In this document: positions 1 to 64,000 of the stretch, in pieces
Layout of the letters: each line of letters begins with the position of its first letter
Numbering within the stretch: the stretch's first letter is position 1
NCBI RefSeq assembly: GCF_021654035.1
Contig: NZ_JAJPDW010000002.1
Span: 372,001 to 436,000 of the forward strand
From: Microbacterium aurantiacum
GTDB taxonomy: Bacteria > Actinomycetota > Actinomycetes > Actinomycetales > Microbacteriaceae
Direction: 5' to 3'
Length of the DNA stretch: 64,000 bases
The notes under the pieces: generated by a model
Databases searched by the model: none
Seen by the model: the letters and a program-made list of their open reading frames with translations, nothing else
Told to the model about the DNA's origin: nothing
Made by a program: the position numbers and the translations under genes

Positions 1-24
1 GCCCCGGCATCTTTACAGACGGGT

Positions 25-58
25 GTGCGGTCCGCGGTCTCCCCACCGCGGGCCGCAC
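25..58. terminator. GC-rich hairpin, possible terminator of an upstream gene
   Basis: A 14-bp stem (positions 25-38 against 45-58, one G-U pair) closes a 6-nt loop and is followed by a short CTTTCT. No gene end is visible upstream inside the window, so the gene it would terminate lies outside. Confidence 0.45.
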
Positions 59-129
59 CACTTTCTGCGCCCGGCGCGAGAATTCACGCGCCGGAAACAC
101 GATGCCCTCGAGGGGACCCGCGGCGCGGA

Positions 130-141
130 TAGGCTCGGCGG
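130..141 (+). promoter_or_regulatory. leaderless promoter -10 of the VanZ-like gene
   Basis: TAGGCT at 130-135 is followed by exactly six bases and the GTG start at 142. No ribosome binding site is present. The same -10 plus six-base arrangement recurs at seven or more other starts in this window. Confidence 0.55.
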
Positions 142-597
142 GTGCCGCACCGCTCGAGACCCGCCGCCCTCGTGCTCCTGGCCTACGCCGTCGCGCTGGC
201 GGCCATCGCGTTCTGGCCGGTGCCGGTGGACAGCGGGGCGGGCCCGCTCCTGCATGCGATCACGCGGGTGTTCCCCGTGCTGACGTACGACCGGATCGAG
301 TTCGCGGCGAACATCGCCCTCTTCGTCCCGTTCGGCGTGCTCGTCACCCTGCTTGTACGGCAGGCGTGGCTGGTGCTCCCGCTGGGGTTCCTCACGACCC
401 TCATGATCGAGACTGCGCAGGCGCTGCTGCTGGACCGTCGGACGCCGAGCGTCCTCGACCTCGTCGCGAACATGGCCGGGGTGTGCGTCGGCCTGCTCGT
501 CGTGGTCTTCGTCCGCTGGCTCCAGGAGGAGCACCAGATCGCGGCGCCCGTCACGGCGATGCCGCCGCGTCCGCGGGTTCCGGCATCCCGCCGCTGA
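142..597 (+). CDS. VanZ-like membrane protein
   Basis: A 151-aa integral membrane protein with four predicted helices (about residues 7-25, 54-71, 75-92 and 106-127). The NIALFVPFG stretch before helix 2 and the IETAQ motif after helix 3 are typical of the VanZ-like family, whose founder gives low-level teicoplanin resistance; most relatives have no known function. The GTG start is preceded at six bases by TAGGCT, so the mRNA is probably leaderless. It stands alone, ending 27 bp before the convergent LPVTG surface protein. Family assignment is solid; the biological role is not known. Confidence 0.8.
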   Translation: MPHRSRPAALVLLAYAVALAAIAFWPVPVDSGAGPLLHAITRVFPVLTYDRIEFAANIALFVPFGVLVTLLVRQAWLVLPLGFLTTLMIETAQALLLDRRTPSVLDLVANMAGVCVGLLVVVFVRWLQEEHQIAAPVTAMPPRPRVPASRR

Positions 598-624
598 GGG
601 TGCGGGACCGGCAGGGGCCGCGCG

Positions 625-1167
625 TCAGAGGCTGTCGCGGCGGCGGCGCACGACCGCCACGACGCCGAGGGCGGCGCCGGCGACGAGGAGGAGGCCCCCG
701 CCGATCCAGAGACCGGTCATCGTCGCACTGTCGAAGCCGGTCACCGGGAGGCTCCCGTCCGGGTTCGTGACCGAGACCGCGGAGGTGCCGCCGGCCGAGG
801 TCGAGGAGAACGCCGCGATGTTGTAGGTGCCGCGCGCATCGGCGGGGAAGGTGATGCGGACCCCGGCGAGCGAGCCGTCGGCGGTCGAGACGGCGTTTCC
901 GCTCGCGGTGGAGACGGTGCGGATCATCCCGATGACGGCATCCGAAGCGTTCTCTCCCGTGACGGTGATGGTCACCGGTTCGTTCGCGGAGAAGGTGGCG
1001 GGGTCGCACGCGAAGAGCGTCGTGCCCCCCGGAACGGCCGTGGCGGGCGTCGCGGTGCACGACCCCGACGGCGGATAGATGGTCGAGGCGTGGGCTGCGG
1101 CGGGCACGCTCAAAGCCGCGACGGCGGCGATCGTCGTGGCGGCGAAGAACGTGGGGAGTCGTCTCAT
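625..1167 (-). CDS. small sortase-anchored surface protein (LPVTG)
   Basis: A 180-aa secreted protein. Residues 1-28 form a signal peptide (RR, hydrophobic core, AHAS). The mature part is an all-beta, Thr/Ser-rich domain of about 110 residues. The C-terminus has a complete cell wall sorting signal: LPVTG, a hydrophobic helix, then RRRRDSL. It should therefore be attached to peptidoglycan by a class E or A type sortase; no sortase gene is in the window. A TAGACT sequence lies nine bases before the ATG. The ectodomain looks like a single Ig-like fold but I do not recognise a named family, so ligand and role are unknown. Confidence 0.8.
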   Translation of the reverse strand: MRRLPTFFAATTIAAVAALSVPAAAHASTIYPPSGSCTATPATAVPGGTTLFACDPATFSANEPVTITVTGENASDAVIGMIRTVSTASGNAVSTADGSLAGVRITFPADARGTYNIAAFSSTSAGGTSAVSVTNPDGSLPVTGFDSATMTGLWIGGGLLLVAGAALGVVAVVRRRRDSL

Positions 1168-1237
1168 GGCTCGCCAAGTCTAAGCGGCACCTGTGACCGC
1201 CTCGTGTCGGGGGGATGAGAGAACGGTCACGATCGGG

Positions 1238-3031
1238 TCAGGGCGCGGCGCTCCCGCACGCCGCGGTGGGGACCGCCGATGCCGTCACCCCGGGGGTCTG
1301 GACGACCTCCAGCACGGATGCCGACGGCTCGGCGGTGTCGGCCCGGACGGTCGCGGTGGCGCTCTCTCCAGGGGCCAGGTCGACCGAGAACGTGAGGACC
1401 CGGCGGCCGTCGTGGACACCGCCGCCGAAGCCGCTCCCGTCGCTCATCGTCGCATCGGCGAGGGTGAAGCCGGCCGGCAGGTAGAGGTACCCGACGGTGC
1501 GGGCGACGCCCGGCGGCACGCCGAAGCTGCCGCCGCCGGTGATGTAGCCCGGAAGAGTGGCGGCATCCGCCGGAGCGTCGTTGCGGACCGTCACGGTGAG
1601 CTCGGCCTGACCGGTGACCCCGCGCGGGCCCGCCATGCAGGACGTCCAGTCAACGGTGGTGTCGGCGCCGGCGTAGTAGGTCATCTTCGACCCCGTGCCG
1701 TCGTTCAGGTACACCCCGAATCGTGCGACATCGGCATCCGTCCGGGGAAGACCCCCGGCCAGGGTGGTGTCGGCGAGCAGCGTCTGGTCGTCCTCGTGGG
1801 CGCTCCACAGCAGCAGGCGGCGCTCGTCGCCGGCGCGGGCCAGGGCGCTCACGAGGTCGGCGGGGCTGAACCCGCCGGTGGAGAGGGCATCGAAGACGGA
1901 TGCCGCGGCGAGCGCGAAGAAGTCGTCCTGATCGGACGGGTTCTCGTAGCGGAGGTAGACCTCGTTGAGGAGAAGGGGGACGGCGTTCTCGCTCGTGAGG
2001 ACGTCGCCCGTGGGCAGCTCGACTGGTCCGGTCGCCTCGAGGAGGTAGGACAGGGCGACGGGATCCATCGCGATCACGCCGTCGACGACCTGGCCGTCGT
2101 GCCCGCGCGCCCACATCTCCTGCGCCAGCTGTGCGGCGAGGGGGAAGTCGGGGACCTGTGTGACGTTCTGGATCCAGCGCCCGGGACGCTCGCCGTAGAT
2201 GCCCTGCACCTCCGGGCCGAGCGGCAGGACCGAGGTGTCGTAGGTGGGGAAGTCGCCGGAGGACTCCTGCGCGGCCAGCGACATCCGTCCGTCGTCGGTG
2301 GAGAGGAGGGCGACCGCGCCCGGGATCCCCCCGAGGGAGCGCCACTCGGCGTTGTTCTGGAACAGGATCAGGTAGTTCCGCGGGCCGTCGGCGCCGAGCA
2401 TGCCCGGGATGAGTGCGGTGGCCCGGGCGAGGGCACCGGCACCGAGCTGGACCTCGTCGAGGAGGTCGGAGACCTCGTCGACGGCGTCGCGGAGCGGCGC
2501 GAGGAGCGCAGGGCGGTCGAGGCCGTCGAGGGCCGCGGCAGCGTCGCGCACCCCGGCGGCTCCCGCGGCGGCCGGCTCCTCCAGTGCGGTGAACGCGGCG
2601 AGATCGATGCGTCCGTCGACGGGTGCGAGGGAATCCACCGAGAACGACGACGCCACGTCGACCAGCGGTGCGAGGGCGGATCCCGCGACGTCGTCGAGCG
2701 ACGCCGCCACCGTCGAGACGGCGCGCAGCTGCGGGCCGATCCAGGCCACGCCCTCGGCGGCGCGCCACACCGGATCGCTCGTGAGGCGGTGCGCGGCGGC
2801 GGTTTCCGCGGAGATCTCCGCGATCGCGTCGGCGGCGGTCGCGGGATCGGCGAGCGACGCGCGCGCGGCGACCGCAGCGGTCTGAGCGTCACGCAGGTGG
2901 CCGTAGGCGAGGGCGCCGCGGATGCCGATCCACGCCGCAGCCAGGACCGTCAGGCCCACGAGCACGGCCAGGACGATCACGAACACCCGTCCGGCGGTCC
3001 GTGCCGGGCGGGGGAGGGTGGGGGTCGTCAC
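1238..3031 (-). CDS. DUF4012 domain-containing protein
   Basis: A 597-aa protein with one membrane-spanning helix near the N-terminus (about residues 10-33) and a large extracytoplasmic part. The region around NYLILFQNNAEWRSLGGIPG is the hallmark of DUF4012, a family common in polysaccharide gene clusters of actinobacteria. The GTG start lies 20 bp after the stop of the UDP-glucose dehydrogenase gene on the same strand, so the two are probably co-transcribed. This supports, but does not prove, a part in exopolysaccharide or cell wall glycan assembly. The biochemical function of the family is unknown to me. Confidence 0.8.
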   Translation of the reverse strand: MTTPTLPRPARTAGRVFVIVLAVLVGLTVLAAAWIGIRGALAYGHLRDAQTAAVAARASLADPATAADAIAEISAETAAAHRLTSDPVWRAAEGVAWIGPQLRAVSTVAASLDDVAGSALAPLVDVASSFSVDSLAPVDGRIDLAAFTALEEPAAAGAAGVRDAAAALDGLDRPALLAPLRDAVDEVSDLLDEVQLGAGALARATALIPGMLGADGPRNYLILFQNNAEWRSLGGIPGAVALLSTDDGRMSLAAQESSGDFPTYDTSVLPLGPEVQGIYGERPGRWIQNVTQVPDFPLAAQLAQEMWARGHDGQVVDGVIAMDPVALSYLLEATGPVELPTGDVLTSENAVPLLLNEVYLRYENPSDQDDFFALAAASVFDALSTGGFSPADLVSALARAGDERRLLLWSAHEDDQTLLADTTLAGGLPRTDADVARFGVYLNDGTGSKMTYYAGADTTVDWTSCMAGPRGVTGQAELTVTVRNDAPADAATLPGYITGGGSFGVPPGVARTVGYLYLPAGFTLADATMSDGSGFGGGVHDGRRVLTFSVDLAPGESATATVRADTAEPSASVLEVVQTPGVTASAVPTAACGSAAP

Positions 3032-3051
3032 GAGCCCAGCCTACGGAACCG

Positions 3052-4362
3052 TCAGGGGCGGCCCATCCCGGTGTAGGTGAAGCCGGCCGCCCGCCAGGCG
3101 GCGGCATCCAGGCAGTTGCGTCCGTCGACGATGACCCGCTGGGCGACGAGGGACGCCGCGTGCGTGGGGTCGAGCTCGCGCCGGTACTCGTCCCATTCGG
3201 TGACGACGATGACGGCATCCGCGTCGCGCAGCGCCTCGTCGAGGTCGGCGACGTAGGTCAGCTGGGGGTGGATGCGGCGGGCGTTCTCGATCGCCTCGGG
3301 GTCGGTGACGACGACGTTCGCGCCGAGGCCCTTCAGGCGGACGGCGACGTCGAGGGCGGGGGAGTCGCGGATGTCGTCGCTGTGCGGCTTGAAGGCCGCG
3401 CCGAGGACCGCGATCTTCCGCTCGAACACCTGGCCGTCGAGGGCGTTCACGACCAGCTCGACCGCGCGGTCGCGCCGCCGGAGGTTGATCGCGTCGACCT
3501 CGCGGAGGAACGCGATCGACTCACCGCGGCCGAGCTCTTCGGCGCGAGCCGAGAACGCGCGGATGTCCTTGGGGAGGCAGCCGCCGCCGAAGCCGATGCC
3601 GGCGCCGAGGAAGCGGCGTCCGATGCGGGCGTCGTGCCCGATCGCGTCGGCGAGCGTGGTGACGTCGGCGCCGGTGACCTCGGCGATCTCGGCCATGGCG
3701 TTGATGAAGCTGATCTTCGTGGCGAGGAACGCGTTGGCGGCGACTTTCACGAGCTCAGCGGTGGCGAGATCGGTGACGATGAACGGCGTGTTCTTCGCGA
3801 CCGAGGGGTGGTAGACCTCGCGGAGGATGTCGGCGGCGCGCTCGCCGGCGGCGCCCTCGGGGACGCCCGCGACGAGCCGGTCGGGGTCGATGGTGTCCTG
3901 GACGGCCCAGCCCTCGCGGAGGAACTCGGGGTTCCACACCAGGGTCGCGCCCGTCGGGGCGACCTTCTCGGTGAGCGCGGCGGCGGTGCCGACCGGAACC
4001 GTGGACTTGCCCGCGACGATGTCGCCCTCGGCGAGGAAGGGGACGAGCGCGTCGACGGCGGCGTTGACGTAGGTGAGGTCGGCGGCGTAGCCGTCCTTCT
4101 GCTGGGGCGTGCCGACCCCGACGAAGTGCACCGCGGCGCCGCGGGCCTCGGCCATGTCGGTGGTGAAGCGGAGCTTCCCCGACGCGATCCCCTCGGTGAG
4201 GATCTCCTGCAGGCCCGGCTCGAAGAAGGGAGCCTCGCCCTTCGAGAGCGCGGCGATCTTGTGCTCGTCCACGTCGATGCCGACCACGTCGTGGCCGATC
4301 GAGGCCATGGCGGCCGCGTGGACGGCGCCGAGGTAACCGCATCCGATGACGGAAAGTCGCAC
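3052..4362 (-). CDS. ugd: UDP-glucose 6-dehydrogenase
   Basis: A 436-aa enzyme that oxidises UDP-glucose to UDP-glucuronate with two NAD+. The N-terminal Rossmann motif reads VIGCGYLGAVHAAAM; the catalytic cysteine is in GFGGGCLPKD near residue 260; a C-terminal UDP-binding domain follows (AFKPHSDDIRDSPAL). Length matches the UDP-glucose/GDP-mannose dehydrogenase family. The start is GTG at 4362 because AGGAG lies seven bases upstream and the Rossmann motif begins directly after it; the longer open frame upstream has no such support. It heads a two-gene unit with the DUF4012 protein, suggesting supply of glucuronate for an extracellular polysaccharide. Confidence 0.92.
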   Translation of the reverse strand: MRLSVIGCGYLGAVHAAAMASIGHDVVGIDVDEHKIAALSKGEAPFFEPGLQEILTEGIASGKLRFTTDMAEARGAAVHFVGVGTPQQKDGYAADLTYVNAAVDALVPFLAEGDIVAGKSTVPVGTAAALTEKVAPTGATLVWNPEFLREGWAVQDTIDPDRLVAGVPEGAAGERAADILREVYHPSVAKNTPFIVTDLATAELVKVAANAFLATKISFINAMAEIAEVTGADVTTLADAIGHDARIGRRFLGAGIGFGGGCLPKDIRAFSARAEELGRGESIAFLREVDAINLRRRDRAVELVVNALDGQVFERKIAVLGAAFKPHSDDIRDSPALDVAVRLKGLGANVVVTDPEAIENARRIHPQLTYVADLDEALRDADAVIVVTEWDEYRRELDPTHAASLVAQRVIVDGRNCLDAAAWRAAGFTYTGMGRP

Positions 4363-4526
4363 GTGATCTCCTGGGGTGAGGGTGCAGAGGAAGCCCGCGA
4401 GGGCCGGGACAAGCCTTACATCTCTACCAGACCCGCATGACACGGACGTTTCGCCGGCGCCTATCAGCCTCGCGCGCGCGAGGCAAGGGACCGGCGCGTC
4501 CGGTCGTGGGCGTTCAGGCTGGACGC

Positions 4527-5126
4527 ATGGCTCGTTCATCGTTCCCGCTCCGTCGCGCGCTCGCCGTCGGTCTGGCCGCAACCGCCCTCGCACTGACCTC
4601 GTGCTCGCCGCCCGAGCCCGTGGATCCCGTCGGTCCGGCTCCGTCGGCGGAGGGTGCTCCCGCCGAGGACGCCTCGCCCTCGGCATCCGCTCCGGCCGCC
4701 GGGTCGGGGTCCGACGCCGACGTCGTCGCGCAGTACGAGGCGGCGCGCGCCGCGGTCGACCTCGCCGAGCGCACCGCCGGGGGGATGGCCTTCGAGCTGG
4801 ACGACGAGGACGGCGGCAACTGGGAGGTCCGCGTCGCGGTCGAGAGCGAGGAGTTCGAGGTCGTCGTGGATGCCGCCGGCACCGAGGTGCTGCGCAGCGA
4901 GCGCGACGACTCGCTCGACGGAGAGGACGCGGGACGCCTGAATGGTGTGCAGATCAGCCTCTCCGAGGCGATCGGGATCGCCGTATCCGAGTACACCGGC
5001 ACCGCGCGTCTGGACGACGCCGACCTCACGACCGAGGGCGACACCGTGGCGTGGGAGATCGGCTTCGCCGACGACGTGGAGATCTACCTCGACGTCCTCG
5101 ACGGCCGGGTCATCCGCGTCGACTGA
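4527..5126 (+). CDS. PepSY-domain lipoprotein
   Basis: A 199-aa predicted lipoprotein: signal peptide with lipobox LTSC, cysteine at residue 26, then a low-complexity Pro/Ala/Ser linker. Two PepSY-like units follow, seen in WEVRVAVESEEFEVVVDAAG and WEIGFADDVEIYLDVLDGRV. PepSY domains often inhibit peptidases or bind cell wall partners. ATG 4527 is chosen because the signal peptide starts there and CAGGCT lies six bases upstream. It is divergent from the dehydrogenase gene and is followed by repeat element copy 1. Confidence 0.8.
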   Translation: MARSSFPLRRALAVGLAATALALTSCSPPEPVDPVGPAPSAEGAPAEDASPSASAPAAGSGSDADVVAQYEAARAAVDLAERTAGGMAFELDDEDGGNWEVRVAVESEEFEVVVDAAGTEVLRSERDDSLDGEDAGRLNGVQISLSEAIGIAVSEYTGTARLDDADLTTEGDTVAWEIGFADDVEIYLDVLDGRVIRVD

Positions 5127-5160
5127 CGGCCGGCGCCCGGTCGGCGGCGGCCCGCCACCC

Positions 5161-5237
5161 GTCGAAAACGCGGGAGATCCGGATGCTGAGGGCCGATCTG
5201 AGGGCCGCCGGCGTTGGCATTTCCCGCGTTTTTCACG
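5161..5237. repeat. palindromic intergenic element, copy 1
   Basis: Arms AAAACGCGGGAGAT and ATTTCCCGCGTTTT enclose about 43 bp. The element lies between the convergent PepSY lipoprotein gene (stop 5126) and the TetR gene, and its right arm supplies the TGA stop codon of the TetR gene (5233-5235). It belongs to a family of six in the window. Confidence 0.75.
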
Positions 5238-5856
5238 GCGATGTCGTCACAGCGGCCGCTTGCACGGCAGCGATGGCCACGTCGACGGCCAGCGCGAACC
5301 CCGCAGACGCACGCGAGGCGTCGTCCTCACGGGCCGCCGCGGCGAACAGCTCGGGGTTCTCCGCCGGGTCCGCCTGCCACAGCGGCACCGGCGATCCTGC
5401 ATCCACCGCCGAACCGAGGACCACCGCGTCGATCATGGCGGCGAAGGCCATTCGGCGGTCCACCGGGGTGCCGAAGTCACGGAGGATCTCGAACAGCGCC
5501 TCGTAGATCGCCAGGGTGAGGGCGTCCTGCACGGGGGAGGAGACCAGGACGATCACGACCCCGGGGGCGGTCGCGAGGGCCGCGCGCACGTCGCCCATCC
5601 AGGAGCGGAGGCGCTCCTCCGGAGACCGGGTGCCGTCCCGCAGCGCCTGCACGTCGATGCGCGCGTACAGCTCCTCCCGCATCCGATGGATGATCTCCAG
5701 CCGTCCGCCCGGCAGGTGGTGGTAGAGCGAGGAGGGGTTCACCTTCAGTGCCCGCGCGATACCGGGGATCGTGAAGTCGCCCTTCTCCTCGACGAGCGCG
5801 AGCGCCGCGCGGGCGATCGCGCTCGTCGAGAGGATGTTCTGCGAGGGACGGGGCAT
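5233..5856 (-). CDS. TetR family transcriptional regulator
   Basis: A 207-aa regulator. The N-terminal 55 residues form the TetR-type helix-turn-helix (FTIPGIARALKVNPSSLYHHL), followed by a helical ligand-binding domain. It is the last gene of a four-gene minus-strand unit (78-aa protein, permease, dehydrogenase, this gene) and starts 15 bp after the dehydrogenase stop. A natural target is the perfect palindrome at 8736-8756 ahead of the unit, which would make it autoregulated and able to control the divergent nitrilase. Its stop codon lies inside repeat copy 1. The ligand is unknown. Confidence 0.85.
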   Translation of the reverse strand: MPRPSQNILSTSAIARAALALVEEKGDFTIPGIARALKVNPSSLYHHLPGGRLEIIHRMREELYARIDVQALRDGTRSPEERLRSWMGDVRAALATAPGVVIVLVSSPVQDALTLAIYEALFEILRDFGTPVDRRMAFAAMIDAVVLGSAVDAGSPVPLWQADPAENPELFAAAAREDDASRASAGFALAVDVAIAAVQAAAVTTSP

Positions 5857-5871
5857 CCGTTTCCGATCGGA

Positions 5872-6972
5872 TCAGAGAACCAGGACGCTGCGTCCCTTGG
5901 CGCCGGCGCGCATGAGGTCGAAGGCGTCGTTGACGTCGGCGAGCGCGAAGCGGTGGGTTATGAGCCGATCGATGGGGAGTTTCCCGTCGAGATAGAGGCG
6001 CGAGAGCATCGGGAAGTCACGCGCCGGCACCGTTCCGCCGTAGTTGGACCCGAGAAGTGCCTTCCCCTCCTCGGCGAGCGCGAGCGCGTCGATCGGGACC
6101 GGGCGGTCCTGCGGCGGAAGACCGACGATGACGGCGGTTCCGCCGCGCTGGAGGGTGGTGGGCATCAGGGCGATCGTATCGGGACGGCCGATCGCCTCGA
6201 AGGCGAAGTCCGCCCCGTCCGCGACGATCTCGCGCACCCGCTCGGCGAGGTCGGGACCGGAGCGCACCGTGTGCGTCGCTCCGAACTCCTTCGCGAGGGC
6301 GAGGGCGTCGTCATTCACGTCGGCCGCGATGATCGGGCTCGCGCCGGCGAGGGCCAGGCCCATGATGATGCTGAGGCCGACACCTCCGGCCCCGATCACG
6401 ACGGCCGAGCGCCCCGCCTGGACGCGGGCGTCGTTGACGACCGCGCCGACGCCGGTGGCGATGGAGCATCCGATCAGCGCGGCGACGTCGAACGGCACCT
6501 CCGCGGGCACCCGGATCGCGGCCTGCTCGGCGACGACCACCCTTTCGCTCATCGATCCGACGGCGAGATAGGGGTAGACCCGGGCGTCGTCGATCGTCGT
6601 CGGGGTGGAGCCGTCCGGGAGGAGGCACTCTTCCGACCGCGAACCGGTGCACACCCAGGTGCGCCCCTGTCGGCAGCTTGCGCACGTGCCGCACGGGTAG
6701 AACCAGGTCATGATGACGTGGTCGCCGACCGCGAGGGACGTGACGCCCTCGCCGACGGCCTCCACGACACCGGCGCCTTCGTGGCCCATGATCGTCGGGG
6801 TCGGCATCTGCCAGTCGCCGTCGAGGACGTGGCGGTCGGATCCGCAGACACCGGAGGCGCCGATGCGCACGCGCACTTCGCCGCGACCCGGAGCGCGCAG
6901 GGTGACCTCGCGGAGGTCGAGTCGCTCGGATCCGGTGTAGACGGCGGCGGTGGTGGTGAGGACGTCGCTCAT
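5872..6972 (-). CDS. zinc-dependent alcohol dehydrogenase
   Basis: A 366-aa medium-chain dehydrogenase. Catalytic zinc ligands are Cys43 and the GHE motif at 63-65; the structural zinc is held by Cys94, Cys97, Cys100 and Cys108; NAD-binding GAGGVG lies near residue 190. The length and the four structural cysteines fit the class I/III-like family. Its ATG overlaps the stop of the NCS1 permease by four bases (ATGA), so translation is probably coupled. The neighbours suggest oxidation of an alcohol released from an imported nitrogen compound. Substrate cannot be read from the sequence. Confidence 0.88.
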   Translation of the reverse strand: MSDVLTTTAAVYTGSERLDLREVTLRAPGRGEVRVRIGASGVCGSDRHVLDGDWQMPTPTIMGHEGAGVVEAVGEGVTSLAVGDHVIMTWFYPCGTCASCRQGRTWVCTGSRSEECLLPDGSTPTTIDDARVYPYLAVGSMSERVVVAEQAAIRVPAEVPFDVAALIGCSIATGVGAVVNDARVQAGRSAVVIGAGGVGLSIIMGLALAGASPIIAADVNDDALALAKEFGATHTVRSGPDLAERVREIVADGADFAFEAIGRPDTIALMPTTLQRGGTAVIVGLPPQDRPVPIDALALAEEGKALLGSNYGGTVPARDFPMLSRLYLDGKLPIDRLITHRFALADVNDAFDLMRAGAKGRSVLVL

Positions 6973-8453
6973 CGGGTGATCTCCAGAGGGCGGGTGCGGT
7001 AGAACGCCGCGGTGAGGGCGAGGTAGGCCACCGCCGCGACGACGGCGGCGGGAACGGATGCCGTGATCACGAGGAAGGCCGGCTGCGTTTCGAGCGTGAT
7101 CGGGTTGTACAGCCACAGGTAGAAGATCGCGCCGAGGAGCAGGGAGATCATCCCGGCCCAGTTCACTCCGCCTCGGAACGCGTACAGCGTGCCGCGCTGA
7201 CCGAGGTGGATCTCGCGCAGGTCGATCCGCTGCTTCCGCAGGAAGAAGTAGTCGGCGAGGGCGACACCGCAGACGGATGCGAGGAAGGCGCCGGACAGCG
7301 TGACGAAGACGATGAACTGCTCGTACATGAACTGCGGGAAGAACGTCATGATCGCCGGCAGGACGAAGAACGCCGCGGTCAGCACCTTCCAGGGGACGCG
7401 CGCCAGAAGCCTCCCCGACGACTGACGGATCGCCAGGATCGTCGAGTAGACGATCGACGACATCGAGGTGATGTTGGCGAAGGCGATGAAGATGAGCACC
7501 GCCACGCCCAGCACGGCGCCGCCGAAGGGCACCATCCAGACGGTCGGGTCGGAGTCTCCGAGGGTGAGTGCCGCGGCCATCCCGACGATCTGCGCGACGA
7601 GCGTGGCGATGAGGAGACCGCCGTAGGCCGGCCACACGGCCGCCTTGCGCGTGCGCGTCATGCGCGCGAGCGACCCCATCACCGGGTACCAGGAGACGCC
7701 GACGCCGGCGTTGAACTCGACCGCGATCATGAAGTTCAGCACGTCGTTGTCGAAGGGGGCGAGCGGGGCTGCGGTGAAGAGGGTGCCCCACGAGGTGTTG
7801 ATGACGAGGAACACCATCATGATGACGGTGATCACGGCGAGACCCGGGGCGATGTAGGCGTTGAAGCGCCCGATCGTCACCGGCCCGCGCGAGAGCACCC
7901 ACCAGGCGAGGAGGATCGCGACGAGCCCACCGGCGGTGACGAGAGGACCGTACTGGTCCAGTTCGGCGCCGGTGAGGGTCGCGGCGACCTGGCTGGTGGC
8001 GCGACCGGCCATGACGGCGAGGAGCGAGGACCAGCCCATCTCGGTGATCAGGATGACGGTGAAGACGAGGATGCCGACACCCACCACCCCGAAGGCGCCG
8101 CGGAGGAGGGTGTACTGCTCGGACCCCCAGCGCTGAGAGGCGACGACGGAGGCGAGCACCATGATGCACAGGCCGATCGCGTTGCCGATGAGCATCGCGG
8201 CGATGCCGGCCTGGAAGCCGACGAGGAGGGCCGTGGACCCGCCGACCAGGAAGGCCCAGGTCGCGATCGCGAGCGCGGTGTTCACCCACGTGAAGTCGAG
8301 CGCGCTCCAGGTGCGTTCCTTCTTCAGCAGCGGGAACGTGCCGAAGACGTGCTCGCTGGAGAGCATCGGGTCGGCGAGGGGTGCGCGGTCTCGGGCGGCC
8401 GAGCGGCGGGCGGCGGCGCGGGAGCTCGTCGCCTTCGCATCGCGCGCGCTCAC
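6969..8453 (-). CDS. NCS1-type purine/cytosine permease family transporter
   Basis: A 494-aa inner-membrane transporter with about twelve helices. The start of the membrane domain (NTALAIATWAFLVGGSTALLV), GAFGVVGVGI and the long hydrophobic pattern fit the nucleobase:cation symporter-1 family, which imports purines, pyrimidines, allantoin or hydantoins. GTG start at 8453 overlaps the upstream 78-aa gene by four bases and the ATG of the dehydrogenase overlaps its stop. With the divergent nitrilase this points to uptake and breakdown of a nitrogen-containing ring or amide. Exact substrate unknown. Confidence 0.85.
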   Translation of the reverse strand: MSARDAKATSSRAAARRSAARDRAPLADPMLSSEHVFGTFPLLKKERTWSALDFTWVNTALAIATWAFLVGGSTALLVGFQAGIAAMLIGNAIGLCIMVLASVVASQRWGSEQYTLLRGAFGVVGVGILVFTVILITEMGWSSLLAVMAGRATSQVAATLTGAELDQYGPLVTAGGLVAILLAWWVLSRGPVTIGRFNAYIAPGLAVITVIMMVFLVINTSWGTLFTAAPLAPFDNDVLNFMIAVEFNAGVGVSWYPVMGSLARMTRTRKAAVWPAYGGLLIATLVAQIVGMAAALTLGDSDPTVWMVPFGGAVLGVAVLIFIAFANITSMSSIVYSTILAIRQSSGRLLARVPWKVLTAAFFVLPAIMTFFPQFMYEQFIVFVTLSGAFLASVCGVALADYFFLRKQRIDLREIHLGQRGTLYAFRGGVNWAGMISLLLGAIFYLWLYNPITLETQPAFLVITASVPAAVVAAVAYLALTAAFYRTRPLEITR

Positions 8454-8686
8454 AGGATCACCATCACAGCGCCGATGGCGACGGCGGCCACGGTCACGCC
8501 GACGTAGACGGCCAGCTCGGCTCCGGTGAGGGGGAGGCGCGAGGAGTCGTCCTTCTCCTCGGATTCGATGACCGCGATGCGTCGTTCGAGCTCCGACGCG
8601 ACGGCGGGCTCGGTGCCTCCGGCGATCATGGCGCGTTCGAACTCGACGCCGGTGGTGCCGGCGGCGGCACGTCTCTGTGTCGACAT
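8450..8686 (-). CDS. small membrane protein upstream of NCS1 permease
   Basis: A 78-aa protein: a charged N-terminal 50 residues, then one transmembrane helix at about 55-76 (ELAVYVGVTVAAVAIGAVMV). AGAGGA lies at good distance before its ATG, and its stop overlaps the GTG of the permease. It heads the operon. By position it may be an accessory subunit of the transporter, but I recognise no named family. Confidence 0.7.
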   Translation of the reverse strand: MSTQRRAAAGTTGVEFERAMIAGGTEPAVASELERRIAVIESEEKDDSSRLPLTGAELAVYVGVTVAAVAIGAVMVIL

Positions 8687-8735
8687 GGGGATCCTCTGTT
8701 CGGGTGAGGTGGACGGATGTGGAGAGCGGGGGGCT

Positions 8736-8756
8736 AAACCAAATCCGTTTTGGTTT
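8736..8756. promoter_or_regulatory. perfect palindromic operator between divergent units
   Basis: AAACCAAA and TTTGGTTT, a perfect 8-bp inverted repeat with a 5-bp centre, lie in the 129-bp gap between the divergent 78-aa gene and the nitrilase gene. Its A/T-rich arms stand out against the high-GC background. Most likely the binding site of the TetR protein encoded at the end of the unit. Confidence 0.65.
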
Positions 8757-8815
8757 GTGACATCATGGCGGCGTCAGGACGCGGGTGTCAACGATGATTG
8801 CGTCAGGAGGACGAA

Positions 8816-9634
8816 ATGGATGATCTCGTGGCCCCCGTGGTGGCCGTGGCGCAGTCCGAGGCCGTCGTCGATGACGTCGACCGGAACCTGGTGACCCTCG
8901 CCCGCCTGGCCGCGCGAGCGCGCGATCTCGGTGCGGACCTCGTCGTGACCCCGGAGCTGTTCGCGACCGGATACGCCCCCGACCGAGCGTGGCGTCACGA
9001 CGGCGCGGCCGTACGCGATTCTTTGGCGGCCATCGCGCGCGCCGAGCAGATCGCATTGGTCGCCTCGAGCGTCGAGTCCGTCACCGGCGTCGAGGGCGCC
9101 GCGCACCGCATCACCGCGTCGCTGTTCGATCCGGATGCCGGAGAGGTCGTCCGATTCGGCAAGCGACACCTGTTCGGCGAGACCGAGCGGGCGTGGATGA
9201 CACCAGCGGACGCCTATGCGCCGCCGTTCACGTGGGCGGGTGTCTCCTGGGGCGGTGGCATCTGCTACGACGTGGAGTTCCCCGAATTCGCCCGAGCGCA
9301 GGCGCTCGCGGGCGCCGACATCCTCTTGATCCCGACCGCCGTGCCGGTCGCCGAGGAAGGCGTCGTCGGGCTCGGGGAGGCGTGGCGGTACTCCGCGTCG
9401 CTGACGTCGACGCTGCAGGTGCCCGCGCGTGCTCTGGAGAGCGGCGTCGCCATCGCGTACGCCAACCACTGCGGCCCGGGTTTCACCGGCCGCAGCTGCA
9501 TCGCGACACCGTTCGGTCGTCACGCGGTGCTCCTCGGCGACAGCGAGGACGTCGCGGTCGCGCGGATCCCGCTGGATGCCGTGCGCCACGCGCGGGCCGT
9601 GAACACGTACGGCCCCGATCTCGCGCGCGGGTGA
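8816..9634 (+). CDS. carbon-nitrogen hydrolase (nitrilase superfamily)
   Basis: A 272-aa enzyme of the nitrilase/amidase superfamily. The catalytic triad is visible as Glu47 (VVTPELF), Lys116 (RFGKRHLF) and Cys150 (GGGICYDVEFPE). Such enzymes hydrolyse amides, nitriles or carbamoyl groups with a cysteine nucleophile. AGGAGG five bases upstream fixes ATG 8816; a TTG further upstream is not used. It is divergent from the transporter/dehydrogenase unit across the palindrome at 8736-8756, and ends 11 bp from the convergent TetR gene. It likely acts on the compound brought in by the NCS1 permease. Confidence 0.88.
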   Translation: MDDLVAPVVAVAQSEAVVDDVDRNLVTLARLAARARDLGADLVVTPELFATGYAPDRAWRHDGAAVRDSLAAIARAEQIALVASSVESVTGVEGAAHRITASLFDPDAGEVVRFGKRHLFGETERAWMTPADAYAPPFTWAGVSWGGGICYDVEFPEFARAQALAGADILLIPTAVPVAEEGVVGLGEAWRYSASLTSTLQVPARALESGVAIAYANHCGPGFTGRSCIATPFGRHAVLLGDSEDVAVARIPLDAVRHARAVNTYGPDLARG

Positions 9635-9645
9635 GCGTCCGCCTC

Positions 9646-10245
9646 TTACAGCGGGACGGCAAGGAAGCCCGACAGGATGCGGCGGATCACCGCGGATTGA
9701 TGTATGCCGGAGTCGGTATAGAGAGCTTGGAGTTGGAGGCCGTCGGAGAGGGCGACGTACGTCCGAGCCGCGTCGGCGGGGAGCATGTCGCCCCGCAGCA
9801 GGCCATCGGCTTGCAGTTGGAGGAAGCTCGAGAGCACGTTGTCGTAGATCAGTGCGTATCGATCCTGGAAGTACTCGTGCATCGGATGATCGACGTCTGT
9901 GGCCTCTGCGGCGATGATCGCGAACATGCGAGTCAGGTCTCGGTCGGCCTCGTCGCGTTCGGCGATCGCGACGAGCCCTCGCAGGAGGTCGAGGCCACTG
10001 CGCCCTTCCAGACGGGTCTGCGCGTCGAGGTCACGGCGCTCGAAAACGGCCTCGAGGAGCTCGGTCTTGCTGGCGAAGTGGTGGGTGAGACCGGGCGCGG
10101 TCATGCCGGCGCGCTTGGCGATCTCCGCGACCGTGGCGCCGCTGAAGCCGACCTGCGAGAAGACGGAGAAGGCGGCGTCGACGATCTGCTCTCGACGCTG
10201 AGCGGTCTTGCGGTACTCCCCGCGGGCTTTCACCGATGTCGCCAT
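9646..10245 (-). CDS. TetR family transcriptional regulator
   Basis: A 199-aa regulator with a typical N-terminal DNA-binding region (ATVAEIAKRAGMTAPGLTHHFASK, split here as residues about 37-60) and a C-terminal ligand domain of the TetR_C_6 kind. It is divergent from the ABC importer operon across 113 bp, so it is the natural local regulator of sugar uptake and the GH3/GH78 enzymes. TATCTT lies six bases before its ATG, so its own mRNA may be leaderless. Confidence 0.85.
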   Translation of the reverse strand: MATSVKARGEYRKTAQRREQIVDAAFSVFSQVGFSGATVAEIAKRAGMTAPGLTHHFASKTELLEAVFERRDLDAQTRLEGRSGLDLLRGLVAIAERDEADRDLTRMFAIIAAEATDVDHPMHEYFQDRYALIYDNVLSSFLQLQADGLLRGDMLPADAARTYVALSDGLQLQALYTDSGIHQSAVIRRILSGFLAVPL

Positions 10246-10275
10246 CGCATCAAGATAACAACACGATAAAAACCT

Positions 10276-10303
10276 TTGCCCTCTAAGAAATTGGTGTTAG
10301 CGT
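10276..10303 (+). promoter_or_regulatory. promoter of the ABC importer operon
   Basis: TTGCCC at 10276-10281 and TAGCGT at 10298-10303 are separated by 16 bp, 55 bp upstream of the substrate-binding protein ATG. The surrounding sequence is unusually A/T-rich. No clear operator palindrome could be identified. Confidence 0.45.
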
Positions 10304-10358
10304 GACGACGTTGGCACGACGCCGCAGTCGCAATCACCCGTACCCGGAAGGACGTGCG

Positions 10359-11885
10359 ATGACGCACCGCAAGACCGCCCTCACCCTCGCCGCACTCGGC
10401 ACCGTCTCCGCGCTGGCTCTCGCCGGCTGTTCCTCGACGCCGGGAGGTGGGGCCGACGACGCGGAGCTTCGTCTCGGAATGGTCACGCCGCTGACGTCCT
10501 TCGCCCCGTGGGAGGCGTCGTGGGCGAACCAGTCCCCGTATCTCCAAGCGGTCTACGACACGCTGCTGCGTGCCGAGCCGGACGGCACGGTCGTCCCCGG
10601 CCTCGCGAGCGAGTGGGTGTGGAATGACGAGCGCACCGAACTCACGCTCACGCTCCGCGAGGGTGTGGAGTTCAGCGACGGCGAGGCCCTGACCTCGGAG
10701 GTCGTCGCGGAGTCGCTCACGCGCTTCCGCGACGGAACCAGTGAGAACGCCGGCTTCCTCGCGGCGGTCGAGAGCGTCGAGACGCCCGACGCCGGCACCG
10801 TCGTCATCATCCTGTCCGAGCCCGATCCGGCGATGGAGACATATCTGACCCAGAACGCCGGACTCGTCGGCGGGTCGGCGATGTGGGATTCTCCGGACGC
10901 GCAGACGACGCCGATCGGCACAGGACCGTACACGCTGGACGCCTCGGGCACCGTCCCCGGTTCGACCTACGTCTTCGAGGCGAAGGAGGACTACTGGGAT
11001 CCCGAGTCCGTGCACTATGACGAGATCATCATGAACGTCTACGGCGACGCGACGGCCCTCATGAACGCCGTCAAGGGCGGCCAGGTCGATGCGACGAACA
11101 CCCAGACCCCCACCCAGATCCCGGAGGCCGAGGCGGCCGGGTACACGGCGAACCTCATCGAGCAGACCTGGACCGGATTCGTCCTCGCTGACCGCGACGG
11201 CACGCTCAATCCGGCGCTCGGAGACCCCCTGGTGCGTCAGGCGTTCAACCTGTCGCTCGATCGAGAGGGTCTCGTCCAGGCGCTCGCCGGGGGCTACGGC
11301 ACCCCGACGACCCAGGTCTTCTCGACCACGTCCGGCGCGTACGTCGACGCGCTCGACGACGCCTACCCCTACGACCCCGAGCGCGCGCGGGAGCTGCTCG
11401 CCGAGGCGGGGTACCCCGACGGCGTGACGATCACGATGCCCTCGACCGACTTCGTGCCGGAATCGACCTTCGCGCTCTACTCCGAGCAGCTCGGCGAAGG
11501 CGGCTTCGACATCGTGTGGGAGATGTCCGGAGACGACTTCTTCGGACAGCTCCTCGGCGGCAGCTACGAGGCCTTCTCGATGCAGCTGCAGGTCGACCCG
11601 ACGCCGTGGCAGACGATGCAGTTCTCGATGCTCCCCTGGTCGACGTGGAATCCCTTCCGCGTCGAGGACCCGCAGATCATGGAGTACATGACCGAGCTGC
11701 GCACCGCGGAGGGTGCCGAGGCCGAAGCGATCGGCGCCGAGCTCAACACCTACATCGTGGAGCAGGCCTGGTACGCACCGGTGTTCCGCAACCAGAGCGC
11801 CTTCCTCACGAACGCGGACACCGTCGTTGAGATGCAGAGCGACAACGCGGTGCCCTACCTCTGGAACATCACCCCCGCACAGTAG
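10359..11885 (+). CDS. ABC transporter substrate-binding lipoprotein (family 5)
   Basis: A 508-aa extracytoplasmic solute-binding protein. The signal peptide ends in lipobox LAGC with Cys24. Family 5 features include LREGVEFSDGEALTSEVV and the IGTGPYTLD segment. Proteins of this family bind oligopeptides, nickel or, often in actinobacteria, oligosaccharides. GGAAGGA upstream supports ATG 10359. It opens an operon with two permease genes, two ATPase domains, GH3 and GH78, so a glycoside carrying rhamnose is the likely ligand rather than a peptide. A strong hairpin follows its stop. Confidence 0.88.
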   Translation: MTHRKTALTLAALGTVSALALAGCSSTPGGGADDAELRLGMVTPLTSFAPWEASWANQSPYLQAVYDTLLRAEPDGTVVPGLASEWVWNDERTELTLTLREGVEFSDGEALTSEVVAESLTRFRDGTSENAGFLAAVESVETPDAGTVVIILSEPDPAMETYLTQNAGLVGGSAMWDSPDAQTTPIGTGPYTLDASGTVPGSTYVFEAKEDYWDPESVHYDEIIMNVYGDATALMNAVKGGQVDATNTQTPTQIPEAEAAGYTANLIEQTWTGFVLADRDGTLNPALGDPLVRQAFNLSLDREGLVQALAGGYGTPTTQVFSTTSGAYVDALDDAYPYDPERARELLAEAGYPDGVTITMPSTDFVPESTFALYSEQLGEGGFDIVWEMSGDDFFGQLLGGSYEAFSMQLQVDPTPWQTMQFSMLPWSTWNPFRVEDPQIMEYMTELRTAEGAEAEAIGAELNTYIVEQAWYAPVFRNQSAFLTNADTVVEMQSDNAVPYLWNITPAQ

Positions 11886-11892
11886 ACCGCCC

Positions 11893-11925
11893 GCCGGAGC
11901 GGGAGGACGCACCTCCCGCTCCGGC
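11893..11925 (+). terminator. intercistronic hairpin after the substrate-binding protein gene
   Basis: A perfect 14-bp stem (11893-11906 with 11912-11925) and a 5-nt loop, no T-run. In ABC operons such structures typically stabilise or attenuate so that the binding protein is made in excess over the permease; that role here is inferred. Confidence 0.6.
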
Positions 11926-11940
11926 CAACGGAAGACACCC

Positions 11941-12882
11941 ATGATCCCGTACATTCTGCGCAGGCTCCTCGAGGGAGCAGTCACGGTCGTGACGCTCGCC
12001 GTCGCCGCCTTCTTCCTCCTCTACCTCGGTGCGCGCGACACCGCGCGCAACATCGTCGGTCAGACCGCATCACTGGAGATCGTCGCTCGCAAGGAGGCCG
12101 AGCTCGGACTCGACCGGCCGATCGCGGTGCAGTTCGCCGACTGGGCCGGATCCGCGCTGACCGGCGACTTCGGTCGCTCCTGGTTCACCGGCGAGCCGGT
12201 GGCGGATGCCGTCGTCGGGCGTTTGCCGGTCACCCTGTCGCTCACCATCGGTGCGGTGGTGCTCTCCGCGATCGTCGCCATCGTCATCGGTGCGCTCGCC
12301 GCCGGGCGCCGAGGAGCGGCCGATCGCTCGGTGCAGATCCTCTCCGTCGTCGGGGCTTCGATCCCCGGATTCCTCCTCGCGCTGATCCTGGTCGTGATCT
12401 TCGCGCTGAACCTCGGGTGGTTCCCGGCCACCGGCTACGTCCGGCCCGAGGCATCGGTGCTGGGGTGGCTCGCCACCATCACCCTCCCGGTCATCGCGCT
12501 GTCGGTCGGGGCGATCGCCGCCGTCGCCCAGCAGGTACGCGGCTCGATGATCGACGCGCTGCGTCTGGACTACGTCCGAACGCTCCGCGCCCGTGGGCTC
12601 CCGGACCGGCGCGTGGTCTATCGCCACGTCCTGCGCAACGCCGCAGGGCCCGCCCTCAGCATGCTCGGCCTGCAGTTCGTCATCATCTTCGGCGGCGCTG
12701 TCGTCGTCGAGCAGGTGTTCTCCCTCCCCGGCCTCGGGCAGTCCGCGATCTCGGCGACATCGCGGGGTGACGTTCCGCTCATCATGGGCGTCATCCTGGT
12801 CACCGCTGTGATCGTCGTGCTCGTCAACCTCGCCGTCGACCTCGCGCAGGCCTGGCTCAATCCGAAAGTGCGGCTCAGCTGA
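11941..12882 (+). CDS. ABC transporter permease (DppB/OppB type)
   Basis: A 313-aa permease with six helices. The N-terminal YILRRLLEGAVTVVTLAVA and the EAA loop (LRLDYVRTLRARGLPDRRVVYRHVLRN, residues about 200-226) are typical of the DppB/OppB subunit. ATG 11941 follows the hairpin after the binding-protein gene. Its stop shares one base with the ATG of the next gene, indicating translational coupling in the importer operon. Confidence 0.9.
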   Translation: MIPYILRRLLEGAVTVVTLAVAAFFLLYLGARDTARNIVGQTASLEIVARKEAELGLDRPIAVQFADWAGSALTGDFGRSWFTGEPVADAVVGRLPVTLSLTIGAVVLSAIVAIVIGALAAGRRGAADRSVQILSVVGASIPGFLLALILVVIFALNLGWFPATGYVRPEASVLGWLATITLPVIALSVGAIAAVAQQVRGSMIDALRLDYVRTLRARGLPDRRVVYRHVLRNAAGPALSMLGLQFVIIFGGAVVVEQVFSLPGLGQSAISATSRGDVPLIMGVILVTAVIVVLVNLAVDLAQAWLNPKVRLS

Positions 12883-14654
12883 TGACCACCACTTCCATCC
12901 CCACCCCGCCGGCGCCGCGCGGTTCGATCGCCGCCCGGATGCTGCGCAATCCGCTGGGCGTCATCGCGGCGAGCTTCCTGCTCCTCGTCCTCCTCGTGGC
13001 CGCGATCGGGCCCTTCCTGGTTCCGTTCGACCCGACGAAGTCGGTGCTCGCAAACGTGTTCCTCCCGCCGGGTACGGAATACCTCCTCGGTGGCGACAGT
13101 GCGGGCCGCGACGTCCTGTCTCGACTGGTCGTGGCCACCTCGGTCAGCCTTGCGGGCGCGACGATCACCGTCGTCGTCGCTGCCCTGCTCGGCATCCCCG
13201 CCGGTCTCATCGCCGGATACCGCGGCGGGTGGGCCGACTCGATCATCGCGTGGGCGGCGGGTCTCCTGCTCGCGCTGCCCGGGATCGTCGTGCTCCTCGC
13301 TGCGCGCGCGGTCATCGGCCCGTCGATGTGGACCATCATGGCGATCTTCGGCGTCATCGTCGCGCCCTCCTACTACCGCGTCGTCTTCAACGCCGTCCGC
13401 GCCGTGCGCGAAGAGCTGTACATCGATGCCGCGCGGGTCGCGGGTCTGAGTGACTGGCGCATTATCGGGCGCCATGTGCTCACCGCGGTGCGCGCCCCTG
13501 CCATCCTGCTGACGTCGGGTGTCTTCGCAGTCGGCATCGGCATCCAGGCCACCCTCGACTTCCTCGGTCTCGGGGATCCGTCGCTGCCGACCTGGGGAGG
13601 AATGCTCTCCGAGGGCTTCTACAACATCTTCCGCGCGCCGACCCTGCTCATCTGGCCGACCGTGGCGATCGCGCTGACCTGCATCGCCTTCACCCTGTTC
13701 GGCACGGCGCTGCGGGACGAGCTCGAACTCGCGGGCGACAAGGTCCGCCGCGCATCCGCGGGCTGGGTCGAACCGGATGCGCGACCGGAACCGCCGATCG
13801 TGCACGCCGAGAGCCCGGACACCGCGTCGGCGCCGCTACTCGACGTCAGCGACCTCTCCGTCGCCTACCCGGTGGAGGGCGGGTGGAAGACGGTGGTGGA
13901 CGCGATCTCGCTGCGCATCCGCCCCGGCGAGGTGCACGCCCTGATCGGAGAGTCTGGGTCGGGCAAGACCCAGACCGCATGGTCGATCCTGGGCCTCCTC
14001 CCGCAGGGCGGCACCGTGGTCTCGGGCAGCATCGTGTTCGAGGACACCCAGCTGGCCGGTGCGGACGCGGCGACGCTCGCCGGCCTGCGCGGACACCGCA
14101 TCGGGTATGTGCCGCAAGAGCCGTTGAGCAACCTCGACCCCTCGTACACCGTGGGGCATCAGCTCGTCGAGCCGATGCGGGTCGTTCTCGGACTTCCTCG
14201 TGGCGAGGCGAAGGCGCGTGCCCTGGAGCTGCTGCGCAAGGTCGGGATCCCCGACCCCGCGCGGACTTTCCGGGCCTATCCGCACGAGATATCCGGGGGG
14301 ATGGCGCAGCGAGTGCTCATCGCCGGTGCGATCGCGTGCGAGCCTTCGCTCATCATCGCCGATGAGCCCACGACGGCGCTGGATGTGACGGTGCAGGCCG
14401 AGATCTTGGAACTCCTGCGCCATGCACAACGCGAGACCGGGGCGGCGATGCTCCTCGTCACCCACAACTTCGGCGTCGTCGCCGACCTCGCCGACCGCGT
14501 CTCGGTCATGCGCACCGGGACGATCGTCGAGACGGGGCCGGTCCTGGCGGTCTTCGACGAGCCTCGTCACCCGTACACCCGGGCTCTCTTCGGCGCCCTC
14601 CTCGACGATGCCCCGCCGCGCGAGGACCTGACCACCTCGGAGGTGTCGCGATGA
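12882..14654 (+). CDS. ABC transporter permease/ATP-binding fusion (DppC-DppD type)
   Basis: A 590-aa fusion. Residues about 1-290 are a DppC-type permease (N-terminal membrane anchor, EAA loop at YIDAARVAGLSDWRIIGRHV). Residues about 315-590 are an ABC ATPase with Walker A GESGSGKT near 355, signature ISGGMAQR and Walker B LIIADEPTTALD, plus the oligopeptide-type C-terminal extension. Such fusions are known in actinobacterial family-5 importers. It follows the DppB gene with a one-base overlap and its stop overlaps the next ATPase start by four bases, so all transporter parts are translationally coupled. Confidence 0.9.
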   Translation: MTTTSIPTPPAPRGSIAARMLRNPLGVIAASFLLLVLLVAAIGPFLVPFDPTKSVLANVFLPPGTEYLLGGDSAGRDVLSRLVVATSVSLAGATITVVVAALLGIPAGLIAGYRGGWADSIIAWAAGLLLALPGIVVLLAARAVIGPSMWTIMAIFGVIVAPSYYRVVFNAVRAVREELYIDAARVAGLSDWRIIGRHVLTAVRAPAILLTSGVFAVGIGIQATLDFLGLGDPSLPTWGGMLSEGFYNIFRAPTLLIWPTVAIALTCIAFTLFGTALRDELELAGDKVRRASAGWVEPDARPEPPIVHAESPDTASAPLLDVSDLSVAYPVEGGWKTVVDAISLRIRPGEVHALIGESGSGKTQTAWSILGLLPQGGTVVSGSIVFEDTQLAGADAATLAGLRGHRIGYVPQEPLSNLDPSYTVGHQLVEPMRVVLGLPRGEAKARALELLRKVGIPDPARTFRAYPHEISGGMAQRVLIAGAIACEPSLIIADEPTTALDVTVQAEILELLRHAQRETGAAMLLVTHNFGVVADLADRVSVMRTGTIVETGPVLAVFDEPRHPYTRALFGALLDDAPPREDLTTSEVSR

Positions 14655-15499
14655 CCGCGTCCTCGTCGCTGCTCGAGATCGAGGATCTCGAGGTCACCTA
14701 TGTCGCCCGTGGCCTCCGGTCACGCTCCTTCCGCGCGCTCGCGGGGGTGAGCCTGGATATCCGGCCGGGCGAGACGGTGGGACTGGTCGGCGAGTCCGGC
14801 TCGGGAAAGAGCACGCTCGGCCGCGCCATCCTCGGCCTCGCGCCCGTGACCGCCGGCGTCATCCGCTACCGCGATCGCGACATCGCGCACCTCGGGAGAA
14901 GGGAGCGGCGCGCGCTCTCGAGCGACATCCAGGTCATCTTCCAGGACCCGTATTCCTCGCTCAGCCCCTCCCTGACCGTGGGAGACACGCTCGCCGAGCC
15001 GCTGCGCGCGCAGGGGATGGCCGGCCGCGACGCCACGGCGCGGATCGCGGAGCTGCTCGATCTCGTCGGGATGCCGTCGGATTCGGTGCGACGGCTCCCC
15101 CGTGAGTTCAGCGGCGGACAGCGCCAGCGCGTGGCGATCGCTCGCGCTCTGGCGCTCGAACCGGCACTCATCGTGTGCGACGAGCCCGTCTCCGCACTCG
15201 ACCTGACGACCCAGGCGCGCGTGCTGGACCTGCTGAAGGAGGTGCAGCAACGGACGGGTGTGGCGTATCTCTTCGTCTCGCACGATCTCAACGTCGTCCG
15301 GGTCATGAGCCACCGCGTTTCGGTGATGTACCGAGGAGAGATCGTCGAACACGGTCCGGCGGCGCAGGTCACGACCGCCCCGGCCCATCCCTACACCCAG
15401 CGCCTGCTGCTGGCTTCACCCGTGGCGGATCCCCGCGCGCAGGCCGAGCGCCGCGCCGAGTTCGCCCGCACCCGACCCCAGACGGAGAACGCCGCATGA
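14651..15499 (+). CDS. ABC transporter ATP-binding protein (DppF/OppF type)
   Basis: A 282-aa ATPase with Walker A GESGSGKST near residue 45, Q-loop at VIFQDPYSSLSP, signature FSGGQRQRV and Walker B LIVCDEPVSALD. It pairs with the ATPase half of the preceding fusion to form the two-domain motor of the importer. ATG 14651 overlaps the previous stop (ATGA) and its own stop overlaps the GH3 start, tying transport to glycoside hydrolysis. Confidence 0.9.
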   Translation: MTASSSLLEIEDLEVTYVARGLRSRSFRALAGVSLDIRPGETVGLVGESGSGKSTLGRAILGLAPVTAGVIRYRDRDIAHLGRRERRALSSDIQVIFQDPYSSLSPSLTVGDTLAEPLRAQGMAGRDATARIAELLDLVGMPSDSVRRLPREFSGGQRQRVAIARALALEPALIVCDEPVSALDLTTQARVLDLLKEVQQRTGVAYLFVSHDLNVVRVMSHRVSVMYRGEIVEHGPAAQVTTAPAHPYTQRLLLASPVADPRAQAERRAEFARTRPQTENAA

Positions 15500-17310
15500 C
15501 CGGCACCACACTGAGCCCCGCCATCTCATCATCGACCGACATCGACGTGCGCGCACGCACGATCGTCGAGCGGATGACCGTGGCGGAGCGCGTCGGACTG
15601 CTGTTCCACCCCATGATCTTCGTGGGCTCGCCCGTCGAGGTCGACCAGCCGTCACCCCTCGGACCCTCGCTGCGCGAGCTGATCGTCGAGCGCGGCATCC
15701 GTTACTTCTGCCTCGGCGCGATTCCCCCGGTGGCGCATGTCCGCGAGGCGCTCGACGATCTCCAGGCACTCGCCCGGTCGACCGGGTCGCGATTGCCGAT
15801 CGTCTTCTCCACCGACCCGCGTCACTCGTTCGTCCAGAACGACGGCGCGAGTCACCGGGCCGACGGCGTCTCGCAATGGCCGGAACCCATCGGGCTGGGC
15901 GCGATCGGCGACGAAGACCTCGTCCGACGCTTCGGCGAGGTCGTGCGTGCCGACTATCGGGCCCTCGGTATCCGGATGGCGCTGCACCCGCAGATCGACC
16001 TCGCCACGGAGCCGCGTTGGGCGCGCCAGGCGCAGAGTTTCGGGGCCGACCCCGAGCACAGCGCCCGTCTGGTCCGCGCGTACCTCGAGGGGCTGCAGGG
16101 GGCGCATCTCGGACCGGAGAGCATCGCCGCGACGACGAAGCACTTCCCCGGCGGTGGGCCGCAGAAGGACGGCGAGGATCCGCACTTCGTGTATGGCCGC
16201 GAGCAGGTGTATCCCGGCGGTCGGTTCGAGGATCACCTCGTTCCCTTCCGTGCCGCGATCGAGGCGGGAACGGCCGCGATCATGCCCTACTACGGCATGC
16301 CGGTCGGACTGGACCTGCATGGAGAGCGGATCGAAGAGGTCGGCTTCGCCTTCAACCGTCAGCTGATCACCGGGCTTCTGCGTGAGCGGCTCGGCTTCGA
16401 CGGCGTCGTGCTCAGCGACTTCGGTCTCGTCACCGACGCGACCGTATTCGGCAAGCCGTTCCCCGCGCGGGCGTGGGGAGTGGAGCACCTGTCGCCGATC
16501 GAGCGCGTTCGGCGCCTCTTCGACGCCGGCGTCGACCAGCTCGGCGGGGAGAACGACCCGGCTCTGGTCTTGGAACTGATCGATCGCGGCGAGATCGACA
16601 CGGCCCGCGTCGACGCGTCGGCGACGCGACTGGTGCGCCTCCAGCTGCAACTCGGTTTGCTGGATGAGCCGGATGGCGACGGGCGCGCGAAGGCGGAAGG
16701 CGATGCGGCTGCCGGGGGTGCGGATGGGTTCGTCGCTTCCCCCGAGCACATCGCGCTCGGGATCCGCGCGCAGTCGCAGGCCATGACGGTCCTCGCCGAG
16801 CGCGAGGGGATCCTGCCCCTCGGTCCGGAGCTCCGCGTGCACCTGCGCGACCTCGCGCCGGCCGCTGCCCCGGCGGGATGGCAGGTCGTTGCTCCCGAGG
16901 ACGCGGAGATCGCCGTGGTTCGTGTGGGCGCGCCTTTCGAGCCCCGTGACACCTACTTCCTCGAGAGTTCGATGGAGCAGGGGTCGCTCGCGTTCGACAC
17001 CACCGTCGTCGACGGCATCCGCGCGCTCGCCGAGCGGATGCCGGTGGTGCTCGTGGTCACGCTCAGTCGCCCCGCGATCCTCACCCCTCTCGCCGACACG
17101 GTCGCCGCTCTGGTCGGCGACTTCGGTGCCGGAGACGCCGCGGTGATCGCGGCGCTGACGGGCGAGGTCGAGCCGGTCGGACGCCTGCCGTTCGAGCTTC
17201 CGCGCAGCATGGACGCCGTCCGATGCAGCAGCCCCGACGTCCCCTCGGACACGGAGGACCCGCTCTTCCCGATCGGATGGAGCGCGCGCGGCGGGAGTGT
17301 GCGCTCGTGA
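15496..17310 (+). CDS. glycoside hydrolase family 3 enzyme
   Basis: A 604-aa GH3 protein without signal peptide, hence cytoplasmic. The (beta/alpha)8 domain shows KHFPGGG near residue 215 and the catalytic nucleophile Asp308 in GVVLSDFG; a C-terminal alpha/beta sandwich follows. GH3 members are beta-glucosidases, beta-xylosidases or N-acetylglucosaminidases; the H-x-D dyad of the NagZ type is not evident, favouring a glucosidase-like activity. Its ATG overlaps the ATPase stop and its stop overlaps the GH78 start, so it trims what the importer brings in, in company with rhamnosidase. Confidence 0.88.
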   Translation: MTGTTLSPAISSSTDIDVRARTIVERMTVAERVGLLFHPMIFVGSPVEVDQPSPLGPSLRELIVERGIRYFCLGAIPPVAHVREALDDLQALARSTGSRLPIVFSTDPRHSFVQNDGASHRADGVSQWPEPIGLGAIGDEDLVRRFGEVVRADYRALGIRMALHPQIDLATEPRWARQAQSFGADPEHSARLVRAYLEGLQGAHLGPESIAATTKHFPGGGPQKDGEDPHFVYGREQVYPGGRFEDHLVPFRAAIEAGTAAIMPYYGMPVGLDLHGERIEEVGFAFNRQLITGLLRERLGFDGVVLSDFGLVTDATVFGKPFPARAWGVEHLSPIERVRRLFDAGVDQLGGENDPALVLELIDRGEIDTARVDASATRLVRLQLQLGLLDEPDGDGRAKAEGDAAAGGADGFVASPEHIALGIRAQSQAMTVLAEREGILPLGPELRVHLRDLAPAAAPAGWQVVAPEDAEIAVVRVGAPFEPRDTYFLESSMEQGSLAFDTTVVDGIRALAERMPVVLVVTLSRPAILTPLADTVAALVGDFGAGDAAVIAALTGEVEPVGRLPFELPRSMDAVRCSSPDVPSDTEDPLFPIGWSARGGSVRS

Positions 17311-20084
17311 GCGCGCGCGTGGCAGCGCTGCGGGCCGAGTATCGGCGCGACAGTCCGTTCGTGGCGGTCGCCGAGCCGCGGCTGAGCTGGATCGTCGATG
17401 CCGCGGATCAGCCCGGCTGGGAGCAGGGGGCTGCGGAGATCCGCCTCGACGGAAAGGCGACCGCGCGCCTCGAGGGTTCCGATCACGCGTTCGTCGCCTG
17501 GCCCTTCCCGCCGCTCATGCCGCGGTGCGTGCATCGTGTGGAGGTTCGCGTCTCGGACACCGTCGGAGAGTGGTCCGACTGGAGCGCGCCCCACGAGGTT
17601 CGCCTCGGGGCCCTCGCGCCCGGGGAATGGCGGGCGCAGTTCATCGGCCTCGCCGCCCCCGAGCGTCCGGCGCAGCCGGCGCTCCTGCGCCGGACGATCG
17701 AGGTCGGCGCCCCGGTTGCGCACGCGACCCTCTACGCCACCGCGCTCGGCGCCCTCTCGGTCTCGATCGACGGACGCGACATCGACGACACCGTGCTCTC
17801 GCCGGGATGGACGACGTATGGAGAGCGCATTCTGCACGACGCCGTCGACGTCACGGCGCTGCTCACCGCCGGCGCGCACGAGATCCGCATCGCGCTGACC
17901 GGAGCCTGGTACACCGAGGAGTACGGGTTCGGCGGTGAGGGCACGCGCATCTACGGCGAGCAGCCGGCCGCGGCGCTGCAGCTGCATGTGCACTACGCCG
18001 ACGGATCCGAAGAGATCATCGTCACCGATGCCGGGTGGGAGGCGTCCGCCGGCGGTGAAGTCACGGCATCCGGTATCTACGCCGGGGAGACGATCGACCA
18101 CCGGCGCCGTCCCGATGCGTGGGCTCCTGCCGCCGTCGTCGCGCACGATGTCGTCCCGGAGATGCGGGCGGCGGAGCCGGTGCGCCGCGTCGACGAGATC
18201 GCGGTGCAACAGGTGTTGCGCTCGCCGTCGGGGGCGGTGCTGCTGGACTTCGGACAGAACCTCGTCGGACGCCTGCGGGTGCGCGTCGCGGGGCCGGAGG
18301 GCACCGAGGTCGTGTTGCGGCACGCGGAGGTGCTCGAGGACGGCGAGCTCGGCATCCGCCCCCTCCGCCGCGCCGCCGCGACGGATCGGCTGATCCTCGC
18401 GGGCGGGGGCGCGGACGAGGTCTTCGAGCCGAGCGGGACGTTCCACGGATTCCGCTACGCGCAGGTGGACGGGTGGCCCGGAGAGGTCGATCCCGCCGCG
18501 ATCACCGCCGTGGTGCTCCGTACGGACATGGTGCGCACGGCCTGGTTCGACAGCTCGCACGCGCTGCTGAACCGCCTGCACGAGAACGTCGTGTGGAGCA
18601 TGAGCGGCAACTTCCTCTCCATCCCGACCGACTGCCCTCAGCGGGACGAGCGCATGGGCTGGACCGGTGACGCGCAGGTGTTCGCGCCGACGGCCGCGAC
18701 GCTGTTCGACTGCGACGCGATGCTGGGGAGCTGGTTGCGCGACCTCGAGATCGCGCAGAACGCCCTGGGTGGTGTGGTTCCCTTCACGGTGCCGGACGCC
18801 CTCCGATTCCCCGTCGGGCCGACCGCGGCGTGGGGAGACGCTGCGACGATCGTCCCCTCCGTCCTCGCGGACCGCTTCGGCGACCGAGCGGTCATCGCCG
18901 GGCAGTACGACAGCATGCGCGCCTGGACCGATCGCCTGATCGCGGCGGCAGGACCCGATGGTGTGTGGCAGGGCGACTCGCAGCTGGGGGACTGGTTGGA
19001 TCCCTCGGCGCCGCCCGACCAGCCCGGCGCATCCAAGGTCGACGCCGCAATCGTGGCTACCGCCTACCTCTTCCGCTCCGCGCAGCTCACCGCGCGGGCG
19101 GCACGCGAGCTCGGGCTCGTCGACGATGAGACCCGATACGCCGCGGCGGCCGAGCGAACGCGCGAGGGGTTCCTCCGGACGTTCGTCACCGCGGCGGGAA
19201 GGATGATGTCCGACGCGCCCACGGCGTACGCGCTCGCGCTGACGTTCGGAATCGTCGATGAGCCCGCGCTGCGCACAGCCCTGGGCGATCGATTGGCCGA
19301 GGTCACCCGGCGCGAAGCGTTCCACATCGCGACGGGATTCGTCGGCACCCCGCTCATCCTCGACGCGTTGACGGATGCCGGACACCTCGACGCGGCTGCC
19401 CGTCTGCTGCTGCAGGAGGAGTCGCCCTCGTGGTTGCACCCCGTGACGATGGGAGCCACCACGGTGTGGGAGCGGTGGGACTCGATGCTCGAGGACGGAT
19501 CGATCAACCCCGGAGAGATGACTTCCTTCAACCACTACGCCCTCGGCGCGGTGGTGGACTGGTTCTACCGACGGCTGGTCGGCGTCGCCTCGACCGAACC
19601 CGGGTACCGCCGGATCAGGTTCGCACCGGTCTTCCTGCCCGGTATCGACCACGCCTCCGCGCGCATCGACACCGTCGCGGGCAGGGTCGCGGCCGGATGG
19701 AGGAGGACGGACGCGGGCATCGAGGTCTCGCTCGAGGTTCCGGCGCATTCCCGCGCCGAGCTCGATGTACCCGGCCTGCACGGCGAGGACATCGGGTCCG
19801 GTCAGCACACGTGGGTTGTGGCGAACGCCGGGGCTCCGGCATCCGGTCCCGAAGGAGGGTGGAACCTCGGCACGCCCGTGCGGGTCGTGGCCGATTCCGC
19901 AGCCGCCTACCGCGCGGTCATCGACACGCTGCGCGACGCCGACCCGGAGTTGGCGGCGCGCATCCGCAGCCGCACGGATTGGACGCTGCGGAGTCCTCTC
20001 GCCGCCGTGCTGTTCGACGTCCCCGGTCCCGTGATGGGGCAGATCGCCGGAGCCCTCGCTCGCCTGGGATCAGGGGGGCGCTGA
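17307..20084 (+). CDS. alpha-L-rhamnosidase (GH78)
   Basis: A 925-aa enzyme of family GH78 that removes terminal alpha-L-rhamnose. Order of domains: N-terminal fibronectin-like part (residues about 1-110), jelly-roll domain (about 115-290, YATALGALSVSIDGRDIDD), a second beta domain, then the (alpha/alpha)6 catalytic barrel with TDCPQRDERMGWTGDAQVF at about 440-458, where the acidic residues of the active site lie, and a C-terminal beta domain. No signal peptide, so it works inside the cell. GTG 17307 overlaps the GH3 stop (GTGA). It ends the importer operon and defines its likely substrate class: rhamnosylated plant glycosides or pectin fragments. Confidence 0.92.
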   Translation: MSARVAALRAEYRRDSPFVAVAEPRLSWIVDAADQPGWEQGAAEIRLDGKATARLEGSDHAFVAWPFPPLMPRCVHRVEVRVSDTVGEWSDWSAPHEVRLGALAPGEWRAQFIGLAAPERPAQPALLRRTIEVGAPVAHATLYATALGALSVSIDGRDIDDTVLSPGWTTYGERILHDAVDVTALLTAGAHEIRIALTGAWYTEEYGFGGEGTRIYGEQPAAALQLHVHYADGSEEIIVTDAGWEASAGGEVTASGIYAGETIDHRRRPDAWAPAAVVAHDVVPEMRAAEPVRRVDEIAVQQVLRSPSGAVLLDFGQNLVGRLRVRVAGPEGTEVVLRHAEVLEDGELGIRPLRRAAATDRLILAGGGADEVFEPSGTFHGFRYAQVDGWPGEVDPAAITAVVLRTDMVRTAWFDSSHALLNRLHENVVWSMSGNFLSIPTDCPQRDERMGWTGDAQVFAPTAATLFDCDAMLGSWLRDLEIAQNALGGVVPFTVPDALRFPVGPTAAWGDAATIVPSVLADRFGDRAVIAGQYDSMRAWTDRLIAAAGPDGVWQGDSQLGDWLDPSAPPDQPGASKVDAAIVATAYLFRSAQLTARAARELGLVDDETRYAAAAERTREGFLRTFVTAAGRMMSDAPTAYALALTFGIVDEPALRTALGDRLAEVTRREAFHIATGFVGTPLILDALTDAGHLDAAARLLLQEESPSWLHPVTMGATTVWERWDSMLEDGSINPGEMTSFNHYALGAVVDWFYRRLVGVASTEPGYRRIRFAPVFLPGIDHASARIDTVAGRVAAGWRRTDAGIEVSLEVPAHSRAELDVPGLHGEDIGSGQHTWVVANAGAPASGPEGGWNLGTPVRVVADSAAAYRAVIDTLRDADPELAARIRSRTDWTLRSPLAAVLFDVPGPVMGQIAGALARLGSGGR

Positions 20085-20154
20085 GCGTGGCGGCGATGCC
20101 GACGCCCAGAACGACGCCGATCTTGGTGACGGGGTGCACGATGCGGACGCTCAT
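20078..20154 (-). pseudogene. truncated gene: promoter, start and about 25 codons only
   Basis: On the minus strand an ATG at 20154 opens about 25 codons with almost pure G/C at third positions (MSVRIVHPVTKIGVVLGVG...), resembling a signal anchor. TAGCGT lies exactly six bases upstream, the same leaderless layout as intact genes here. The frame then runs antisense into the end of the GH78 gene and loses coding character. I read it as the 5' remnant of a gene cut off at the right edge of the importer/glycosidase operon. The family cannot be identified. Confidence 0.4.
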
Positions 20155-20166
20155 CCACCCACGCTA
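20155..20166 (-). promoter_or_regulatory. leaderless promoter -10 of the truncated gene
   Basis: TAGCGT (minus strand, 20161-20166) followed by six bases and ATG 20154. Confidence 0.4.
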
Positions 20167-20201
20167 GGTCGGCGCTGCGCGGACGACTACCCCGAGACCG
20201 C

Positions 20202-20276
20202 GTGAAGAACGCGGGGAAATCGACACCAAGAGCCGGTTCAGGAGCGGAAAGTGTCGAAATCTCCCCGGCGTTTGAC
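20202..20276. repeat. palindromic intergenic element, copy 2
   Basis: GTGAAGAACGCGGGGAAATC on the left faces TCTCCCCGGCGTTTGAC on the right; the arms extend inward to GACAC and GTGTC. It lies 117 bp after the GH78 stop and 47 bp before the GH32 start. Confidence 0.75.
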
Positions 20277-20323
20277 CGGGACGGCGGCTGGCGCGAACGC
20301 CCGGCGGCCCGGAGGATGGTCTG

Positions 20324-21592
20324 ATGCGCCCCACCCTGCACTTCACCGCGAGCACCGGCTGGATCAACGACCCGCACGGCATCACGTTCCGGAACGGGCG
20401 GTACGAGGCGTTCTACCAGTACGTGCCCGGCAGCACCGCGTGGGCGCCGGGCTGCCACTGGGGTCACGCGAGCGGGCCCGACCTGCTGTCGCTCGCCGAG
20501 GGGCCGATCGCCCTCGCTCCGGGCGACGGCGACGGCGGAATCTGGACCGGCTGCATCGTCATGACGGAGGACCCCGCCGACACCGTCGCGTTCTACACCG
20601 CGACGTCCGAGCCGAACTTCGCGATCGGGCGCGTGCGCGCGGCGTACCCCCTCGACGAGGGCTGGACGCACTGGCGGAAGGGTGAGGTCGTCGTCGAGGC
20701 GCCCCCCGGTGTCGACCTGACCTCGTTCCGCGACCCCGTGGTGCGCCGCGAGGGCGAGGGGTGGCGCATGTTCCTCGGGGGTGAGCACCGCGAGGGCATC
20801 GCGATGGCCCTCTCGTGGACGTCTCCCGACCTCCGCACCTGGACCTACGACGGCGTGACGCTCGAGCGCTCGCGCGACGAGACCGACCCGGTCTGGATGG
20901 GGGCGCTGTGGGAGTGCCCGCAGTTCGTCACCATCGACGGCGTCGAGGTCATGGTCTCTTCGGTGTGGGACGACGACGTCCTGCACTACGCCGGGTACGC
21001 CACCGGCACCTACGCCGACGGTCGCTTCGCGGCGGGATCCTGGGGGCGCCTCACCTACGGCGAGGGCTACTACGCCCCGTCGCTCTTCATCGACGCGGAG
21101 GGGATGCCGTGCCTGGTGTTCTGGATCCGCGGCATCTCCGACGAAGCGGCCGGCTGGGCGGGCGCGCACAGCGTCCCCTTCCGGCTCTCGGTCCCGGACG
21201 GGCGCCCCGACGGCGCCCTCATCGCGACGCCGCACCCGGATGTCGACGCGCACCGCGGACCGCTCGCCGCCGACGGCGCGGTGGACGGACTCGCCGCCGA
21301 CATCGTCTGGGACCGCGCGGACGGGGAACTCACCGTCGTCTCCGCCGCGGAGGTCATCGTCTCCGTGACCCGGATCCCGGATGCCGTCGTGGTCCGCATC
21401 GGAGATGCGACGTCGACGGTCCCCGCCGCCGGGACCGTGCGGGTGATCCTCGACGGTCCCGTCCTCGAGCTCGCATCCGACGCCGGGCTGTACGCCGCCG
21501 CGATCGCTCCCCGGGGTGCCGACCTCCGGGTCACGGCATCCGCCGGCGAACTCGCCGTCTACCCCCTGACGGCCGGACGGAGCGACCGATGA
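20324..21592 (+). CDS. glycoside hydrolase family 32 (beta-fructosidase)
   Basis: A 422-aa GH32 enzyme cleaving beta-fructosides such as sucrose, inulin or levan. The N-terminal five-bladed propeller shows the nucleophile Asp16 (WINDPHG), the transition-state stabiliser Asp137 (FRDPVV) and the acid/base Glu197 (WECPQ). A short C-terminal beta-sandwich follows. No signal peptide, so it is intracellular and likely acts on imported sucrose or a short fructan. ATG 20324 gives the expected spacing to WINDPHG. The next gene overlaps its stop by four bases. Confidence 0.9.
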   Translation: MRPTLHFTASTGWINDPHGITFRNGRYEAFYQYVPGSTAWAPGCHWGHASGPDLLSLAEGPIALAPGDGDGGIWTGCIVMTEDPADTVAFYTATSEPNFAIGRVRAAYPLDEGWTHWRKGEVVVEAPPGVDLTSFRDPVVRREGEGWRMFLGGEHREGIAMALSWTSPDLRTWTYDGVTLERSRDETDPVWMGALWECPQFVTIDGVEVMVSSVWDDDVLHYAGYATGTYADGRFAAGSWGRLTYGEGYYAPSLFIDAEGMPCLVFWIRGISDEAAGWAGAHSVPFRLSVPDGRPDGALIATPHPDVDAHRGPLAADGAVDGLAADIVWDRADGELTVVSAAEVIVSVTRIPDAVVVRIGDATSTVPAAGTVRVILDGPVLELASDAGLYAAAIAPRGADLRVTASAGELAVYPLTAGRSDR

Positions 21593-22092
21593 CCCGCGCG
21601 GACGACACCCTCTCGACGACGCCGCTCGTCAGCGGCGCACCCGTGATCGCGCAGATCCGGACGCTGCTGTGGACGGCCTTCCTGGCATCGATCCTCTCCT
21701 CGGTGCTCACCGTGGCGTCGAAGGCCGGGTGCTCGCCCGGCCGTGATGCGTCGGGCCGCATGGTGGACGGGAACGGCACGGCCACCGATCTCGAGCCGGT
21801 GTGCACGCAGATGACCCTCGCGCCGAGTCCACTCGTCTTCCTCTTCTTCATCGGTGCCGTCCTGTGGGCGATCCGCCGGGTGCTGCGGCGGTCGCCGAAC
21901 GATGTCGACGCGATCCGCACGCTCCGCCGGACGGCACGGACGATCGTCATCGTCGCCGCGGTGGCGGTCGTCGTCGCGCAGGTCTGGTTCTGGGTGCTGC
22001 CGCTGTACGGGATCGACGGCCAGGGAACCTACGTCTTCCCCTTCCCGTTCGGGTCGGTCGACGTCGTCACCACGCCGATGCCGACGTCCTGA
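21589..22092 (+). CDS. small two- to three-helix membrane protein
   Basis: A 167-aa protein with predicted helices at about residues 25-45, 78-95 and 118-140. Between helices 1 and 2 lies an extracytoplasmic loop with two cysteines. ATG 21589 overlaps the GH32 stop (ATGA), so it is made together with the fructosidase. I do not recognise the family; a link to sugar metabolism rests only on the overlap. Confidence 0.7.
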   Translation: MTRADDTLSTTPLVSGAPVIAQIRTLLWTAFLASILSSVLTVASKAGCSPGRDASGRMVDGNGTATDLEPVCTQMTLAPSPLVFLFFIGAVLWAIRRVLRRSPNDVDAIRTLRRTARTIVIVAAVAVVVAQVWFWVLPLYGIDGQGTYVFPFPFGSVDVVTTPMPTS

Positions 22093-22096
22093 CCGG

Positions 22097-22180
22097 TCAG
22101 CTGCGGGCGCTGACGAGGAAGCGGATGAACACCGCGATCCAGCCGAAGATCAGGGCGAACACGACGATCTCGAACGTGCC
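22097..22180 (-). pseudogene. possible C-terminal remnant of a membrane protein
   Basis: Minus-strand codons with G/C at nearly every third position encode a hydrophobic tail (VVFALIFGWIAVFIRFLV, then SARS and a stop at 22097-22099). The frame has no start codon upstream. Antisense reading of an acidic stretch can look hydrophobic, so this is tentative. Confidence 0.3.
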
Positions 22181-22264
22181 GACTACCTCGTCACCGATGA
22201 GGAGCCCAGCGAGGAGCTGGCGGAGGAGCTGCAGAACGCCGGAGTGACCGTACTCACTCCGTGA
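22168..22264 (+). pseudogene. C-terminal remnant, DeoR-regulator-like
   Basis: About 30 plus-strand codons ending at a TGA at 22262-22264 read ERADYLVTDEEPSEELAEEL followed by QNAGVTVLTP. This resembles the last helix-strand of DeoR-type sugar regulators (ADxxVTD...LxxAGVxV). No start or upstream domain is present. It is probably the 3' end of a lost regulator; the similarity is judged by eye. Confidence 0.35.
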
Positions 22265-22314
22265 GCGAGGCGCATCCCCCTCTCTCTCCGCCGTCGGGCG
22301 TGCATGATGGTCCC

Positions 22315-23265
22315 ATGAGTGCGCGCATCGCCGTCGTGTGGAACCCGTCCAAGACCGAGAAGGACGTCCTCGCCGACGCCCTGGCGGAGGTGCAGGAGAA
22401 GGCGGGCACCGTCGGTGACGCCGAGGTGTCCTGGTTCGAGACCACCGTCGACGACCCCGGTCAGGGTGCCACCACCCAGGCGCTGGCCGCCGGAGCCGAC
22501 CTCATCCTCGTCGCCGGCGGTGATGGGACGGTGCGCGCTGTGGCCGAGGCGCTCGCCGATGCGAAGGCGGACGCCGACCTCGGCATCGTTCCCCTCGGCA
22601 CCGGGAACCTCCTCGCCCGGAACCTCGGCGTCCCGATCAACGACGTGCCCGCCGCGGTCGAGCGGGCCCTTTCGGGCGACGCGCTGCCGGTCGACGTGGG
22701 CTGGGTCGACGTCGACCTGGAGAACGGGCGGGAGCGGCACGCGTTTGTCGTGATGATCGGCTTCGGCATCGACGCGCACATGATCGCCGAGACGAACGAG
22801 GACCTCAAGGCCCGGGCCGGGTGGCTGGCGTACGTCGAGTCGCTCGGGCGTGCGCTGACCGCGAGCGACATCGTCCCGTTCCACCTCGCCGCCGACGACC
22901 TCCCCGGTCGCGACGAGGAGGGGCACACGCTCCTGATCGCCAACTGCGGCACCCTGCAGGGCGGTCTCACCCTCATGCCGGATGCCGATCCCTCCGACGG
23001 CGAGCTCGACTACCTGCTGCTCAGCGCCGAGGGGCTCGGCGAATGGCTCGGGACGCTGAAGACCATGGTGTGGGACAACGGTCTCGGGCGTCTGATCGGC
23101 AACAAGGACGAAGCGACGAACTCGGACGCCGTCACCCACGGCCGGGCCCGCCGCATCCGGGTGACCCTGCCCGACCCGCGCGAGTTCGAGATCGACGGTG
23201 AGGGCATCGGCAAGACCGGCGAGTTCGAGGTCACCCTGCAGCCGGGCGCCATCCGCGTGCGCTGA
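22315..23265 (+). CDS. diacylglycerol kinase family lipid kinase
   Basis: A 316-aa enzyme of the DAGK_cat family (DgkB/YegS type), which phosphorylates diacylglycerol or a related lipid alcohol using ATP. The nucleotide-binding motif is seen as VAGGDGTVRAV near residues 63-73 and PLGTGNLLARNLG at about 96-108; a C-terminal beta-sandwich follows. ATG 22315 is chosen over a GTG at 22261 because CATGAT lies six bases before it, the leaderless pattern of this genome. Single-gene unit followed by repeat copy 3. Confidence 0.88.
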   Translation: MSARIAVVWNPSKTEKDVLADALAEVQEKAGTVGDAEVSWFETTVDDPGQGATTQALAAGADLILVAGGDGTVRAVAEALADAKADADLGIVPLGTGNLLARNLGVPINDVPAAVERALSGDALPVDVGWVDVDLENGRERHAFVVMIGFGIDAHMIAETNEDLKARAGWLAYVESLGRALTASDIVPFHLAADDLPGRDEEGHTLLIANCGTLQGGLTLMPDADPSDGELDYLLLSAEGLGEWLGTLKTMVWDNGLGRLIGNKDEATNSDAVTHGRARRIRVTLPDPREFEIDGEGIGKTGEFEVTLQPGAIRVR

Positions 23266-23329
23266 CCGCGGGCGCGGCATCCGCCGGTCTCAGCGGTTCG
23301 GTGTCCGTCACCCCAGTTCGCGCCGGCGA

Positions 23330-23407
23330 CGTCGAGAACGCGGGAGATCCGGAGCCTTGGTGGCCGCGCGGGCCTGGTCCGTGCGCGTTCGTCCCGCGTT
23401 CTCGACG
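23330..23407. repeat. palindromic intergenic element, copy 3
   Basis: Perfect 16-bp arms CGTCGAGAACGCGGGA (23330-23345) and TCCCGCGTTCTCGACG (23392-23407) around a 46-bp centre. It starts 65 bp after the lipid kinase stop and ends 49 bp before the next start. Confidence 0.8.
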
Positions 23408-23456
23408 CGTCGACGGCGCCCTCGACGGGATGTCGCGGCTCTGGCACACTCGCCGC

Positions 23457-23885
23457 ATGCGGTTCGAGACGACGCTGTCGCAGATGGGCAACAACACCGG
23501 CATCGTGGTGCCGTCCGAGATCGTGGAGGCGCTCGGCGGCGGCAAGCGGGCCGCGGTGACGGTCACCGTCAACGGGTTCACCTATCGGAGCACCCTCGCG
23601 GTGATGGGCGGTCGGCACCTCCTGCCGTTCTCGTCCGACAAGCGCGCCGCGACGGGACTCGCCGGCGGCGACCCGATCGTCGTGGACCTGGAGCTCGATA
23701 CTGCCCCGCGGACCGTCGAGGTTCCGGACGACCTCGCCGCCGCGCTCGCCGAAGCGGGCGTCGCCGCGGCTTTCGACGCCCTGGCGCCGAGCGCGAGGAA
23801 GGCGCACGTCACGAACGTCGAGGGCGCGAAAGCGCCGGAGACCCGCGCGCGCCGCATCTCCGCGATCGTCGCGAAGCTCAGCTGA
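23457..23885 (+). CDS. DUF1905/YdeI-like (OmdA-family) protein
   Basis: A 142-aa protein. The N-terminal about 85 residues form a DUF1905 beta-barrel (MRFETTLSQMGNNTGIVVPS); the C-terminal part (FDALAPSARKAHVTNVEGAK) matches the bacteriocin-protection or YdeI/OmdA-associated domain, common in actinobacteria with unknown biochemical role. ATG 23457 begins the DUF1905 domain; the open frame extends upstream only through the repeat element. It is flanked by repeat copies 3 and 4. Confidence 0.78.
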   Translation: MRFETTLSQMGNNTGIVVPSEIVEALGGGKRAAVTVTVNGFTYRSTLAVMGGRHLLPFSSDKRAATGLAGGDPIVVDLELDTAPRTVEVPDDLAAALAEAGVAAAFDALAPSARKAHVTNVEGAKAPETRARRISAIVAKLS

Positions 23886-23894
23886 CCGACTCCG

Positions 23895-23972
23895 CGTGAA
23901 AGCGTGGGGAGATTCGGGCGTGTCGGGGCGCTTCCGGGGGTGGAAACGTTGATTCGTCCCCGGCGTTTGACG
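23895..23972. repeat. palindromic intergenic element, copy 4
   Basis: CGTGAAAGCGTGGGGAGATT on the left and CGTCCCCGGCGTTTGACG on the right. It begins nine bases after the stop of the DUF1905 protein gene. The left arm has a T where other copies have C, so the stem is imperfect. Confidence 0.7.
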
Positions 23973-24012
23973 TGAACGTCCGGTCACCGCATGCGCCCGC
24001 GCTTGCGCGGCT

Positions 24013-24048
24013 CTGTACGGTCGTACAGGATGCTGTACATGCGTACAG
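24013..24048. promoter_or_regulatory. two tandem CTGTAC-N4-GTACAG operators
   Basis: Two perfect 16-bp palindromes of the form CTGTAC-N4-GTACAG lie at 24013-24028 and 24033-24048. Their centres are 20 bp apart, two helical turns, so two dimers could bind the same face. The second overlaps the ATG of the TetR gene, which fits strong autorepression. Confidence 0.8.
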
Positions 24049-24614
24049 TAGCTTCCACAGACCCGCTCGCCGACCGCACGGCGCGCGCCCGGATCGTCGA
24101 CGCCGCGTTCGCGTGCTTCACCACCGCGGGGTACGCGTCGGCGTCCGTGCGGCAGATTGCTGCGGCGGCGGGCGTGAGTGCGGCTCTGCTGACGCACCAC
24201 TTCGGCTCGAAGGCCGCGCTGCGTGAGGAATGCGATGCGCGCGTCGAGTCGGCGATCAGCGCGAAACTGGCCGGCGACCGTGAGTCGCTCGACGCCGTCA
24301 TCGACACGTACGGGCCCTACCTCGCGGCGACCCTCGACGACGACACCGACAGTGCGCGGCGGCTGTTCGCGCGCCTCGTCGCCCTCGCGCGCGCCGCGAT
24401 CGACGACGCCGGCAGCGGCATCCGACCCGCCGAGGATCGCAACGGCCAGGCCGTTGCCCTGGTCGTCCTGGCCCTCGCGCCGTTCGCGTGGCGGCGCCGT
24501 TTGGACGAGTGGGCGGAGGGAACGGATGCCGGGATCCGCCGGATCGCGGGGCCCCTCGCCGAGGTCTTCACTCGAGGGTTCATGGTGGACGACAGGCTGG
24601 AGGGCGCGCGATGA
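24039..24614 (+). CDS. TetR family transcriptional regulator
   Basis: A 191-aa TetR regulator: helix-turn-helix at about residues 30-50 (SVRQIAAAAGVSAALLTHHF), then a helical effector domain. ATG 24039 lies inside the second of two palindromic operators; ATG 24030 would add three residues. Its stop overlaps the glycosyltransferase start by four bases (ATGA), so regulator and enzyme form one unit that it presumably represses. This layout is typical of drug- or antibiotic-modifying glycosyltransferases induced by their substrate, but the inducer is unknown. Confidence 0.87.
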   Translation: MRTVASTDPLADRTARARIVDAAFACFTTAGYASASVRQIAAAAGVSAALLTHHFGSKAALREECDARVESAISAKLAGDRESLDAVIDTYGPYLAATLDDDTDSARRLFARLVALARAAIDDAGSGIRPAEDRNGQAVALVVLALAPFAWRRRLDEWAEGTDAGIRRIAGPLAEVFTRGFMVDDRLEGAR

Positions 24615-25810
24615 GGATGCTGCTGGTGACGGCGGGATCCCGCGGCGATGTCGAGCCGTTCGTCGCTCTGGCCCGGGCCGCGCAACGCGCCGGGCACACG
24701 GTGCGCGTCGTCGCGCCCGACAACTCCGGCGTGGCGGCCGACGGTGTCGACGTCGCGAGTCTCGGCGTCGACTACTCGCACCTCATCCAGGCTCAGGGGG
24801 TGTCGATCCGCGCCGCGATCGCGAACTATCGTCGCGCGGTGAAGCCCGCGATGCGGAAGGTGATCGTCGAGCCCGCCCGCATCGCCCGGGACTTCCGACC
24901 CGACGTCGTCGTCGCCCACCCCAAGGTGCTCTCGGCGCCGCTGATCGGCGAGGCGCTCGGCATCCCGCACGTGCTGGTCGAGATGGTCCCCGCCGTCACG
25001 GCGACGCGCGCGTTCGCGGCCGCCGGCACCGTCAGTGCCGACCTCGGCCCGCTCAATCGGCTCACCTACCGTGCTGCGTCCGGCGCCGCTGCGCTCTTCC
25101 GTCGCGACCTGCAGGAGGCGACGGGAGTCCTCGGGATCCGGATGCCGCGGCACGCGACCCCGCCGGCGGCGACGCTGCTCCCGATCAGCCCCGCCCTCCT
25201 CCCGCGCCCGGTCGACTGGCCCACCTCGATCCACCTCACGGGGCCCTGGCGCGACGCGGCCGCGGCATCCGTTCACCTCCCCGCGGAGATCGCCGACTTC
25301 GCCGAAGCGGGGCCGTTCGTCTACGCGGGATTCGGCTCGATGGCCGCCGGCGACCCTCGGAAGCGGGGGCAGATCGTCGTGGAGGCCGCGCGCCGTGCCG
25401 GCCATCGCCTCCTCATCGCGACGGGACTCGGAGGGCTTGCCGTCGCCGACGACCTGCGGGGCGACGATCTTCTCGTCGTCGACACCGTGCCGCACGACCT
25501 CGTGCTCCCGCGCGCGGTCGCGGCGATCCATCACGGCGGGATCGGCACGGTGCAGGCGGCGCTCCGCGCGGGGACCGTGTCGATCGTGGTCCCGTTCATC
25601 GCCGATCAGCCGTTCTGGGGTGCCGTGCTGCGCCGTCGGGCTCTCGGTCCCGCGGCGATCCCCGCGCGCCGGCTGACCGCCGACCGGCTCGCGGACGCGC
25701 TCGCCGCGGCCCCGCGATACGCCGCCGCGGTCGCGGAGGTCGCCGCGCGGATGCCGCACGATCGCGGAACGGATGCCGCCCTCGAGGCCATCGCGAAGCT
25801 CCGCGACTGA
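24611..25810 (+). CDS. macrolide/sterol-type glycosyltransferase (GT1)
   Basis: A 399-aa GT1 (GT-B fold) glycosyltransferase. N-terminal acceptor domain begins MLLVTAGSRGDVEPFVALA; the C-terminal nucleotide-sugar domain contains FVYAGFGSMAAGDP and HHGGIGTVQAALRAG followed by VPFIADQPFWG, the pattern of UDP-glucuronosyl/UDP-glucosyl transferases. It would transfer a hexose to a small hydrophobic acceptor such as a macrolide, sterol or flavonoid. It is translationally coupled to the TetR gene, which supports an inducible detoxification role. Repeat copy 5 begins six bases after its stop. Confidence 0.88.
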   Translation: MRMLLVTAGSRGDVEPFVALARAAQRAGHTVRVVAPDNSGVAADGVDVASLGVDYSHLIQAQGVSIRAAIANYRRAVKPAMRKVIVEPARIARDFRPDVVVAHPKVLSAPLIGEALGIPHVLVEMVPAVTATRAFAAAGTVSADLGPLNRLTYRAASGAAALFRRDLQEATGVLGIRMPRHATPPAATLLPISPALLPRPVDWPTSIHLTGPWRDAAAASVHLPAEIADFAEAGPFVYAGFGSMAAGDPRKRGQIVVEAARRAGHRLLIATGLGGLAVADDLRGDDLLVVDTVPHDLVLPRAVAAIHHGGIGTVQAALRAGTVSIVVPFIADQPFWGAVLRRRALGPAAIPARRLTADRLADALAAAPRYAAAVAEVAARMPHDRGTDAALEAIAKLRD

Positions 25811-25815
25811 TTCCG

Positions 25816-25895
25816 CGTGAAAACGCGGGGAAATTCGGGCGTCCTGAGGGGCGGGGGAGGCCGAAAAGGTCGATTCGTCCCGCGTTCTTGACACG
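25816..25895. repeat. palindromic intergenic element, copy 5
   Basis: CGTGAAAACGCGGGGAAATT on the left; CGTCCCGCGTTCTTGACACG on the right. It lies between the convergent glycosyltransferase and isochorismatase genes. Confidence 0.78.
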
Positions 25896-25918
25896 GCGAC
25901 CGCCCGCCGACCGCCCGA

Positions 25919-26461
25919 CTAGGCGACGAGCTCGCGCACGGGGGTCATCGTGGCGTAGCTGTCGGCGAGAGCGGCCATGAACGCCGCATGCACCTGACGA
26001 CCCGGCACTGTTTCGCCCTCGAAGGTGAGATCGGGTGCGGCGCACGCGTCGTGCGCGACGGTGACGACGTACCCGAGGTCGGCGGCGGCGCGGACGGTCG
26101 CATCGACGCAGAGGCTGGACATCATGCCGCAGACGACGAGCTCGCGGGTGTCGAGCCGCGTCAGGATGCCGTCGAGCGGGGTGTCGCGGAAGGCGTTCGG
26201 ATGCTCCTTGATGATGACGGTCTCCTCGCCGCGCGGGGCGACGAGCGGATGGATCTCGGAGCCGGCGGTGTCGGGCCGCATGAAGGCGGCATCCGGTCCT
26301 TCCCACACGTGCCGGACGTGCACGACCGGAGCACCGCGATCGCGCCACCCGGCGAGGAGCTCGCCCGCGCGTGCGGCGGCGTCGTCCGCCCCGACAAGGG
26401 GGAAGGCGTAACCGGGGAAGTAGTCGTTCTGGATGTCGACGATGACGAGTGTGGCGACCAT
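25919..26461 (-). CDS. isochorismatase-family cysteine hydrolase
   Basis: A 180-aa alpha/beta hydrolase of the isochorismatase/nicotinamidase superfamily. The catalytic triad is Asp9 (VDIQNDYF), Lys85 (IIKEHPNAF) and Cys118 (MMSSLCVD). Members hydrolyse isochorismate, nicotinamide or carbamoyl compounds; the substrate here is unknown. TAGGCT six bases before the ATG indicates a leaderless mRNA. A second, oppositely directed MerR-type promoter motif lies just upstream at 26478-26508. Confidence 0.88.
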   Translation of the reverse strand: MVATLVIVDIQNDYFPGYAFPLVGADDAAARAGELLAGWRDRGAPVVHVRHVWEGPDAAFMRPDTAGSEIHPLVAPRGEETVIIKEHPNAFRDTPLDGILTRLDTRELVVCGMMSSLCVDATVRAAADLGYVVTVAHDACAAPDLTFEGETVPGRQVHAAFMAALADSYATMTPVRELVA

Positions 26462-26473
26462 CTTCCGAGCCTA
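26462..26473 (-). promoter_or_regulatory. leaderless promoter -10 of the isochorismatase gene
   Basis: TAGGCT (minus strand, 26468-26473), six bases, ATG 26461. Confidence 0.55.
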
Positions 26474-26477
26474 TGAC

Positions 26478-26508
26478 TTGACTGTGTTCTGAGAACACGG
26501 TGTCCACT
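26478..26508 (+). promoter_or_regulatory. MerR-type promoter motif without a gene
   Basis: TTGACT at 26478-26483, a 19-bp spacer containing GAACACGGTG, and TCCACT at 26503-26508. The 19-bp spacer is the mark of MerR-controlled promoters. A second copy with the same spacing and core precedes the GPP34 gene. Here it points toward a short region with no plus-strand gene before the 3' end of the MerR gene. Confidence 0.5.
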
Positions 26509-26545
26509 GAGGGGTTCCTGCGCGCCGGGAGCGGCTGAGTCGAAG

Positions 26546-27274
26546 TCAGTCCTCTGCGGCGAGTCTGTGCGCCAGGATGCTCGCGCGCGCCAGCACTTCG
26601 AGCTGCGCGGGGTTGTACACCTCGCGCATCGCGTCGACGACCGTGTCGCGCGTGGCCTGTTCGCCCCGCGTGAGGCGGTCTCCCGGATCGAGCAGCCAGG
26701 GGTAGTCGCGGAGGTTCTGGGCGAGGCTCGGCGCCAGGCGCTCGGCGAGGTCCCGGCGGGTCTGCTCGTCGGCATCCGCCGGCAGTCGATCGATCTCGAG
26801 GGTGACGGGGTCGTCGTCGTGCGCGACGATCTCACGGAGGTCGGTGAGGGACTCCTCGTCGTAGAGGCGCGTGTAGAGGTGGATCATCGAGGAGTCCGCG
26901 CTCGACAGGCGCGACCCCACGGCCTCGAAGCCCGCCGGGGTGTCGGCGGGTGCGTCCGTCTCGAGGATCGTGGCGATGGCGGCGCGGGCTTCCTGGAGGC
27001 GTTCGATCTTCGCCTGAAGGTCGGCATCCACCTCCGCCAGGGCCTCCGCCGCGGTCAGGCTGTCGGCGCCGACATCGCCGACCTGCGCCAGCGGGACGCC
27101 GAGGTCGACGAGGCGACGGATGCGCAGGAGTGCGACGAGGTGCTCGGTGCGGTACTGCTTGTAGCCGTTGTGCTGCCGGTCCGGCTCGGCGAGCAGACCG
27201 AGGCGGTGGTAGTGCCGGACGGTGTTGACGGTCGTGCCGGCGAGGTCGGCGAGTTCGCGCGTGCTCCAGTCCAT
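26546..27274 (-). CDS. MerR family transcriptional regulator
   Basis: A 242-aa regulator. The N-terminal winged helix (STRELADLAGTTVNTVRHYHRLGLL) and the QHNGYKQYRTEHLVALLRI segment are typical of MerR; a coiled-coil (about residues 75-105) and a helical C-terminal domain without obvious metal-binding cysteines follow. Its ATG shares one base with the stop of the membrane protein gene upstream, so the pair is co-transcribed. Possible targets are the two 19-bp-spacer promoters at 26478-26508 and 34136-34172, but this is untested. Confidence 0.87.
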   Translation of the reverse strand: MDWSTRELADLAGTTVNTVRHYHRLGLLAEPDRQHNGYKQYRTEHLVALLRIRRLVDLGVPLAQVGDVGADSLTAAEALAEVDADLQAKIERLQEARAAIATILETDAPADTPAGFEAVGSRLSSADSSMIHLYTRLYDEESLTDLREIVAHDDDPVTLEIDRLPADADEQTRRDLAERLAPSLAQNLRDYPWLLDPGDRLTRGEQATRDTVVDAMREVYNPAQLEVLARASILAHRLAAED

Positions 27275-27633
27275 CAGCGCGCGAAGTAGCGCCGCGCGTT
27301 CTGGGTCGACAGCAGGATGAGGCCGACGATCGACAGGAACGATCCCGCGAGCACCGACCAGAATCCTTCGCCCGAGAAGAGGCTCACGATCCCCAGGATG
27401 ATCGTGATCGAGAACACGATGATCGCGACGGTGCGGGCGGTGGGGTTGCCCTTCCAGAGGCCCACACCGACGACCAGTGTGATGATGCCGATCGCGAGGC
27501 TCAGCCAGCCGATGAGCGCGACCGGCGTGATGAGCAGTCCGCCGATGACGACGAAGATCGCGCCGATGGTCTGGAAGAAGCCGTTCAGCCACGCGACGAT
27601 GGCGACGAGGGTGACGCCGAGGGGACGGTTCAT
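27274..27633 (-). CDS. four-helix membrane protein coupled to MerR gene
   Basis: A protein of about 119 residues (start MNRPLGV at 27633; an ATG at 27645 would add four residues) with four transmembrane segments: residues about 7-30, 33-53, 66-85 and 88-108. This pattern is common in small actinobacterial membrane proteins of the DUF7144/DoxX-like size class, with unknown function. Its stop overlaps the MerR start, which suggests a signal or transport partner of the regulator. Confidence 0.72.
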   Translation of the reverse strand: MNRPLGVTLVAIVAWLNGFFQTIGAIFVVIGGLLITPVALIGWLSLAIGIITLVVGVGLWKGNPTARTVAIIVFSITIILGIVSLFSGEGFWSVLAGSFLSIVGLILLSTQNARRYFAR

Positions 27634-27683
27634 GCGAGCTCCCATGGGGTCGCGCCCGCCGTTCGCGGGCGACTGCTCACACG

Positions 27684-27824
27684 CTAGCGGCTGTCGCCGT
27701 TCGCGTCATCGTCCGCGACGGCGTCTTCGGCATCCGCCATCGCCGCCTGGCCCTCTTCGGGCGATTCCGAGCCGGCGGATGCCGCGTCGTTGTGGTCGTT
27801 CTCGTGCTGACGGTCGTCGTTCAT
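27684..27824 (-). CDS. small acidic protein
   Basis: A 46-aa, strongly acidic open frame (MNDDRQHENDHNDAA..., with many Asp/Glu and no hydrophobic core), preceded by GGAGG six bases before the ATG and ending in TAG. Third positions are mostly G/C as in real genes here. Probably a disordered protein of unknown role. It lies between the membrane protein gene and the long surface protein gene. Confidence 0.6.
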   Translation of the reverse strand: MNDDRQHENDHNDAASAGSESPEEGQAAMADAEDAVADDDANGDSR

Positions 27825-27977
27825 GGAGACCTCCGGGGTGGTGGATGCTGCTCCTACCGAACACCCCTCTCGGCTGGTGGGCGAGGGGCTTGCCGTGCGT
27901 CCGCACGTGTGTGCATGGGCGGGACGGGGAGAGCCCCCGACGCCGAAGGGGCGCCAGGGGCTCTCGTGGATCCGGAC

Positions 27978-30900
27978 TCAGACCGCGCTGCGGGTGGCGC
28001 GGATGCGACGCACGTACCAGAGACGGGCGCCGACGCCCCCGGCGAGGAGCACCAGCGCCAGGAACACCGCCCGCAGAGCATGGGCGAGATCCGCGCCGGT
28101 CACGGCGAGCGGGTCGTCGGAGGACGAACCCACCGCCGCGCCATCGCCACCGGTGTCGCCGACATCGGTGCCACCGTTTCCGGGCGCGGGTGCGGGCGAG
28201 GCGGAGTCCGTCGGCGTGGGCGTCGGGGTCGGGGCGGGTGTGGGGTTCTCACCCTCGCCGGGCTCTTCGCCCGACCCCTCGCCGGGCTCTTCGGGCTCGC
28301 CCGGCTCCTCCCCGACGACCGACACCGCGACGGTCTCGGTGACGCCGTTCACCGTCACCGACAGCGATGCCTCACCTGGGGCGACGGCCGTGACCTCGCC
28401 CGTCGCCGGGTTCACGCGCAGTGCGCCGGCGGCCGCCGCTTCGAGTCCGGAGGTCAGACCGCGTGCGGTCGCGTCGACGCCCGAGGCGCCGACCACGTCC
28501 ACGCCCTCGCCGCCCCACTCTGCCGACACCGGCCAGGTGACCGGGACGACGCGTGCGCCATCCTGCATGAGGGACGCCGACACGGCCGCCGTCTCGCCGA
28601 CCTCCATGACGGACGGAGCCTGCAGCGTCACGGACTCGACCCGCGGCTTGGTCTCGGCCTGCATCCATCGGATCCGGTCCGCGACCACCTCCGGCGACGA
28701 CCCGACGACGCCCGAGCCGGGGTTGACGCCCAGCATGGTCCAGCCGGTGAAGCCGCCGGCATCCGGAGTGCCCGAGGGGCCCTTGCCGGCGTTGCCGCCG
28801 AGGATGCGGCTGACGCCGTCGTAGCTGGTGGCGTCGAAGACCCCGACGTGACCGTTGACCATCGCGGCCGACTTCCCCGTCTCGGCGCGGAAGCTCGTCA
28901 GCGTCTCGACGAACTGCGCCGCCTCCGTCCGGTCCGACAGCTGGCTGGCCTTGGTCGGCAGCGGATCGTCGACCGGGTGGTGCGAGAACACGAGCACCCC
29001 GGTGACCGTCGGGTCGGCGGCGGCGTCATCCAGGCGCTCCTCGAGGAAGCGCAGCTGGTCCAGCCCCGACGCCCGGAACGAGCCGGCTGCACTGTTGAGG
29101 GTGATCATGCGGGTTCCGCCGAGGTCCATCGACCGGTACGGATCGCCGAACGCGTCGATGAAGTTCGAGATCGCGCCGCCCATGATCTCGTGGTTCCCCG
29201 GCACGTAGACGTAGGGGATCCGGTCGCCGACCTCTTCGTCCAGGATGCGTGCGGCCAGCTCGAAGTCGGCGACGGATGCCTCGTCCACGAGGTCGCCGTT
29301 GATGACGAGGTAGTCGGGCTCGGCCGCGACGATCTCGCGCAGCGTGTCGCGCGTGGCCTGGACGAGGTCGCTGTCGGGGTTGCGGGCGACGAACTGCGCG
29401 TCGCTCATCACGGCGATGCGCTGCGCCCGGTCGTCGACCGAGCCGTCGGCGACGATCGCCGGGTCGAACACGCGGGCTGCGACGGGCTGGTCGACGTCGG
29501 GGGCGACCACCGACTCGAGCGAGGCGATCGTGATCTCGCCCTGGTAGCTCGCCGCCGGGCGCGTCTCCATCATGCGCACGCGCTGGAAGGTCAACGGGTA
29601 CGCGGTGCCGGCGGGAACGTTGAAGCGGGCCTGGCGCCATCCGGTCCAGTCCACCATCGGTCCGTCGAGGTTGATGGTGGTGCCCACGCCGGTCTTGAGC
29701 TGCAGCCGTGGCCAGGCGCCTGACCCGTCGCCGTGCATCCAGAGCGTCAGCGCCTGCGGCTGTCCCTCGAGGACGCGCCCGCCGGTGGCGGCCTCACCCG
29801 GGACGATCGCGTAGTACCCGCGGGTGCCGGTGGAGGTGGTGAAGTCGTACGACATCGTCAGTGCCGGCTGCCCCTCGGGTCCCGTCGCGGGGGTGAGAGT
29901 GCCCGTCGCGCGCGCGACACCGGCGGTCCACTCGGCGGCATCGGCGAAGTCGGCGATCCCGATGGTGCGGTAGCCCACGGTCACGGCGACATCGACGCTG
30001 CGTCCACCGGCGGTGAAGGTCACCGTCGCCGATCCGCTGTCAACGACGGGCGCGACGGTGAACTCACCGAGCCCGGTCGCCTCGACGGTGACGTCGGCGC
30101 CGTGCTCCACGGTGACGTCACCGGTCTCGATCGGGGCGCTGAAGCCGTCGGCGTCGAGGCCGGTCAGCCGCACGGTCGCCGTCTGGCCGGGCTCGGACAG
30201 AGCGACCACGGTCGCGCTCGGGCGGATCCGCTCGAGCTCCCCGAGGACGCGGAGCTGAGTGCTGGCGGTCTTCCCCTCGGCGGTGAACGAGACGGTCGCC
30301 GTGCCGGGCGTGAGGCCTTCCAGCTGCGCCGAGGCCTCGGTCGACGACGCCACGCGCACGGCGGCATCCGTCGACGCGGAGAACGAGCCCGCGACGGCGA
30401 CCCCGGTGAGGTTGTCGTCGACCCCGGTGCCGGAGACGGTGCGCTGCAGTCCGGGGAAGACCGCATCGGCGTCCGTCACATCGAGTGCGGGAGCGACGCG
30501 GACGTCGGAGACGACACCCGTCTCGGCGGTTGAGAAGAACGCGAGGCTGTTCGCGACGACGCGCTCGCTCCCATCGGACGGCCGGTTGTGGATCGATGCG
30601 TCGGTCTCGCCCGGCTCGCGGACGGCGAGCATCGTGGAGCCGCCGCCGTCGAGGTTGACGGCGTTGTGCACGTTCAGGTCGAGCATGAGGTCGCCGAGCT
30701 CGCGGAGGGTCATGCCGCGGCTGTCGCCCGCGCGGCCGTCGATCGTGACGACCGTGATCTCCGTGCCGTCGCGGTTGACGCCGATGGCGGTGCGCGATGC
30801 CTCGACCTGGTCGGCGTCGGTCTGCTCACCGTCGATGATGAGGCGCTGCGATCCGCTGACGGCGAGGTCGACATCCGCGGATGCCGACACGGTGACGTCG

Positions 30901-31745
30901 ACGGTGTCGCCGACCTCGAGCATCGCGAGGGTGGCGGCACCGGCTTCCCGGCCGATGAGCACACCGGTGCCCTCGGCGATCGCGGCGTCGCCGTCCACCG
31001 AGGCCGGATCGGTGCTGACTTCGGTGACCACGCCGTCCGCGACGGTGACCTTCGTCATCGGGGTGACCACGGTGGCGGGGGCGCCGAGCGGTCGGGCGAG
31101 GGTGTGGGTGCCCCAGGCCGGGGTGTACCAGCCGATGCCGCCGGTTCCGATGGTCGGGCTGTTCACCCCGGTGACGTCGTGAGTCGTGCCGTCGATCGTC
31201 ACGGTCGCGGCGGAGGTGAGTGCCTGCACGGCGGCGAGCCCGTCGGCGATCGTGAACGCCGGACGCGTATCGGGTGCGAGGGTGCGCACTCCCTGAGAGG
31301 GGGAGATGTTCGTGCCGACGGGGGCGGTGGAGTTGTTCATGTCGAAGTAGTCGCCGTTGACAGCGGCGACGGCGCCGGTGCCCGCGATCTGATCGCTGAG
31401 GGTGGCGCCGCCCGTGACGGATCCGGCATCCAGGACATCGAGCGACAGTGTCGGGGTCGTCAGATCGGCGCGCATGACGTGCCCGGTGACCCAGCCGGCC
31501 GGCTGGAGGCGACGGAAGTCGGTGAGCTCCAGGCCAGGGGCGAGGGTCTGCGACGACGACGTCAGGAGCGTCGAGTCGCCGCCGCTCAGGTCGAGGTCGA
31601 CGGCGGAGGCGGCGAGGGCAGGGGGCGGTGCGAGTGTGCCGACCCCCACCGCCGAGACGGCGACGATGGTGGCGAGGAGAGCCGCGCCCGTGCGACGGCG
31701 TCGGGATGAGGGCAGCGAAGAGCGTCGAGTATCGAGCGCAGGCAA
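27978..31745 (-). CDS. sortase-anchored phosphodiester glycosidase/metallophosphoesterase
   Basis: A surface protein of about 1,255 residues. Order: signal peptide (ends PPALAAS), a phosphodiester glycosidase (NAGPA) domain at about 80-410 with [10 protein letters not shown] and [10 protein letters not shown], Ig-like repeats, a carbohydrate-binding jelly-roll-like stretch, a calcineurin-type metallophosphoesterase at about 785-1060 (NGDLVDE, GNHE, FSHHP, NGHVG), a bacterial Ig domain, a Pro/Glu-rich spacer, and the anchor LAVTG-helix-RRIR. It probably removes sugars from phosphodiesters and then the phosphate, outside the cell, for example on teichoic acids. Start: TTG 31745 has GGAAGG eight bases upstream; GTG 31754 is the alternative. 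Confidence 0.85.
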
Positions 31746-31901
31746 GTGGAACACCTTCCGGTTCGAGTGGGGGAGTGGTGCCGAACCTCACTCGGTCACG
31801 GAGGCCGACGCGGCGACCCTACGTATCGACCCGACCCATCCGGTGACCTCCAGGTGAACGCGCGGTGCTGCTCCCCTCCTCAACGGGAAGGGAGCGCGAC
31901 G

Positions 31902-31913
31902 TACGCTCGAGGG
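31902..31913 (+). promoter_or_regulatory. leaderless promoter -10 of selO
   Basis: TACGCT at 31902-31907, six bases, ATG 31914; no ribosome binding site. Confidence 0.6.
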
Positions 31914-33410
31914 ATGACCCCGACCGCCCGGACCGCGCCCGCGACGCTCACGCACCGGTTCGCCGACGCGGTGCCGGAGATGGCGGTCGCGTGGCGGGCA
32001 GATGCACCGCCGGCGCCGGCGCTCCTCGTCCTCGACGATGCGCTCGCGACCGAGCTCGGCCTCGATCCGGCATTCCTCCGCACCCCGGCGGGCCTGGCGT
32101 TCCTCACCGGCACCGCCCTGCCCGACGGCGCGCAGCCGGTCGCGCAGGCCTACGCCGGGCACCAGTTCGGCGGCTACAACCCCCGGCTCGGTGACGGGCG
32201 CGCCCTCCTCCTCGGCGAGCTCACCGCGCGCGACGGCGCGACCCACGACCTCCACCTGAAGGGCTCCGGACCGACGCCCTTCGCCCGCGGCGGCGACGGG
32301 TACGCCGCGGTCGGGCCGATGCTCCGCGAATACGTCGTCAGCGAGGCGATGCACGCGCTCGGCATCCCGACAACGCGCGCGCTCGCGGTCGTCGCGACCG
32401 GCCGGGATGTCGTCCGCGAGCAGATCCTCCCCGGCGCCGTCCTCGTCCGCACCGCCTCCAGCCATCTCCGCGTCGGCAGCGTCGTGTTCGCGAACGCGAC
32501 CGGCGACCGCGACGTGCTCGAACGCCTCGTCGACCACGCGATCGAGCGCCACGACCCCGGCATCGACCCCGAGACAGCCGCCGCCACCCCGACCGACCGC
32601 GCCCGCGCGCTCCTCGACGTTGTCATCGCCCGCCAGGCCGACCTCATCGCGCGGTGGATGCTCGTCGGCTTCGTCCACGGCGTGATGAACACCGACAACA
32701 TGACGCTCTCGGGCGAGACGATCGACTACGGCCCCTGCGCGTTCCTGGACGCCTTCGACCCCGGCGCGGTCTTCAGCTCCATCGACCGTCAAGGCCGTTA
32801 CGCCTACGGCAATCAGCCCGGCATCGGCGAGTGGAACCTCGCCCGCCTCGCCGAGGCCCTCCTCCCACTCCTCGCGGACGACACGGATGCCGCCATCTCG
32901 GTCGCGCAGGACGCCCTCGACGCCTACCGCCCCGCGTACAACGAGGCGTGGTCGGCCGGCATCCGCGAGAAGCTCGGCATCGGCGCCCCCGATGCGCGTC
33001 GCGACGAGGACGCCGTGCCGGCGCTCGTGTCCGACCTCTTCGACCTCCTCGCCGTCTCGCGCGCGGACTACACGCTCTTCTTCCGCCACCTCGCGACGGC
33101 CGCCCGCGGTGACGCCAAGCCGCTCCGCTCCCTCGTCGCCGACGCCGGCCCCCTCGACCTCTGGCTCGCGCGCTGGCTCGCCCTCGCCCCCGATCCGGAG
33201 GCGATGGACCGCGTCAACCCGCTCTACATCCCCCGCAACCACCTCGTCGAGGAGGCGCTCGCCGCGGCATCCGACACCGGCGATCTGACGCTGCTCCACC
33301 GACTGACGGATGCCGTCCGCTCGCCGTTCACCGAACGCCTCGGTCTCGAGCGCTACGCCGAGCCCGCTCCCGACGCCTTCGGACCGTACGTCACGTACTG
33401 CGGCACCTGA
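31914..33410 (+). CDS. selO: protein adenylyltransferase SelO (YdiU/UPF0061)
   Basis: A 498-aa pseudokinase-fold enzyme that transfers AMP from ATP to Ser, Thr or Tyr of target proteins. Family signatures are [34 protein letters not shown] and the metal-binding [14 protein letters not shown]. Length matches the family. In bacteria SelO is linked to the oxidative stress response. ATG 31914 has TACGCT six bases upstream and no Shine-Dalgarno, hence a leaderless mRNA. Stands alone, ending 17 bp before the convergent GPP34 gene. Confidence 0.92.
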
Positions 33411-33427
33411 CCGGACCTGCCGGCGCC

Positions 33428-34135
33428 TCACGGCCGACTCGAGATGACCCCCGCGATGACGAGGGAGCTCGCGACACCGGCGATCACCGTACGGGCGACG
33501 GCGGATGCCGCGGCGGCGGCGCCCCAGTCGCCCTGCTCGAACGCCTTCCCCCGGGTGTACACGGCCGAGGTCCACGGGATCTCGCGATCGAACCAGGGGA
33601 GGGTGTCGCTGGCGGAGAGGAGTCCGGCGAGCGCCGCCGTGCGGGCGTCGGGGTTGGCGCCGTCGACGAGTGCCGCGCGCACCGCATCGAGGAGCCGGGC
33701 GCGACGATCTCCGCCGAGCGTGTAGTGCGTCGAGGAGAAGACGCCGAGGGTTCTGCGGGTCTCGGCCCGCAGCTCGCCGCGCGCGACCAGGCGCTCGAGG
33801 GTCGGTTCGCGCAGGTTCGGCCCGACCGCCGCGAGCACCGTCTGCACGTCGCGGGGCTTCTTCTGCAGGTCGTCCCAGACCGGGGCGAGAAGCTCGTCCG
33901 CCGGTCGCTCGTCCGCCGTCGTCGAGACGGGCCGAGCGAACAGTCGCGTGTCGTCGACGTCGACGGCCCCGGTCAGGGCGAGGTCGGCGACGGCGGCGCC
34001 GCCGAGGACGTAGTAGAGGATGTTCTCCCCGGCGATGGTTCCGGAATCCGGTTGGAACAGCAGCAGCAGCACGTCCTCGACGAGGGAGGGCTCGGTGGGG
34101 ATCGGCTCGGCGGAGGGGGATCGGTCAGCGCTCAT
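33428..34135 (-). CDS. GPP34 family phosphoprotein
   Basis: A 235-aa protein of the GPP34/GOLPH3-like family. The N-terminal LVEDVLLLLFQPDSGTI and GGAAVADLALTGAVDVDD are characteristic; the C-terminus has a hydrophobic helix (VIAGVASSLVIAGV). The eukaryotic relatives bind phosphatidylinositol 4-phosphate; in actinobacteria the function is not established. ATG 34135 lies six bases after a TTCCCT -10 in a MerR-type promoter, so it is probably leaderless and regulated; an upstream start at 34150 falls inside the promoter. Confidence 0.85.
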   Translation of the reverse strand: MSADRSPSAEPIPTEPSLVEDVLLLLFQPDSGTIAGENILYYVLGGAAVADLALTGAVDVDDTRLFARPVSTTADERPADELLAPVWDDLQKKPRDVQTVLAAVGPNLREPTLERLVARGELRAETRRTLGVFSSTHYTLGGDRRARLLDAVRAALVDGANPDARTAALAGLLSASDTLPWFDREIPWTSAVYTRGKAFEQGDWGAAAAASAVARTVIAGVASSLVIAGVISSRP

Positions 34136-34172
34136 GACTCCAGGGAACACCGTGTTCCCACCACAGGGTCAA
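34136..34172 (-). promoter_or_regulatory. MerR-type promoter of the GPP34 gene
   Basis: On the minus strand TTGACC (34172-34167), a 19-bp spacer with a perfect 17-bp palindrome overlap (GGGAACAC-C-GTGTTCCC at 34143-34159), TTCCCT (34147-34142), six bases, ATG. It shares TTGACY-N9-GAACACGGTGT with the motif at 26478. Confidence 0.6.
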
Positions 34173-34291
34173 GCTGCGCGCAACCCCCTGCAGCCGTCCG
34201 GCCTTGCGAGTAGGAAGAGATAGGAGAGACTCTCGCCCACCGCGCCCGACGGCGCCGCTCGCCCGAGCTGATCGACCCAGAGGAGCCACCC

Positions 34292-35152
34292 GTGTCCACG
34301 ACAGCGAAGACGCGCGCCGACCGCCGCGACAGCACCCTCCCCTCGCGGGGGATCGCGCAGCAGATCATCATCCTCGTGAGCTCCGTCCTCGCGATCGTCG
34401 CCGCCTTCATCGGGTCGGGCGCGTTCTTCGGGACGCCCATCCAGGAGGCGGCGGGCGGGTTCCTGAACTCCGACTCGACGCTCATCGCGCCCGGTACCGG
34501 CGCATTCCGGATCTGGAGCGTCATCTACACGGGCATGCTCGCCTACGCGATCTGGCAGGCGCTCCCCGCGCAGCGGAACGATGCGCGGCAGGCGCGCATC
34601 GGCTGGTGGGTGGCGGCATCCCTCATCCTCAACGCCATCTGGATCGGTGTCGTCCAGGCCGACCTCCTGTGGCTGAGCCTTCCGGTCATCGCCGCGCTGC
34701 TGGCGGTCCTCTGCCGCATCTTCGTGATCCTCCGCCGCACCACCCCGAAGAACAAGGTCGAGATCGTCGTCGCCGACGGCGCCATCGGCCTCTACCTCGG
34801 GTGGGTCATCATCGCCACCGCCGCGAACGCGACCGCCATCCTCGTCGCGACCGGCTTCGACGGCTTCGGCATCGCGCCGGAGTTCTGGTCCTCGCTCGTG
34901 CTCGGTGTCGCAGCGATCATCGGCATCGCGCTCGCCTTCTGGGGCGGTGGCCGCATCGCGCCGGCCCTGTCGCTCAGCTGGGGTGTCGCGTGGGTCGCCG
35001 TCGCGCGGTTCACCGACGAGCCCTACTCGCCCGCGACCGGTGTCGCCGCGATCGTCGCGGTGGTCCTCATCGTCGTCGCGACCGTGGTCGCCCGCATCCG
35101 CCACGACCGCACCCACCGCGCACGCGCACGCGCAAGCGCCGCTGCCCGCTGA
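34292..35152 (+). CDS. TspO/MBR-like membrane protein
   Basis: A 286-aa membrane protein with about eight predicted helices. The central WSVIYTGMLAYAIWQALPAQ and NAIWIGVVQADLLWLSL segments resemble the tryptophan-rich sensory protein (TspO/MBR) family, which binds porphyrins and other tetrapyrroles, but the protein is much longer than the usual 150-180 residues. GTG 34292 is preceded by GAGGAG. It is divergent from the GPP34 gene. Family placement is moderate. Confidence 0.65.
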   Translation: MSTTAKTRADRRDSTLPSRGIAQQIIILVSSVLAIVAAFIGSGAFFGTPIQEAAGGFLNSDSTLIAPGTGAFRIWSVIYTGMLAYAIWQALPAQRNDARQARIGWWVAASLILNAIWIGVVQADLLWLSLPVIAALLAVLCRIFVILRRTTPKNKVEIVVADGAIGLYLGWVIIATAANATAILVATGFDGFGIAPEFWSSLVLGVAAIIGIALAFWGGGRIAPALSLSWGVAWVAVARFTDEPYSPATGVAAIVAVVLIVVATVVARIRHDRTHRARARASAAAR

Positions 35153-35191
35153 CCTCGGGCCCAGCGTGAGGCCGGTTGCCGAGCAGGCGGA

Positions 35192-35211
35192 TGCATGCGA
35201 AAATGCATGCA
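35192..35211. promoter_or_regulatory. inverted repeat overlapping the antitoxin start codon
   Basis: TGCATGC and GCATGCA, perfect 7-bp arms with a 6-bp centre, ending on the A of the antitoxin ATG. Toxin-antitoxin complexes usually bind such a site to repress their own operon. Confidence 0.6.
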
Positions 35212-35444
35212 TGGTTGCTCTTCAGGTCCGCCACGTGCCCGACGCGGTTCGCGAAGCGCTGATCGAGGCAGCGCGCACACAGGGCGTTTCCCTGCAGCAG
35301 TACCTTCTCGGCGTGCTCGAGCAGGAGGCCCGAAACGCCCGGCGTCGACGCTGGCTCACCGACGTCCGGCCGGCTGCGCCGGGTGATGGGCGGGGTGAAA
35401 GCGCGACCGAGCTGATTCGTCGGGATCGGGACAGCGCCGCGTGA
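35211..35444 (+). CDS. FitA/VapB-type antitoxin
   Basis: A 77-aa ribbon-helix-helix protein (VALQVRHVPDAVREALIEAA, then QGVSLQQYLLGVLEQEA) with a basic linker and an acidic/Arg C-terminal tail that should block the toxin. Its stop overlaps the GTG of the PIN-domain gene by four bases. The palindrome at its start codon fits autoregulation. This is the first of two toxin-antitoxin pairs arranged tail to tail. Confidence 0.82.
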   Translation: MVALQVRHVPDAVREALIEAARTQGVSLQQYLLGVLEQEARNARRRRWLTDVRPAAPGDGRGESATELIRRDRDSAA

Positions 35445-35836
35445 CCGTCATCGTCGACGCCTCCGTTATGGCGGAGGCGCTGGACCCTTCGTCGCCGAGG
35501 AATCTCCGCGCGCTCGACGCGCTCGCCGATGACGTCGTCTGGATCGTGCCGGCGCACTTCCTCGTCGAGGTGGCGAGCGCCCTTCGCGGGCGACGACTCG
35601 CCGGGGCGATCACGACGGAGCAGTTCATCCACGCCGTGGCGGCGCTGCGGGCTGCGGACGTCGACGAACACTCGGTCGCTCCGCTCCTCGCACGCATCGC
35701 CGAACTCGCACTGAACGCCACGGCGTATGACGCGGCCTACGTCGCCCTCGCGGAGCGGGTCGGGGCGGATCTGATCACCATGGACGCGAAGCTCGCACGC
35801 ATTCCGGGTGCGACCTGCACGGTGCGCGTCCTCTGA
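35441..35836 (+). CDS. PIN-domain toxin (VapC-type ribonuclease)
   Basis: A 131-aa PIN-domain protein. Acidic metal-binding residues are Asp6 (VDASVM), Glu43 (LVEVASAL), Asp97 (AYDAAYVALAE) and Asp115 (TMDAKL), all present, so it should be an active Mg-dependent RNase. GTG 35441 overlaps the antitoxin stop. It ends 21 bp before the convergent second PIN toxin gene. Confidence 0.87.
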   Translation: MTVIVDASVMAEALDPSSPRNLRALDALADDVVWIVPAHFLVEVASALRGRRLAGAITTEQFIHAVAALRAADVDEHSVAPLLARIAELALNATAYDAAYVALAERVGADLITMDAKLARIPGATCTVRVL

Positions 35837-35857
35837 TCGAGGGCGGAAGAACGGTCG

Positions 35858-36244
35858 TCAGCGCGGGGCGATGACGCTGAGGCCCGCCGCCGTGGCCGCC
35901 GTCGAGAGCTCGGGGTCGTATGTGACCACCTCGTCGGCGCCGATTCTCAGGGCCGTCGCGAGATGGATCGCGTCGTTCGACCGCAGGGGCGCGTGCGTCC
36001 CGGCGCTGAGGAGATCACCGCGCGTGATGTCGACCAGTGTGACCGTGTCGAGGAGGAGCGCGATGGAGTCGAGCGGGATGTCGGAGGGGTTTCGCCCTGC
36101 CGCGCGGTGCAGCTCGGTGTGAAGCAGCCACGACGCCGCGAGACGTCGGCCGGAGCCGACGAGGGTGAGCGAGAGCGCCTCCGACTCCGGTTCGTCGATG
36201 AGAAGCTTCATCGCGGCTGAGGTGTCGAGGTAGGCGGTGGTCAC
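35858..36244 (-). CDS. second PIN-domain toxin (VapC-type ribonuclease)
   Basis: A 128-aa PIN-domain protein with Asp7 (YLDTSAAM), Glu44 (LLHTELHRAA), Asp91 (SNDAIHLATA) and Asp110 (TYDPEL). It is clearly different from the first toxin. GTG 36244 overlaps the stop of its antitoxin by four bases. Confidence 0.87.
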   Translation of the reverse strand: MTTAYLDTSAAMKLLIDEPESEALSLTLVGSGRRLAASWLLHTELHRAAGRNPSDIPLDSIALLLDTVTLVDITRGDLLSAGTHAPLRSNDAIHLATALRIGADEVVTYDPELSTAATAAGLSVIAPR

Positions 36245-36507
36245 CAGTGCCCTCGGGCGTCGTCGACGAGGTCCCGCGAGCAGCGTGCGGAGATGGAGCG
36301 TCGGAGGTCGGAGAGTGCGTCGATGCTGCGCCGGGCGCCTCGCGCCTCACCGTGGGCGATCAGTGCGTCGAGAGACGCGTCACCCGGTGGGACGATCCGC
36401 GCTGCCGGGCGCCCGTGATTGGTGATCTCGAATGACTCTCCGGCTTCGACGCGGCGCAGGATCTCGCCGCTGCGGTTGCGCATCTCCCGGTGGCTGATCC
36501 TCTCCAT
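36241..36507 (-). CDS. Phd/YefM-type antitoxin
   Basis: An 88-aa antitoxin. The N-terminal HREMRNRSGEILRRVEAGES and FEITNHGRPAARIVP are classic Phd/YefM DNA-binding features; the C-terminal third would wrap the PIN toxin. Pairing Phd-type antitoxins with VapC-type toxins is common. The gene is divergent from the 623-aa unknown protein across 88 bp. Confidence 0.87.
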   Translation of the reverse strand: MERISHREMRNRSGEILRRVEAGESFEITNHGRPAARIVPPGDASLDALIAHGEARGARRSIDALSDLRRSISARCSRDLVDDARGHW

Positions 36508-36583
36508 GAGGGGAGCGTAGCACCGTGTCGCACGTTCGCCATCGGGTTCTCCACAGTGGGACCACGCTCAACGGTCGGCGGCC

Positions 36584-36595
36584 TACGCTGGGGTC
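36584..36595 (+). promoter_or_regulatory. leaderless promoter -10 of the 623-aa protein gene
   Basis: TACGCT at 36584-36589, six bases, GTG 36596. Confidence 0.6.
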
Positions 36596-38467
36596 GTGAA
36601 CGACGACGCCCGCGTATCTCCCGACGACCCGTTCGATGATCCGGAAGTCCAGGCTTTCCTGGCACGGGAGGGGATCGTTCGCACACCGGGTATGGCGGCG
36701 AAGCTCATGCGAGATCTCGGCCCGCTCGTCGCCGACGAGGGCTTCGATCTTGAGAACCTCGGCGAAGCGGACGTCGACGGACTCAATGCGGCCCTGGCGC
36801 GCGCGACCGAACGCCACAATCTCACTCTGTTCACTCCCATCGGTGACCGGCGGCAGCAGGCTCTGGCCGTCTTGGTGCGGGTCGCCCGTGCGGTCGCGGA
36901 CGACGACGAGGTAGCGGCGCGCCGGGAACTCGGTCGGATCTCTCCGGAGGCGACCGTGGACCTTCCCGCGATCTCGGATGTCATGGGAGTGAGCATCGGG
37001 TTGCTCGACCGCTGGTACTCCGACCCCGTTACCGTCACCGGGCTGTCCGCGGCACGATTCCCCCGCTGGGCGGCATCTGCCCGGAAGGCGGGCACCGACA
37101 TCGTCGGGCTTGCGCGCAAGGGGCGCGGGTTCGACTCGCTCGACCGTCTGCACTTCGCGCACTCAGGCCTTGCGCTGTATGAAGCGGGTGCGCTCGCGGT
37201 GGCCGCGGCGCTGACCGCGTGGTCGCGTCGCGAGAATCTGGCCGTGGAGGTCGTCGCCCGGCGGGAGTTGGACCTCGACGCGGAGACGACCCTGGAGGCT
37301 CCCATGCTCGTGGCCGCCGCGACTGAGGCGCGCGGCGCTGCGTTCGGTATCGGATCGACGAGACCCGAACGTGGTTCTGACACGTCAGAAGCGTTCACCC
37401 GCTGGCTCGCCACTCAACCGGATGGTCACGACCGCATCGAGGTGGGAGAGGTCGAGCTCCTCCAAGATCTTCTCGCTCTGGCCGTGAGGGTCGATCTCGA
37501 TCTCTCCGACCCGGACGACGTCGATCCCTTCATCGAGACGCTCTTCGGTATCTCGGACCCCGACGACCCCGAGCAGGAACAGACCCTCGGCAACGCCCTC
37601 GAGGTGCTTCATGACTATGTGCATTTTCGGCTGGAGCGAAGCGCCGAGGGGTCAGCAGCCTGGAAGGCTGCGCATGCCGCGGTCGAGTCAGCCATCGACG
37701 AGCTCGACGAGGTCGATGAAGACGCTCCGATGCCGCCGCACGTCGCTGCCGCGTTGGAGGCGTCCGCTCATGTCGGCGACGTCGCGCAGAGGACCGCGCT
37801 GTCGGCCCTCCCCGTCGTTCGATCCGTCTCGCCGTTCCTCGACTGGATCGGCGCCGGTCGCGCCCTCACCTCCTCGGGAATGCTCCGCCGTGTCGACATC
37901 CCCGACGCCGCCGCGTTCCTCGGAATCGACGCGCTGGGCGTCCGATCCCGGGCCGCCGCCGATGATCTGCGGGGGCCATCGGGCCGGCGGTACGTCCTTT
38001 CCCTCCGTGAAGTGCCCGAGTTCATGGCCTGGTGGAACGCCCTGCACGCCGCCGATATCCTCGAGTCCAGCGCCACACGCGTGCGTCCGGGCCCGGCGGC
38101 CATGTCATGGCGAGGTGAGACACCCCCTTCGCTCGCACTCGCCGAACAGATCACGACGATGTGCTCGGCCTTCCTCATCACCGGCGGTGCCGAGCGGACC
38201 TTCTTCGACGAGCTCGCCGGTCGTATCGTCGTCGCTCGGCTCTTCTCGACGGTCGCCGAGGATTCCGATCCGATCGATGTCGATGTCGATGTCGAGGGTG
38301 AGGAGCAGTTCCTCGCTCCCCGCGTTGCCCGCGTGCTCGAGCAGCTCGCCCTCACGGGACTCATCACGGTGAAGGACGGCGCGATTGACGTCGCTCCGGG
38401 TCTCGAACCCGCCGTGACGACCAGCGCTCTGGTCGCCATCACTCTGCTCATCCGAGACGTCGGGTAG
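36596..38467 (+). CDS. 623-aa protein of unknown function
   Basis: A soluble, acidic 623-aa protein with no signal peptide or membrane segment. It looks all-helical, with segments such as VQAFLAREGIVRTPGMAAKL at the N-terminus, a central acidic region (DPDDPEQEQTLGNALEVL) and a C-terminal part ending EQLALTGLITVKDGAIDVAP, which could be a winged-helix. No Walker, protease or nuclease motif was found. GTG start with TACGCT six bases before it. It is beside two toxin-antitoxin pairs and convergent with the PL11 lyase gene. I do not recognise the family. Confidence 0.75.
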   Translation: MNDDARVSPDDPFDDPEVQAFLAREGIVRTPGMAAKLMRDLGPLVADEGFDLENLGEADVDGLNAALARATERHNLTLFTPIGDRRQQALAVLVRVARAVADDDEVAARRELGRISPEATVDLPAISDVMGVSIGLLDRWYSDPVTVTGLSAARFPRWAASARKAGTDIVGLARKGRGFDSLDRLHFAHSGLALYEAGALAVAAALTAWSRRENLAVEVVARRELDLDAETTLEAPMLVAAATEARGAAFGIGSTRPERGSDTSEAFTRWLATQPDGHDRIEVGEVELLQDLLALAVRVDLDLSDPDDVDPFIETLFGISDPDDPEQEQTLGNALEVLHDYVHFRLERSAEGSAAWKAAHAAVESAIDELDEVDEDAPMPPHVAAALEASAHVGDVAQRTALSALPVVRSVSPFLDWIGAGRALTSSGMLRRVDIPDAAAFLGIDALGVRSRAAADDLRGPSGRRYVLSLREVPEFMAWWNALHAADILESSATRVRPGPAAMSWRGETPPSLALAEQITTMCSAFLITGGAERTFFDELAGRIVVARLFSTVAEDSDPIDVDVDVEGEEQFLAPRVARVLEQLALTGLITVKDGAIDVAPGLEPAVTTSALVAITLLIRDVG

Positions 38468-38484
38468 CACCCCGCGCGGTTCCC

Positions 38485-41400
38485 CTACCGCACGGTCACC
38501 GTCACCGGAGCGGATGCCGTCTCTCCGGCGGCGTCGCGGAACACCGCCACGAGCTCGTGGGTGCCCGCCGTGACGCCCTCGAGTTCCACCCGTACCCGCT
38601 GGGCGGAGGGTGTCGCGGCGGCGAGCTCGCCGGAGTCGACGACCTCGCCGTCGAGCAGAAGGTCGTACGCGTCGGCGTTGGTGCCCCACCAGAGGTTCGC
38701 CGTCACCGTGAAGTCGCCGTCCCGATCCCCGTTGTCGTGGGACACGACCGGCTTCCCCGGGGCTGCGGCGTTCACGACGACCGTCGTCGACGTCGTCTCC
38801 GTCACACCCTGCGCGTTGACGAGCTCGGCGGTGTACACGTAGCGGCCGTTGGGCTTGCCCTCGATGCGGAGCCCCGTCGTCTGCGACATCCCCGCGGTCG
38901 GCTCGAGCGCGCGGGTCTCGATCAGCTCGCCGTTCTCGAACAGGCGGAACACCGTCCCCGGCACGCCCCACCACAGGTTCATGACGACGTCGTAGTTCCC
39001 GTCGTGGAGGCCGTAGTCCCACCCGCTCGTGTTCGAGAGGGCGCCGCGTCCGGGAGCGGCGGTGAACGGATCACCGGGCACGAGCAGCACGGTCGAGGTC
39101 TCGGTCGCCTCGAGCCCGGCGTTGTTCACCGCGGTGGCGGTGACCTCCACCTCGCGCCCGTCGCCCTCGATCCCGAGCTCGGACAGGATCACCTCGCCGG
39201 ATGCCGGCACCTCGACCCCGTCGACGGTGACCACCACGGTCCGCACACCGCTCTCCGGGTCGTCCGCGGTCACCGCCAGGGCGAGCGGGTCGTCGACCGA
39301 GACGATGCCCCACGGCATCCCGTCGATCACCGGCGCGGACTCGTCCGCCGCGGGCGCACCGACGTACGAGATGGCGGCCGTGGGCGGCTCCTCCATCCCG
39401 GCGCCGAGGAAGAACGACGGGTTCGGCGGCTGGTTGTACGCGGAGTTCTGGTTCGCCACAGCCAGCCGATACTGCGAGTCGTGCATGAGGGTCGGGATCC
39501 GCGTGTCCGCGACATCCGTCGTCGTGTGGATGCGGATGCCGCTGCCGTCGGCGAGCCGCACCGCGACCTCCTCGCGCCAATCGCCGAAGAGGTCGGCCTG
39601 GATGACGGGATTGCCCTTCGTGGTGTTGTTCGTGAGGGTCCCCTCGAAGCGGGCGATCTCGACCTCCTCCTGCGCCGCCGGGTCCCACTTCGAGATCGTC
39701 GGGACGCCCGCCGAGATGGCGGTGTCGTAGTCGTGGTCGGTGATCTCCCGTGTGAGGTCGCCGTCCCACCAGGTGACGAAGTTCGCCGCGGGGATGTCGT
39801 TCGACAGCACCGTGCCGTCGGCGGCGTTGAGGGTCCCCACGCGGGAGTTCCACGCGAAGTCCCCGCCGATGTTCCACGCCTCCGCGCCGGGCGAGGTGGG
39901 GTCGATGTCGGCGGCGGTCCCGCGGCCGGTGTCGCGGCTGCCCTCGTTGGCCCAGAGGATCTCACCGGTCTCGGCGTCCCGCATCGCGGCGATGATGCCA
40001 CCGTTGCCGCTCGGGCTCTCGAAGACGCTGTAGACCTCCAGTCCCGGGCGATCGATGACGAAGTCGCCGACGTGCTGCGCGTCGCCGTGGAAGAGGCGCG
40101 AGTTGTACAGCGGCGTGCCGTCGTCATCGATCGTCAGGGCGCCGAAGACGATCTCGTCCAGGCCGTCCCGGTCGACGTCGGCGACGGTGAACTGGTGGTT
40201 GCCCTGCCCCTCGTACTGCGCACCCGCCGCGTCGGAGTCGAACGTCCAGCGCTCGACGAGCCGCCCGTCCACGAGGTCCCACGCGACGATGACGGAGCGG
40301 GTGTAGTAGCCGCGGCTCATCACCAGCGACGGGTTCTCGCCGTCGAGGTAGGCCACGCCCCCGAGGAACCGGTCGACGCGGTTGCCGTATCCATCGCCCC
40401 ACGCAGCGACATTGCCTCGGCCGGGCAGGTAGTCGACGGTGTCGATCGCGGCGCCGGTCTCGCCGTCGAAGACGGTGAGGTACTCGGGGCCGGTGAGGAT
40501 GTAGCCGCCGGAGTTCCGGTGGTCCGCGTCGGGGTCGCCGATGACGGTGCCCTCGCCGTCGATCGTGCCGTCGGCGGTCTTCACGGCGATCTCGGCACGG
40601 CCGTCGCTGTCGAGGTCGAACGCTTCGAGCTGGGTGTAGTGCGCACCGGCGCGGATGTTCCGCCCGAGGTCGATGCGCCACAGGCTCGTGCCGTCGAGAC
40701 GCACCGCTTCGATGTAGACGTTGCCGGTGTAGCCGGACTGGGAGTTGTCCTTCGCGTTCGAGGGGTTCCAGAGGAAGATCAGCTCGTACTGCCCGTCGCC
40801 GTCGAGATCGGCCACCGTGCCGTCGCCGGGGGCGTAGGTCGCGGTGCTGCCGTCGGGCATCGTCTGCGGCGCCGGGGTGTCCAGCGCGATGTCGAGGTAC
40901 CCGGATGCCCACAGCCCGAACTCGTCGGTCACCGAGACCTCGCGGTCGCCGATCTGCGCCGTGACGAGGTAAGTCGAATCGGCCGTGCCGTCGGGGTCGA
41001 CGAGGTTGGTGGTCTCGGTGATCGGGGCGTCGGTGATCTTCACGCCGTCGCGGTAGACGGTGAACCCGAGGTCGCGGTCGTCGAGGCCGAGGAGGCGCCA
41101 GCCAAGGTAGACCCCGGCATCCGTCGTCACCGCGACCGGGGAGCGGTCGAGGTACTCGACGTTCCGCACCAGGGTGGTGGCGGCATCCGTCGCGTGCACC
41201 GCGGACTCCTCCGACGCACCGCCGGCGTTCACCGCGACCACACGGTAGAGGTACGGGCGCGTGGTGAGGACATCCGTGTCGGTGTAGGTCGGCTCGCCCA
41301 CGCGTGCGATCTCGGTGAAGGGGAGATCCTCGCGCGTGGAACGGAACACCCGGTAGAGCGCGGCGCCCTCGACGCTGTCCCACGCGATGGTCACGCTGTT

Positions 41401-42276
41401 GCGCTCGATCGACGTCGTCACCAGCCCGGAGGGCTGCGCGGGTGGGGCAACCGAGGCGTCCGTGACCGAGGCCGTGACGCGCTCGCCGGTGCGGGAGGTC
41501 CGTTCGCCCTTCACCGTCGCCACGGCATAGTCGTAGCTCTCGCCGAGCTCGACGTCGCTGTCGACGTACGTCGGGGGAGTCGCCGCGTCGAAGGGCGCCG
41601 CCACGGTGGCGATCTCGGCCAGGTCTCCGTCGGGGGCGGCGCGATAGATCCTGTAGCCGGTGGCGCCGGCGACCGGCTCCCACCCGAGCGCGACGACGGG
41701 GACGTCGGCGTTCACGGAGGTGGCCAGCGCGAGCGGTGCGGGCAGGGGCGTCTGCACGAGGATGCCGTTGATCCGTCCGTCGCCGGATGCCGAGATGGTG
41801 AGCTGTCCGTCGGCCACGACGATCTCGGGGAAGAACTCCTCGTGCACGTCGCCGCTCGCCGTCCGCGGGCCCGAGAACGCGGTGCCTTCGATGTCGAACG
41901 TCGTGCGGTTGCCGGCGATGAGGTCGCCCGCCCACGTCGTGACCTCGTAGGTGCCGTTGGGGACGTCGACGGCGAAGGTCGAGCTGCCGGCGATCGTGAA
42001 GTCGCGTGCGACGAGGTCGTCGCCGCCCCGGTCGCGGAACGCCCCCGGTGCGACGGTGAATCCGTAGCCGGTCTCGGCGCTGTAGGCCGATCCGGGGTGC
42101 ACGCCGGTCCACCCCTCGGCGACAGGGGAAGCGGGTCCGCCGAAGTCGAAGCGCAGATCGATCTCCTCGTTCGCGGATGCCGGAGCCGTCACGATCCCGC
42201 CGGAGACGACGATCGCGCCTCCCGCCAGGGCGGCGATCGCGGTGCGGAACCTCATCGTACGTCGCAGAGCAGTCAC
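38485..42276 (-). CDS. secreted rhamnogalacturonan lyase (PL11) with accessory domains
   Basis: A 1,263-aa secreted protein. Order: signal peptide (to about residue 35); a carbohydrate-binding-like domain (FDFGGPASPVAEGWTGV, about 40-175); two fibronectin type III domains (about 180-365); a PL11 catalytic beta-propeller (about 370-960: ADLDGDGQYELIFLWNPSN, DLDSDGRAEIAVKTADGT, GNHQFTVADVDRDGLDEI); and two tandem C-terminal repeats sharing NLWWG. PL11 enzymes cut the rhamnose-galacturonate backbone of pectin RG-I by beta-elimination. GTG 42276 has GGGAG upstream. A LacI-type operator lies just ahead. The product could feed the importer/GH78 operon at 10-20 kb. Confidence 0.9.
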   Translation of the reverse strand: MTALRRTMRFRTAIAALAGGAIVVSGGIVTAPASANEEIDLRFDFGGPASPVAEGWTGVHPGSAYSAETGYGFTVAPGAFRDRGGDDLVARDFTIAGSSTFAVDVPNGTYEVTTWAGDLIAGNRTTFDIEGTAFSGPRTASGDVHEEFFPEIVVADGQLTISASGDGRINGILVQTPLPAPLALATSVNADVPVVALGWEPVAGATGYRIYRAAPDGDLAEIATVAAPFDAATPPTYVDSDVELGESYDYAVATVKGERTSRTGERVTASVTDASVAPPAQPSGLVTTSIERNSVTIAWDSVEGAALYRVFRSTREDLPFTEIARVGEPTYTDTDVLTTRPYLYRVVAVNAGGASEESAVHATDAATTLVRNVEYLDRSPVAVTTDAGVYLGWRLLGLDDRDLGFTVYRDGVKITDAPITETTNLVDPDGTADSTYLVTAQIGDREVSVTDEFGLWASGYLDIALDTPAPQTMPDGSTATYAPGDGTVADLDGDGQYELIFLWNPSNAKDNSQSGYTGNVYIEAVRLDGTSLWRIDLGRNIRAGAHYTQLEAFDLDSDGRAEIAVKTADGTIDGEGTVIGDPDADHRNSGGYILTGPEYLTVFDGETGAAIDTVDYLPGRGNVAAWGDGYGNRVDRFLGGVAYLDGENPSLVMSRGYYTRSVIVAWDLVDGRLVERWTFDSDAAGAQYEGQGNHQFTVADVDRDGLDEIVFGALTIDDDGTPLYNSRLFHGDAQHVGDFVIDRPGLEVYSVFESPSGNGGIIAAMRDAETGEILWANEGSRDTGRGTAADIDPTSPGAEAWNIGGDFAWNSRVGTLNAADGTVLSNDIPAANFVTWWDGDLTREITDHDYDTAISAGVPTISKWDPAAQEEVEIARFEGTLTNNTTKGNPVIQADLFGDWREEVAVRLADGSGIRIHTTTDVADTRIPTLMHDSQYRLAVANQNSAYNQPPNPSFFLGAGMEEPPTAAISYVGAPAADESAPVIDGMPWGIVSVDDPLALAVTADDPESGVRTVVVTVDGVEVPASGEVILSELGIEGDGREVEVTATAVNNAGLEATETSTVLLVPGDPFTAAPGRGALSNTSGWDYGLHDGNYDVVMNLWWGVPGTVFRLFENGELIETRALEPTAGMSQTTGLRIEGKPNGRYVYTAELVNAQGVTETTSTTVVVNAAAPGKPVVSHDNGDRDGDFTVTANLWWGTNADAYDLLLDGEVVDSGELAAATPSAQRVRVELEGVTAGTHELVAVFRDAAGETASAPVTVTVR

Positions 42277-42299
42277 TGAATCTCCCTCGAGTCAGTTAA

Positions 42300-42312
42300 G
42301 GAAAGCGTTTCC
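42300..42312. promoter_or_regulatory. LacI-type operator upstream of the PL11 gene
   Basis: GGAAAGCGTTTCC, 24 bp before the GTG of the lyase gene, matches the CG-centred palindrome bound by LacI/GalR-family sugar repressors. No LacI-family gene is in the window, so the repressor must be encoded elsewhere. Confidence 0.65.
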
Positions 42313-42403
42313 CAAGCCGTGTCCCATTTTGGCCCGTTCCGCAGTTTCGCGTCAAGGAATCCGCGGTTTCTCCCGCAGTTCTCATCCGCGCAAGAATCGA
42401 GCC

Positions 42404-42886
42404 ATGACGTTCCTCCCCGCCGATCTGTACGCCCGGATCGAGGAGTCCATGCCCATCGCCTGCGTCGACTTCGTGCCCGTGCGCGAGGTCGACGGACGTC
42501 GCGAGATCGGTCTCATCCTGCGCGATTCTCCGCACGGTCGCGTGTGGTGCCACCTGGGTGGTCGCATTCAGCGCGGCGAGACGATCGCCGTCGCGATCCG
42601 TCGCCACTGTGTCGACACCCTCGGCCTCGAGCCCGTCCTGCCGCTGAACCCGCAGCCCGCGTACGTCTACGAGTGGTTTCCGCCCTCCGTTGCTCCGACG
42701 GACGGCACCGTCTTCGGCGACGATCCCCGCAAGCACGCGATCGGCCTGTCGTTCACGATCGCGCTCGAGGGCGATCCGCAGCCCCAGGAGGAGGCCCTCG
42801 ACTTCGCCTTCTTCGCCACGGATGCCCTGCCCGACGACCTCTGGCCCGGATGCCGCGTCCTGTTCGAGCGGATGGGCCTGGGCTGA
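42404..42886 (+). CDS. DUF4916 (NUDIX-like) protein
   Basis: A 160-aa protein of the NUDIX fold. The glycine-rich start of the Nudix box is present (LGGRIQRGETIAVAIRRH) but the canonical REUxEE acid cluster is lost, as in DUF4916. It may bind or process a nucleotide-sugar or have lost hydrolase activity. It is divergent from the PL11 gene and stands alone. Confidence 0.78.
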   Translation: MTFLPADLYARIEESMPIACVDFVPVREVDGRREIGLILRDSPHGRVWCHLGGRIQRGETIAVAIRRHCVDTLGLEPVLPLNPQPAYVYEWFPPSVAPTDGTVFGDDPRKHAIGLSFTIALEGDPQPQEEALDFAFFATDALPDDLWPGCRVLFERMGLG

Positions 42887-42929
42887 CCGGCCTGTTCCCG
42901 CAGGGGCGCCCCGGTGCGTCAGACATCGA

Positions 42930-42941
42930 TAGCGTCGGGGT
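42930..42941 (+). promoter_or_regulatory. leaderless promoter -10 of the LuxR-type regulator gene
   Basis: TAGCGT at 42930-42935, six bases, GTG 42942. Confidence 0.6.
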
Positions 42942-45536
42942 GTGACCGCCGAAGGCCCCACCCCGTCGTGGCCGCTCGACGCGCGCCCCGATCTCGTCGA
43001 CGACGTCGTGCGGCGGATGAGCGCTCGCCCCTCGCGCGCCCAGCTGCTGTCGGGCGGCACGGGGGTCGGGAAGACAACCCTTGCTCGCGCGATCGTCGCC
43101 GCGGTGCAGTCTGGGGGTCGGGTCGTGGTGCCGATCATCGGCGTCGCCGAGCTGCAGGGTGTTCCGGCGGCAGCGCTCGCCCCTGTGCTGACGACGAACG
43201 TCGGCGACGACGACGAGTCGGTCACGATCGGTGATCGCGTGCACCGCTTCGTCGCCACCGTTGGGGCGGGTGCGTCGCGGTATGTCCTCGCGGTCGATGA
43301 CGTCTCGCTCGTCGACGACGTCACGGCCGGTGTGGTCTATCAGCTCGTTCGCGTCTTCGGGGTGCCGGCCGTGTTCACCGACCGCGTCGAGCGGGCGCTG
43401 TCGGCGACCGTCGCGCGGCTCGACGCCGAGGGGTTGCTCGATCGCGTCGATGTTCCCCCACTGGCCCCGGCGCAGGTCGTCGCGCTCGCGGAGGAGTACC
43501 TCGGTGACCCTCTGCATCCGGATGCCGCTCGCCGCCTCGCGGACGCCAGTGCGGGCAATCCGCTCGTGCTCCGCGAACTGCTGATGACCGCCTCGCGGGA
43601 GGGACGCGTTCACCCCACCCCGGTCGGCCTGGCCATCGAGGAGGTCCGACTCGCACCGCACGTCCTCGACTCCGCCCGTGCGCACCTCGCCCCGTTGTCC
43701 CCGTCCGAGCGGGAGGTCGCCGAACTGCTGGCGCTGGCGCAGCCGTGGACCGTGGACCTCGCATCCGCCATCGACGATCGGGCGCTCCGGAACCTCGTGT
43801 CTCGTGCCGTCGTTCGGGAGACCGTCGATGCCGGCCGGCGCCGGGTGCGCCTCGCGCACCCTCTCCTCACCGAGGCGCTTCTCGCCGATCTCGATCCCGA
43901 GCGGCGCATCCAGCTCGTCCGGCGCGCGGCGGAGGCGCTCCGCTCCACCGGGGACCAGGACGATCGCCGCACGGCGATCCACCTCCTCCGTGAGGGGGAC
44001 GCGGATGCCGCAGAGCTCGAGTGGGCCGCTCAGGCGGCCGCATCCGCGGGCGACCCCGAGACGGCACTGCGCCTGGCCGACGCCGCCGATCGTCTCCGCC
44101 CCACGGCTGTCGCCGCTCTCGTCCGCGCAGTGGCGCTCTCGGCGCTCGACCGCGCCGCCGACGCGGCGTTCGTCGCGGCGTCCGACCGGGCCGACAGTGA
44201 TGAGGTGCGTGCCATCGTGGCGTTGCGGCACGGACAGCACCTCGCCTACCGCCGTCGCGACCCGCGTGCCGCGGCCGATTTGGCTCGCGGGGTCATCGAT
44301 CGCATCGATCCGGAAGCGAGTGGTGCCCTCGCCGCCGAAGCCGCGAAGTGGCGCGCAATGGCCGGCGACGTGGCGTCCTATGAGCCGTCGGCCGTGCAGT
44401 CCTCCCTCGCGCAGCTGGGCGGTGTGCTCACCGAGGCGATGTTCGCGACGATGGGCGGGAGCATCGCGCAGGCGCAGGCGGCGATCGACCGCGGCCGGCC
44501 GCTGGCCGACCGGCATCGCGCCGAACTGCCGCACGCCGAGAGCCTGCTCGCTCTCTCGCAGTTCCTCGTCTTCGTCGGGTCCGGCGACATCGGCAGTGCA
44601 CGGGTGCTCGCCGAGGGGCGGCGGCTCGACGGAGAGGCGGATGCCGCCGGTCTGTGGACCTACACACTCGCCCTCATCGCCCTCCACGGGGGGCGTCACG
44701 ATGACGCGTTCGATCTGGCACGGCTCGCGGTGCGACTGCTGGAATGGCGCGATTTCACCGGTCTGGTGGACGTGGCTCGAGCACTCGCCCGCACCTGCGC
44801 GGCCATGAGCGGTGACGACGCGTCCGCGGTGCGGGACTCCTCCGGCGGCCCCGCGCCGACGGAGGTGAAGGCGGTGCTGCAGCTCGCCGAGGCCGACGCA
44901 TGGACGGCCGCGCGTGCCGGTCGCGAGGACGAGGCCGTCGCGATCCTCCGCGCCGCGGTGGAGGAGGGGGTGCGCCAGCGCCACCATGTCCTCGCCGCGC
45001 TCACGGCGTCTACGGCGATCCGGCTGGGTCGCGCGCGTGATGTCGTCGATCTCCTCGAGAGCGCCGCCGATGCGGGGGGAGCACCGCTCTGCGTCCTTCT
45101 CGCCGATGTCGCGCGCGCCCGGGCTCGGGGTGATTACGCGCGCTGCGTGGACCTTCTTCCGTCGCTTCGTCGCGCGGGCCTCCTCGGCGTCGCGCGCCGC
45201 ATCGCGGAGGATGCGGGGGTGCGGGCGGGGCAGGGTCGGGCGCGCACGCAGGGGCGGATCGCCGCGGCCGACCTCGCGGCGCTCACGTCCGCGGATCCGC
45301 TGCGCCTTCCCGGCACCGGCCGAAGCGTGGACGAGATGATGCTGTCGCCCCGGGAATGGCAGATCGCGCGTGCCGCGGCGATGCGACGGCGCAGTCGCGA
45401 GATCGCCGCCGAGCTCGGCCTCTCGGCGCGAACGGTCGACAACCACCTCGCGCGGGTCTACCGCAAGCTCGGTGTCTCCGGACGCGACGACCTCGCGACG
45501 CTGCTCGATGCGGACGATCCCTCGGCTGCGCGCTGA
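42942..45536 (+). CDS. large ATP-binding LuxR-family regulator (LAL type)
   Basis: An 864-aa regulator. The N-terminal AAA/NTPase domain has Walker A LLSGGTGVGKTTLA at about residues 34-47 and a Walker B-like YVLAVDDVSLVDD. A long alpha-helical middle region follows. The C-terminal LuxR helix-turn-helix (MLSPREWQIARAAAMRR and REIAAELGLSARTVDNHLAR) spans about 800-855. LAL proteins switch on catabolic or secondary-metabolite genes when bound to ATP and an inducer. Leaderless GTG start. Its target is not evident; the neighbouring pectin lyase is a candidate. A 14-bp hairpin overlaps its stop. Confidence 0.87.
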   Translation: MTAEGPTPSWPLDARPDLVDDVVRRMSARPSRAQLLSGGTGVGKTTLARAIVAAVQSGGRVVVPIIGVAELQGVPAAALAPVLTTNVGDDDESVTIGDRVHRFVATVGAGASRYVLAVDDVSLVDDVTAGVVYQLVRVFGVPAVFTDRVERALSATVARLDAEGLLDRVDVPPLAPAQVVALAEEYLGDPLHPDAARRLADASAGNPLVLRELLMTASREGRVHPTPVGLAIEEVRLAPHVLDSARAHLAPLSPSEREVAELLALAQPWTVDLASAIDDRALRNLVSRAVVRETVDAGRRRVRLAHPLLTEALLADLDPERRIQLVRRAAEALRSTGDQDDRRTAIHLLREGDADAAELEWAAQAAASAGDPETALRLADAADRLRPTAVAALVRAVALSALDRAADAAFVAASDRADSDEVRAIVALRHGQHLAYRRRDPRAAADLARGVIDRIDPEASGALAAEAAKWRAMAGDVASYEPSAVQSSLAQLGGVLTEAMFATMGGSIAQAQAAIDRGRPLADRHRAELPHAESLLALSQFLVFVGSGDIGSARVLAEGRRLDGEADAAGLWTYTLALIALHGGRHDDAFDLARLAVRLLEWRDFTGLVDVARALARTCAAMSGDDASAVRDSSGGPAPTEVKAVLQLAEADAWTAARAGREDEAVAILRAAVEEGVRQRHHVLAALTASTAIRLGRARDVVDLLESAADAGGAPLCVLLADVARARARGDYARCVDLLPSLRRAGLLGVARRIAEDAGVRAGQGRARTQGRIAAADLAALTSADPLRLPGTGRSVDEMMLSPREWQIARAAAMRRRSREIAAELGLSARTVDNHLARVYRKLGVSGRDDLATLLDADDPSAAR

Positions 45537-45566
45537 GCGCCGCCGCCCCCCGGGCGGCGCTCAGCG
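45531..45566. terminator. 14-bp hairpin between convergent genes
   Basis: CGCTGAGCGCCGCC (45531-45544) pairs perfectly with GGCGGCGCTCAGCG (45553-45566) across an 8-nt loop. It overlaps the stop of the LuxR-type gene and lies 20 bp from the end of the convergent lipoprotein gene. No T-run. Confidence 0.6.
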
Positions 45567-45586
45567 GGTCTCAGGTCCGCTCGCGA

Positions 45587-46084
45587 TCAGGAAGTCACGG
45601 GCGTGATCGTGTACGAGACCGTGATCCCTTCGTCGGAGACGGTCCATCCGTAGACGACGCTCCACGCGGCGGACTTCAGGACCAGCCCCTTCAGCTCGCC
45701 GTAGTCGGTCTCGCTGAGGACCTCGAAGCCGGACGCGGCGAGTTCGTCCGCGGTCGCGCGCGCGGCGTCTTCGCTGTCGACCTCGACCGACAGGCTGAAG
45801 CTGTCGCCCATCTTGATCGCCGAGAAGAGGCGCCCCTCCGGCACTGGGAGTCCCGGCCAGTCCGCCGGCAGCGTGACGCCGTCGCCCGTGGCGTCGACAT
45901 CCACGTCGAGGTCTTGCCCGCTCTGCTCGGCCACCTGTTCGACGACGCCTTCGACGATGTTCTCCGGCGTCGGCACAAGTGAGGCGCATCCGACGAGTCC
46001 GGCCAGGAGGACGGGGCTCATCACGAGGAAGGAGAGGAGGCGACCGCGCGCCGGTCGGGCGGGGGTGAGGAGATGTTCGGGCAT
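45587..46084 (-). CDS. lipoprotein of unknown function
   Basis: A 165-aa lipoprotein: lipobox LVGC with Cys33, then a mature domain of about 130 residues with mixed alpha/beta pattern (LPADWPGLPVPEGRLFSAIK, then DELAASGFEVLSETDYGELKG). Similar lipoproteins are frequent in Microbacteriaceae; no function known to me. The ATG at 46084 is preferred because the signal peptide starts there. Confidence 0.75.
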   Translation of the reverse strand: MPEHLLTPARPARGRLLSFLVMSPVLLAGLVGCASLVPTPENIVEGVVEQVAEQSGQDLDVDVDATGDGVTLPADWPGLPVPEGRLFSAIKMGDSFSLSVEVDSEDAARATADELAASGFEVLSETDYGELKGLVLKSAAWSVVYGWTVSDEGITVSYTITPVTS

Positions 46085-46235
46085 GTGTCCGATCGTGCGC
46101 GTGACCGCCCCATCCTGCAATGAGTAGAGATTGCTCATCCGGCTACCCAAGCGCCACGGGTTCGACGGAAACTACTCGGTCGCCGTTGCCGCCACGCCTG
46201 CTGCCGGGGCCCGGCCGGTGATGAGCCGCAACGCG

Positions 46236-46310
46236 GTGAAGAACGCGGGAGATTCGGTCGTGTCGGCGCGTGTCGCGCCCGAAAACGTCGATTTCTCCCC
46301 GGGGTTTCAC
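46236..46310. repeat. palindromic intergenic element, copy 6
   Basis: GTGAAGAACGCGGGAGATTC on the left; GATTTCTCCCCGGGGTTTCAC on the right with two mismatches in the stem. It lies 37 bp downstream of the spermidine-synthase-like gene. The rest of the 262-bp gap shows nothing else I can identify. Confidence 0.72.
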
Positions 46311-46346
46311 ATCACGGTCTGATGCGATCGGATCCCCGGAGACCCC

Positions 46347-47057
46347 TCACGCCTCCGAGGTCGTCGCGACGTAGACGGTGTTCGCCGATGTCCCGCCGGT
46401 GAGGTGGTTGGCGAATCGCACCTCGTGTGCCTCGGCCGCGCCGAACACCGTCTCGAGGTCGCGCAGGAACGGCTCGTCGGTCGGGTCGTCCGACCACAGC
46501 GCGAACACGCCGCCGGGTCGCAGATGTCCGCGGAGCGCGGTGAGTCCGGCGACGGTGTACAGGTCGGCGTGGCTCGGGTCGAGCGTGTGGCGCGGCGAGT
46601 GGTCGACGTCGAGCAGGATGACGTCGTACACCCGGTCGTCGGCGCCGGGCTCGCGCCGGGCGACGGCGAAGAAGTCGTCGTGGATGAGCGTCGTCCGTTC
46701 GTCCCGCACGAGCGTCGCCGACACCGGCAGCAGTTCGCGCCGATGCCAGTCGATGACCGCCGGCAGGGCGTCGATGACGTCGACGCGCTGCACGCGCGCA
46801 TCGGCCAGCGCCGTCACCGCGGTGTATCCGAGTCCCAGTCCACCGACGAGCACGTCGAGGCGGTCGCCGGATGCCGCGGCCAGCCCGAGCGTCGACAGCT
46901 CTTCTTCAGCGACGGTGAACAGGCTCGACATCAGGAACTCCTCGCCGAGCTTCACCTCGTAGATGAGTTCACCCGTCGCGGGATTCGTCCGTCGCCGCAG
47001 GGTCAGGTCGCCCATGCGGGTCGGCTGCCAGTCCAGTTCTTCGATCCGCGCGATCAT
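46347..47057 (-). CDS. spermidine synthase-like methyltransferase-fold protein
   Basis: A 236-aa protein with the spermidine synthase fold. The nucleotide-binding loop reads VLVGGLGLGYTAVTAL and the active-site region DVILLDVDHSPRHTL. It lacks the typical N-terminal beta-sheet of a full SpeE, so it may act on another substrate. ATG 47057 is preferred because GAGGAG lies just upstream; ATG 47069 would place the site inside the gene. Common in actinobacteria as a lone gene. Confidence 0.8.
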   Translation of the reverse strand: MIARIEELDWQPTRMGDLTLRRRTNPATGELIYEVKLGEEFLMSSLFTVAEEELSTLGLAAASGDRLDVLVGGLGLGYTAVTALADARVQRVDVIDALPAVIDWHRRELLPVSATLVRDERTTLIHDDFFAVARREPGADDRVYDVILLDVDHSPRHTLDPSHADLYTVAGLTALRGHLRPGGVFALWSDDPTDEPFLRDLETVFGAAEAHEVRFANHLTGGTSANTVYVATTSEA

Positions 47058-47129
47058 CGCACTCCTCATCCGTCGCAGGGCTCCACGCTACGCCCGAGGC
47101 GTGACCGACATCAGAATGCTCCCTGCCCG

Positions 47130-47159
47130 AATTATGATTTAGCAATAGAATTCATAATT
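47130..47159. promoter_or_regulatory. A/T-rich inverted repeat upstream of the Fic gene
   Basis: AATTATGA and TCATAATT, perfect 8-bp arms around a 14-bp A/T-rich centre, 47 bp before the Fic ATG. Such an A/T island is exceptional here and likely includes the promoter and the operator. Confidence 0.6.
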
Positions 47160-47206
47160 TAGACAGAGGTCGTTATGAACAGGTCAGCCCTCGGGAGGTG
47201 AAGGCA

Positions 47207-48400
47207 ATGGCAGATACAGAGATCACCTGGCCCGCGGTGGAGTGGGAGACGCGAACGTGGACGCCTGCGGCGCAGTGGGGCATCGACGCGGAGCTTGGCG
47301 CGCCAGTCGTCGACTATGAAGCCGCGATACCCCCGTTCATCGCAGGGCTGACTCCACAGCTCGACGCCACGTCGATGGCGGCGGCGGAGGAAGCCACCCG
47401 CGAACTCAGCCGATTCGACGCAGAGCTGGGCGCTCGGGTCCACTCCTTCGCGCCGGTGTTGCTTCGCTCGGAGTCCGCGTCTTCCTCCCAGATTGAGAAT
47501 CTCACCGCCTCGGCCCGCGCGATCTTCAGCGCGGAACTCGGCGCGAAGTCGGGCCGGGACGCAGAGCAGATCGCGGCGAACACCCGCGCCATGCAGGCCG
47601 CGATCGAGCTCGCCGACGCCGTCTCGCCGGACTCGATCCGCCGAATGCACGAAGCGCTGATGGTCGGACAGCCGCGGCACGCTGCAGGTCGCTGGCGCGA
47701 AGAGGCAGTGTGGATCGGAACGCGCGGGGACTCCCCGGTGGGTGCAGAGTTCGTCGCACCCTGGCACGAACGCGTCTCCGAGCTGATCGTGGACGTGACC
47801 GAGTTCGCCCGGCGGCGCGATGTGGCGCCCCTCCTCTCCGTGGCCATCGCCCACGCGCACTTCGAGACCATCCACCCGTTCACGGACGGGAACGGGCGTA
47901 CTGGCCGCGCTCTCGCGCAATCCATGCTTCGGTATCGCGGGGTGACGCGGTCGGTTGCGGTACCGGTCTCTGCCGGGCTTCTCGCCGATGTCCGCGGGTA
48001 CCACGCTGCGCTCACGGCGTACCGCGGGGGTGACCTCGCCCCTATCGTCCGCGCCTTCGCGGACGCGTCTCTCCGAGCTGTGCGCAACGCACGCCGGCTG
48101 GTGGCCGAGATCGACGCGATCCGACGGTCGTGGGATGACGTTCTGACCGCCCGCCGAGACAGCAACGCGTGGAAGCTCCTCGATATCCTCCTCAGCCGTC
48201 CCGTACTCGATTCCGCCACGGCCGCTCGTGAGGTCGGGGTGAAACAGCCCAACGTCTACCCACCGCTGCGTGCGCTCGTCGAGGCGGGGATCCTGAAGTC
48301 GAAGGCGGAGCACCGCCTCGGTCCGTTCTGGCGCAGTGACGAGATCTTGGGTGCCATCGATCGTTTCGCTGAGCGGGCGGGGCGACGCGAGGCGATCTGA
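47207..48400 (+). CDS. Fic family protein with winged-helix C-terminus
   Basis: A 397-aa Fic protein. The N-terminal inhibitory helix motif S-x-x-x-E-N is present (SSSQIEN, residues 92-98), as in class II Fic enzymes. The catalytic motif HPFTDGNGRTGR is complete at 223-234, so AMP transfer to a target hydroxyl should be possible once inhibition is relieved. The C-terminal about 70 residues form a winged helix (DSATAAREVGVKQPNVYPPL). GGAGGTGA eight bases before ATG 47207 fixes the start. The inverted repeat upstream suggests autoregulation through the winged helix. Confidence 0.9.
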   Translation: MADTEITWPAVEWETRTWTPAAQWGIDAELGAPVVDYEAAIPPFIAGLTPQLDATSMAAAEEATRELSRFDAELGARVHSFAPVLLRSESASSSQIENLTASARAIFSAELGAKSGRDAEQIAANTRAMQAAIELADAVSPDSIRRMHEALMVGQPRHAAGRWREEAVWIGTRGDSPVGAEFVAPWHERVSELIVDVTEFARRRDVAPLLSVAIAHAHFETIHPFTDGNGRTGRALAQSMLRYRGVTRSVAVPVSAGLLADVRGYHAALTAYRGGDLAPIVRAFADASLRAVRNARRLVAEIDAIRRSWDDVLTARRDSNAWKLLDILLSRPVLDSATAAREVGVKQPNVYPPLRALVEAGILKSKAEHRLGPFWRSDEILGAIDRFAERAGRREAI

Positions 48401-48481
48401 CTCGTCCACCCCCGCCTACCCCTACCCGCGCCAGAATGGGTCACGACCCACCCCGTCGGGGAGGCGTCCGAGGGAGACGAA

Positions 48482-49942
48482 ATGACCGAGCAGTTCGATG
48501 TCGCCGTCGTCGGGGCGGGACCTGCGGGCATCGCCGCGGCTCTCCGCGCCGCCGAGCTGGGGGCCTCCGTCGTCCTCATAGAGCGAGCCGATCACGTCGG
48601 CGGCACCTGTGTGAACACCGGCTGCGTGCCGACGCGCGCGCTCGCGAAGGCTGCGCGCTTGATGCGCGAGATCCGCGCGGCGGGGGCGTACGGCATCCGC
48701 GTGTCCGATCCCGAGCTCGACTGGTCGGCCACCGCCACCCTCGTGCGCGAGCGGGTGGATCTCGTCCGTGAGAGCAAGGCCGACCTGAACCGACTCGAGA
48801 AGGCCGGTGTCGACGTCCGCCTCAGCACGACGGCCGAGTTCACGGATGCCGACACCCTGCGACTCCGTGATGACAGCGCCGACGGCACCGACGCCGAGCC
48901 CACCGAGGTCTCCGCCTCGTCGGTGATCCTGTGCGTCGGCGGCCATTCCCGCGTCCTCCCGATCCCCGGCGCCGAGCACGCGCTCCTTCCTGAGCACATC
49001 CTCACCGTGACGGAGCTGCCGCGGTCGGTCGCGATCATCGGCGGAGGCAACACCGGGGCGCAGGTGTCGACGATCCTGGACTCGTTCGGGGTGCAGGTGA
49101 CCCTCCTCGACGTCGCTCCGCGGATCCTCATGCCCTCCGATCCCGATGTGAGCGAGGCGATCACGCACGAGTTCACGCGCCTCGGCATCACCGTGCGCAC
49201 GGGTCTCGCCGGCGTCGACTCCCTCGAGAAGCAGCCCGACGGCACCATCCTCCTCACCTGGCGTGACGCTGAGGGCGATGATCCGACCACCGCGGTGTTC
49301 GACGTCGTGATCATGGCGGCGGGGTGGCCGGCGAACGTCGAGGGACTCGGCCTCGAAGAGGCCGGCGTCGAGATCGAGCGCTCCGCGGTCGCCGTCGATC
49401 GCTACTTCCGCTCCTCCGCTCCGCACATCTTCGCCGTCGGCGACATCACGGGGCAGGACATGCTCGTCCAGGCCGCCCAGTTCGAGGCCGAGGCGGCGGC
49501 CGAGAACGCCGTCCTCGGTGCCAACCGCGCCACCCCGCACCACCTCCTGCCGGTCGGCGCGTTCACGGACCCCGACTACGCCTCGGTCGGTCTCACCGAG
49601 GAGCAGGCGCGGGACCGGGATCCGCAGTGCGTCGTCGCCCTCGCGCGCTACGACCGCCTCGAGAGGGCGATCATCGACGACCGCGCGGTCGGTTTCCTGA
49701 AGCTCATCGCCGACAGTCGCCGCTCGCTCATCCTCGGCGCCCACGCGGTCGGCGAGAACGCCGTCGAGGTCATCCAGGCCGTCACCACCGCGATGGCCGC
49801 CGGAGCCGACGTGTCCTCGCTCGCGGCGGTGAAGTTCGCCTATCCGACCTACACCGCCATCGTCGGCGTCGCCGCCCGCGACCTCCTCAAGACGGTCCCG
49901 ACCGAGGGGTCACCTCGGGAGGGCGACCTCGCCCGTTCGTGA
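48482..49942 (+). CDS. FAD-dependent pyridine nucleotide-disulfide oxidoreductase
   Basis: A 486-aa flavoprotein disulfide reductase. FAD-binding GAGPAGIAAAL at the N-terminus; redox pair Cys43 and Cys48 in GGTCVNTGCVPT; NAD(P)-binding GGGNTGAQ near residue 190; a C-terminal dimerisation domain without the catalytic His-x-x-x-x-Glu of dihydrolipoamide dehydrogenase (YPTYTAIV instead). It is therefore more like mercuric-reductase-like or soluble transhydrogenase relatives. AGGGAG precedes the ATG. Single gene. Confidence 0.87.
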   Translation: MTEQFDVAVVGAGPAGIAAALRAAELGASVVLIERADHVGGTCVNTGCVPTRALAKAARLMREIRAAGAYGIRVSDPELDWSATATLVRERVDLVRESKADLNRLEKAGVDVRLSTTAEFTDADTLRLRDDSADGTDAEPTEVSASSVILCVGGHSRVLPIPGAEHALLPEHILTVTELPRSVAIIGGGNTGAQVSTILDSFGVQVTLLDVAPRILMPSDPDVSEAITHEFTRLGITVRTGLAGVDSLEKQPDGTILLTWRDAEGDDPTTAVFDVVIMAAGWPANVEGLGLEEAGVEIERSAVAVDRYFRSSAPHIFAVGDITGQDMLVQAAQFEAEAAAENAVLGANRATPHHLLPVGAFTDPDYASVGLTEEQARDRDPQCVVALARYDRLERAIIDDRAVGFLKLIADSRRSLILGAHAVGENAVEVIQAVTTAMAAGADVSSLAAVKFAYPTYTAIVGVAARDLLKTVPTEGSPREGDLARS

Positions 49943-50009
49943 CGGATGTCACCCCTCGACGTGACAGGCGGCACTCCCGCCGCGGGGGCGATTCGGGTGC
50001 GATGGAGAC

Positions 50010-50693
50010 ATGCCCACGCCCTCGAACCGCGCGCCGTCGTGGCGAGCCCGTCTCGCCGAGCGCCGCGCGAAGCCCGGTGACGGTCGTCCGCTTCCGCCCT
50101 ACCGCTGGTGGCACACGCTCACCCGGTCGCTCTTCCTCCTCGATCGGCCGGCCGGCGTCAGCCCTGCCGGAATCCCGGTCATGACGACGTACGCCGTCGA
50201 TGTTCGCCAGCTCGGCGATCGCGACGACGGTGAGGTCCGCGCGCGTCTCTACCGCGACGGCGTGCAGACGGCAGTGTCGCGGCTTCCTGCCCGCTTCGCC
50301 GTCCTCGGCGGGCACATCGAGGTGGCTGCGCGCACCACGGGGCTCCGTCGCTGTCATTTCGTGACGGATGCCGGCGACGAGCGTCAGCTCGACCCGCACC
50401 CTCGTTCGGCCGAGGGTCTGCGCGCGCGTCTGCATCATCGGCATCCGTCGCTCAGCCGCGCGATCGGAACTCTCGCGACCCTCATCGTGCTCGTCGGGGT
50501 GTGCATCGCGGTGCCTCAGCTCGTGGAGACGCTGACGCAGATCCCGCAGGTCGCCGACACGGTCGGGACGTTCACGTCGCCGTTCCGCCTGTCGACGGCC
50601 GGGAACGTCGCGGTGACCCTCGCGGTCGTGCTCGCCACGACAGAGCGCGCCCTCCGGTTGCGGTCGTCGTGGCTCGACGACCTCGCCGGATGA
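50010..50693 (+). CDS. membrane protein of unknown function
   Basis: A 227-aa protein with a basic N-terminal 50 residues, a soluble middle domain (about 50-145), and two helices at about 152-172 and 190-212. I do not recognise a family. No partner gene is apparent; it ends 24 bp before the convergent DUF3072 gene. Confidence 0.7.
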   Translation: MPTPSNRAPSWRARLAERRAKPGDGRPLPPYRWWHTLTRSLFLLDRPAGVSPAGIPVMTTYAVDVRQLGDRDDGEVRARLYRDGVQTAVSRLPARFAVLGGHIEVAARTTGLRRCHFVTDAGDERQLDPHPRSAEGLRARLHHRHPSLSRAIGTLATLIVLVGVCIAVPQLVETLTQIPQVADTVGTFTSPFRLSTAGNVAVTLAVVLATTERALRLRSSWLDDLAG

Positions 50694-50717
50694 GCGCGCT
50701 CGATCCTGCTCGGTTCT

Positions 50718-50978
50718 TCAGCTCTGACCGCGTCCCGATGCGGCCTGGAGGCGTTCGATCTCTTCGGATGCCTGCGCCTTGGTGAGGTCGGCGGGCACCT
50801 GCTCCCCGGCTTCGCGGGCGAGGGTGTCGAGGTAGGACCGCTGCGGGCCGGTCATGGGCTCATCGCCCGTGACCCACGTCGACGGGTCCTTCTCGGCGGA
50901 GTTGTCGGAACCCGCGTCGGGCTCGGTGGCGCCGAGCATCTCGCGGTCGTCGTCGGGGGTGGGGTTCGTTGTGGACAT
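50718..50978 (-). CDS. DUF3072 domain-containing protein
   Basis: An 86-aa acidic protein. The C-terminal MTGPQRSYLDTLAREAGEQV is the DUF3072 signature, a small domain found in actinobacteria, also near stress genes. Function unknown. Confidence 0.85.
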   Translation of the reverse strand: MSTTNPTPDDDREMLGATEPDAGSDNSAEKDPSTWVTGDEPMTGPQRSYLDTLAREAGEQVPADLTKAQASEEIERLQAASGRGQS

Positions 50979-51050
50979 GGGTTGAAGGTAGGCCCGCCCG
51001 TCGACACCCGGTCCGGGGTTGACAGGCCCGGGTTGACAGACCCCGCGGGC

Positions 51051-51473
51051 TCAGTCGTCGACGACGGTGACCGTGACCTCGATGTTGCCGCGGGTGGCGT
51101 TGGAGTACGGGCATACCTGGTGCGCCGCGTCCGCCAGCTGCTGGGCGACGGCGTGGTCGAGCTCGGGGATGTTCACTTCGAGGGCGACGGCGAGGCCGAA
51201 TCCGCCCTGTCCGTTCGATCCGAGGGCGACGCGGGATCCGACGCTCGAGCCTTCGATCGAGACCTTCTGGGCGCGCGCGACGCTCTGGAGGGCGCTGTGG
51301 AAGCAGGCCGCGTAGCCGGCGGCGAAGAGCAGTTCGGGGTTCGGTGCGCCGCCGGCGCCGCCGAGCTCCTTCGGGGTGCGGACGTCGGTGTCGAGGATGC
51401 CGTCCGCGGTGCGGACGTGACCGTCACGGCCTCCGCCGGTGGCGAGCGCTTCTGCGGTGTAGAGAGTCTCCAT
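51051..51473 (-). CDS. ohr: organic hydroperoxide resistance protein (Ohr)
   Basis: A 140-aa peroxidase of the OsmC/Ohr family that reduces organic hydroperoxides. The two catalytic cysteines are Cys57 (AAGYAACFHSAL) and Cys121 (HQVCPYSNATRG). Length is standard. Lies 50 bp downstream of ohrR on the same strand, so the two are probably one unit. Confidence 0.94.
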   Translation of the reverse strand: METLYTAEALATGGGRDGHVRTADGILDTDVRTPKELGGAGGAPNPELLFAAGYAACFHSALQSVARAQKVSIEGSSVGSRVALGSNGQGGFGLAVALEVNIPELDHAVAQQLADAAHQVCPYSNATRGNIEVTVTVVDD

Positions 51474-51523
51474 GGGGGAGTTCCTTTCTTTCGGGGGAGG
51501 GGTACGAGGGAAAGACAGGGGAG

Positions 51524-51973
51524 TCAGGATGCCGCGCGCAGCCCGCTCGCCAGCGCGCGCATGTTCGCCGTGATGGCCGTGAGCTGCTCCAGCAGTTCCG
51601 GCAGGCTGCGGCCGCTGTCGACGAAGGCGGGCACGAGGCAGCCCACCGCGCCGATGACTTCTCCGTGCACGCGTCGCCCGTCCTCGCTCAGCGAGACTCG
51701 GACCACGCGCTCGTCCTGATCGTCACGGCGACGGTCGACGAGTCCGCGGGTTTCCAGTCGGCGCAGCAGGGGCGACAGGGTGCCGGAGTCGAGGGCCAGT
51801 TCCTCGCCGAGGGAGCTCACGGTGCGCTCGCCGGTGGCGAGCACCACCATCGCGAGGTACTGCGGGTACGTCAGCGACCACGGCTTCAGCACTTCGCGGT
51901 ACGCCTGCGTCGTCGCGTGCGACGCGGAGTACATCGCGAAGCACACGAACTCGTCGAGCGTGGTGGCTGCCAT
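51524..51973 (-). CDS. ohrR: MarR-family organic hydroperoxide regulator (OhrR)
   Basis: A 149-aa MarR-type repressor. The reactive Cys11 near the N-terminus (DEFVCFAMYSASHA) is the peroxide sensor of OhrR; the winged helix is at about residues 50-95 (SSLGEELALDSGTLSPLLRR). It should release the ohr genes when oxidised. ATG 51973 is preferred; ATG 51991 lies in the promoter. A direct repeat upstream is the probable operator. Confidence 0.9.
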   Translation of the reverse strand: MAATTLDEFVCFAMYSASHATTQAYREVLKPWSLTYPQYLAMVVLATGERTVSSLGEELALDSGTLSPLLRRLETRGLVDRRRDDQDERVVRVSLSEDGRRVHGEVIGAVGCLVPAFVDSGRSLPELLEQLTAITANMRALASGLRAAS

Positions 51974-51988
51974 CGCAAAAGCATTGCA

Positions 51989-52017
51989 CACAACTCAATT
52001 GCCCACAACCTAATGCC
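51989..52017. promoter_or_regulatory. direct repeat ahead of ohrR
   Basis: CACAACTCAATTGCC (51989-52003) is followed directly by CACAACCTAATGCC (52004-52017). The CAATTG core resembles OhrR boxes. A repeated half-site in tandem is less usual than a palindrome. Confidence 0.45.
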
Positions 52018-52089
52018 GAGACGCGCCTCCCCCCCAACCCGCCCCGGATGTGACACTTTCGGACGATGCCCTCGCCCGACCCCGCTTCC

Positions 52090-52101
52090 TACGCTGGATC
52101 C
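52090..52101 (+). promoter_or_regulatory. leaderless promoter -10 of the histidine kinase gene
   Basis: TACGCT at 52090-52095, six bases, ATG 52102. Confidence 0.6.
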
Positions 52102-53346
52102 ATGACCGCGACCACACCGGAGCCCGCGACCGCCCTCACGCCCGCGTCCTCAGAGAGAACCCGCGCCCGCCGCGTCGGACGCGAGATCGCCGCGATCGTC
52201 TCCGTCACCCTCGCGGGCGCCCTGATCTTCATCATCAACTTCGGCCTCAGCGTCGACTCCGGCGCCGATGACACCACCCTGCGCTTCGCCGGTATCTTCT
52301 TCCTCGACATCCTCCTCGGCCTCCTCGCCGTGGGGCTCGTCACTCTCCGCCGCCTCGCGCCGCTCACGATCGCGATCCTCCTCGCGGTCATCGCCGCCGT
52401 GTCCTCGTTCGCGGTCCCGGCGGCTCTGCTCGCGCTCGTGTCGCTCGCCACCCACCGCCGCACGCGTGACATCGCCATCGCGACCGCGGTCTGGCTCGTT
52501 TCCGGCGCCGCCGCCGCGCTTCTCGGCCTCGACCTGATCGGCGTCCCGCTCGCCCCCGTCGATCTCGCGATCACCCTCGCGGTCACGGCGCTCCTCCTCG
52601 CCGTCGCGATCGCCATCGGCGTCTCGATCGGATCCCGCCGCGCCCTCGTCGCCTCCCTCCAGGAGCGCGCGATCCTCGTCGAAGAAGAGCAGCGCCTCCG
52701 CGAGGATGCCGCGCGCGACCACGAGCGCGCCCGCATCGCCCGCGAGATGCACGACTCGCTCGCGCACCGCCTGTCCCTGACGGCGATGCACGCGAGTGCG
52801 CTCCGCTACCGCGACGATCTCGACGCCGACGAGCGCGCTGCGGTCGTCGAGACCGTCCACGACAACGCCCGCGCGTCGCTCGGTGAGCTCCGTGACATCC
52901 TCGCCGTCGTCCGCGCTCCCGGGTCGGCCGAGTCCGACCACCCGCAGCCGACCCTCGACGACCTCGAGGCCCTCATCGCCACCGTCACCGCCGCCACCTC
53001 GGTCGACACCCGCATCGCCGTCGACACCGCGTCGCTGTCCCCGACGGTCAGTCGCCACGCGTACCGCATCGTGCAGGAGTGCCTCACGAATGCCCGCCGT
53101 CACGCCCCCGGTGCGCCGGTCACCCTCATCGTCGCCGGCACGGTCGGCGACCGCCTCGCCCTCACCGTCCGCAACTCCCTGCCCGCCGACGCCCAGACCC
53201 CCACACACGGCCAGACCCCCACCCCCGGCTTCGGCCTGATCGGGATCGATGAGCGCGTCCGCGCCGTCCAGGGCACCCTCGACATCACCCAGGGTCCCGA
53301 CGAGTTCCGCGTGGAGGTGAGCCTCCCGTGGTCGATCAGCGCATGA
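52102..53346 (+). CDS. two-component sensor histidine kinase (NarL/DesK type)
   Basis: A 414-aa membrane kinase. About five helices in the first 200 residues form the sensor; the HisKA_3 dimerisation domain carries the phospho-accepting His217 (RIAREMHDSLAHRLSL); the ATPase domain has the N-box ECLTNARRHAPG and the G-box GFGLIGIDERV. The signal is unknown. ATG 52102 has TACGCT six bases upstream. Its stop overlaps the response regulator start. Confidence 0.9.
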   Translation: MTATTPEPATALTPASSERTRARRVGREIAAIVSVTLAGALIFIINFGLSVDSGADDTTLRFAGIFFLDILLGLLAVGLVTLRRLAPLTIAILLAVIAAVSSFAVPAALLALVSLATHRRTRDIAIATAVWLVSGAAAALLGLDLIGVPLAPVDLAITLAVTALLLAVAIAIGVSIGSRRALVASLQERAILVEEEQRLREDAARDHERARIAREMHDSLAHRLSLTAMHASALRYRDDLDADERAAVVETVHDNARASLGELRDILAVVRAPGSAESDHPQPTLDDLEALIATVTAATSVDTRIAVDTASLSPTVSRHAYRIVQECLTNARRHAPGAPVTLIVAGTVGDRLALTVRNSLPADAQTPTHGQTPTPGFGLIGIDERVRAVQGTLDITQGPDEFRVEVSLPWSISA

Positions 53347-54026
53347 CGGATGCCGTCACCGTCGTCCTTGTCGACGACGACCCGCAGGTGCGATCGGCGC
53401 TGCGTCTCGTTCTCGGAACCGACACGGCCCTCACCGTCGTCGGCGAGGCGGCGGACGGACTCGAGGCCGAAGCGGTCATCGCCCGTCACCGCCCCGATGT
53501 CGTCCTCATGGACATCCGGATGCCGCGCTGCGACGGCCTCACCGCGACCGCCCGCGAGATCGCGCGCGATCCGTCGCAGGCGATCATCGTGCTCACGACC
53601 TTCGATGCTGATGAGGATGTCGTCCGCGCGCTCCGCGCCGGCGCCCGTGGATTCCTCCTGAAGGATGCGCCGCCGTCGGAGCTCGTCGCCGCGATCCGCG
53701 CCGCGGCGGAGGGTCGCCCCGTCCTCGCGCCGGGGGTGCTCGACACCGTGATGCGCCTGGCCGCCGACCACACCCGACTCCCCGACGCCGCCGATCAGAA
53801 GGCTCTGGCGTCCCTCACGCCGCGCGAGCTCGAGATCGCGCAGGCCGTCGCGCGCGGCGCCTCGAACGCCGAGATCTCCGCCGAGCTGTTCCTCTCCATC
53901 CCCACGGTGAAGACCCACGTCAGCCGGGTGCTCGGCAAGCTCGGTGTCGAGAGTCGCACCCAGGCCGCCGCTCTGATCCTCCGCTCATCGCCTCGCGAGG
54001 ATCGCCCCCGTGACCGTCGACGTTGA
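53343..54026 (+). CDS. LuxR/NarL-type response regulator
   Basis: A 227-aa response regulator. Receiver domain with acidic pair DDD near residue 11 and phospho-accepting Asp57 (VVLMDIRMP); output LuxR helix-turn-helix (LTPRELEIAQAVARGASNAE and LFLSIPTVKTHVSRVLGKLG). ATG 53343 overlaps the kinase stop by four bases. Cognate partner of the kinase. Confidence 0.92.
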   Translation: MTDAVTVVLVDDDPQVRSALRLVLGTDTALTVVGEAADGLEAEAVIARHRPDVVLMDIRMPRCDGLTATAREIARDPSQAIIVLTTFDADEDVVRALRAGARGFLLKDAPPSELVAAIRAAAEGRPVLAPGVLDTVMRLAADHTRLPDAADQKALASLTPRELEIAQAVARGASNAEISAELFLSIPTVKTHVSRVLGKLGVESRTQAAALILRSSPREDRPRDRRR

Positions 54027-54245
54027 CACCATCTCCCGATACGCGCTCCGCTGGGCCGAAGAGCATCTCGACTCCACGGCGTACACGACCCGGTGCCTTG
54101 CCTTCGTCGAAGACGCGATCGAGCGGGCGAACGAGGTCGAGATCTTCGGTGGCGGTTACGCCGGCGAATCCGCCGACCTGTACGGAGCGACCCATACCGC
54201 CGATCCCGCGCCTCCCGGTGCCTTCGTCTTCTACCGCAGCGTGCG
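54010..54245 (+). pseudogene. 5' part of a broken gene of unknown function
   Basis: GTG 54010, overlapping the end of the response regulator gene, opens about 75 normal-looking codons (ISRYALRWAEEHLDSTAYTT, then RCLAFVEDAIERANEVEIFG) that end near FVFYR at 54240. After that the frame reads Ser/Arg-rich noise and stops at 54282. The intact relatives I recall of this kind continue with a cell wall hydrolase-like or NlpC-like part, but this is uncertain. The break coincides with the start of the SDR remnant. Confidence 0.55.
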
Positions 54246-54935
54246 AACTTCTCGCTCGTCGACCTCTCCGAAGAGGGCTTGACGGCGACGACGGATGCCG
54301 TCCGCGAGGTCGCCCCCGACGCCAAGCTCCTCACCGTCACCGCCGATGTCTCGAGCGAGGAGGACACGCAGCGCTACGTCGACGAGACCCTGTCGACGTT
54401 CGGGCGCATCGACGGCTTTTTCAACAACGCCGGCATCGAGGGCAAGCAGAACCTCACCGAGGACTTCAGTGCCGACGAGTTCGATCGTGTCGTCTCGATC
54501 AACCTGCGTGGCGTCTTCCTCGGTCTCGAGAAGGTCCTGAAGGTCATGCGTGAGCAGGGGAGCGGCGCTGTCGTGAACACCGCGAGCGTCGGTGGTATCC
54601 GCGGCATCGGTCGCCAGTCCGGTTACGCCGCCGCGAAGCACGGCGTCGTGGGCCTGACGCGCAACTCGGCCGTCGAGTACGGCGAGTTCGGTGTCCGCCT
54701 GAACTCGATCGCCCCGGGTGCGATCTGGACGCCCATGGTCGAGAACTCCATGAAGCAGCTCGACCCCGACGACCCCCGCGGCGCGGCCGAGCAGTTCATT
54801 CAGGCGAACCCCACCAAGCGCTACGGCGAGGCTCCCGAGATCGCGGCGGTGGTCGCCTTCCTCCTCTCCGACGACGCCTCCTACGTCAATGCCACGGTCA
54901 TCCCGATCGACGGTGGCCAGTCCGCCAAGTACTGA
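54243..54935 (+). pseudogene. short-chain dehydrogenase lacking its N-terminus
   Basis: From about 54243 the frame encodes a classical SDR from the end of beta-strand 2 onward: SLVDLSEEGL, NNAGIEG, catalytic Ser in NTASVGGIRG, YAAAKHG with Tyr/Lys, and the C-terminal DGGQSAKY. The first about 35 residues with the GxxxGxG cofactor loop and any suitable start codon are absent; upstream codons belong to another gene in a different frame. It is almost surely inactive unless remade by frameshift. A strong hairpin follows. Confidence 0.8.
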
Positions 54936-54958
54936 GGCTCACGCCCCCGTGATGACAA

Positions 54959-54994
54959 GAGACCGCCCCAGCCCCTACGGGCTGGGGCGGTCTC
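54959..54994. terminator. strong bidirectional terminator hairpin
   Basis: GAGACCGCCCCAGCCC pairs perfectly with GGGCTGGGGCGGTCTC (16 bp, 4-nt loop) between the SDR remnant and the convergent small basic protein gene. Confidence 0.8.
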
Positions 54995-55017
54995 GGCGTC
55001 TCTCTTCCCAGGCCCCG

Positions 55018-55143
55018 TCAGCGGGACTTGCGCGGCCGCGCCGGCTCTGTGGCGGCCTTCGAGCGCTTGGCTTCGCGCTTCTCCTTGAGGCTGAGCTTCG
55101 GTTCCTTCTTCGTGTTGGCGTTTCGAGGCGACTTTCCAGACAT
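55018..55143 (-). CDS. small basic protein
   Basis: A 41-aa, Lys/Arg-rich protein (MSGKSPRNANTKKEPKLSLK followed by EKREAKRSKA). Small lone proteins that begin MSGKSPRN and are rich in KEKR are widespread in actinobacteria, with no known function. A GTG start at 55227 would add 28 residues. A 7-bp hairpin (55200-55221) lies upstream. Confidence 0.65.
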   Translation of the reverse strand: MSGKSPRNANTKKEPKLSLKEKREAKRSKAATEPARPRKSR

Positions 55144-55245
55144 GGCGATGCACGCTTCCTTTCCTTCATTGGCGTCGTCGGGCTCTCGAGGCCCGCGTCG
55201 ATCAGCGGGGGTCTGCTGATCCGTCACAGAGGTCTTTTCGTGGGG

Positions 55246-55407
55246 TCAGCCGAGCGCGAGCCACTTCGCGGACGGCATCCTCTCGTCGACACGGCCTGCG
55301 TCGATCCGGCCTGCGACGACCGCCCGGCGGCTGTCCGTTCTCCGTCTTCGGAGGAACGCGGGTCCCCATCCGCGGGTCTCGGTCGAGGTCGGGGGAGTGG
55401 TGAACAT
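55246..55407 (-). CDS. 53-aa protein in the DksA-like operon
   Basis: A 53-aa open frame (MFTTPPTSTETRGWGPAFLR, then a basic stretch and WLALG) with AGGAG six bases before its ATG. It begins 22 bp after the stop of the 194-aa gene on the same strand. Function unknown. Confidence 0.55.
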   Translation of the reverse strand: MFTTPPTSTETRGWGPAFLRRRRTDSRRAVVAGRIDAGRVDERMPSAKWLALG

Positions 55408-55429
55408 GGTGTGCTCCTGAGTCGTGGGG

Positions 55430-56014
55430 TCAGAGGTATTCGTTCATGCCGGCGGCGCCGATCGAGGTGTGCGCGATCTCCTGCCAGCGCAGCGCGACTC
55501 CTGCGTCGAGGGATTCGCGCTCTCGAGCGCGGGTGATGACGCGTTCGGCGAGGCGGTCGCGGTCGTTGCACCGTTCGGCCAGGACGGCCGTGATCACGAC
55601 CGATCGCGCGTATGCCTGCTCGAGTCGTGTGTGGATGCGTCGTGTGGCGCTGTCGCAGATCCGCAGCACGCTCGGCTCCGAGACGACGGGCGAGCCGTTG
55701 AGGACGAGAACGATGTGTTCGAGTCCTCGCAGCCGCGCGCAGAGCGCGGCGCATTGGTCTTCGATGTCGCGAAGTGCCGAGCGCAGGTGTCTCCGCGTGC
55801 GCAGTGCACGGATGTCGATGCCGATGACCACCGCGCGAGGGTTCCCTGTCACGGCGTCGACGCCGGGGAAGTGTTCGACTTCCGGCGCCGCGGCCAGCGC
55901 CGCCAGGCACGGCAGCGGGTCGCCGATCACTGCGATCAATGGTGTTCGCGAGGGTTCCGTGCCGAGGGTCACCGCATCGGTGACACCGACCGCTGCGTCA
56001 ACGTTTATCGACAC
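55430..56014 (-). CDS. 194-aa protein of unknown function
   Basis: A soluble protein with alternating strand/helix pattern: LIAVIGDPLPCLAALAAAPE, RAVVIGIDIRAL, HIVLVLNGSPVV, SVVITAVLAERC. This looks like a Rossmann-like alpha/beta fold but no family is recognised. GTG 56014 is proposed because it overlaps the last codons of the DksA-like gene, implying coupled translation; a later GTG is possible. Middle gene of a three-gene unit. Confidence 0.6.
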   Translation of the reverse strand: MSINVDAAVGVTDAVTLGTEPSRTPLIAVIGDPLPCLAALAAAPEVEHFPGVDAVTGNPRAVVIGIDIRALRTRRHLRSALRDIEDQCAALCARLRGLEHIVLVLNGSPVVSEPSVLRICDSATRRIHTRLEQAYARSVVITAVLAERCNDRDRLAERVITRARERESLDAGVALRWQEIAHTSIGAAGMNEYL

Positions 56015-56324
56015 TGCGCTGGCAATCGATGCAGTTCTCGGCGTACGGCATGATCTCCAGCCGTGCCGCGACGATCGGTCCACGACAACGGATGCAGCGG
56101 CCGTAGGTTCCGGCGTCGATGCGCTCCAGTGCGGCGGTGATCTGGTCGATCACGCGCTGGGTCGCTTGGCTCGTCGCCCAGGAGACGGGGTCGACGTTGG
56201 GTGCGGAGGTCGGGCGGGATTCGCGGATGGCGGCTTCTCGCTCTTCGAGTTCCTTCTGCAGGAACTGGCGAGTGCGCGAGTAATCCACGGTCGGTGCGGA
56301 CGGAAATGCAGTGTCTACGGACAT
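55998..56324 (-). CDS. TraR/DksA-type zinc finger protein
   Basis: A 108-aa DksA/TraR-like protein. N-terminal helices with a coiled-coil tendency (RTRQFLQKELEEREAAIRES), then the zinc finger Cys77-x2-Cys80-x17-Cys98-x2-Cys101. Such proteins enter the secondary channel of RNA polymerase and modulate initiation; a coiled-coil tip with the two acidic residues of true DksA is not obvious. AGGAG six bases before ATG 56324. First gene of an operon with the 194-aa and 53-aa proteins. Confidence 0.85.
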   Translation of the reverse strand: MSVDTAFPSAPTVDYSRTRQFLQKELEEREAAIRESRPTSAPNVDPVSWATSQATQRVIDQITAALERIDAGTYGRCIRCRGPIVAARLEIMPYAENCIDCQRSVDKR

Positions 56325-56450
56325 GAGAACTCCTGAAAGTGGGCGCGACGAATAATGGTGCAATTCAGGCACCGTCGTGCGAATACAAAAAAGGCGCCGC
56401 ATATGCGACGCGCTGGGATAAGAGAAAGAGCCGTGAAAACACGGGTCCAT

Positions 56451-56615
56451 CTACGGTGGCGCGCGACGGGTGAGGAGCGGAAGCGATCCGGCTTCCGCTC
56501 CCGTCTTCCGGGGCGGAAGCACCTCGTGCCGGGCTCCGGCGATGTCCAGGACATATCGCACGGTTCGAGCGCTGCGCAAAAGCGCTGCGCTGACAAAGGG
56601 TGCGGTGACGGACAT
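56451..56615 (-). CDS. 54-aa putative protein
   Basis: A 54-aa frame (MSVTAPFVSAALLRSARTVR, then YVLDIAGARHEVLPPRKTG) with a good promoter just before it and an almost leaderless start. The coding pattern is weaker than in large genes. It could be a real small protein or the 5' part of a regulatory leader for the DksA-like operon. Confidence 0.45.
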   Translation of the reverse strand: MSVTAPFVSAALLRSARTVRYVLDIAGARHEVLPPRKTGAEAGSLPLLTRRAPP

Positions 56616-56622
56616 GCCCCTC

Positions 56623-56650
56623 ACCATAGCCCGAAAAGAAAATAAAGCAA
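56623..56650 (-). promoter_or_regulatory. sigma70-type promoter ahead of the DksA-like region
   Basis: On the minus strand TTGCTT (56650-56645), 16-bp A/T-rich spacer, TATGGT (56628-56623), then seven bases to ATG 56615. One of the best promoter matches in the window. Confidence 0.6.
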
Positions 56651-56789
56651 GTCGCCCAGATTCCCCCGGAATGTCCCGTCCCTTTTCTTTCCCCCTTTTT
56701 CCCCACCCCGCCCGCACGCCACCTCGCCCGCCGGCGCTCCGCCCTCACCCGCGCGGCACCCTCACCGCTCGCGCAGCCCGCACTCTTCC

Positions 56790-56828
56790 GGTGGTCGAGT
56801 AGCCCGCGCAGCGGGCGTATCGAGACCC
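56790..56828. repeat. GGTCGAGT palindromic repeat, copy 1
   Basis: GGTGGTCGAGTAGCCCGC, then GCAGCGGGCGTATCGAGACC. The two halves are inverted repeats. Two more copies lie at 59224 and 61322. I recall this kind of repeat as widespread in high-GC actinobacteria. Confidence 0.75.
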
Positions 56829-56868
56829 GGGCGGCCCGCGACGCCAGTCCCGGCCCAGCCCCGCGTCG

Positions 56869-57570
56869 TCACCCCTGACGGATGCCGTCCCCCTCCGGCT
56901 GCGTCCCCTCCGGCGCCGCCTCAGCCGCGGATGCTGCCGGCCCCGCCTCCACCCCGTGACCGGCGTGCCAGGTCCCAAGCCATGCGAGGTACACCGTCAG
57001 TTCGGCGAGGATCGCGAACCGCCAGGGAGCCGATACCCCAGACGCCTCGAGTCCCACCGCGCTGAGCACCCCGAGCACGATGATTCCGACGAGGAGCGCG
57101 ACCACGCCTCCCGTTCCGGTTTCGCGTTCCGGGCGGTGCCGTGCGAGCACGGTCGGCAGCAGTGTGAACAGGATGATCGCCCACAGTGCCCAGACGAATC
57201 CCCACGCCCACGCATCCGCGATCGCCACGAGTGCGGTCGTGCCGACGACGGCGCCGATTACGACCACGAGCTTCCCGCCACGCGCGCATGCGCGCCAGGC
57301 GAGGACGAACAGGGTTGTCGCGACGATGATTCCGAGGGCGAGCAGGATGATGCCCGCGAGTCCGCCGAGGGAGTTCCGGAACTCGATGATGACGAGGGTG
57401 GCGGTTCCGAGTGCGGCGATGGTGGCGAGGCTGACGTTGACCAGGTTCGCGGTGTCTTCGCCGATGTATGCGCGGACCGGTCGGATCGATGTGATCACCG
57501 CCGCCAGGGTGACGATGCCGACGAGCGCCAAGAAGACGTTGAGCGACGTTGTCGCATCGCTGAGGTCCAC
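56869..57570 (-). CDS. seven-helix membrane protein of unknown function
   Basis: A 233-aa protein with about seven helices (for instance NVFLALVGIVTLAAVITSI and VALLVGIIVLGVLSAVG) and a soluble Ala/Glu-rich C-terminal tail. GTG start at 57570. No family recognised. It lies 115 bp downstream of the HNH endonuclease gene on the same strand. Confidence 0.7.
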   Translation of the reverse strand: MDLSDATTSLNVFLALVGIVTLAAVITSIRPVRAYIGEDTANLVNVSLATIAALGTATLVIIEFRNSLGGLAGIILLALGIIVATTLFVLAWRACARGGKLVVVIGAVVGTTALVAIADAWAWGFVWALWAIILFTLLPTVLARHRPERETGTGGVVALLVGIIVLGVLSAVGLEASGVSAPWRFAILAELTVYLAWLGTWHAGHGVEAGPAASAAEAAPEGTQPEGDGIRQG

Positions 57571-57630
57571 CGCACGACTCTAGCCACACCTCTTCCCCGG
57601 TCCGACGTGGGTTACCCCCGTCGAGGGCAA

Positions 57631-57649
57631 GGGTTCGCGGAGCGAACCC
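57631..57649. terminator. short hairpin downstream of the HNH endonuclease gene
   Basis: GGGTTCGC and GCGAACCC form a perfect 8-bp stem with a 3-nt loop, 37 bp after the HNH gene stop. No T-run; could also be a degenerate GGTCGAGT-family repeat. Confidence 0.4.
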
Positions 57650-57685
57650 GCGGCAGCCATCCCAGGGGCGCGCGGACGCCAGTGA

Positions 57686-59065
57686 TCAGAACGGCGGAAA
57701 GATCGAAGACGATTCGCGATCCGGTTCGAGGCCGGGACCCGGATCCGGCTCCGGGATGAACATCACTCGCGGTGGTGGATCCTCGATGTAGACCTTCCCC
57801 GACGGTGCGGTGAACTTCAGCCTCCCGCCGGGGAGTTGTTCGACGGCCCATCCCGCGGCGTGCCTGGTGACGTGGTGTCGGGTGCAGCACGGACCGAGGT
57901 TGTCGCCGTCGGTCTTCCCACCGTTCGCGTACTCCTGATGGTGATCGATCTCGGATCGCATCGCGGGTCGGCGGCATCCCGGGAACGCGCATCGCACGTA
58001 TCGGGCTTGCAGGAACCTCTTGATCCCCGCCGTCGGCGTGTACCGATCCGTGGTCAAGACCTCCGCGGTGACGGGGTGGAGGAACACCCGGTCGAACCCG
58101 GGAGCATTCCCCGTGAGGATCCGCACCGTGGCCGGGTCGATCGCGCACTTCCCGTTCAGCTCCGCCCCACCCGAGGTGGTTCCGGCGAGGGTGGTGGCGG
58201 GGATGCTGACCTGCACGCTCGCACGGATCGCTGCGAGCCCACCCCCGGTGGGGTCAACGGTGGGCGCGGCGGTGAGGAGCATGTCCATCACGACATCCGC
58301 ACGGATCTGATCCAGGGTGCGCTCGTCGAACCACGGTTCCTCGGCCTCTTCGCCGCGTGCCCGTCGCTCGGCGTACTCGCGCCGGGCCCGCAGGTCGGCG
58401 GCCTTGATCTCCCGCGCCACCTGGGTCGCGCGGTCGTACGCTCCGTGGACGTAGGTGGTGGGCGCGATCGTTCCGAGCATCGACATCCCGTCGGGCAAGT
58501 CTTCGACGAACACCCGCTGCTTACACGCCGCGACCTCGTGCCGCTCCTGCACCGTCCGCGGGTTGAGCTTGTCGGCGACCTGCTGCGCATACGGACGCAA
58601 CCGGCCCGTCGCAGTCTTCACCGCGTAATCCAGAACATCCTTCTCATACGCGGCCCGCGCAGCCGGGTCGGGCAGGTCCGACCCGAACTCCACGATCACC
58701 TTCGTGTGCGCCTGGGACACCTGCCCCGCCCGCCACGCCTCGAACGTCCGGGAGTACTCGGTTACGAGCCGGTGGCATTCGAACAACCGGTTCTGCACCG
58801 TACTGTCATTCACCCGAGTGGCCGCGCCGATCTCGGCCGCCATCGCCCGCAACGGCATCTCCCGCGCCTTCGCCGTCGCCGACCCGAGACACGCGGTCTG
58901 CTCCTGCGCGTACGCATACGCCTTCGCCATCGCCATCGCCTCACCCGCTTGCGCCTCGGCCATCAGCCGACGCCAGCCCACGATCTCATCGACGAATTCG
59001 CCCGTCTTCCGCGCCGCGACATCACCATCATCGCTGTCGCCCACCGGCTCCGAATTCTCGTCCAT
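57686..59065 (-). CDS. DUF222 / HNH endonuclease
   Basis: A 459-aa protein of the 13E12-type family of Microbacteriaceae and mycobacteria. The DUF222 domain covers about residues 25-330; the HNH nuclease is at about 375-425 with RCAFPGCRRPAMRSEIDHH and NLGPCCTRHH, whose cysteines and histidines bind zinc and the metal cofactor. Such genes occur in many copies and may be mobile, but no substrate or biological role is established. ATG 59065 is preferred because the TATACT at 59099-59104 is the -10, which rules out the ATG at 59098. Confidence 0.88.
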   Translation of the reverse strand: MDENSEPVGDSDDGDVAARKTGEFVDEIVGWRRLMAEAQAGEAMAMAKAYAYAQEQTACLGSATAKAREMPLRAMAAEIGAATRVNDSTVQNRLFECHRLVTEYSRTFEAWRAGQVSQAHTKVIVEFGSDLPDPAARAAYEKDVLDYAVKTATGRLRPYAQQVADKLNPRTVQERHEVAACKQRVFVEDLPDGMSMLGTIAPTTYVHGAYDRATQVAREIKAADLRARREYAERRARGEEAEEPWFDERTLDQIRADVVMDMLLTAAPTVDPTGGGLAAIRASVQVSIPATTLAGTTSGGAELNGKCAIDPATVRILTGNAPGFDRVFLHPVTAEVLTTDRYTPTAGIKRFLQARYVRCAFPGCRRPAMRSEIDHHQEYANGGKTDGDNLGPCCTRHHVTRHAAGWAVEQLPGGRLKFTAPSGKVYIEDPPPRVMFIPEPDPGPGLEPDRESSSIFPPF

Positions 59066-59098
59066 GGCTTCTCGTCTCGATCGATGTTCCGTCCTCAT

Positions 59099-59104
59099 AG
59101 TATA
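59099..59104 (-). promoter_or_regulatory. -10 element of the HNH endonuclease gene
   Basis: TATACT on the minus strand, 33 bp before ATG 59065, in a locally A/T-rich stretch. Confidence 0.5.
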
Positions 59105-59223
59105 GAACACAGCTACGACATTGAGTGGGGGATGATCCCCAATGTGGATAACAAATATCGAACCTAGATACGCCCTTCGCGACCCCACCCGCCCGGAATC
59201 CCCGTCCTCCCCCCCCCGCTTTC

Positions 59224-59263
59224 GGATGGTCGAGTGTCCGCGTAGCGGCCGTACCGAGACCCG
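59224..59263. repeat. GGTCGAGT palindromic repeat, copy 2
   Basis: GGATGGTCGAGTGTCCGC, then GTAGCGGCCGTACCGAGACC. It occupies the 267-bp gap between the HNH gene and the 108-aa gene; the remaining sequence of that gap shows no gene. Confidence 0.7.
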
Positions 59264-59332
59264 GACGACCCGCAACGCCGGCCCCACGCGACCCCGGCGA
59301 CCCCGGCGACCCGCGCGTGGTCGAATAGGCCC

Positions 59333-59659
59333 ATGCCCGCCCCGCAGAACGCGATCTCTCTCACCCTCGATGGAACCCCCGACTTCCCGAGCGTGGTTCT
59401 CCAGGCGCTCTACCGCATCACGCGGCGCTCCACCCCTGAGCTGCGCCGCGCGATCCGCGCCGGCGAGCCGATCTTCACCGCTGCCCTCTTCGGCACCGAT
59501 CACATCGATGTCGTCCCTCGCCTTGAGAAGACGGTCGACTACCTCGGCGGGCTCGGCATCCCGTTCACGCTCCACGAATGGGTCGACGGATCCCGCGAAG
59601 AGATCGCCGTCCAACTCATGCGCGAGATCATCGAGGCCGCCGACGGCTCCTCCGCCTGA
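59333..59659 (+). CDS. 108-aa protein of unknown function
   Basis: A soluble alpha/beta protein (ISLTLDGTPDFPSVVLQALY, later DVVPRLEKTVDYLGGLGIPF). The last part resembles the C-terminal fold of ribosomal protein L7/L12, as in small actinobacterial proteins, but no family is certain. TCGAAT six bases before ATG suggests a leaderless mRNA. Ends 41 bp before the convergent four-helix protein gene. Confidence 0.65.
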   Translation: MPAPQNAISLTLDGTPDFPSVVLQALYRITRRSTPELRRAIRAGEPIFTAALFGTDHIDVVPRLEKTVDYLGGLGIPFTLHEWVDGSREEIAVQLMREIIEAADGSSA

Positions 59660-59700
59660 CCTGCGCACCCGCGCGATCGGCTCGCGACGTCAAGCGGTCG

Positions 59701-60270
59701 CTATCGAAGTCGCTCGATTTCGTTTGCTACCAGGCGTTCGAGTCTGGAGTGGTCGACCATAGCCACGACGAAAACAACCACTCCAATGAGCAGTACTACC
59801 CCGAGTGCGATTGACTCCGCGAGCAACCATCCGACGGGCACGACGTCTACCGTGAAGAGGAATGCCATACTCCCGGCCATCAGGCCGAGCGTGACGGCAG
59901 CGACCACACTGAACGCGAAGTAGTTCGGCCACCCCTTCATGGCGCGCTGTCCGCCGAACTCGCGCCAGGAGTCGAAAGCGGACGGGTTACTCGTGCCCAA
60001 GAGCATGACGGCGCGAGCCTCGCAGAAGTCTCTGAACGCACTGAGGATGAGGTGTTCGTGAAGCATCCGTGCAGCGATCGCCCAAAGGAGCAAGCAGATG
60101 ATTGGGATGAACGCGAAAAATTCGTACCGGGAGTAGGAGATGGCTACCCCGGACAACGCCGACACGGCGGTGAGGCCTATGGCTATGAGCTCGAACACCT
60201 TGGTCTGCAGGATGCGAGCTTGATTGTCGTACTGAATGAAACGCTGCTGCCAAAGGTCCCCCGCCGTCAC
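59701..60270 (-). CDS. four-helix membrane protein of lower GC
   Basis: A 189-aa protein from GTG 60270. Four helices at about residues 21-42, 47-67, 120-142 and 150-172, with a soluble loop between 2 and 3 (LILSAFRDFCEARAVMLLG). Codon use is clearly less G/C-biased than in its neighbours, suggesting recent transfer. The layout recalls small membrane effectors of the SLATT type but no partner enzyme is nearby. No named family is assigned. Confidence 0.6.
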   Translation of the reverse strand: MTAGDLWQQRFIQYDNQARILQTKVFELIAIGLTAVSALSGVAISYSRYEFFAFIPIICLLLWAIAARMLHEHLILSAFRDFCEARAVMLLGTSNPSAFDSWREFGGQRAMKGWPNYFAFSVVAAVTLGLMAGSMAFLFTVDVVPVGWLLAESIALGVVLLIGVVVFVVAMVDHSRLERLVANEIERLR

Positions 60271-60358
60271 GAGTAGAAACCTACTAGGTGGCCATCTCCC
60301 GTCGGCACCGCCATCGCCCCACCCTGTGACACCCCTCCCTCCCGGCACCCTCGCCCCC

Positions 60359-60370
60359 TAGGCTGGCGCC
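60359..60370 (+). promoter_or_regulatory. leaderless promoter -10 of the universal stress protein gene
   Basis: TAGGCT at 60359-60364, six bases, ATG 60371. Confidence 0.6.
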
Positions 60371-61276
60371 ATGACGGATTCCTCCGCACCCCAGACGGAT
60401 GCCGCGGCGCCGTCCTCCCCGCTCATCGTCGTCGGCATCCGCCCCGACACCGTCCGCCGCGACCCCGAGGTCCCCGGCGCAGCCCGCCCCGAACCCACCG
60501 AAGCCCACCCCGTCCTCGCCTGGGCCGTCGAGCGCGCCCGCGCCACCGGAGCCGACCTGAAGCTCGTGGCCGTCGTCGACCCGAAGGCCGAAGGTCTCGA
60601 CGCCCTGGCCATCGCACCTCTCGAGGCCCTCGCCATCCCCCTCCGCGCCACTGGCCTCACGGTCACGGTCGAGGTCATCGACGACCGTCACGTCGACCGC
60701 GCCCTCCCGGATGCAGCAACGGATGCCGCCCTCCTCGTCATCGGCACCGACCACGTCCCGGGTAGCCGACGTGAGCGCGGGCACCTGAGCCGTCACCTGG
60801 TCTCCCACGCCCACTGCTCCGTCGCCGTCGTCCCCGACCTCGACCAAGCCCAGCGACGCGAAGGTGTCGTCGTCGGAGTCGACGGCTCCGACGTCTCCCA
60901 CCGCGCTCTCGCCTTCGCCGCCGACGAGGCCGCGCGCCTGCGCGAGCCGCTGACCATCGTGTCGACGTGGATGCCGGTACCGGTGTCCCTCGACGTGAAC
61001 CTGACCTACGACCCGACGCCCTACGACCTGCAGGCACCCACCGAGGCCTTCGCGCAGTCGGCGGTCGATGAGGCGCACACCCGCCACCCCGGCCTCAACG
61101 TGCGCACGCTGGTCGCCGAGGGAGACGCCGCCATCGCCATCACCGACGCCTCGACCTCCGCGCGCCTGACCGTCGTCGGCACCCACGGCCGCAGCGGCCT
61201 CGCCCGCCTTCTCCTCGGCTCGACCAGCACCGCGGTGCTCGAGAACGCCACCGCGGTCACCGTCGCCGTCCGCTGA
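60371..61276 (+). CDS. universal stress protein with two Usp domains
   Basis: A 301-aa tandem UspA protein. The first domain (about 18-155) is degenerate; the second (about 163-300) has GVDGSDVSHRAL and the ATP-binding motif GTHGRSGLARLLLGSTS. Double-domain Usp proteins are typical of actinobacteria and respond to stress or dormancy. Leaderless start. Confidence 0.88.
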   Translation: MTDSSAPQTDAAAPSSPLIVVGIRPDTVRRDPEVPGAARPEPTEAHPVLAWAVERARATGADLKLVAVVDPKAEGLDALAIAPLEALAIPLRATGLTVTVEVIDDRHVDRALPDAATDAALLVIGTDHVPGSRRERGHLSRHLVSHAHCSVAVVPDLDQAQRREGVVVGVDGSDVSHRALAFAADEAARLREPLTIVSTWMPVPVSLDVNLTYDPTPYDLQAPTEAFAQSAVDEAHTRHPGLNVRTLVAEGDAAIAITDASTSARLTVVGTHGRSGLARLLLGSTSTAVLENATAVTVAVR

Positions 61277-61321
61277 CAGCACCCGCCGCGTCTGACACAC
61301 CCGCCCGACACCACCCCCCCC

Positions 61322-61359
61322 GGTGGTCGAGTGTCCGCGGAGCGGACGTTTCGAGACCC
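61322..61359. repeat. GGTCGAGT palindromic repeat, copy 3
   Basis: GGTGGTCGAGTGTCCGC, GGA, GCGGACGTTTCGAGACCC. The central GTCCGC-GGA-GCGGAC is perfect. It lies between the convergent stress protein and cation exporter genes. Confidence 0.75.
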
Positions 61360-61394
61360 GCCGAACCTCCCAGCAACCCACCCCCCGCACCCCC

Positions 61395-62306
61395 TCACGA
61401 GTGCGCCGCCCCCTCCCCACCGTGCGATTCCGTCTCCAACTGGAACGTCGCGTGCTCGATGCTCACCGGGAAGTGTTCGGCGACGCATTCCTGAAGCCTC
61501 CGCAGCAACCTCGCCGACTCCTCCGGCGCAAGGGTGTCGTCGACGACGACGTGCGCGGTCAGGATCGGCAGGTCGGTTGAGACGAGGGTGGCGTGCAGGT
61601 CGTGCACGGCGACGACGTGGGGGAGCTCGAGGATGTGGCGGCGCACGTCCGCGAGGTCGAGACCGGGTGGGGTGGCTTCCAGCAGGACGCTGCCGGACGC
61701 GCGGAACAGGATGATCGTGCGCGGAATGATGAGCAGGGCGATCAGGATGCCGGCGACCGCGTCGGCTCGGTACCAGCCGAGGGTGGCGATCAGGATGGCG
61801 CTGGCGATGACCCCGACCGAGCCGAGTGCATCGTTGAGGACTTCGAGGAACGCGGCCCGCATGTTCAGGTTCCGTGCGCGGTCGCTCATCAGAACGAGGA
61901 GCGCGGCGATGTTGGCGACCAGGCCGATGATGCCGAAGAACAGCAGGCTGCCGGACGCGATCTCGGGCGGCTCGAACAGGCGACGGATGCCCTCGACCAG
62001 CGCGAAGAGTCCCACGCCGAGCAGCAGCGCGGCCTGAGCGAGGGCCGCGAGCACTTCCGCACGCCGAAGCCCGAACGTGTACCTCTCCGACGGCGGCCGG
62101 TTCATCAGGTGGGCGGCCGTGACCGCCATTGCCAGGCCGATCACGTCGGTGAGCATGTGGGCGGCGTCGACGAGCAGGGCGAGGCTGCCGGTGATGATCG
62201 CGCCGATGACTTCGATCACGAACACGGATGCGGTGATGGAGAAAGCGATCACGAGCTTCTTCCGGGGCGTCGCGTCCCCGGCGGCGTGGCTGTGTCCTGC
62301 ACCCAT
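61395..62306 (-). CDS. cation diffusion facilitator (CDF) exporter
   Basis: A 303-aa CDF transporter that exports Zn2+, Co2+, Cd2+ or a similar divalent ion. N-terminal GHSHAAGD, six helices, metal-site motifs LLVDAAHMLTD in helix 2 and EVLNDALGS in helix 5, then a cytoplasmic C-terminal domain (VAVHDLHATLVS). GAGGA upstream of ATG 62306. The substrate metal is not certain; H-D/N-D sites fit zinc. Confidence 0.9.
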   Translation of the reverse strand: MGAGHSHAAGDATPRKKLVIAFSITASVFVIEVIGAIITGSLALLVDAAHMLTDVIGLAMAVTAAHLMNRPPSERYTFGLRRAEVLAALAQAALLLGVGLFALVEGIRRLFEPPEIASGSLLFFGIIGLVANIAALLVLMSDRARNLNMRAAFLEVLNDALGSVGVIASAILIATLGWYRADAVAGILIALLIIPRTIILFRASGSVLLEATPPGLDLADVRRHILELPHVVAVHDLHATLVSTDLPILTAHVVVDDTLAPEESARLLRRLQECVAEHFPVSIEHATFQLETESHGGEGAAHS

Positions 62307-62420
62307 GGTGGTTCCTCTTCTACACCCGATTGATGACGGGTACCCCATCCGACGCGATGACGGATGCCGGAGCGGCGACGGGGCCCCTCGCGATACGTCG
62401 CGCCCGATGAGCCTCGCCGC

Positions 62421-63863
62421 TCAGGCGCGGATGCCCTCTGCTTTCATGTCGGCGCCGAGATGCCCGCGAAGACTCTCCACCGCGTCGCCCGGCGTGAACC
62501 CTGTTGCGATCAGCTTGTCGGTGTTGAGGAGGCTGTTGTGGGGTCGGGGTGCGATGGGTCCGGTGGTGTTGGCGTAGTACTGCTCGGTGGTGACGGGGGT
62601 GACGCGGTCGGGGTTGTGTCCGGTGTGTTGGTAGACGTGTCGGGCGATGTCGTACCAGGTGGTGGGTTGGCCGGTGCCGGTGAGGTTGTAGATGCCGTAG
62701 GCCGCCGAGGCGGTGAGGAGGTGGTGGATGCCTTGGGCGAGGTCGGTGGTGAAGGTGAGGCGTCCGGTCTGGTCGTTGACGACGGTGGGGTTGATGCCGC
62801 GTTCGGCGAGGGATGCCATGGTGCGGACGAAGTTGTTGCCGTCGCCGATGACCCAGCTGGTGCGGATGATGTAGTGGCGGGGGACGGTGGCAACGATCGT
62901 GTCGGCGGCGGCTTTGGTTTGCCCGTACACACTGAGAGGACTGACCGGGGCCTCCTCTGTGTATTCGCCGGTGTGGGTGCCGTCGTAGACGTAGTCGCTG
63001 GAGACGTGGACGAGGGTGATGCCGTTGTCGGTGGCGATCCGGGCGAGCGCTGCGGTCGCGGTGACGTTGCTGGCCCACGCGGTGGTGCGGCCGGTGGGTG
63101 TTTCGGCGGTGTCGACGGCGGTGTAGGCGGCGGCGTTGATGATGGTGTCGTAGTCCCGCCACCGCCGGTCGGTCGCGAGGGTGGGGGAGGTCAGGTCAAG
63201 GGTGTCGCGGGTGGTGTATTCGACCTGCGGGGAGTCGCCGTAGAGGTTTCGGAGGGCGCGTCCGAGCTGCCCGTTCGCGCCGGTGATGAGGGTCTTCTTC
63301 CCCGCCATCGGGACCACGTCCGCCAGGCGCGGGTGGTTCTTGTCTTTCTCGCTGATCTCCACCTGGTCCAGCGGGATCGGCCAGTCGATCCCGGCGGTCT
63401 CGTCGGCGAGGTTCAGGAACGTGTAGGTCGCGGTGGGGGACCAGTGGTCGTTGACGAGGTAGGTGTACGCGGTGTCCGGTTCGAGGGTTTGGTAGGAGTT
63501 CCCCACCCCTCGGGGCACGAAGATCGCTTTCGACGGGTCAAGTTCCGTGGTGAACACCGCCCCGAACGTCGGGCCCTCACGAAGGTCCACCCAGGCGCCG
63601 AAGATCCTGCCGGTGGCGACGGAGACGTATTTGTCCCAGGGTTCGGCGTGGATCCCCCGGGTGGTGCCGGCGGCGTCGTTGAAGGAGATGTTGTTCTGCA
63701 CCGGACCGAAATCGGGCAGGTCCACCCCCGCCGCGGTCATCTTCTCCCGCTGCCAGTTCTCCTTGAACCACCCCCGCGCATCCCCGTGCACGGGAAGATC
63801 CACCACCACCAGCCCCGGGATCGGGGTGGGGGTGACCGTCAGGGCTTTACCGAACTGCGTCAT
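62421..63863 (-). CDS. RfbC-RfbD fusion: dTDP-4-dehydrorhamnose 3,5-epimerase/reductase
   Basis: A 480-aa bifunctional enzyme for the last two steps of dTDP-L-rhamnose synthesis. Residues about 1-190 are the RfbC cupin epimerase (GIHAEPWDKYVSVATGRIFG; FVPRGVGNSYQ). Residues about 195-480 are the RfbD SDR reductase (TLITGANGQLGRALRNLYGD; VSSDYVYDGTHTGEY; catalytic YGQTKAA). Usual dTDP-epimerases and reductases are separate; this fused form is common in Microbacteriaceae. The ATG shares one base with the stop of rfbB. Confidence 0.92.
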   Translation of the reverse strand: MTQFGKALTVTPTPIPGLVVVDLPVHGDARGWFKENWQREKMTAAGVDLPDFGPVQNNISFNDAAGTTRGIHAEPWDKYVSVATGRIFGAWVDLREGPTFGAVFTTELDPSKAIFVPRGVGNSYQTLEPDTAYTYLVNDHWSPTATYTFLNLADETAGIDWPIPLDQVEISEKDKNHPRLADVVPMAGKKTLITGANGQLGRALRNLYGDSPQVEYTTRDTLDLTSPTLATDRRWRDYDTIINAAAYTAVDTAETPTGRTTAWASNVTATAALARIATDNGITLVHVSSDYVYDGTHTGEYTEEAPVSPLSVYGQTKAAADTIVATVPRHYIIRTSWVIGDGNNFVRTMASLAERGINPTVVNDQTGRLTFTTDLAQGIHHLLTASAAYGIYNLTGTGQPTTWYDIARHVYQHTGHNPDRVTPVTTEQYYANTTGPIAPRPHNSLLNTDKLIATGFTPGDAVESLRGHLGADMKAEGIRA

Positions 63864-64000
63864 CACTGGCCTTTGCTGGCGTAGAACGCTTCCACACCGT
63901 CTTTGGTGGGTGCCCACCACGCTTCGTTGTGCCGATACCAGTCGATGGTCGCAGCGAGCCCCGCTTCGAAGTCGGAGTACTGGGGTGCCCAGCCGAGGTC
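63863..64000 (-). CDS. rfbB: dTDP-glucose 4,6-dehydratase, C-terminal end (partial)
   Basis: The last 45 codons of a gene running off the window edge (DLGWAPQYSDFEAGLAATID, then WYRHNEAWWAPTK). This is the conserved C-terminus of RfbB, which makes dTDP-4-keto-6-deoxyglucose. Its stop overlaps the fusion gene by one base, so the rhamnose genes are a single operon. Confidence 0.9.
   Translation of the reverse strand, partial: DLGWAPQYSDFEAGLAATIDWYRHNEAWWAPTKDGVEAFYASKGQ

What the first reader, a model, noticed from the sequence alone, without database searches (positions are those of the whole stretch)
54010..54935. Chimeric scar joining two broken genes
A 5' gene fragment (54010 to about 54242) meets an SDR that lacks its first about 35 residues and is in a different frame. 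Both genes break at the same point, so one deletion removed the 3' end of the first and the 5' end of the second, with the intervening DNA. Neither product can be normal.
Basis: partly seen in the sequence, partly recalled or inferred. Interest (0 to 1): 0.5.

Follow-up and report, generated by a model that had tools for sequence, protein, structure and literature searches.

The report
Two broken genes fused at one point
In this bacterium, probably a Microbacterium, the front half of one gene has been joined to the back of a dehydrogenase gene that lost its cofactor-binding start; it is an ordinary, probably recent rearrangement scar that very likely disables both genes.

Summary
At 54241-54243 the first 77 codons of a ~165-codon NlpC/P60-like gene meet a short-chain dehydrogenase (SDR) that lacks its first 31 residues, in another frame. 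The nearest solved structure is levodione reductase (1IY8). The lost piece holds the TGxGSGLGR cofactor loop, present in 80 of 80 fetched relatives. Neither missing half was found in the assembly.

In four relatives with the same ohr-ohrR/SDR locus, gene 1 is absent; the window carries an extra ~2.2-kb block (histidine kinase, response regulator, gene-1 5' part) between ohrR and SDR. An insertion was needed, with loss of the block's right end and the SDR 5' end then or later. The join shares only 2-3 bp and has no flanking repeats; Ku and LigD are present, so end-joining is plausible but untested. The SDR remnant still shows ordinary constraint, so the scar looks young. The same SDR is truncated differently in two other genomes, G134 and G353. 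No reads were available; an assembly error is unlikely, not excluded. Low interest.

The parts
51051..51473 (-). ohr-type gene (OsmC family), native left flank
   Evidence: Pfam OsmC E 3.2e-16; same place beside the SDR locus in G254, G060, G245, G131 and G134
51524..51991 (-). ohrR-type MarR regulator, native left flank
   Evidence: Pfam MarR E 3.3e-11; synteny as above
52002..52055 (.). left edge of the extra block, placed only roughly
   Evidence: homology to G134's ohrR side ends at 52001, to G245 by eye at about 52015; a motif shared with kinase promoters of other genomes starts at about 52053, by eye
52066..53346 (+). sensor histidine kinase (ATG at 52102 is the likelier start), part of the extra block
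   Evidence: Pfam HisKA_3 E 1.5e-15; kinase plus regulator 72-73% identical in DNA over about 1.75 kb to G377, G375, G303, G376
53343..54026 (+). LuxR-type response regulator, part of the extra block
   Evidence: Pfam Response_reg E 1.5e-27 and GerE E 2e-18; DNA homology to other genomes ends at about 53975
54010..54240 (+). 5' 77 codons of gene 1 (NlpC/P60-like, about 165 codons when whole)
   Evidence: family from two whole orthologs, just under the Pfam cut-off
54241..54243 (+). the join; GTG fits both parents
   Evidence: SDR relatives read GGTGCGAAC here in five of eight shown; gene-1 orthologs carry Val (GTN) at this codon in nine of nine
54243..54935 (+). SDR remnant, residues 32-261 of a levodione-reductase-type SDR
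54279..54282 (+). TTGA: stop of the run-on gene-1 frame overlaps an in-frame TTG of the SDR
   Evidence: use as a start not shown

Best explanation
A rearrangement scar. In the ancestral locus the SDR stood downstream of, and divergent from, ohr-ohrR with its own upstream region and start. In this lineage a ~2.2-kb block holding a histidine kinase, a response regulator and the first 77 codons of an NlpC/P60-like gene came to lie between ohrR and the SDR, and the SDR lost its upstream region and first 31 codons. The right edge was joined by non-homologous joining with 2-3 bp in common. It may have been one replacement event, or an insertion followed by a deletion. The run-on gene-1 ORF (90 aa) lacks more than half of its protein; the SDR remnant lacks the TGxGSGLG cofactor loop and its start. 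Both are pseudogenes. Shown: the two truncations, the shared point, synteny of both flanks, absence of the missing halves from the assembly. Inferred: order of events, joining mechanism, loss of function.
For: Truncations against orthologs. Flank synteny: ohr-ohrR near the SDR in four of 11 SDR loci fetched (G254, G060, G245, G131) and in G134; the window's 3' flank 54824-56654 aligns to G134 directly after its SDR 3' end. No kinase-regulator or gene-1 hit in those four loci, and no kinase-regulator hit in the nine gene-1 loci read. Missing halves not found: gene-1 3' half 0 matches in G000, matches in 5 of 5 controls; SDR 5' piece: best of 24 hits only 65% identical, inside a 403-aa open frame of another SDR. 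No repeat with copies at both edges. Ku and LigD polymerase domain present. Remnant under ordinary constraint: omega 0.09-0.16 against seven relatives, 0.05-0.17 among those relatives, 1 departure at 137 otherwise invariant positions.
Against: No reads and no second strain of the species, so an assembly error or a one-strain event cannot be excluded. The left edge of the block is not sharply placed. The donor arrangement kinase-regulator-gene 1 was seen in no other genome, so the block's unity is unproved and a further join near 53980-54010 is possible. The unbroken constraint on the remnant would also fit a remnant still in use. In seven of the 11 SDR loci ohr-ohrR was not found nearby.
Confidence: 0.7

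Rival explanations
1. Plain deletion: gene 1 and the SDR were near neighbours on one strand in the immediate ancestor and one deletion removed both ends and everything between.
For: Both halves missing from the assembly; single join with microhomology; could be the last step after an insertion.
Against: No genome seen with the two as neighbours: in G253 they are 120 kb apart on opposite strands, in G185 on different contigs; the four syntenic relatives lack gene 1 near the SDR. It leaves the kinase-regulator insertion unexplained.
Confidence: 0.2
2. Assembly or sequencing artefact: two unrelated pieces wrongly joined.
For: No reads available; remnant shows no decay; no other genome holds the join (none of the rows listed spans it).
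Against: The join lies deep in a 619-kb contig, in single-copy DNA without repeats; the missing halves were not found anywhere in an assembly rated 100% complete; both flanks belong to the same native locus, so a wrong join would also have to have dropped the right piece.
Confidence: 0.07
3. A working new gene: the SDR remnant is still translated, from GTG 54093 or by coupling at TTG 54279, and does something.
For: 230 codons without stop or frameshift and ordinary constraint; TTGA overlap of the run-on stop with an in-frame TTG.
Against: Without residues 1-31 there is no first beta strand or TGxxxGxG loop, which SDRs use to bind the cofactor (recalled knowledge of the family); present in 80 of 80 relatives examined. 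Lack of decay is equally expected of a young pseudogene. The upstream extension is out-of-frame, arginine-rich sequence.
Confidence: 0.03

Closest known systems
Levodione reductase (PDB 1IY8) and other classical SDRs
   Same: The full-length G060 ortholog matches 1IY8 over residues 2-261 at 447 bits, next best solved sequence 174 bits; 1IY8 is described as the Leifsonia aquatica levodione reductase in passages of PMC8725002. The remnant keeps NNAG and YAAAK.
   Different: The window copy lacks residues 1-31, with the TGxGSGLG loop, and its own start. Substrate of this gene not tested.
NlpC/P60-like family (gene 1)
   Same: Two whole orthologs match Pfam NLPC_P60 at E 1.1e-4 and 3e-4.
   Different: Both scores (22.6 and 21.2 bits) are just below the curated cut-off of 23; the window's 77-codon fragment has no family match.
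Truncated genes left by non-homologous joining (ordinary pseudogenes)
   Same: Sharp ends, 2-3 bp in common, no flanking repeats, missing parts not in the assembly.
   Different: Here two genes break at one point and a block new to the locus lies to the left.

Membership tests
Classical SDR (levodione-reductase type) | N-terminal TGxxxGxG cofactor loop | tested here: not met
   Absent from the window copy; present in 80 of 80 relatives (the best 80 of 363 kept)
Classical SDR (levodione-reductase type) | NNAG and YxxxK motifs | tested here: met
   NNAG and YAAAK in the remnant; their role is recalled
Classical SDR (levodione-reductase type) | Activity with NAD(H) and levodione | not testable with these tools
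   No bench work
NlpC/P60 | Pfam NLPC_P60 above cut-off | tested here: not met
   Whole orthologs at 22.6 and 21.2 bits against 23; window fragment no match
Rearrangement scar / pseudogene pair | Both genes shorter than orthologs, ending at the same point | tested here: met
Rearrangement scar / pseudogene pair | Missing parts not present elsewhere in the genome | tested here: met
   18 contigs, so gaps remain possible
Rearrangement scar / pseudogene pair | Join present in reads | not testable with these tools
   No reads held
Plain deletion between neighbours | A relative with both genes intact, adjacent, same strand | tested here: not met
   Not seen: G253 and G185 have both genes far apart

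The most novel reading that the evidence does not exclude
The ohrR-SDR interval is a recurrent breakage and insertion site in this genus: the levodione-reductase-type gene has been broken separately in three lineages (5' loss with a 2.2-kb insert in the window's genome; internal loss plus a displaced 321-bp piece 32 kb away in G134; 3' loss in G353), with joins made by short-overlap end joining. It would be a natural record of how the Ku/LigD pathway moves gene pieces.
Probability: 0.25. Interest if true: 0.35.

Novelty: new member of a known kind. Interest (0 to 1): 0.15.

Why it matters
Mainly an annotation point: automatic annotation could call the 280-aa ORF an SDR although its cofactor-binding start is gone, and the 90-aa ORF a gene. 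That one dehydrogenase gene is truncated in three of the 20 genus genomes where a clear copy was listed, each time differently, gives a small natural series for the study of gene loss and end joining.

Tried and rejected
Reciprocal join: because intact gene 1 and SDR lie on opposite strands in G253, an inversion could have made this join and a mirror join elsewhere (SDR 5' piece plus gene-1 3' half). Searches of the window's own genome found neither half (control), so a balanced inversion is not supported; it could hide only in gaps between the 18 contigs.

Homologous recombination or a mobile element: no repeat with copies at both edges of the block. No transposase search was made. Plasmids: 115 records match part of 52010-54935, none covers 80% of it, and the best match is to a kinase-regulator pair. 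Phages: no match to the gene-1 fragment at E <= 0.01.

Donor: gene 1 was found in 2 of 398 family genomes drawn evenly over 85 genera, the window's own and G253, and in 11 others of the genus. None of the nine gene-1 loci read has the kinase-regulator pair; two of the 11 (G384, G388) were not fetched. Whether G254, G060, G245 and G131 hold the kinase-regulator pair elsewhere was not settled: one search scored only the two best candidates per genome.

Relaxed selection: not seen, so the remnant gives no sign of age beyond 'young or still constrained'. Tests are pairwise and the tree leaves out G134 and G353.

Full report
Where it is. The window is G000:C11:372001-436000; the contig is 619 kb and the join lies 426 kb into it. 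The genus is most likely Microbacterium: contigs of same-genus genomes have exactly the lengths of named Microbacterium records, e.g. G185:C1 and NZ_VYRZ01000001.1 (1,253,665 bases).

The observation. Gene 1 starts at GTG 54010, overlapping the end of a response regulator gene, and its frame runs to a stop at 54282. In 366 genus genomes (the own one included) 11 others match its first 77 codons at E 7.4e-24 to 5.5e-9. Nine were read whole: 165-176 codons from the aligned start; the window leaves the alignment at codon 78. The fragment has no family match; two whole orthologs match NLPC_P60 just below the cut-off. The SDR from 54243 is 230 residues, adh_short_C2 E 2.4e-53. The full-length G060 ortholog is 261 residues, so 31 are missing. 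The genus search with it lists 20 genomes with a close copy (75% or more identical): 17 reach from residue 1-3 to 261, three are cut, namely G000, G134 and G353; the next match is 47% identical. In 80 of 80 named-collection loci (the best 80 of 363; some are the same genomes as in the genus search) the motif TG[GA]GSGLGR stands just upstream of the part the window keeps. The nearest solved sequence is 1IY8, 447 bits against 174 for the next; passages of PMC8725002 call it the levodione reductase of Leifsonia aquatica, with NADH bound (passages only).

The join. SDR relatives read GGTGCGAAC where the window reads AGCGTGCGAAC in five of the eight relatives shown; the other three differ there. 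All nine gene-1 orthologs have Val at codon 78, so at least GT and at most GTG is common to both parents. No repeat has copies at both edges of the block.

The surroundings. In four of 11 fetched SDR loci (G254, G060, G245, G131) ohr and ohrR lie on the far side of the SDR start, directly next to it in G060 and G131, and with a homolog of the window's 27978-31754 gene between in G254 and G245. In the other seven ohr-ohrR was not found within the stretch. G134 also has ohr-ohrR and, after its SDR 3' end, the window's 3' flank up to 56654 (67% identity). So both flanks of the window's scar are the native locus, while kinase, regulator and gene-1 fragment are extra. The kinase-regulator pair is 72-73% identical in DNA over about 1.75 kb to G377, G375, G303 and G376 and 69% to G185 and, in part, G334; in the first four a different gene follows the regulator (read by eye as an alpha-amylase-type hydrolase). 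None of the nine gene-1 loci has the pair. Intact gene 1 and SDR are far apart in G253 and G185. A plain deletion between neighbours therefore does not tell the whole story.

The missing halves. A query of the gene-1 C-terminal part gave no match in G000 at E <= 10 and matches in five of five control genomes at E 7.6e-28 or better. The SDR N-terminus gave 24 hits in G000, the best 65% identical and inside a 403-aa open frame that also holds the rest of another SDR. The assembly has 18 contigs, so gaps remain.

Age and function. Pairwise omega of the remnant against seven relatives is 0.09-0.16; among those relatives 0.05-0.17. In 12 three-way comparisons G000 never had significantly more amino-acid changes (largest chi-square 1.33). 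It departs at 1 of 137 positions invariant in the 17 others. So there is no decay: the scar is young, or the assembly is wrong, or the remnant is still used. I favour the first: the remnant has lost the loop that SDRs use for their cofactor (recalled) and its own start. Possible starts in its frame are GTG 54093, inside gene 1, and TTG 54279, which overlaps the stop of the run-on gene-1 frame as TTGA.

The same gene broken elsewhere. In G134 the native locus keeps codons about 19-62 and about 225-261, joined directly; codons 69-176 lie 32 kb away at C1:477263-477586, next to DNA that in G254 lies about 6 kb beyond the SDR. G353 has only codons 1-100, in another setting. Over the 321 bp shared, G134 is closer to G254, G060, G131 and G245 (89-93%), all intact, than to G000 (87.5%), so its break is most likely separate; G353 was not placed on a tree. 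Three of 20 is suggestive of a fragile place but no base rate for other genes was measured.

Mechanism. Ku and a LigD polymerase domain, one copy beside Ku, are present, so end joining with short overlap is available. That it made this join is inference.

Verdict. Observation confirmed, with the join at 54241-54243. Interpretation partly right: both genes are broken at one point, but an insertion is also needed. An ordinary scar of low general interest.

Noticed in passing
L218 (G134) 4791-5038 and L219 (G134) 9267-9587: In G134 the same SDR is in pieces: two joined pieces at the native locus and a 321-bp inner piece about 32 kb away.
   Followed up: partly
L063 1389-1697 / L220 9334-9641 (G353): Only the first 100 codons of the same SDR, in a different neighbourhood.
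   Followed up: partly
window 27978-31754: A 1258-aa protein (NAGPA and metallophosphatase domains) is 84% identical to a gene that stands between ohrR and the SDR in G254 and G245 but lies about 20 kb from ohr here: more traffic at the same interval.
   Followed up: no
L067 (JACEFY010000317.1, 3009 bases): Titled Stenotrophomonas maltophilia P13 but carries a Microbacterium-type SDR 89% identical to the window's; a contig of the same length (G269:C243) is placed in the window's genus, so the title looks wrong or the assembly mixed.
   Followed up: no
window 57686-59668: DUF222/HNH protein; homologs lie near the SDR in G254, G060, G245 and G131.
   Followed up: no
window 51974-52015: Inverted-repeat-like TTGCACACAACTCAATTG element upstream of ohrR, largely kept in relatives, perhaps its operator (by eye).
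   Followed up: no
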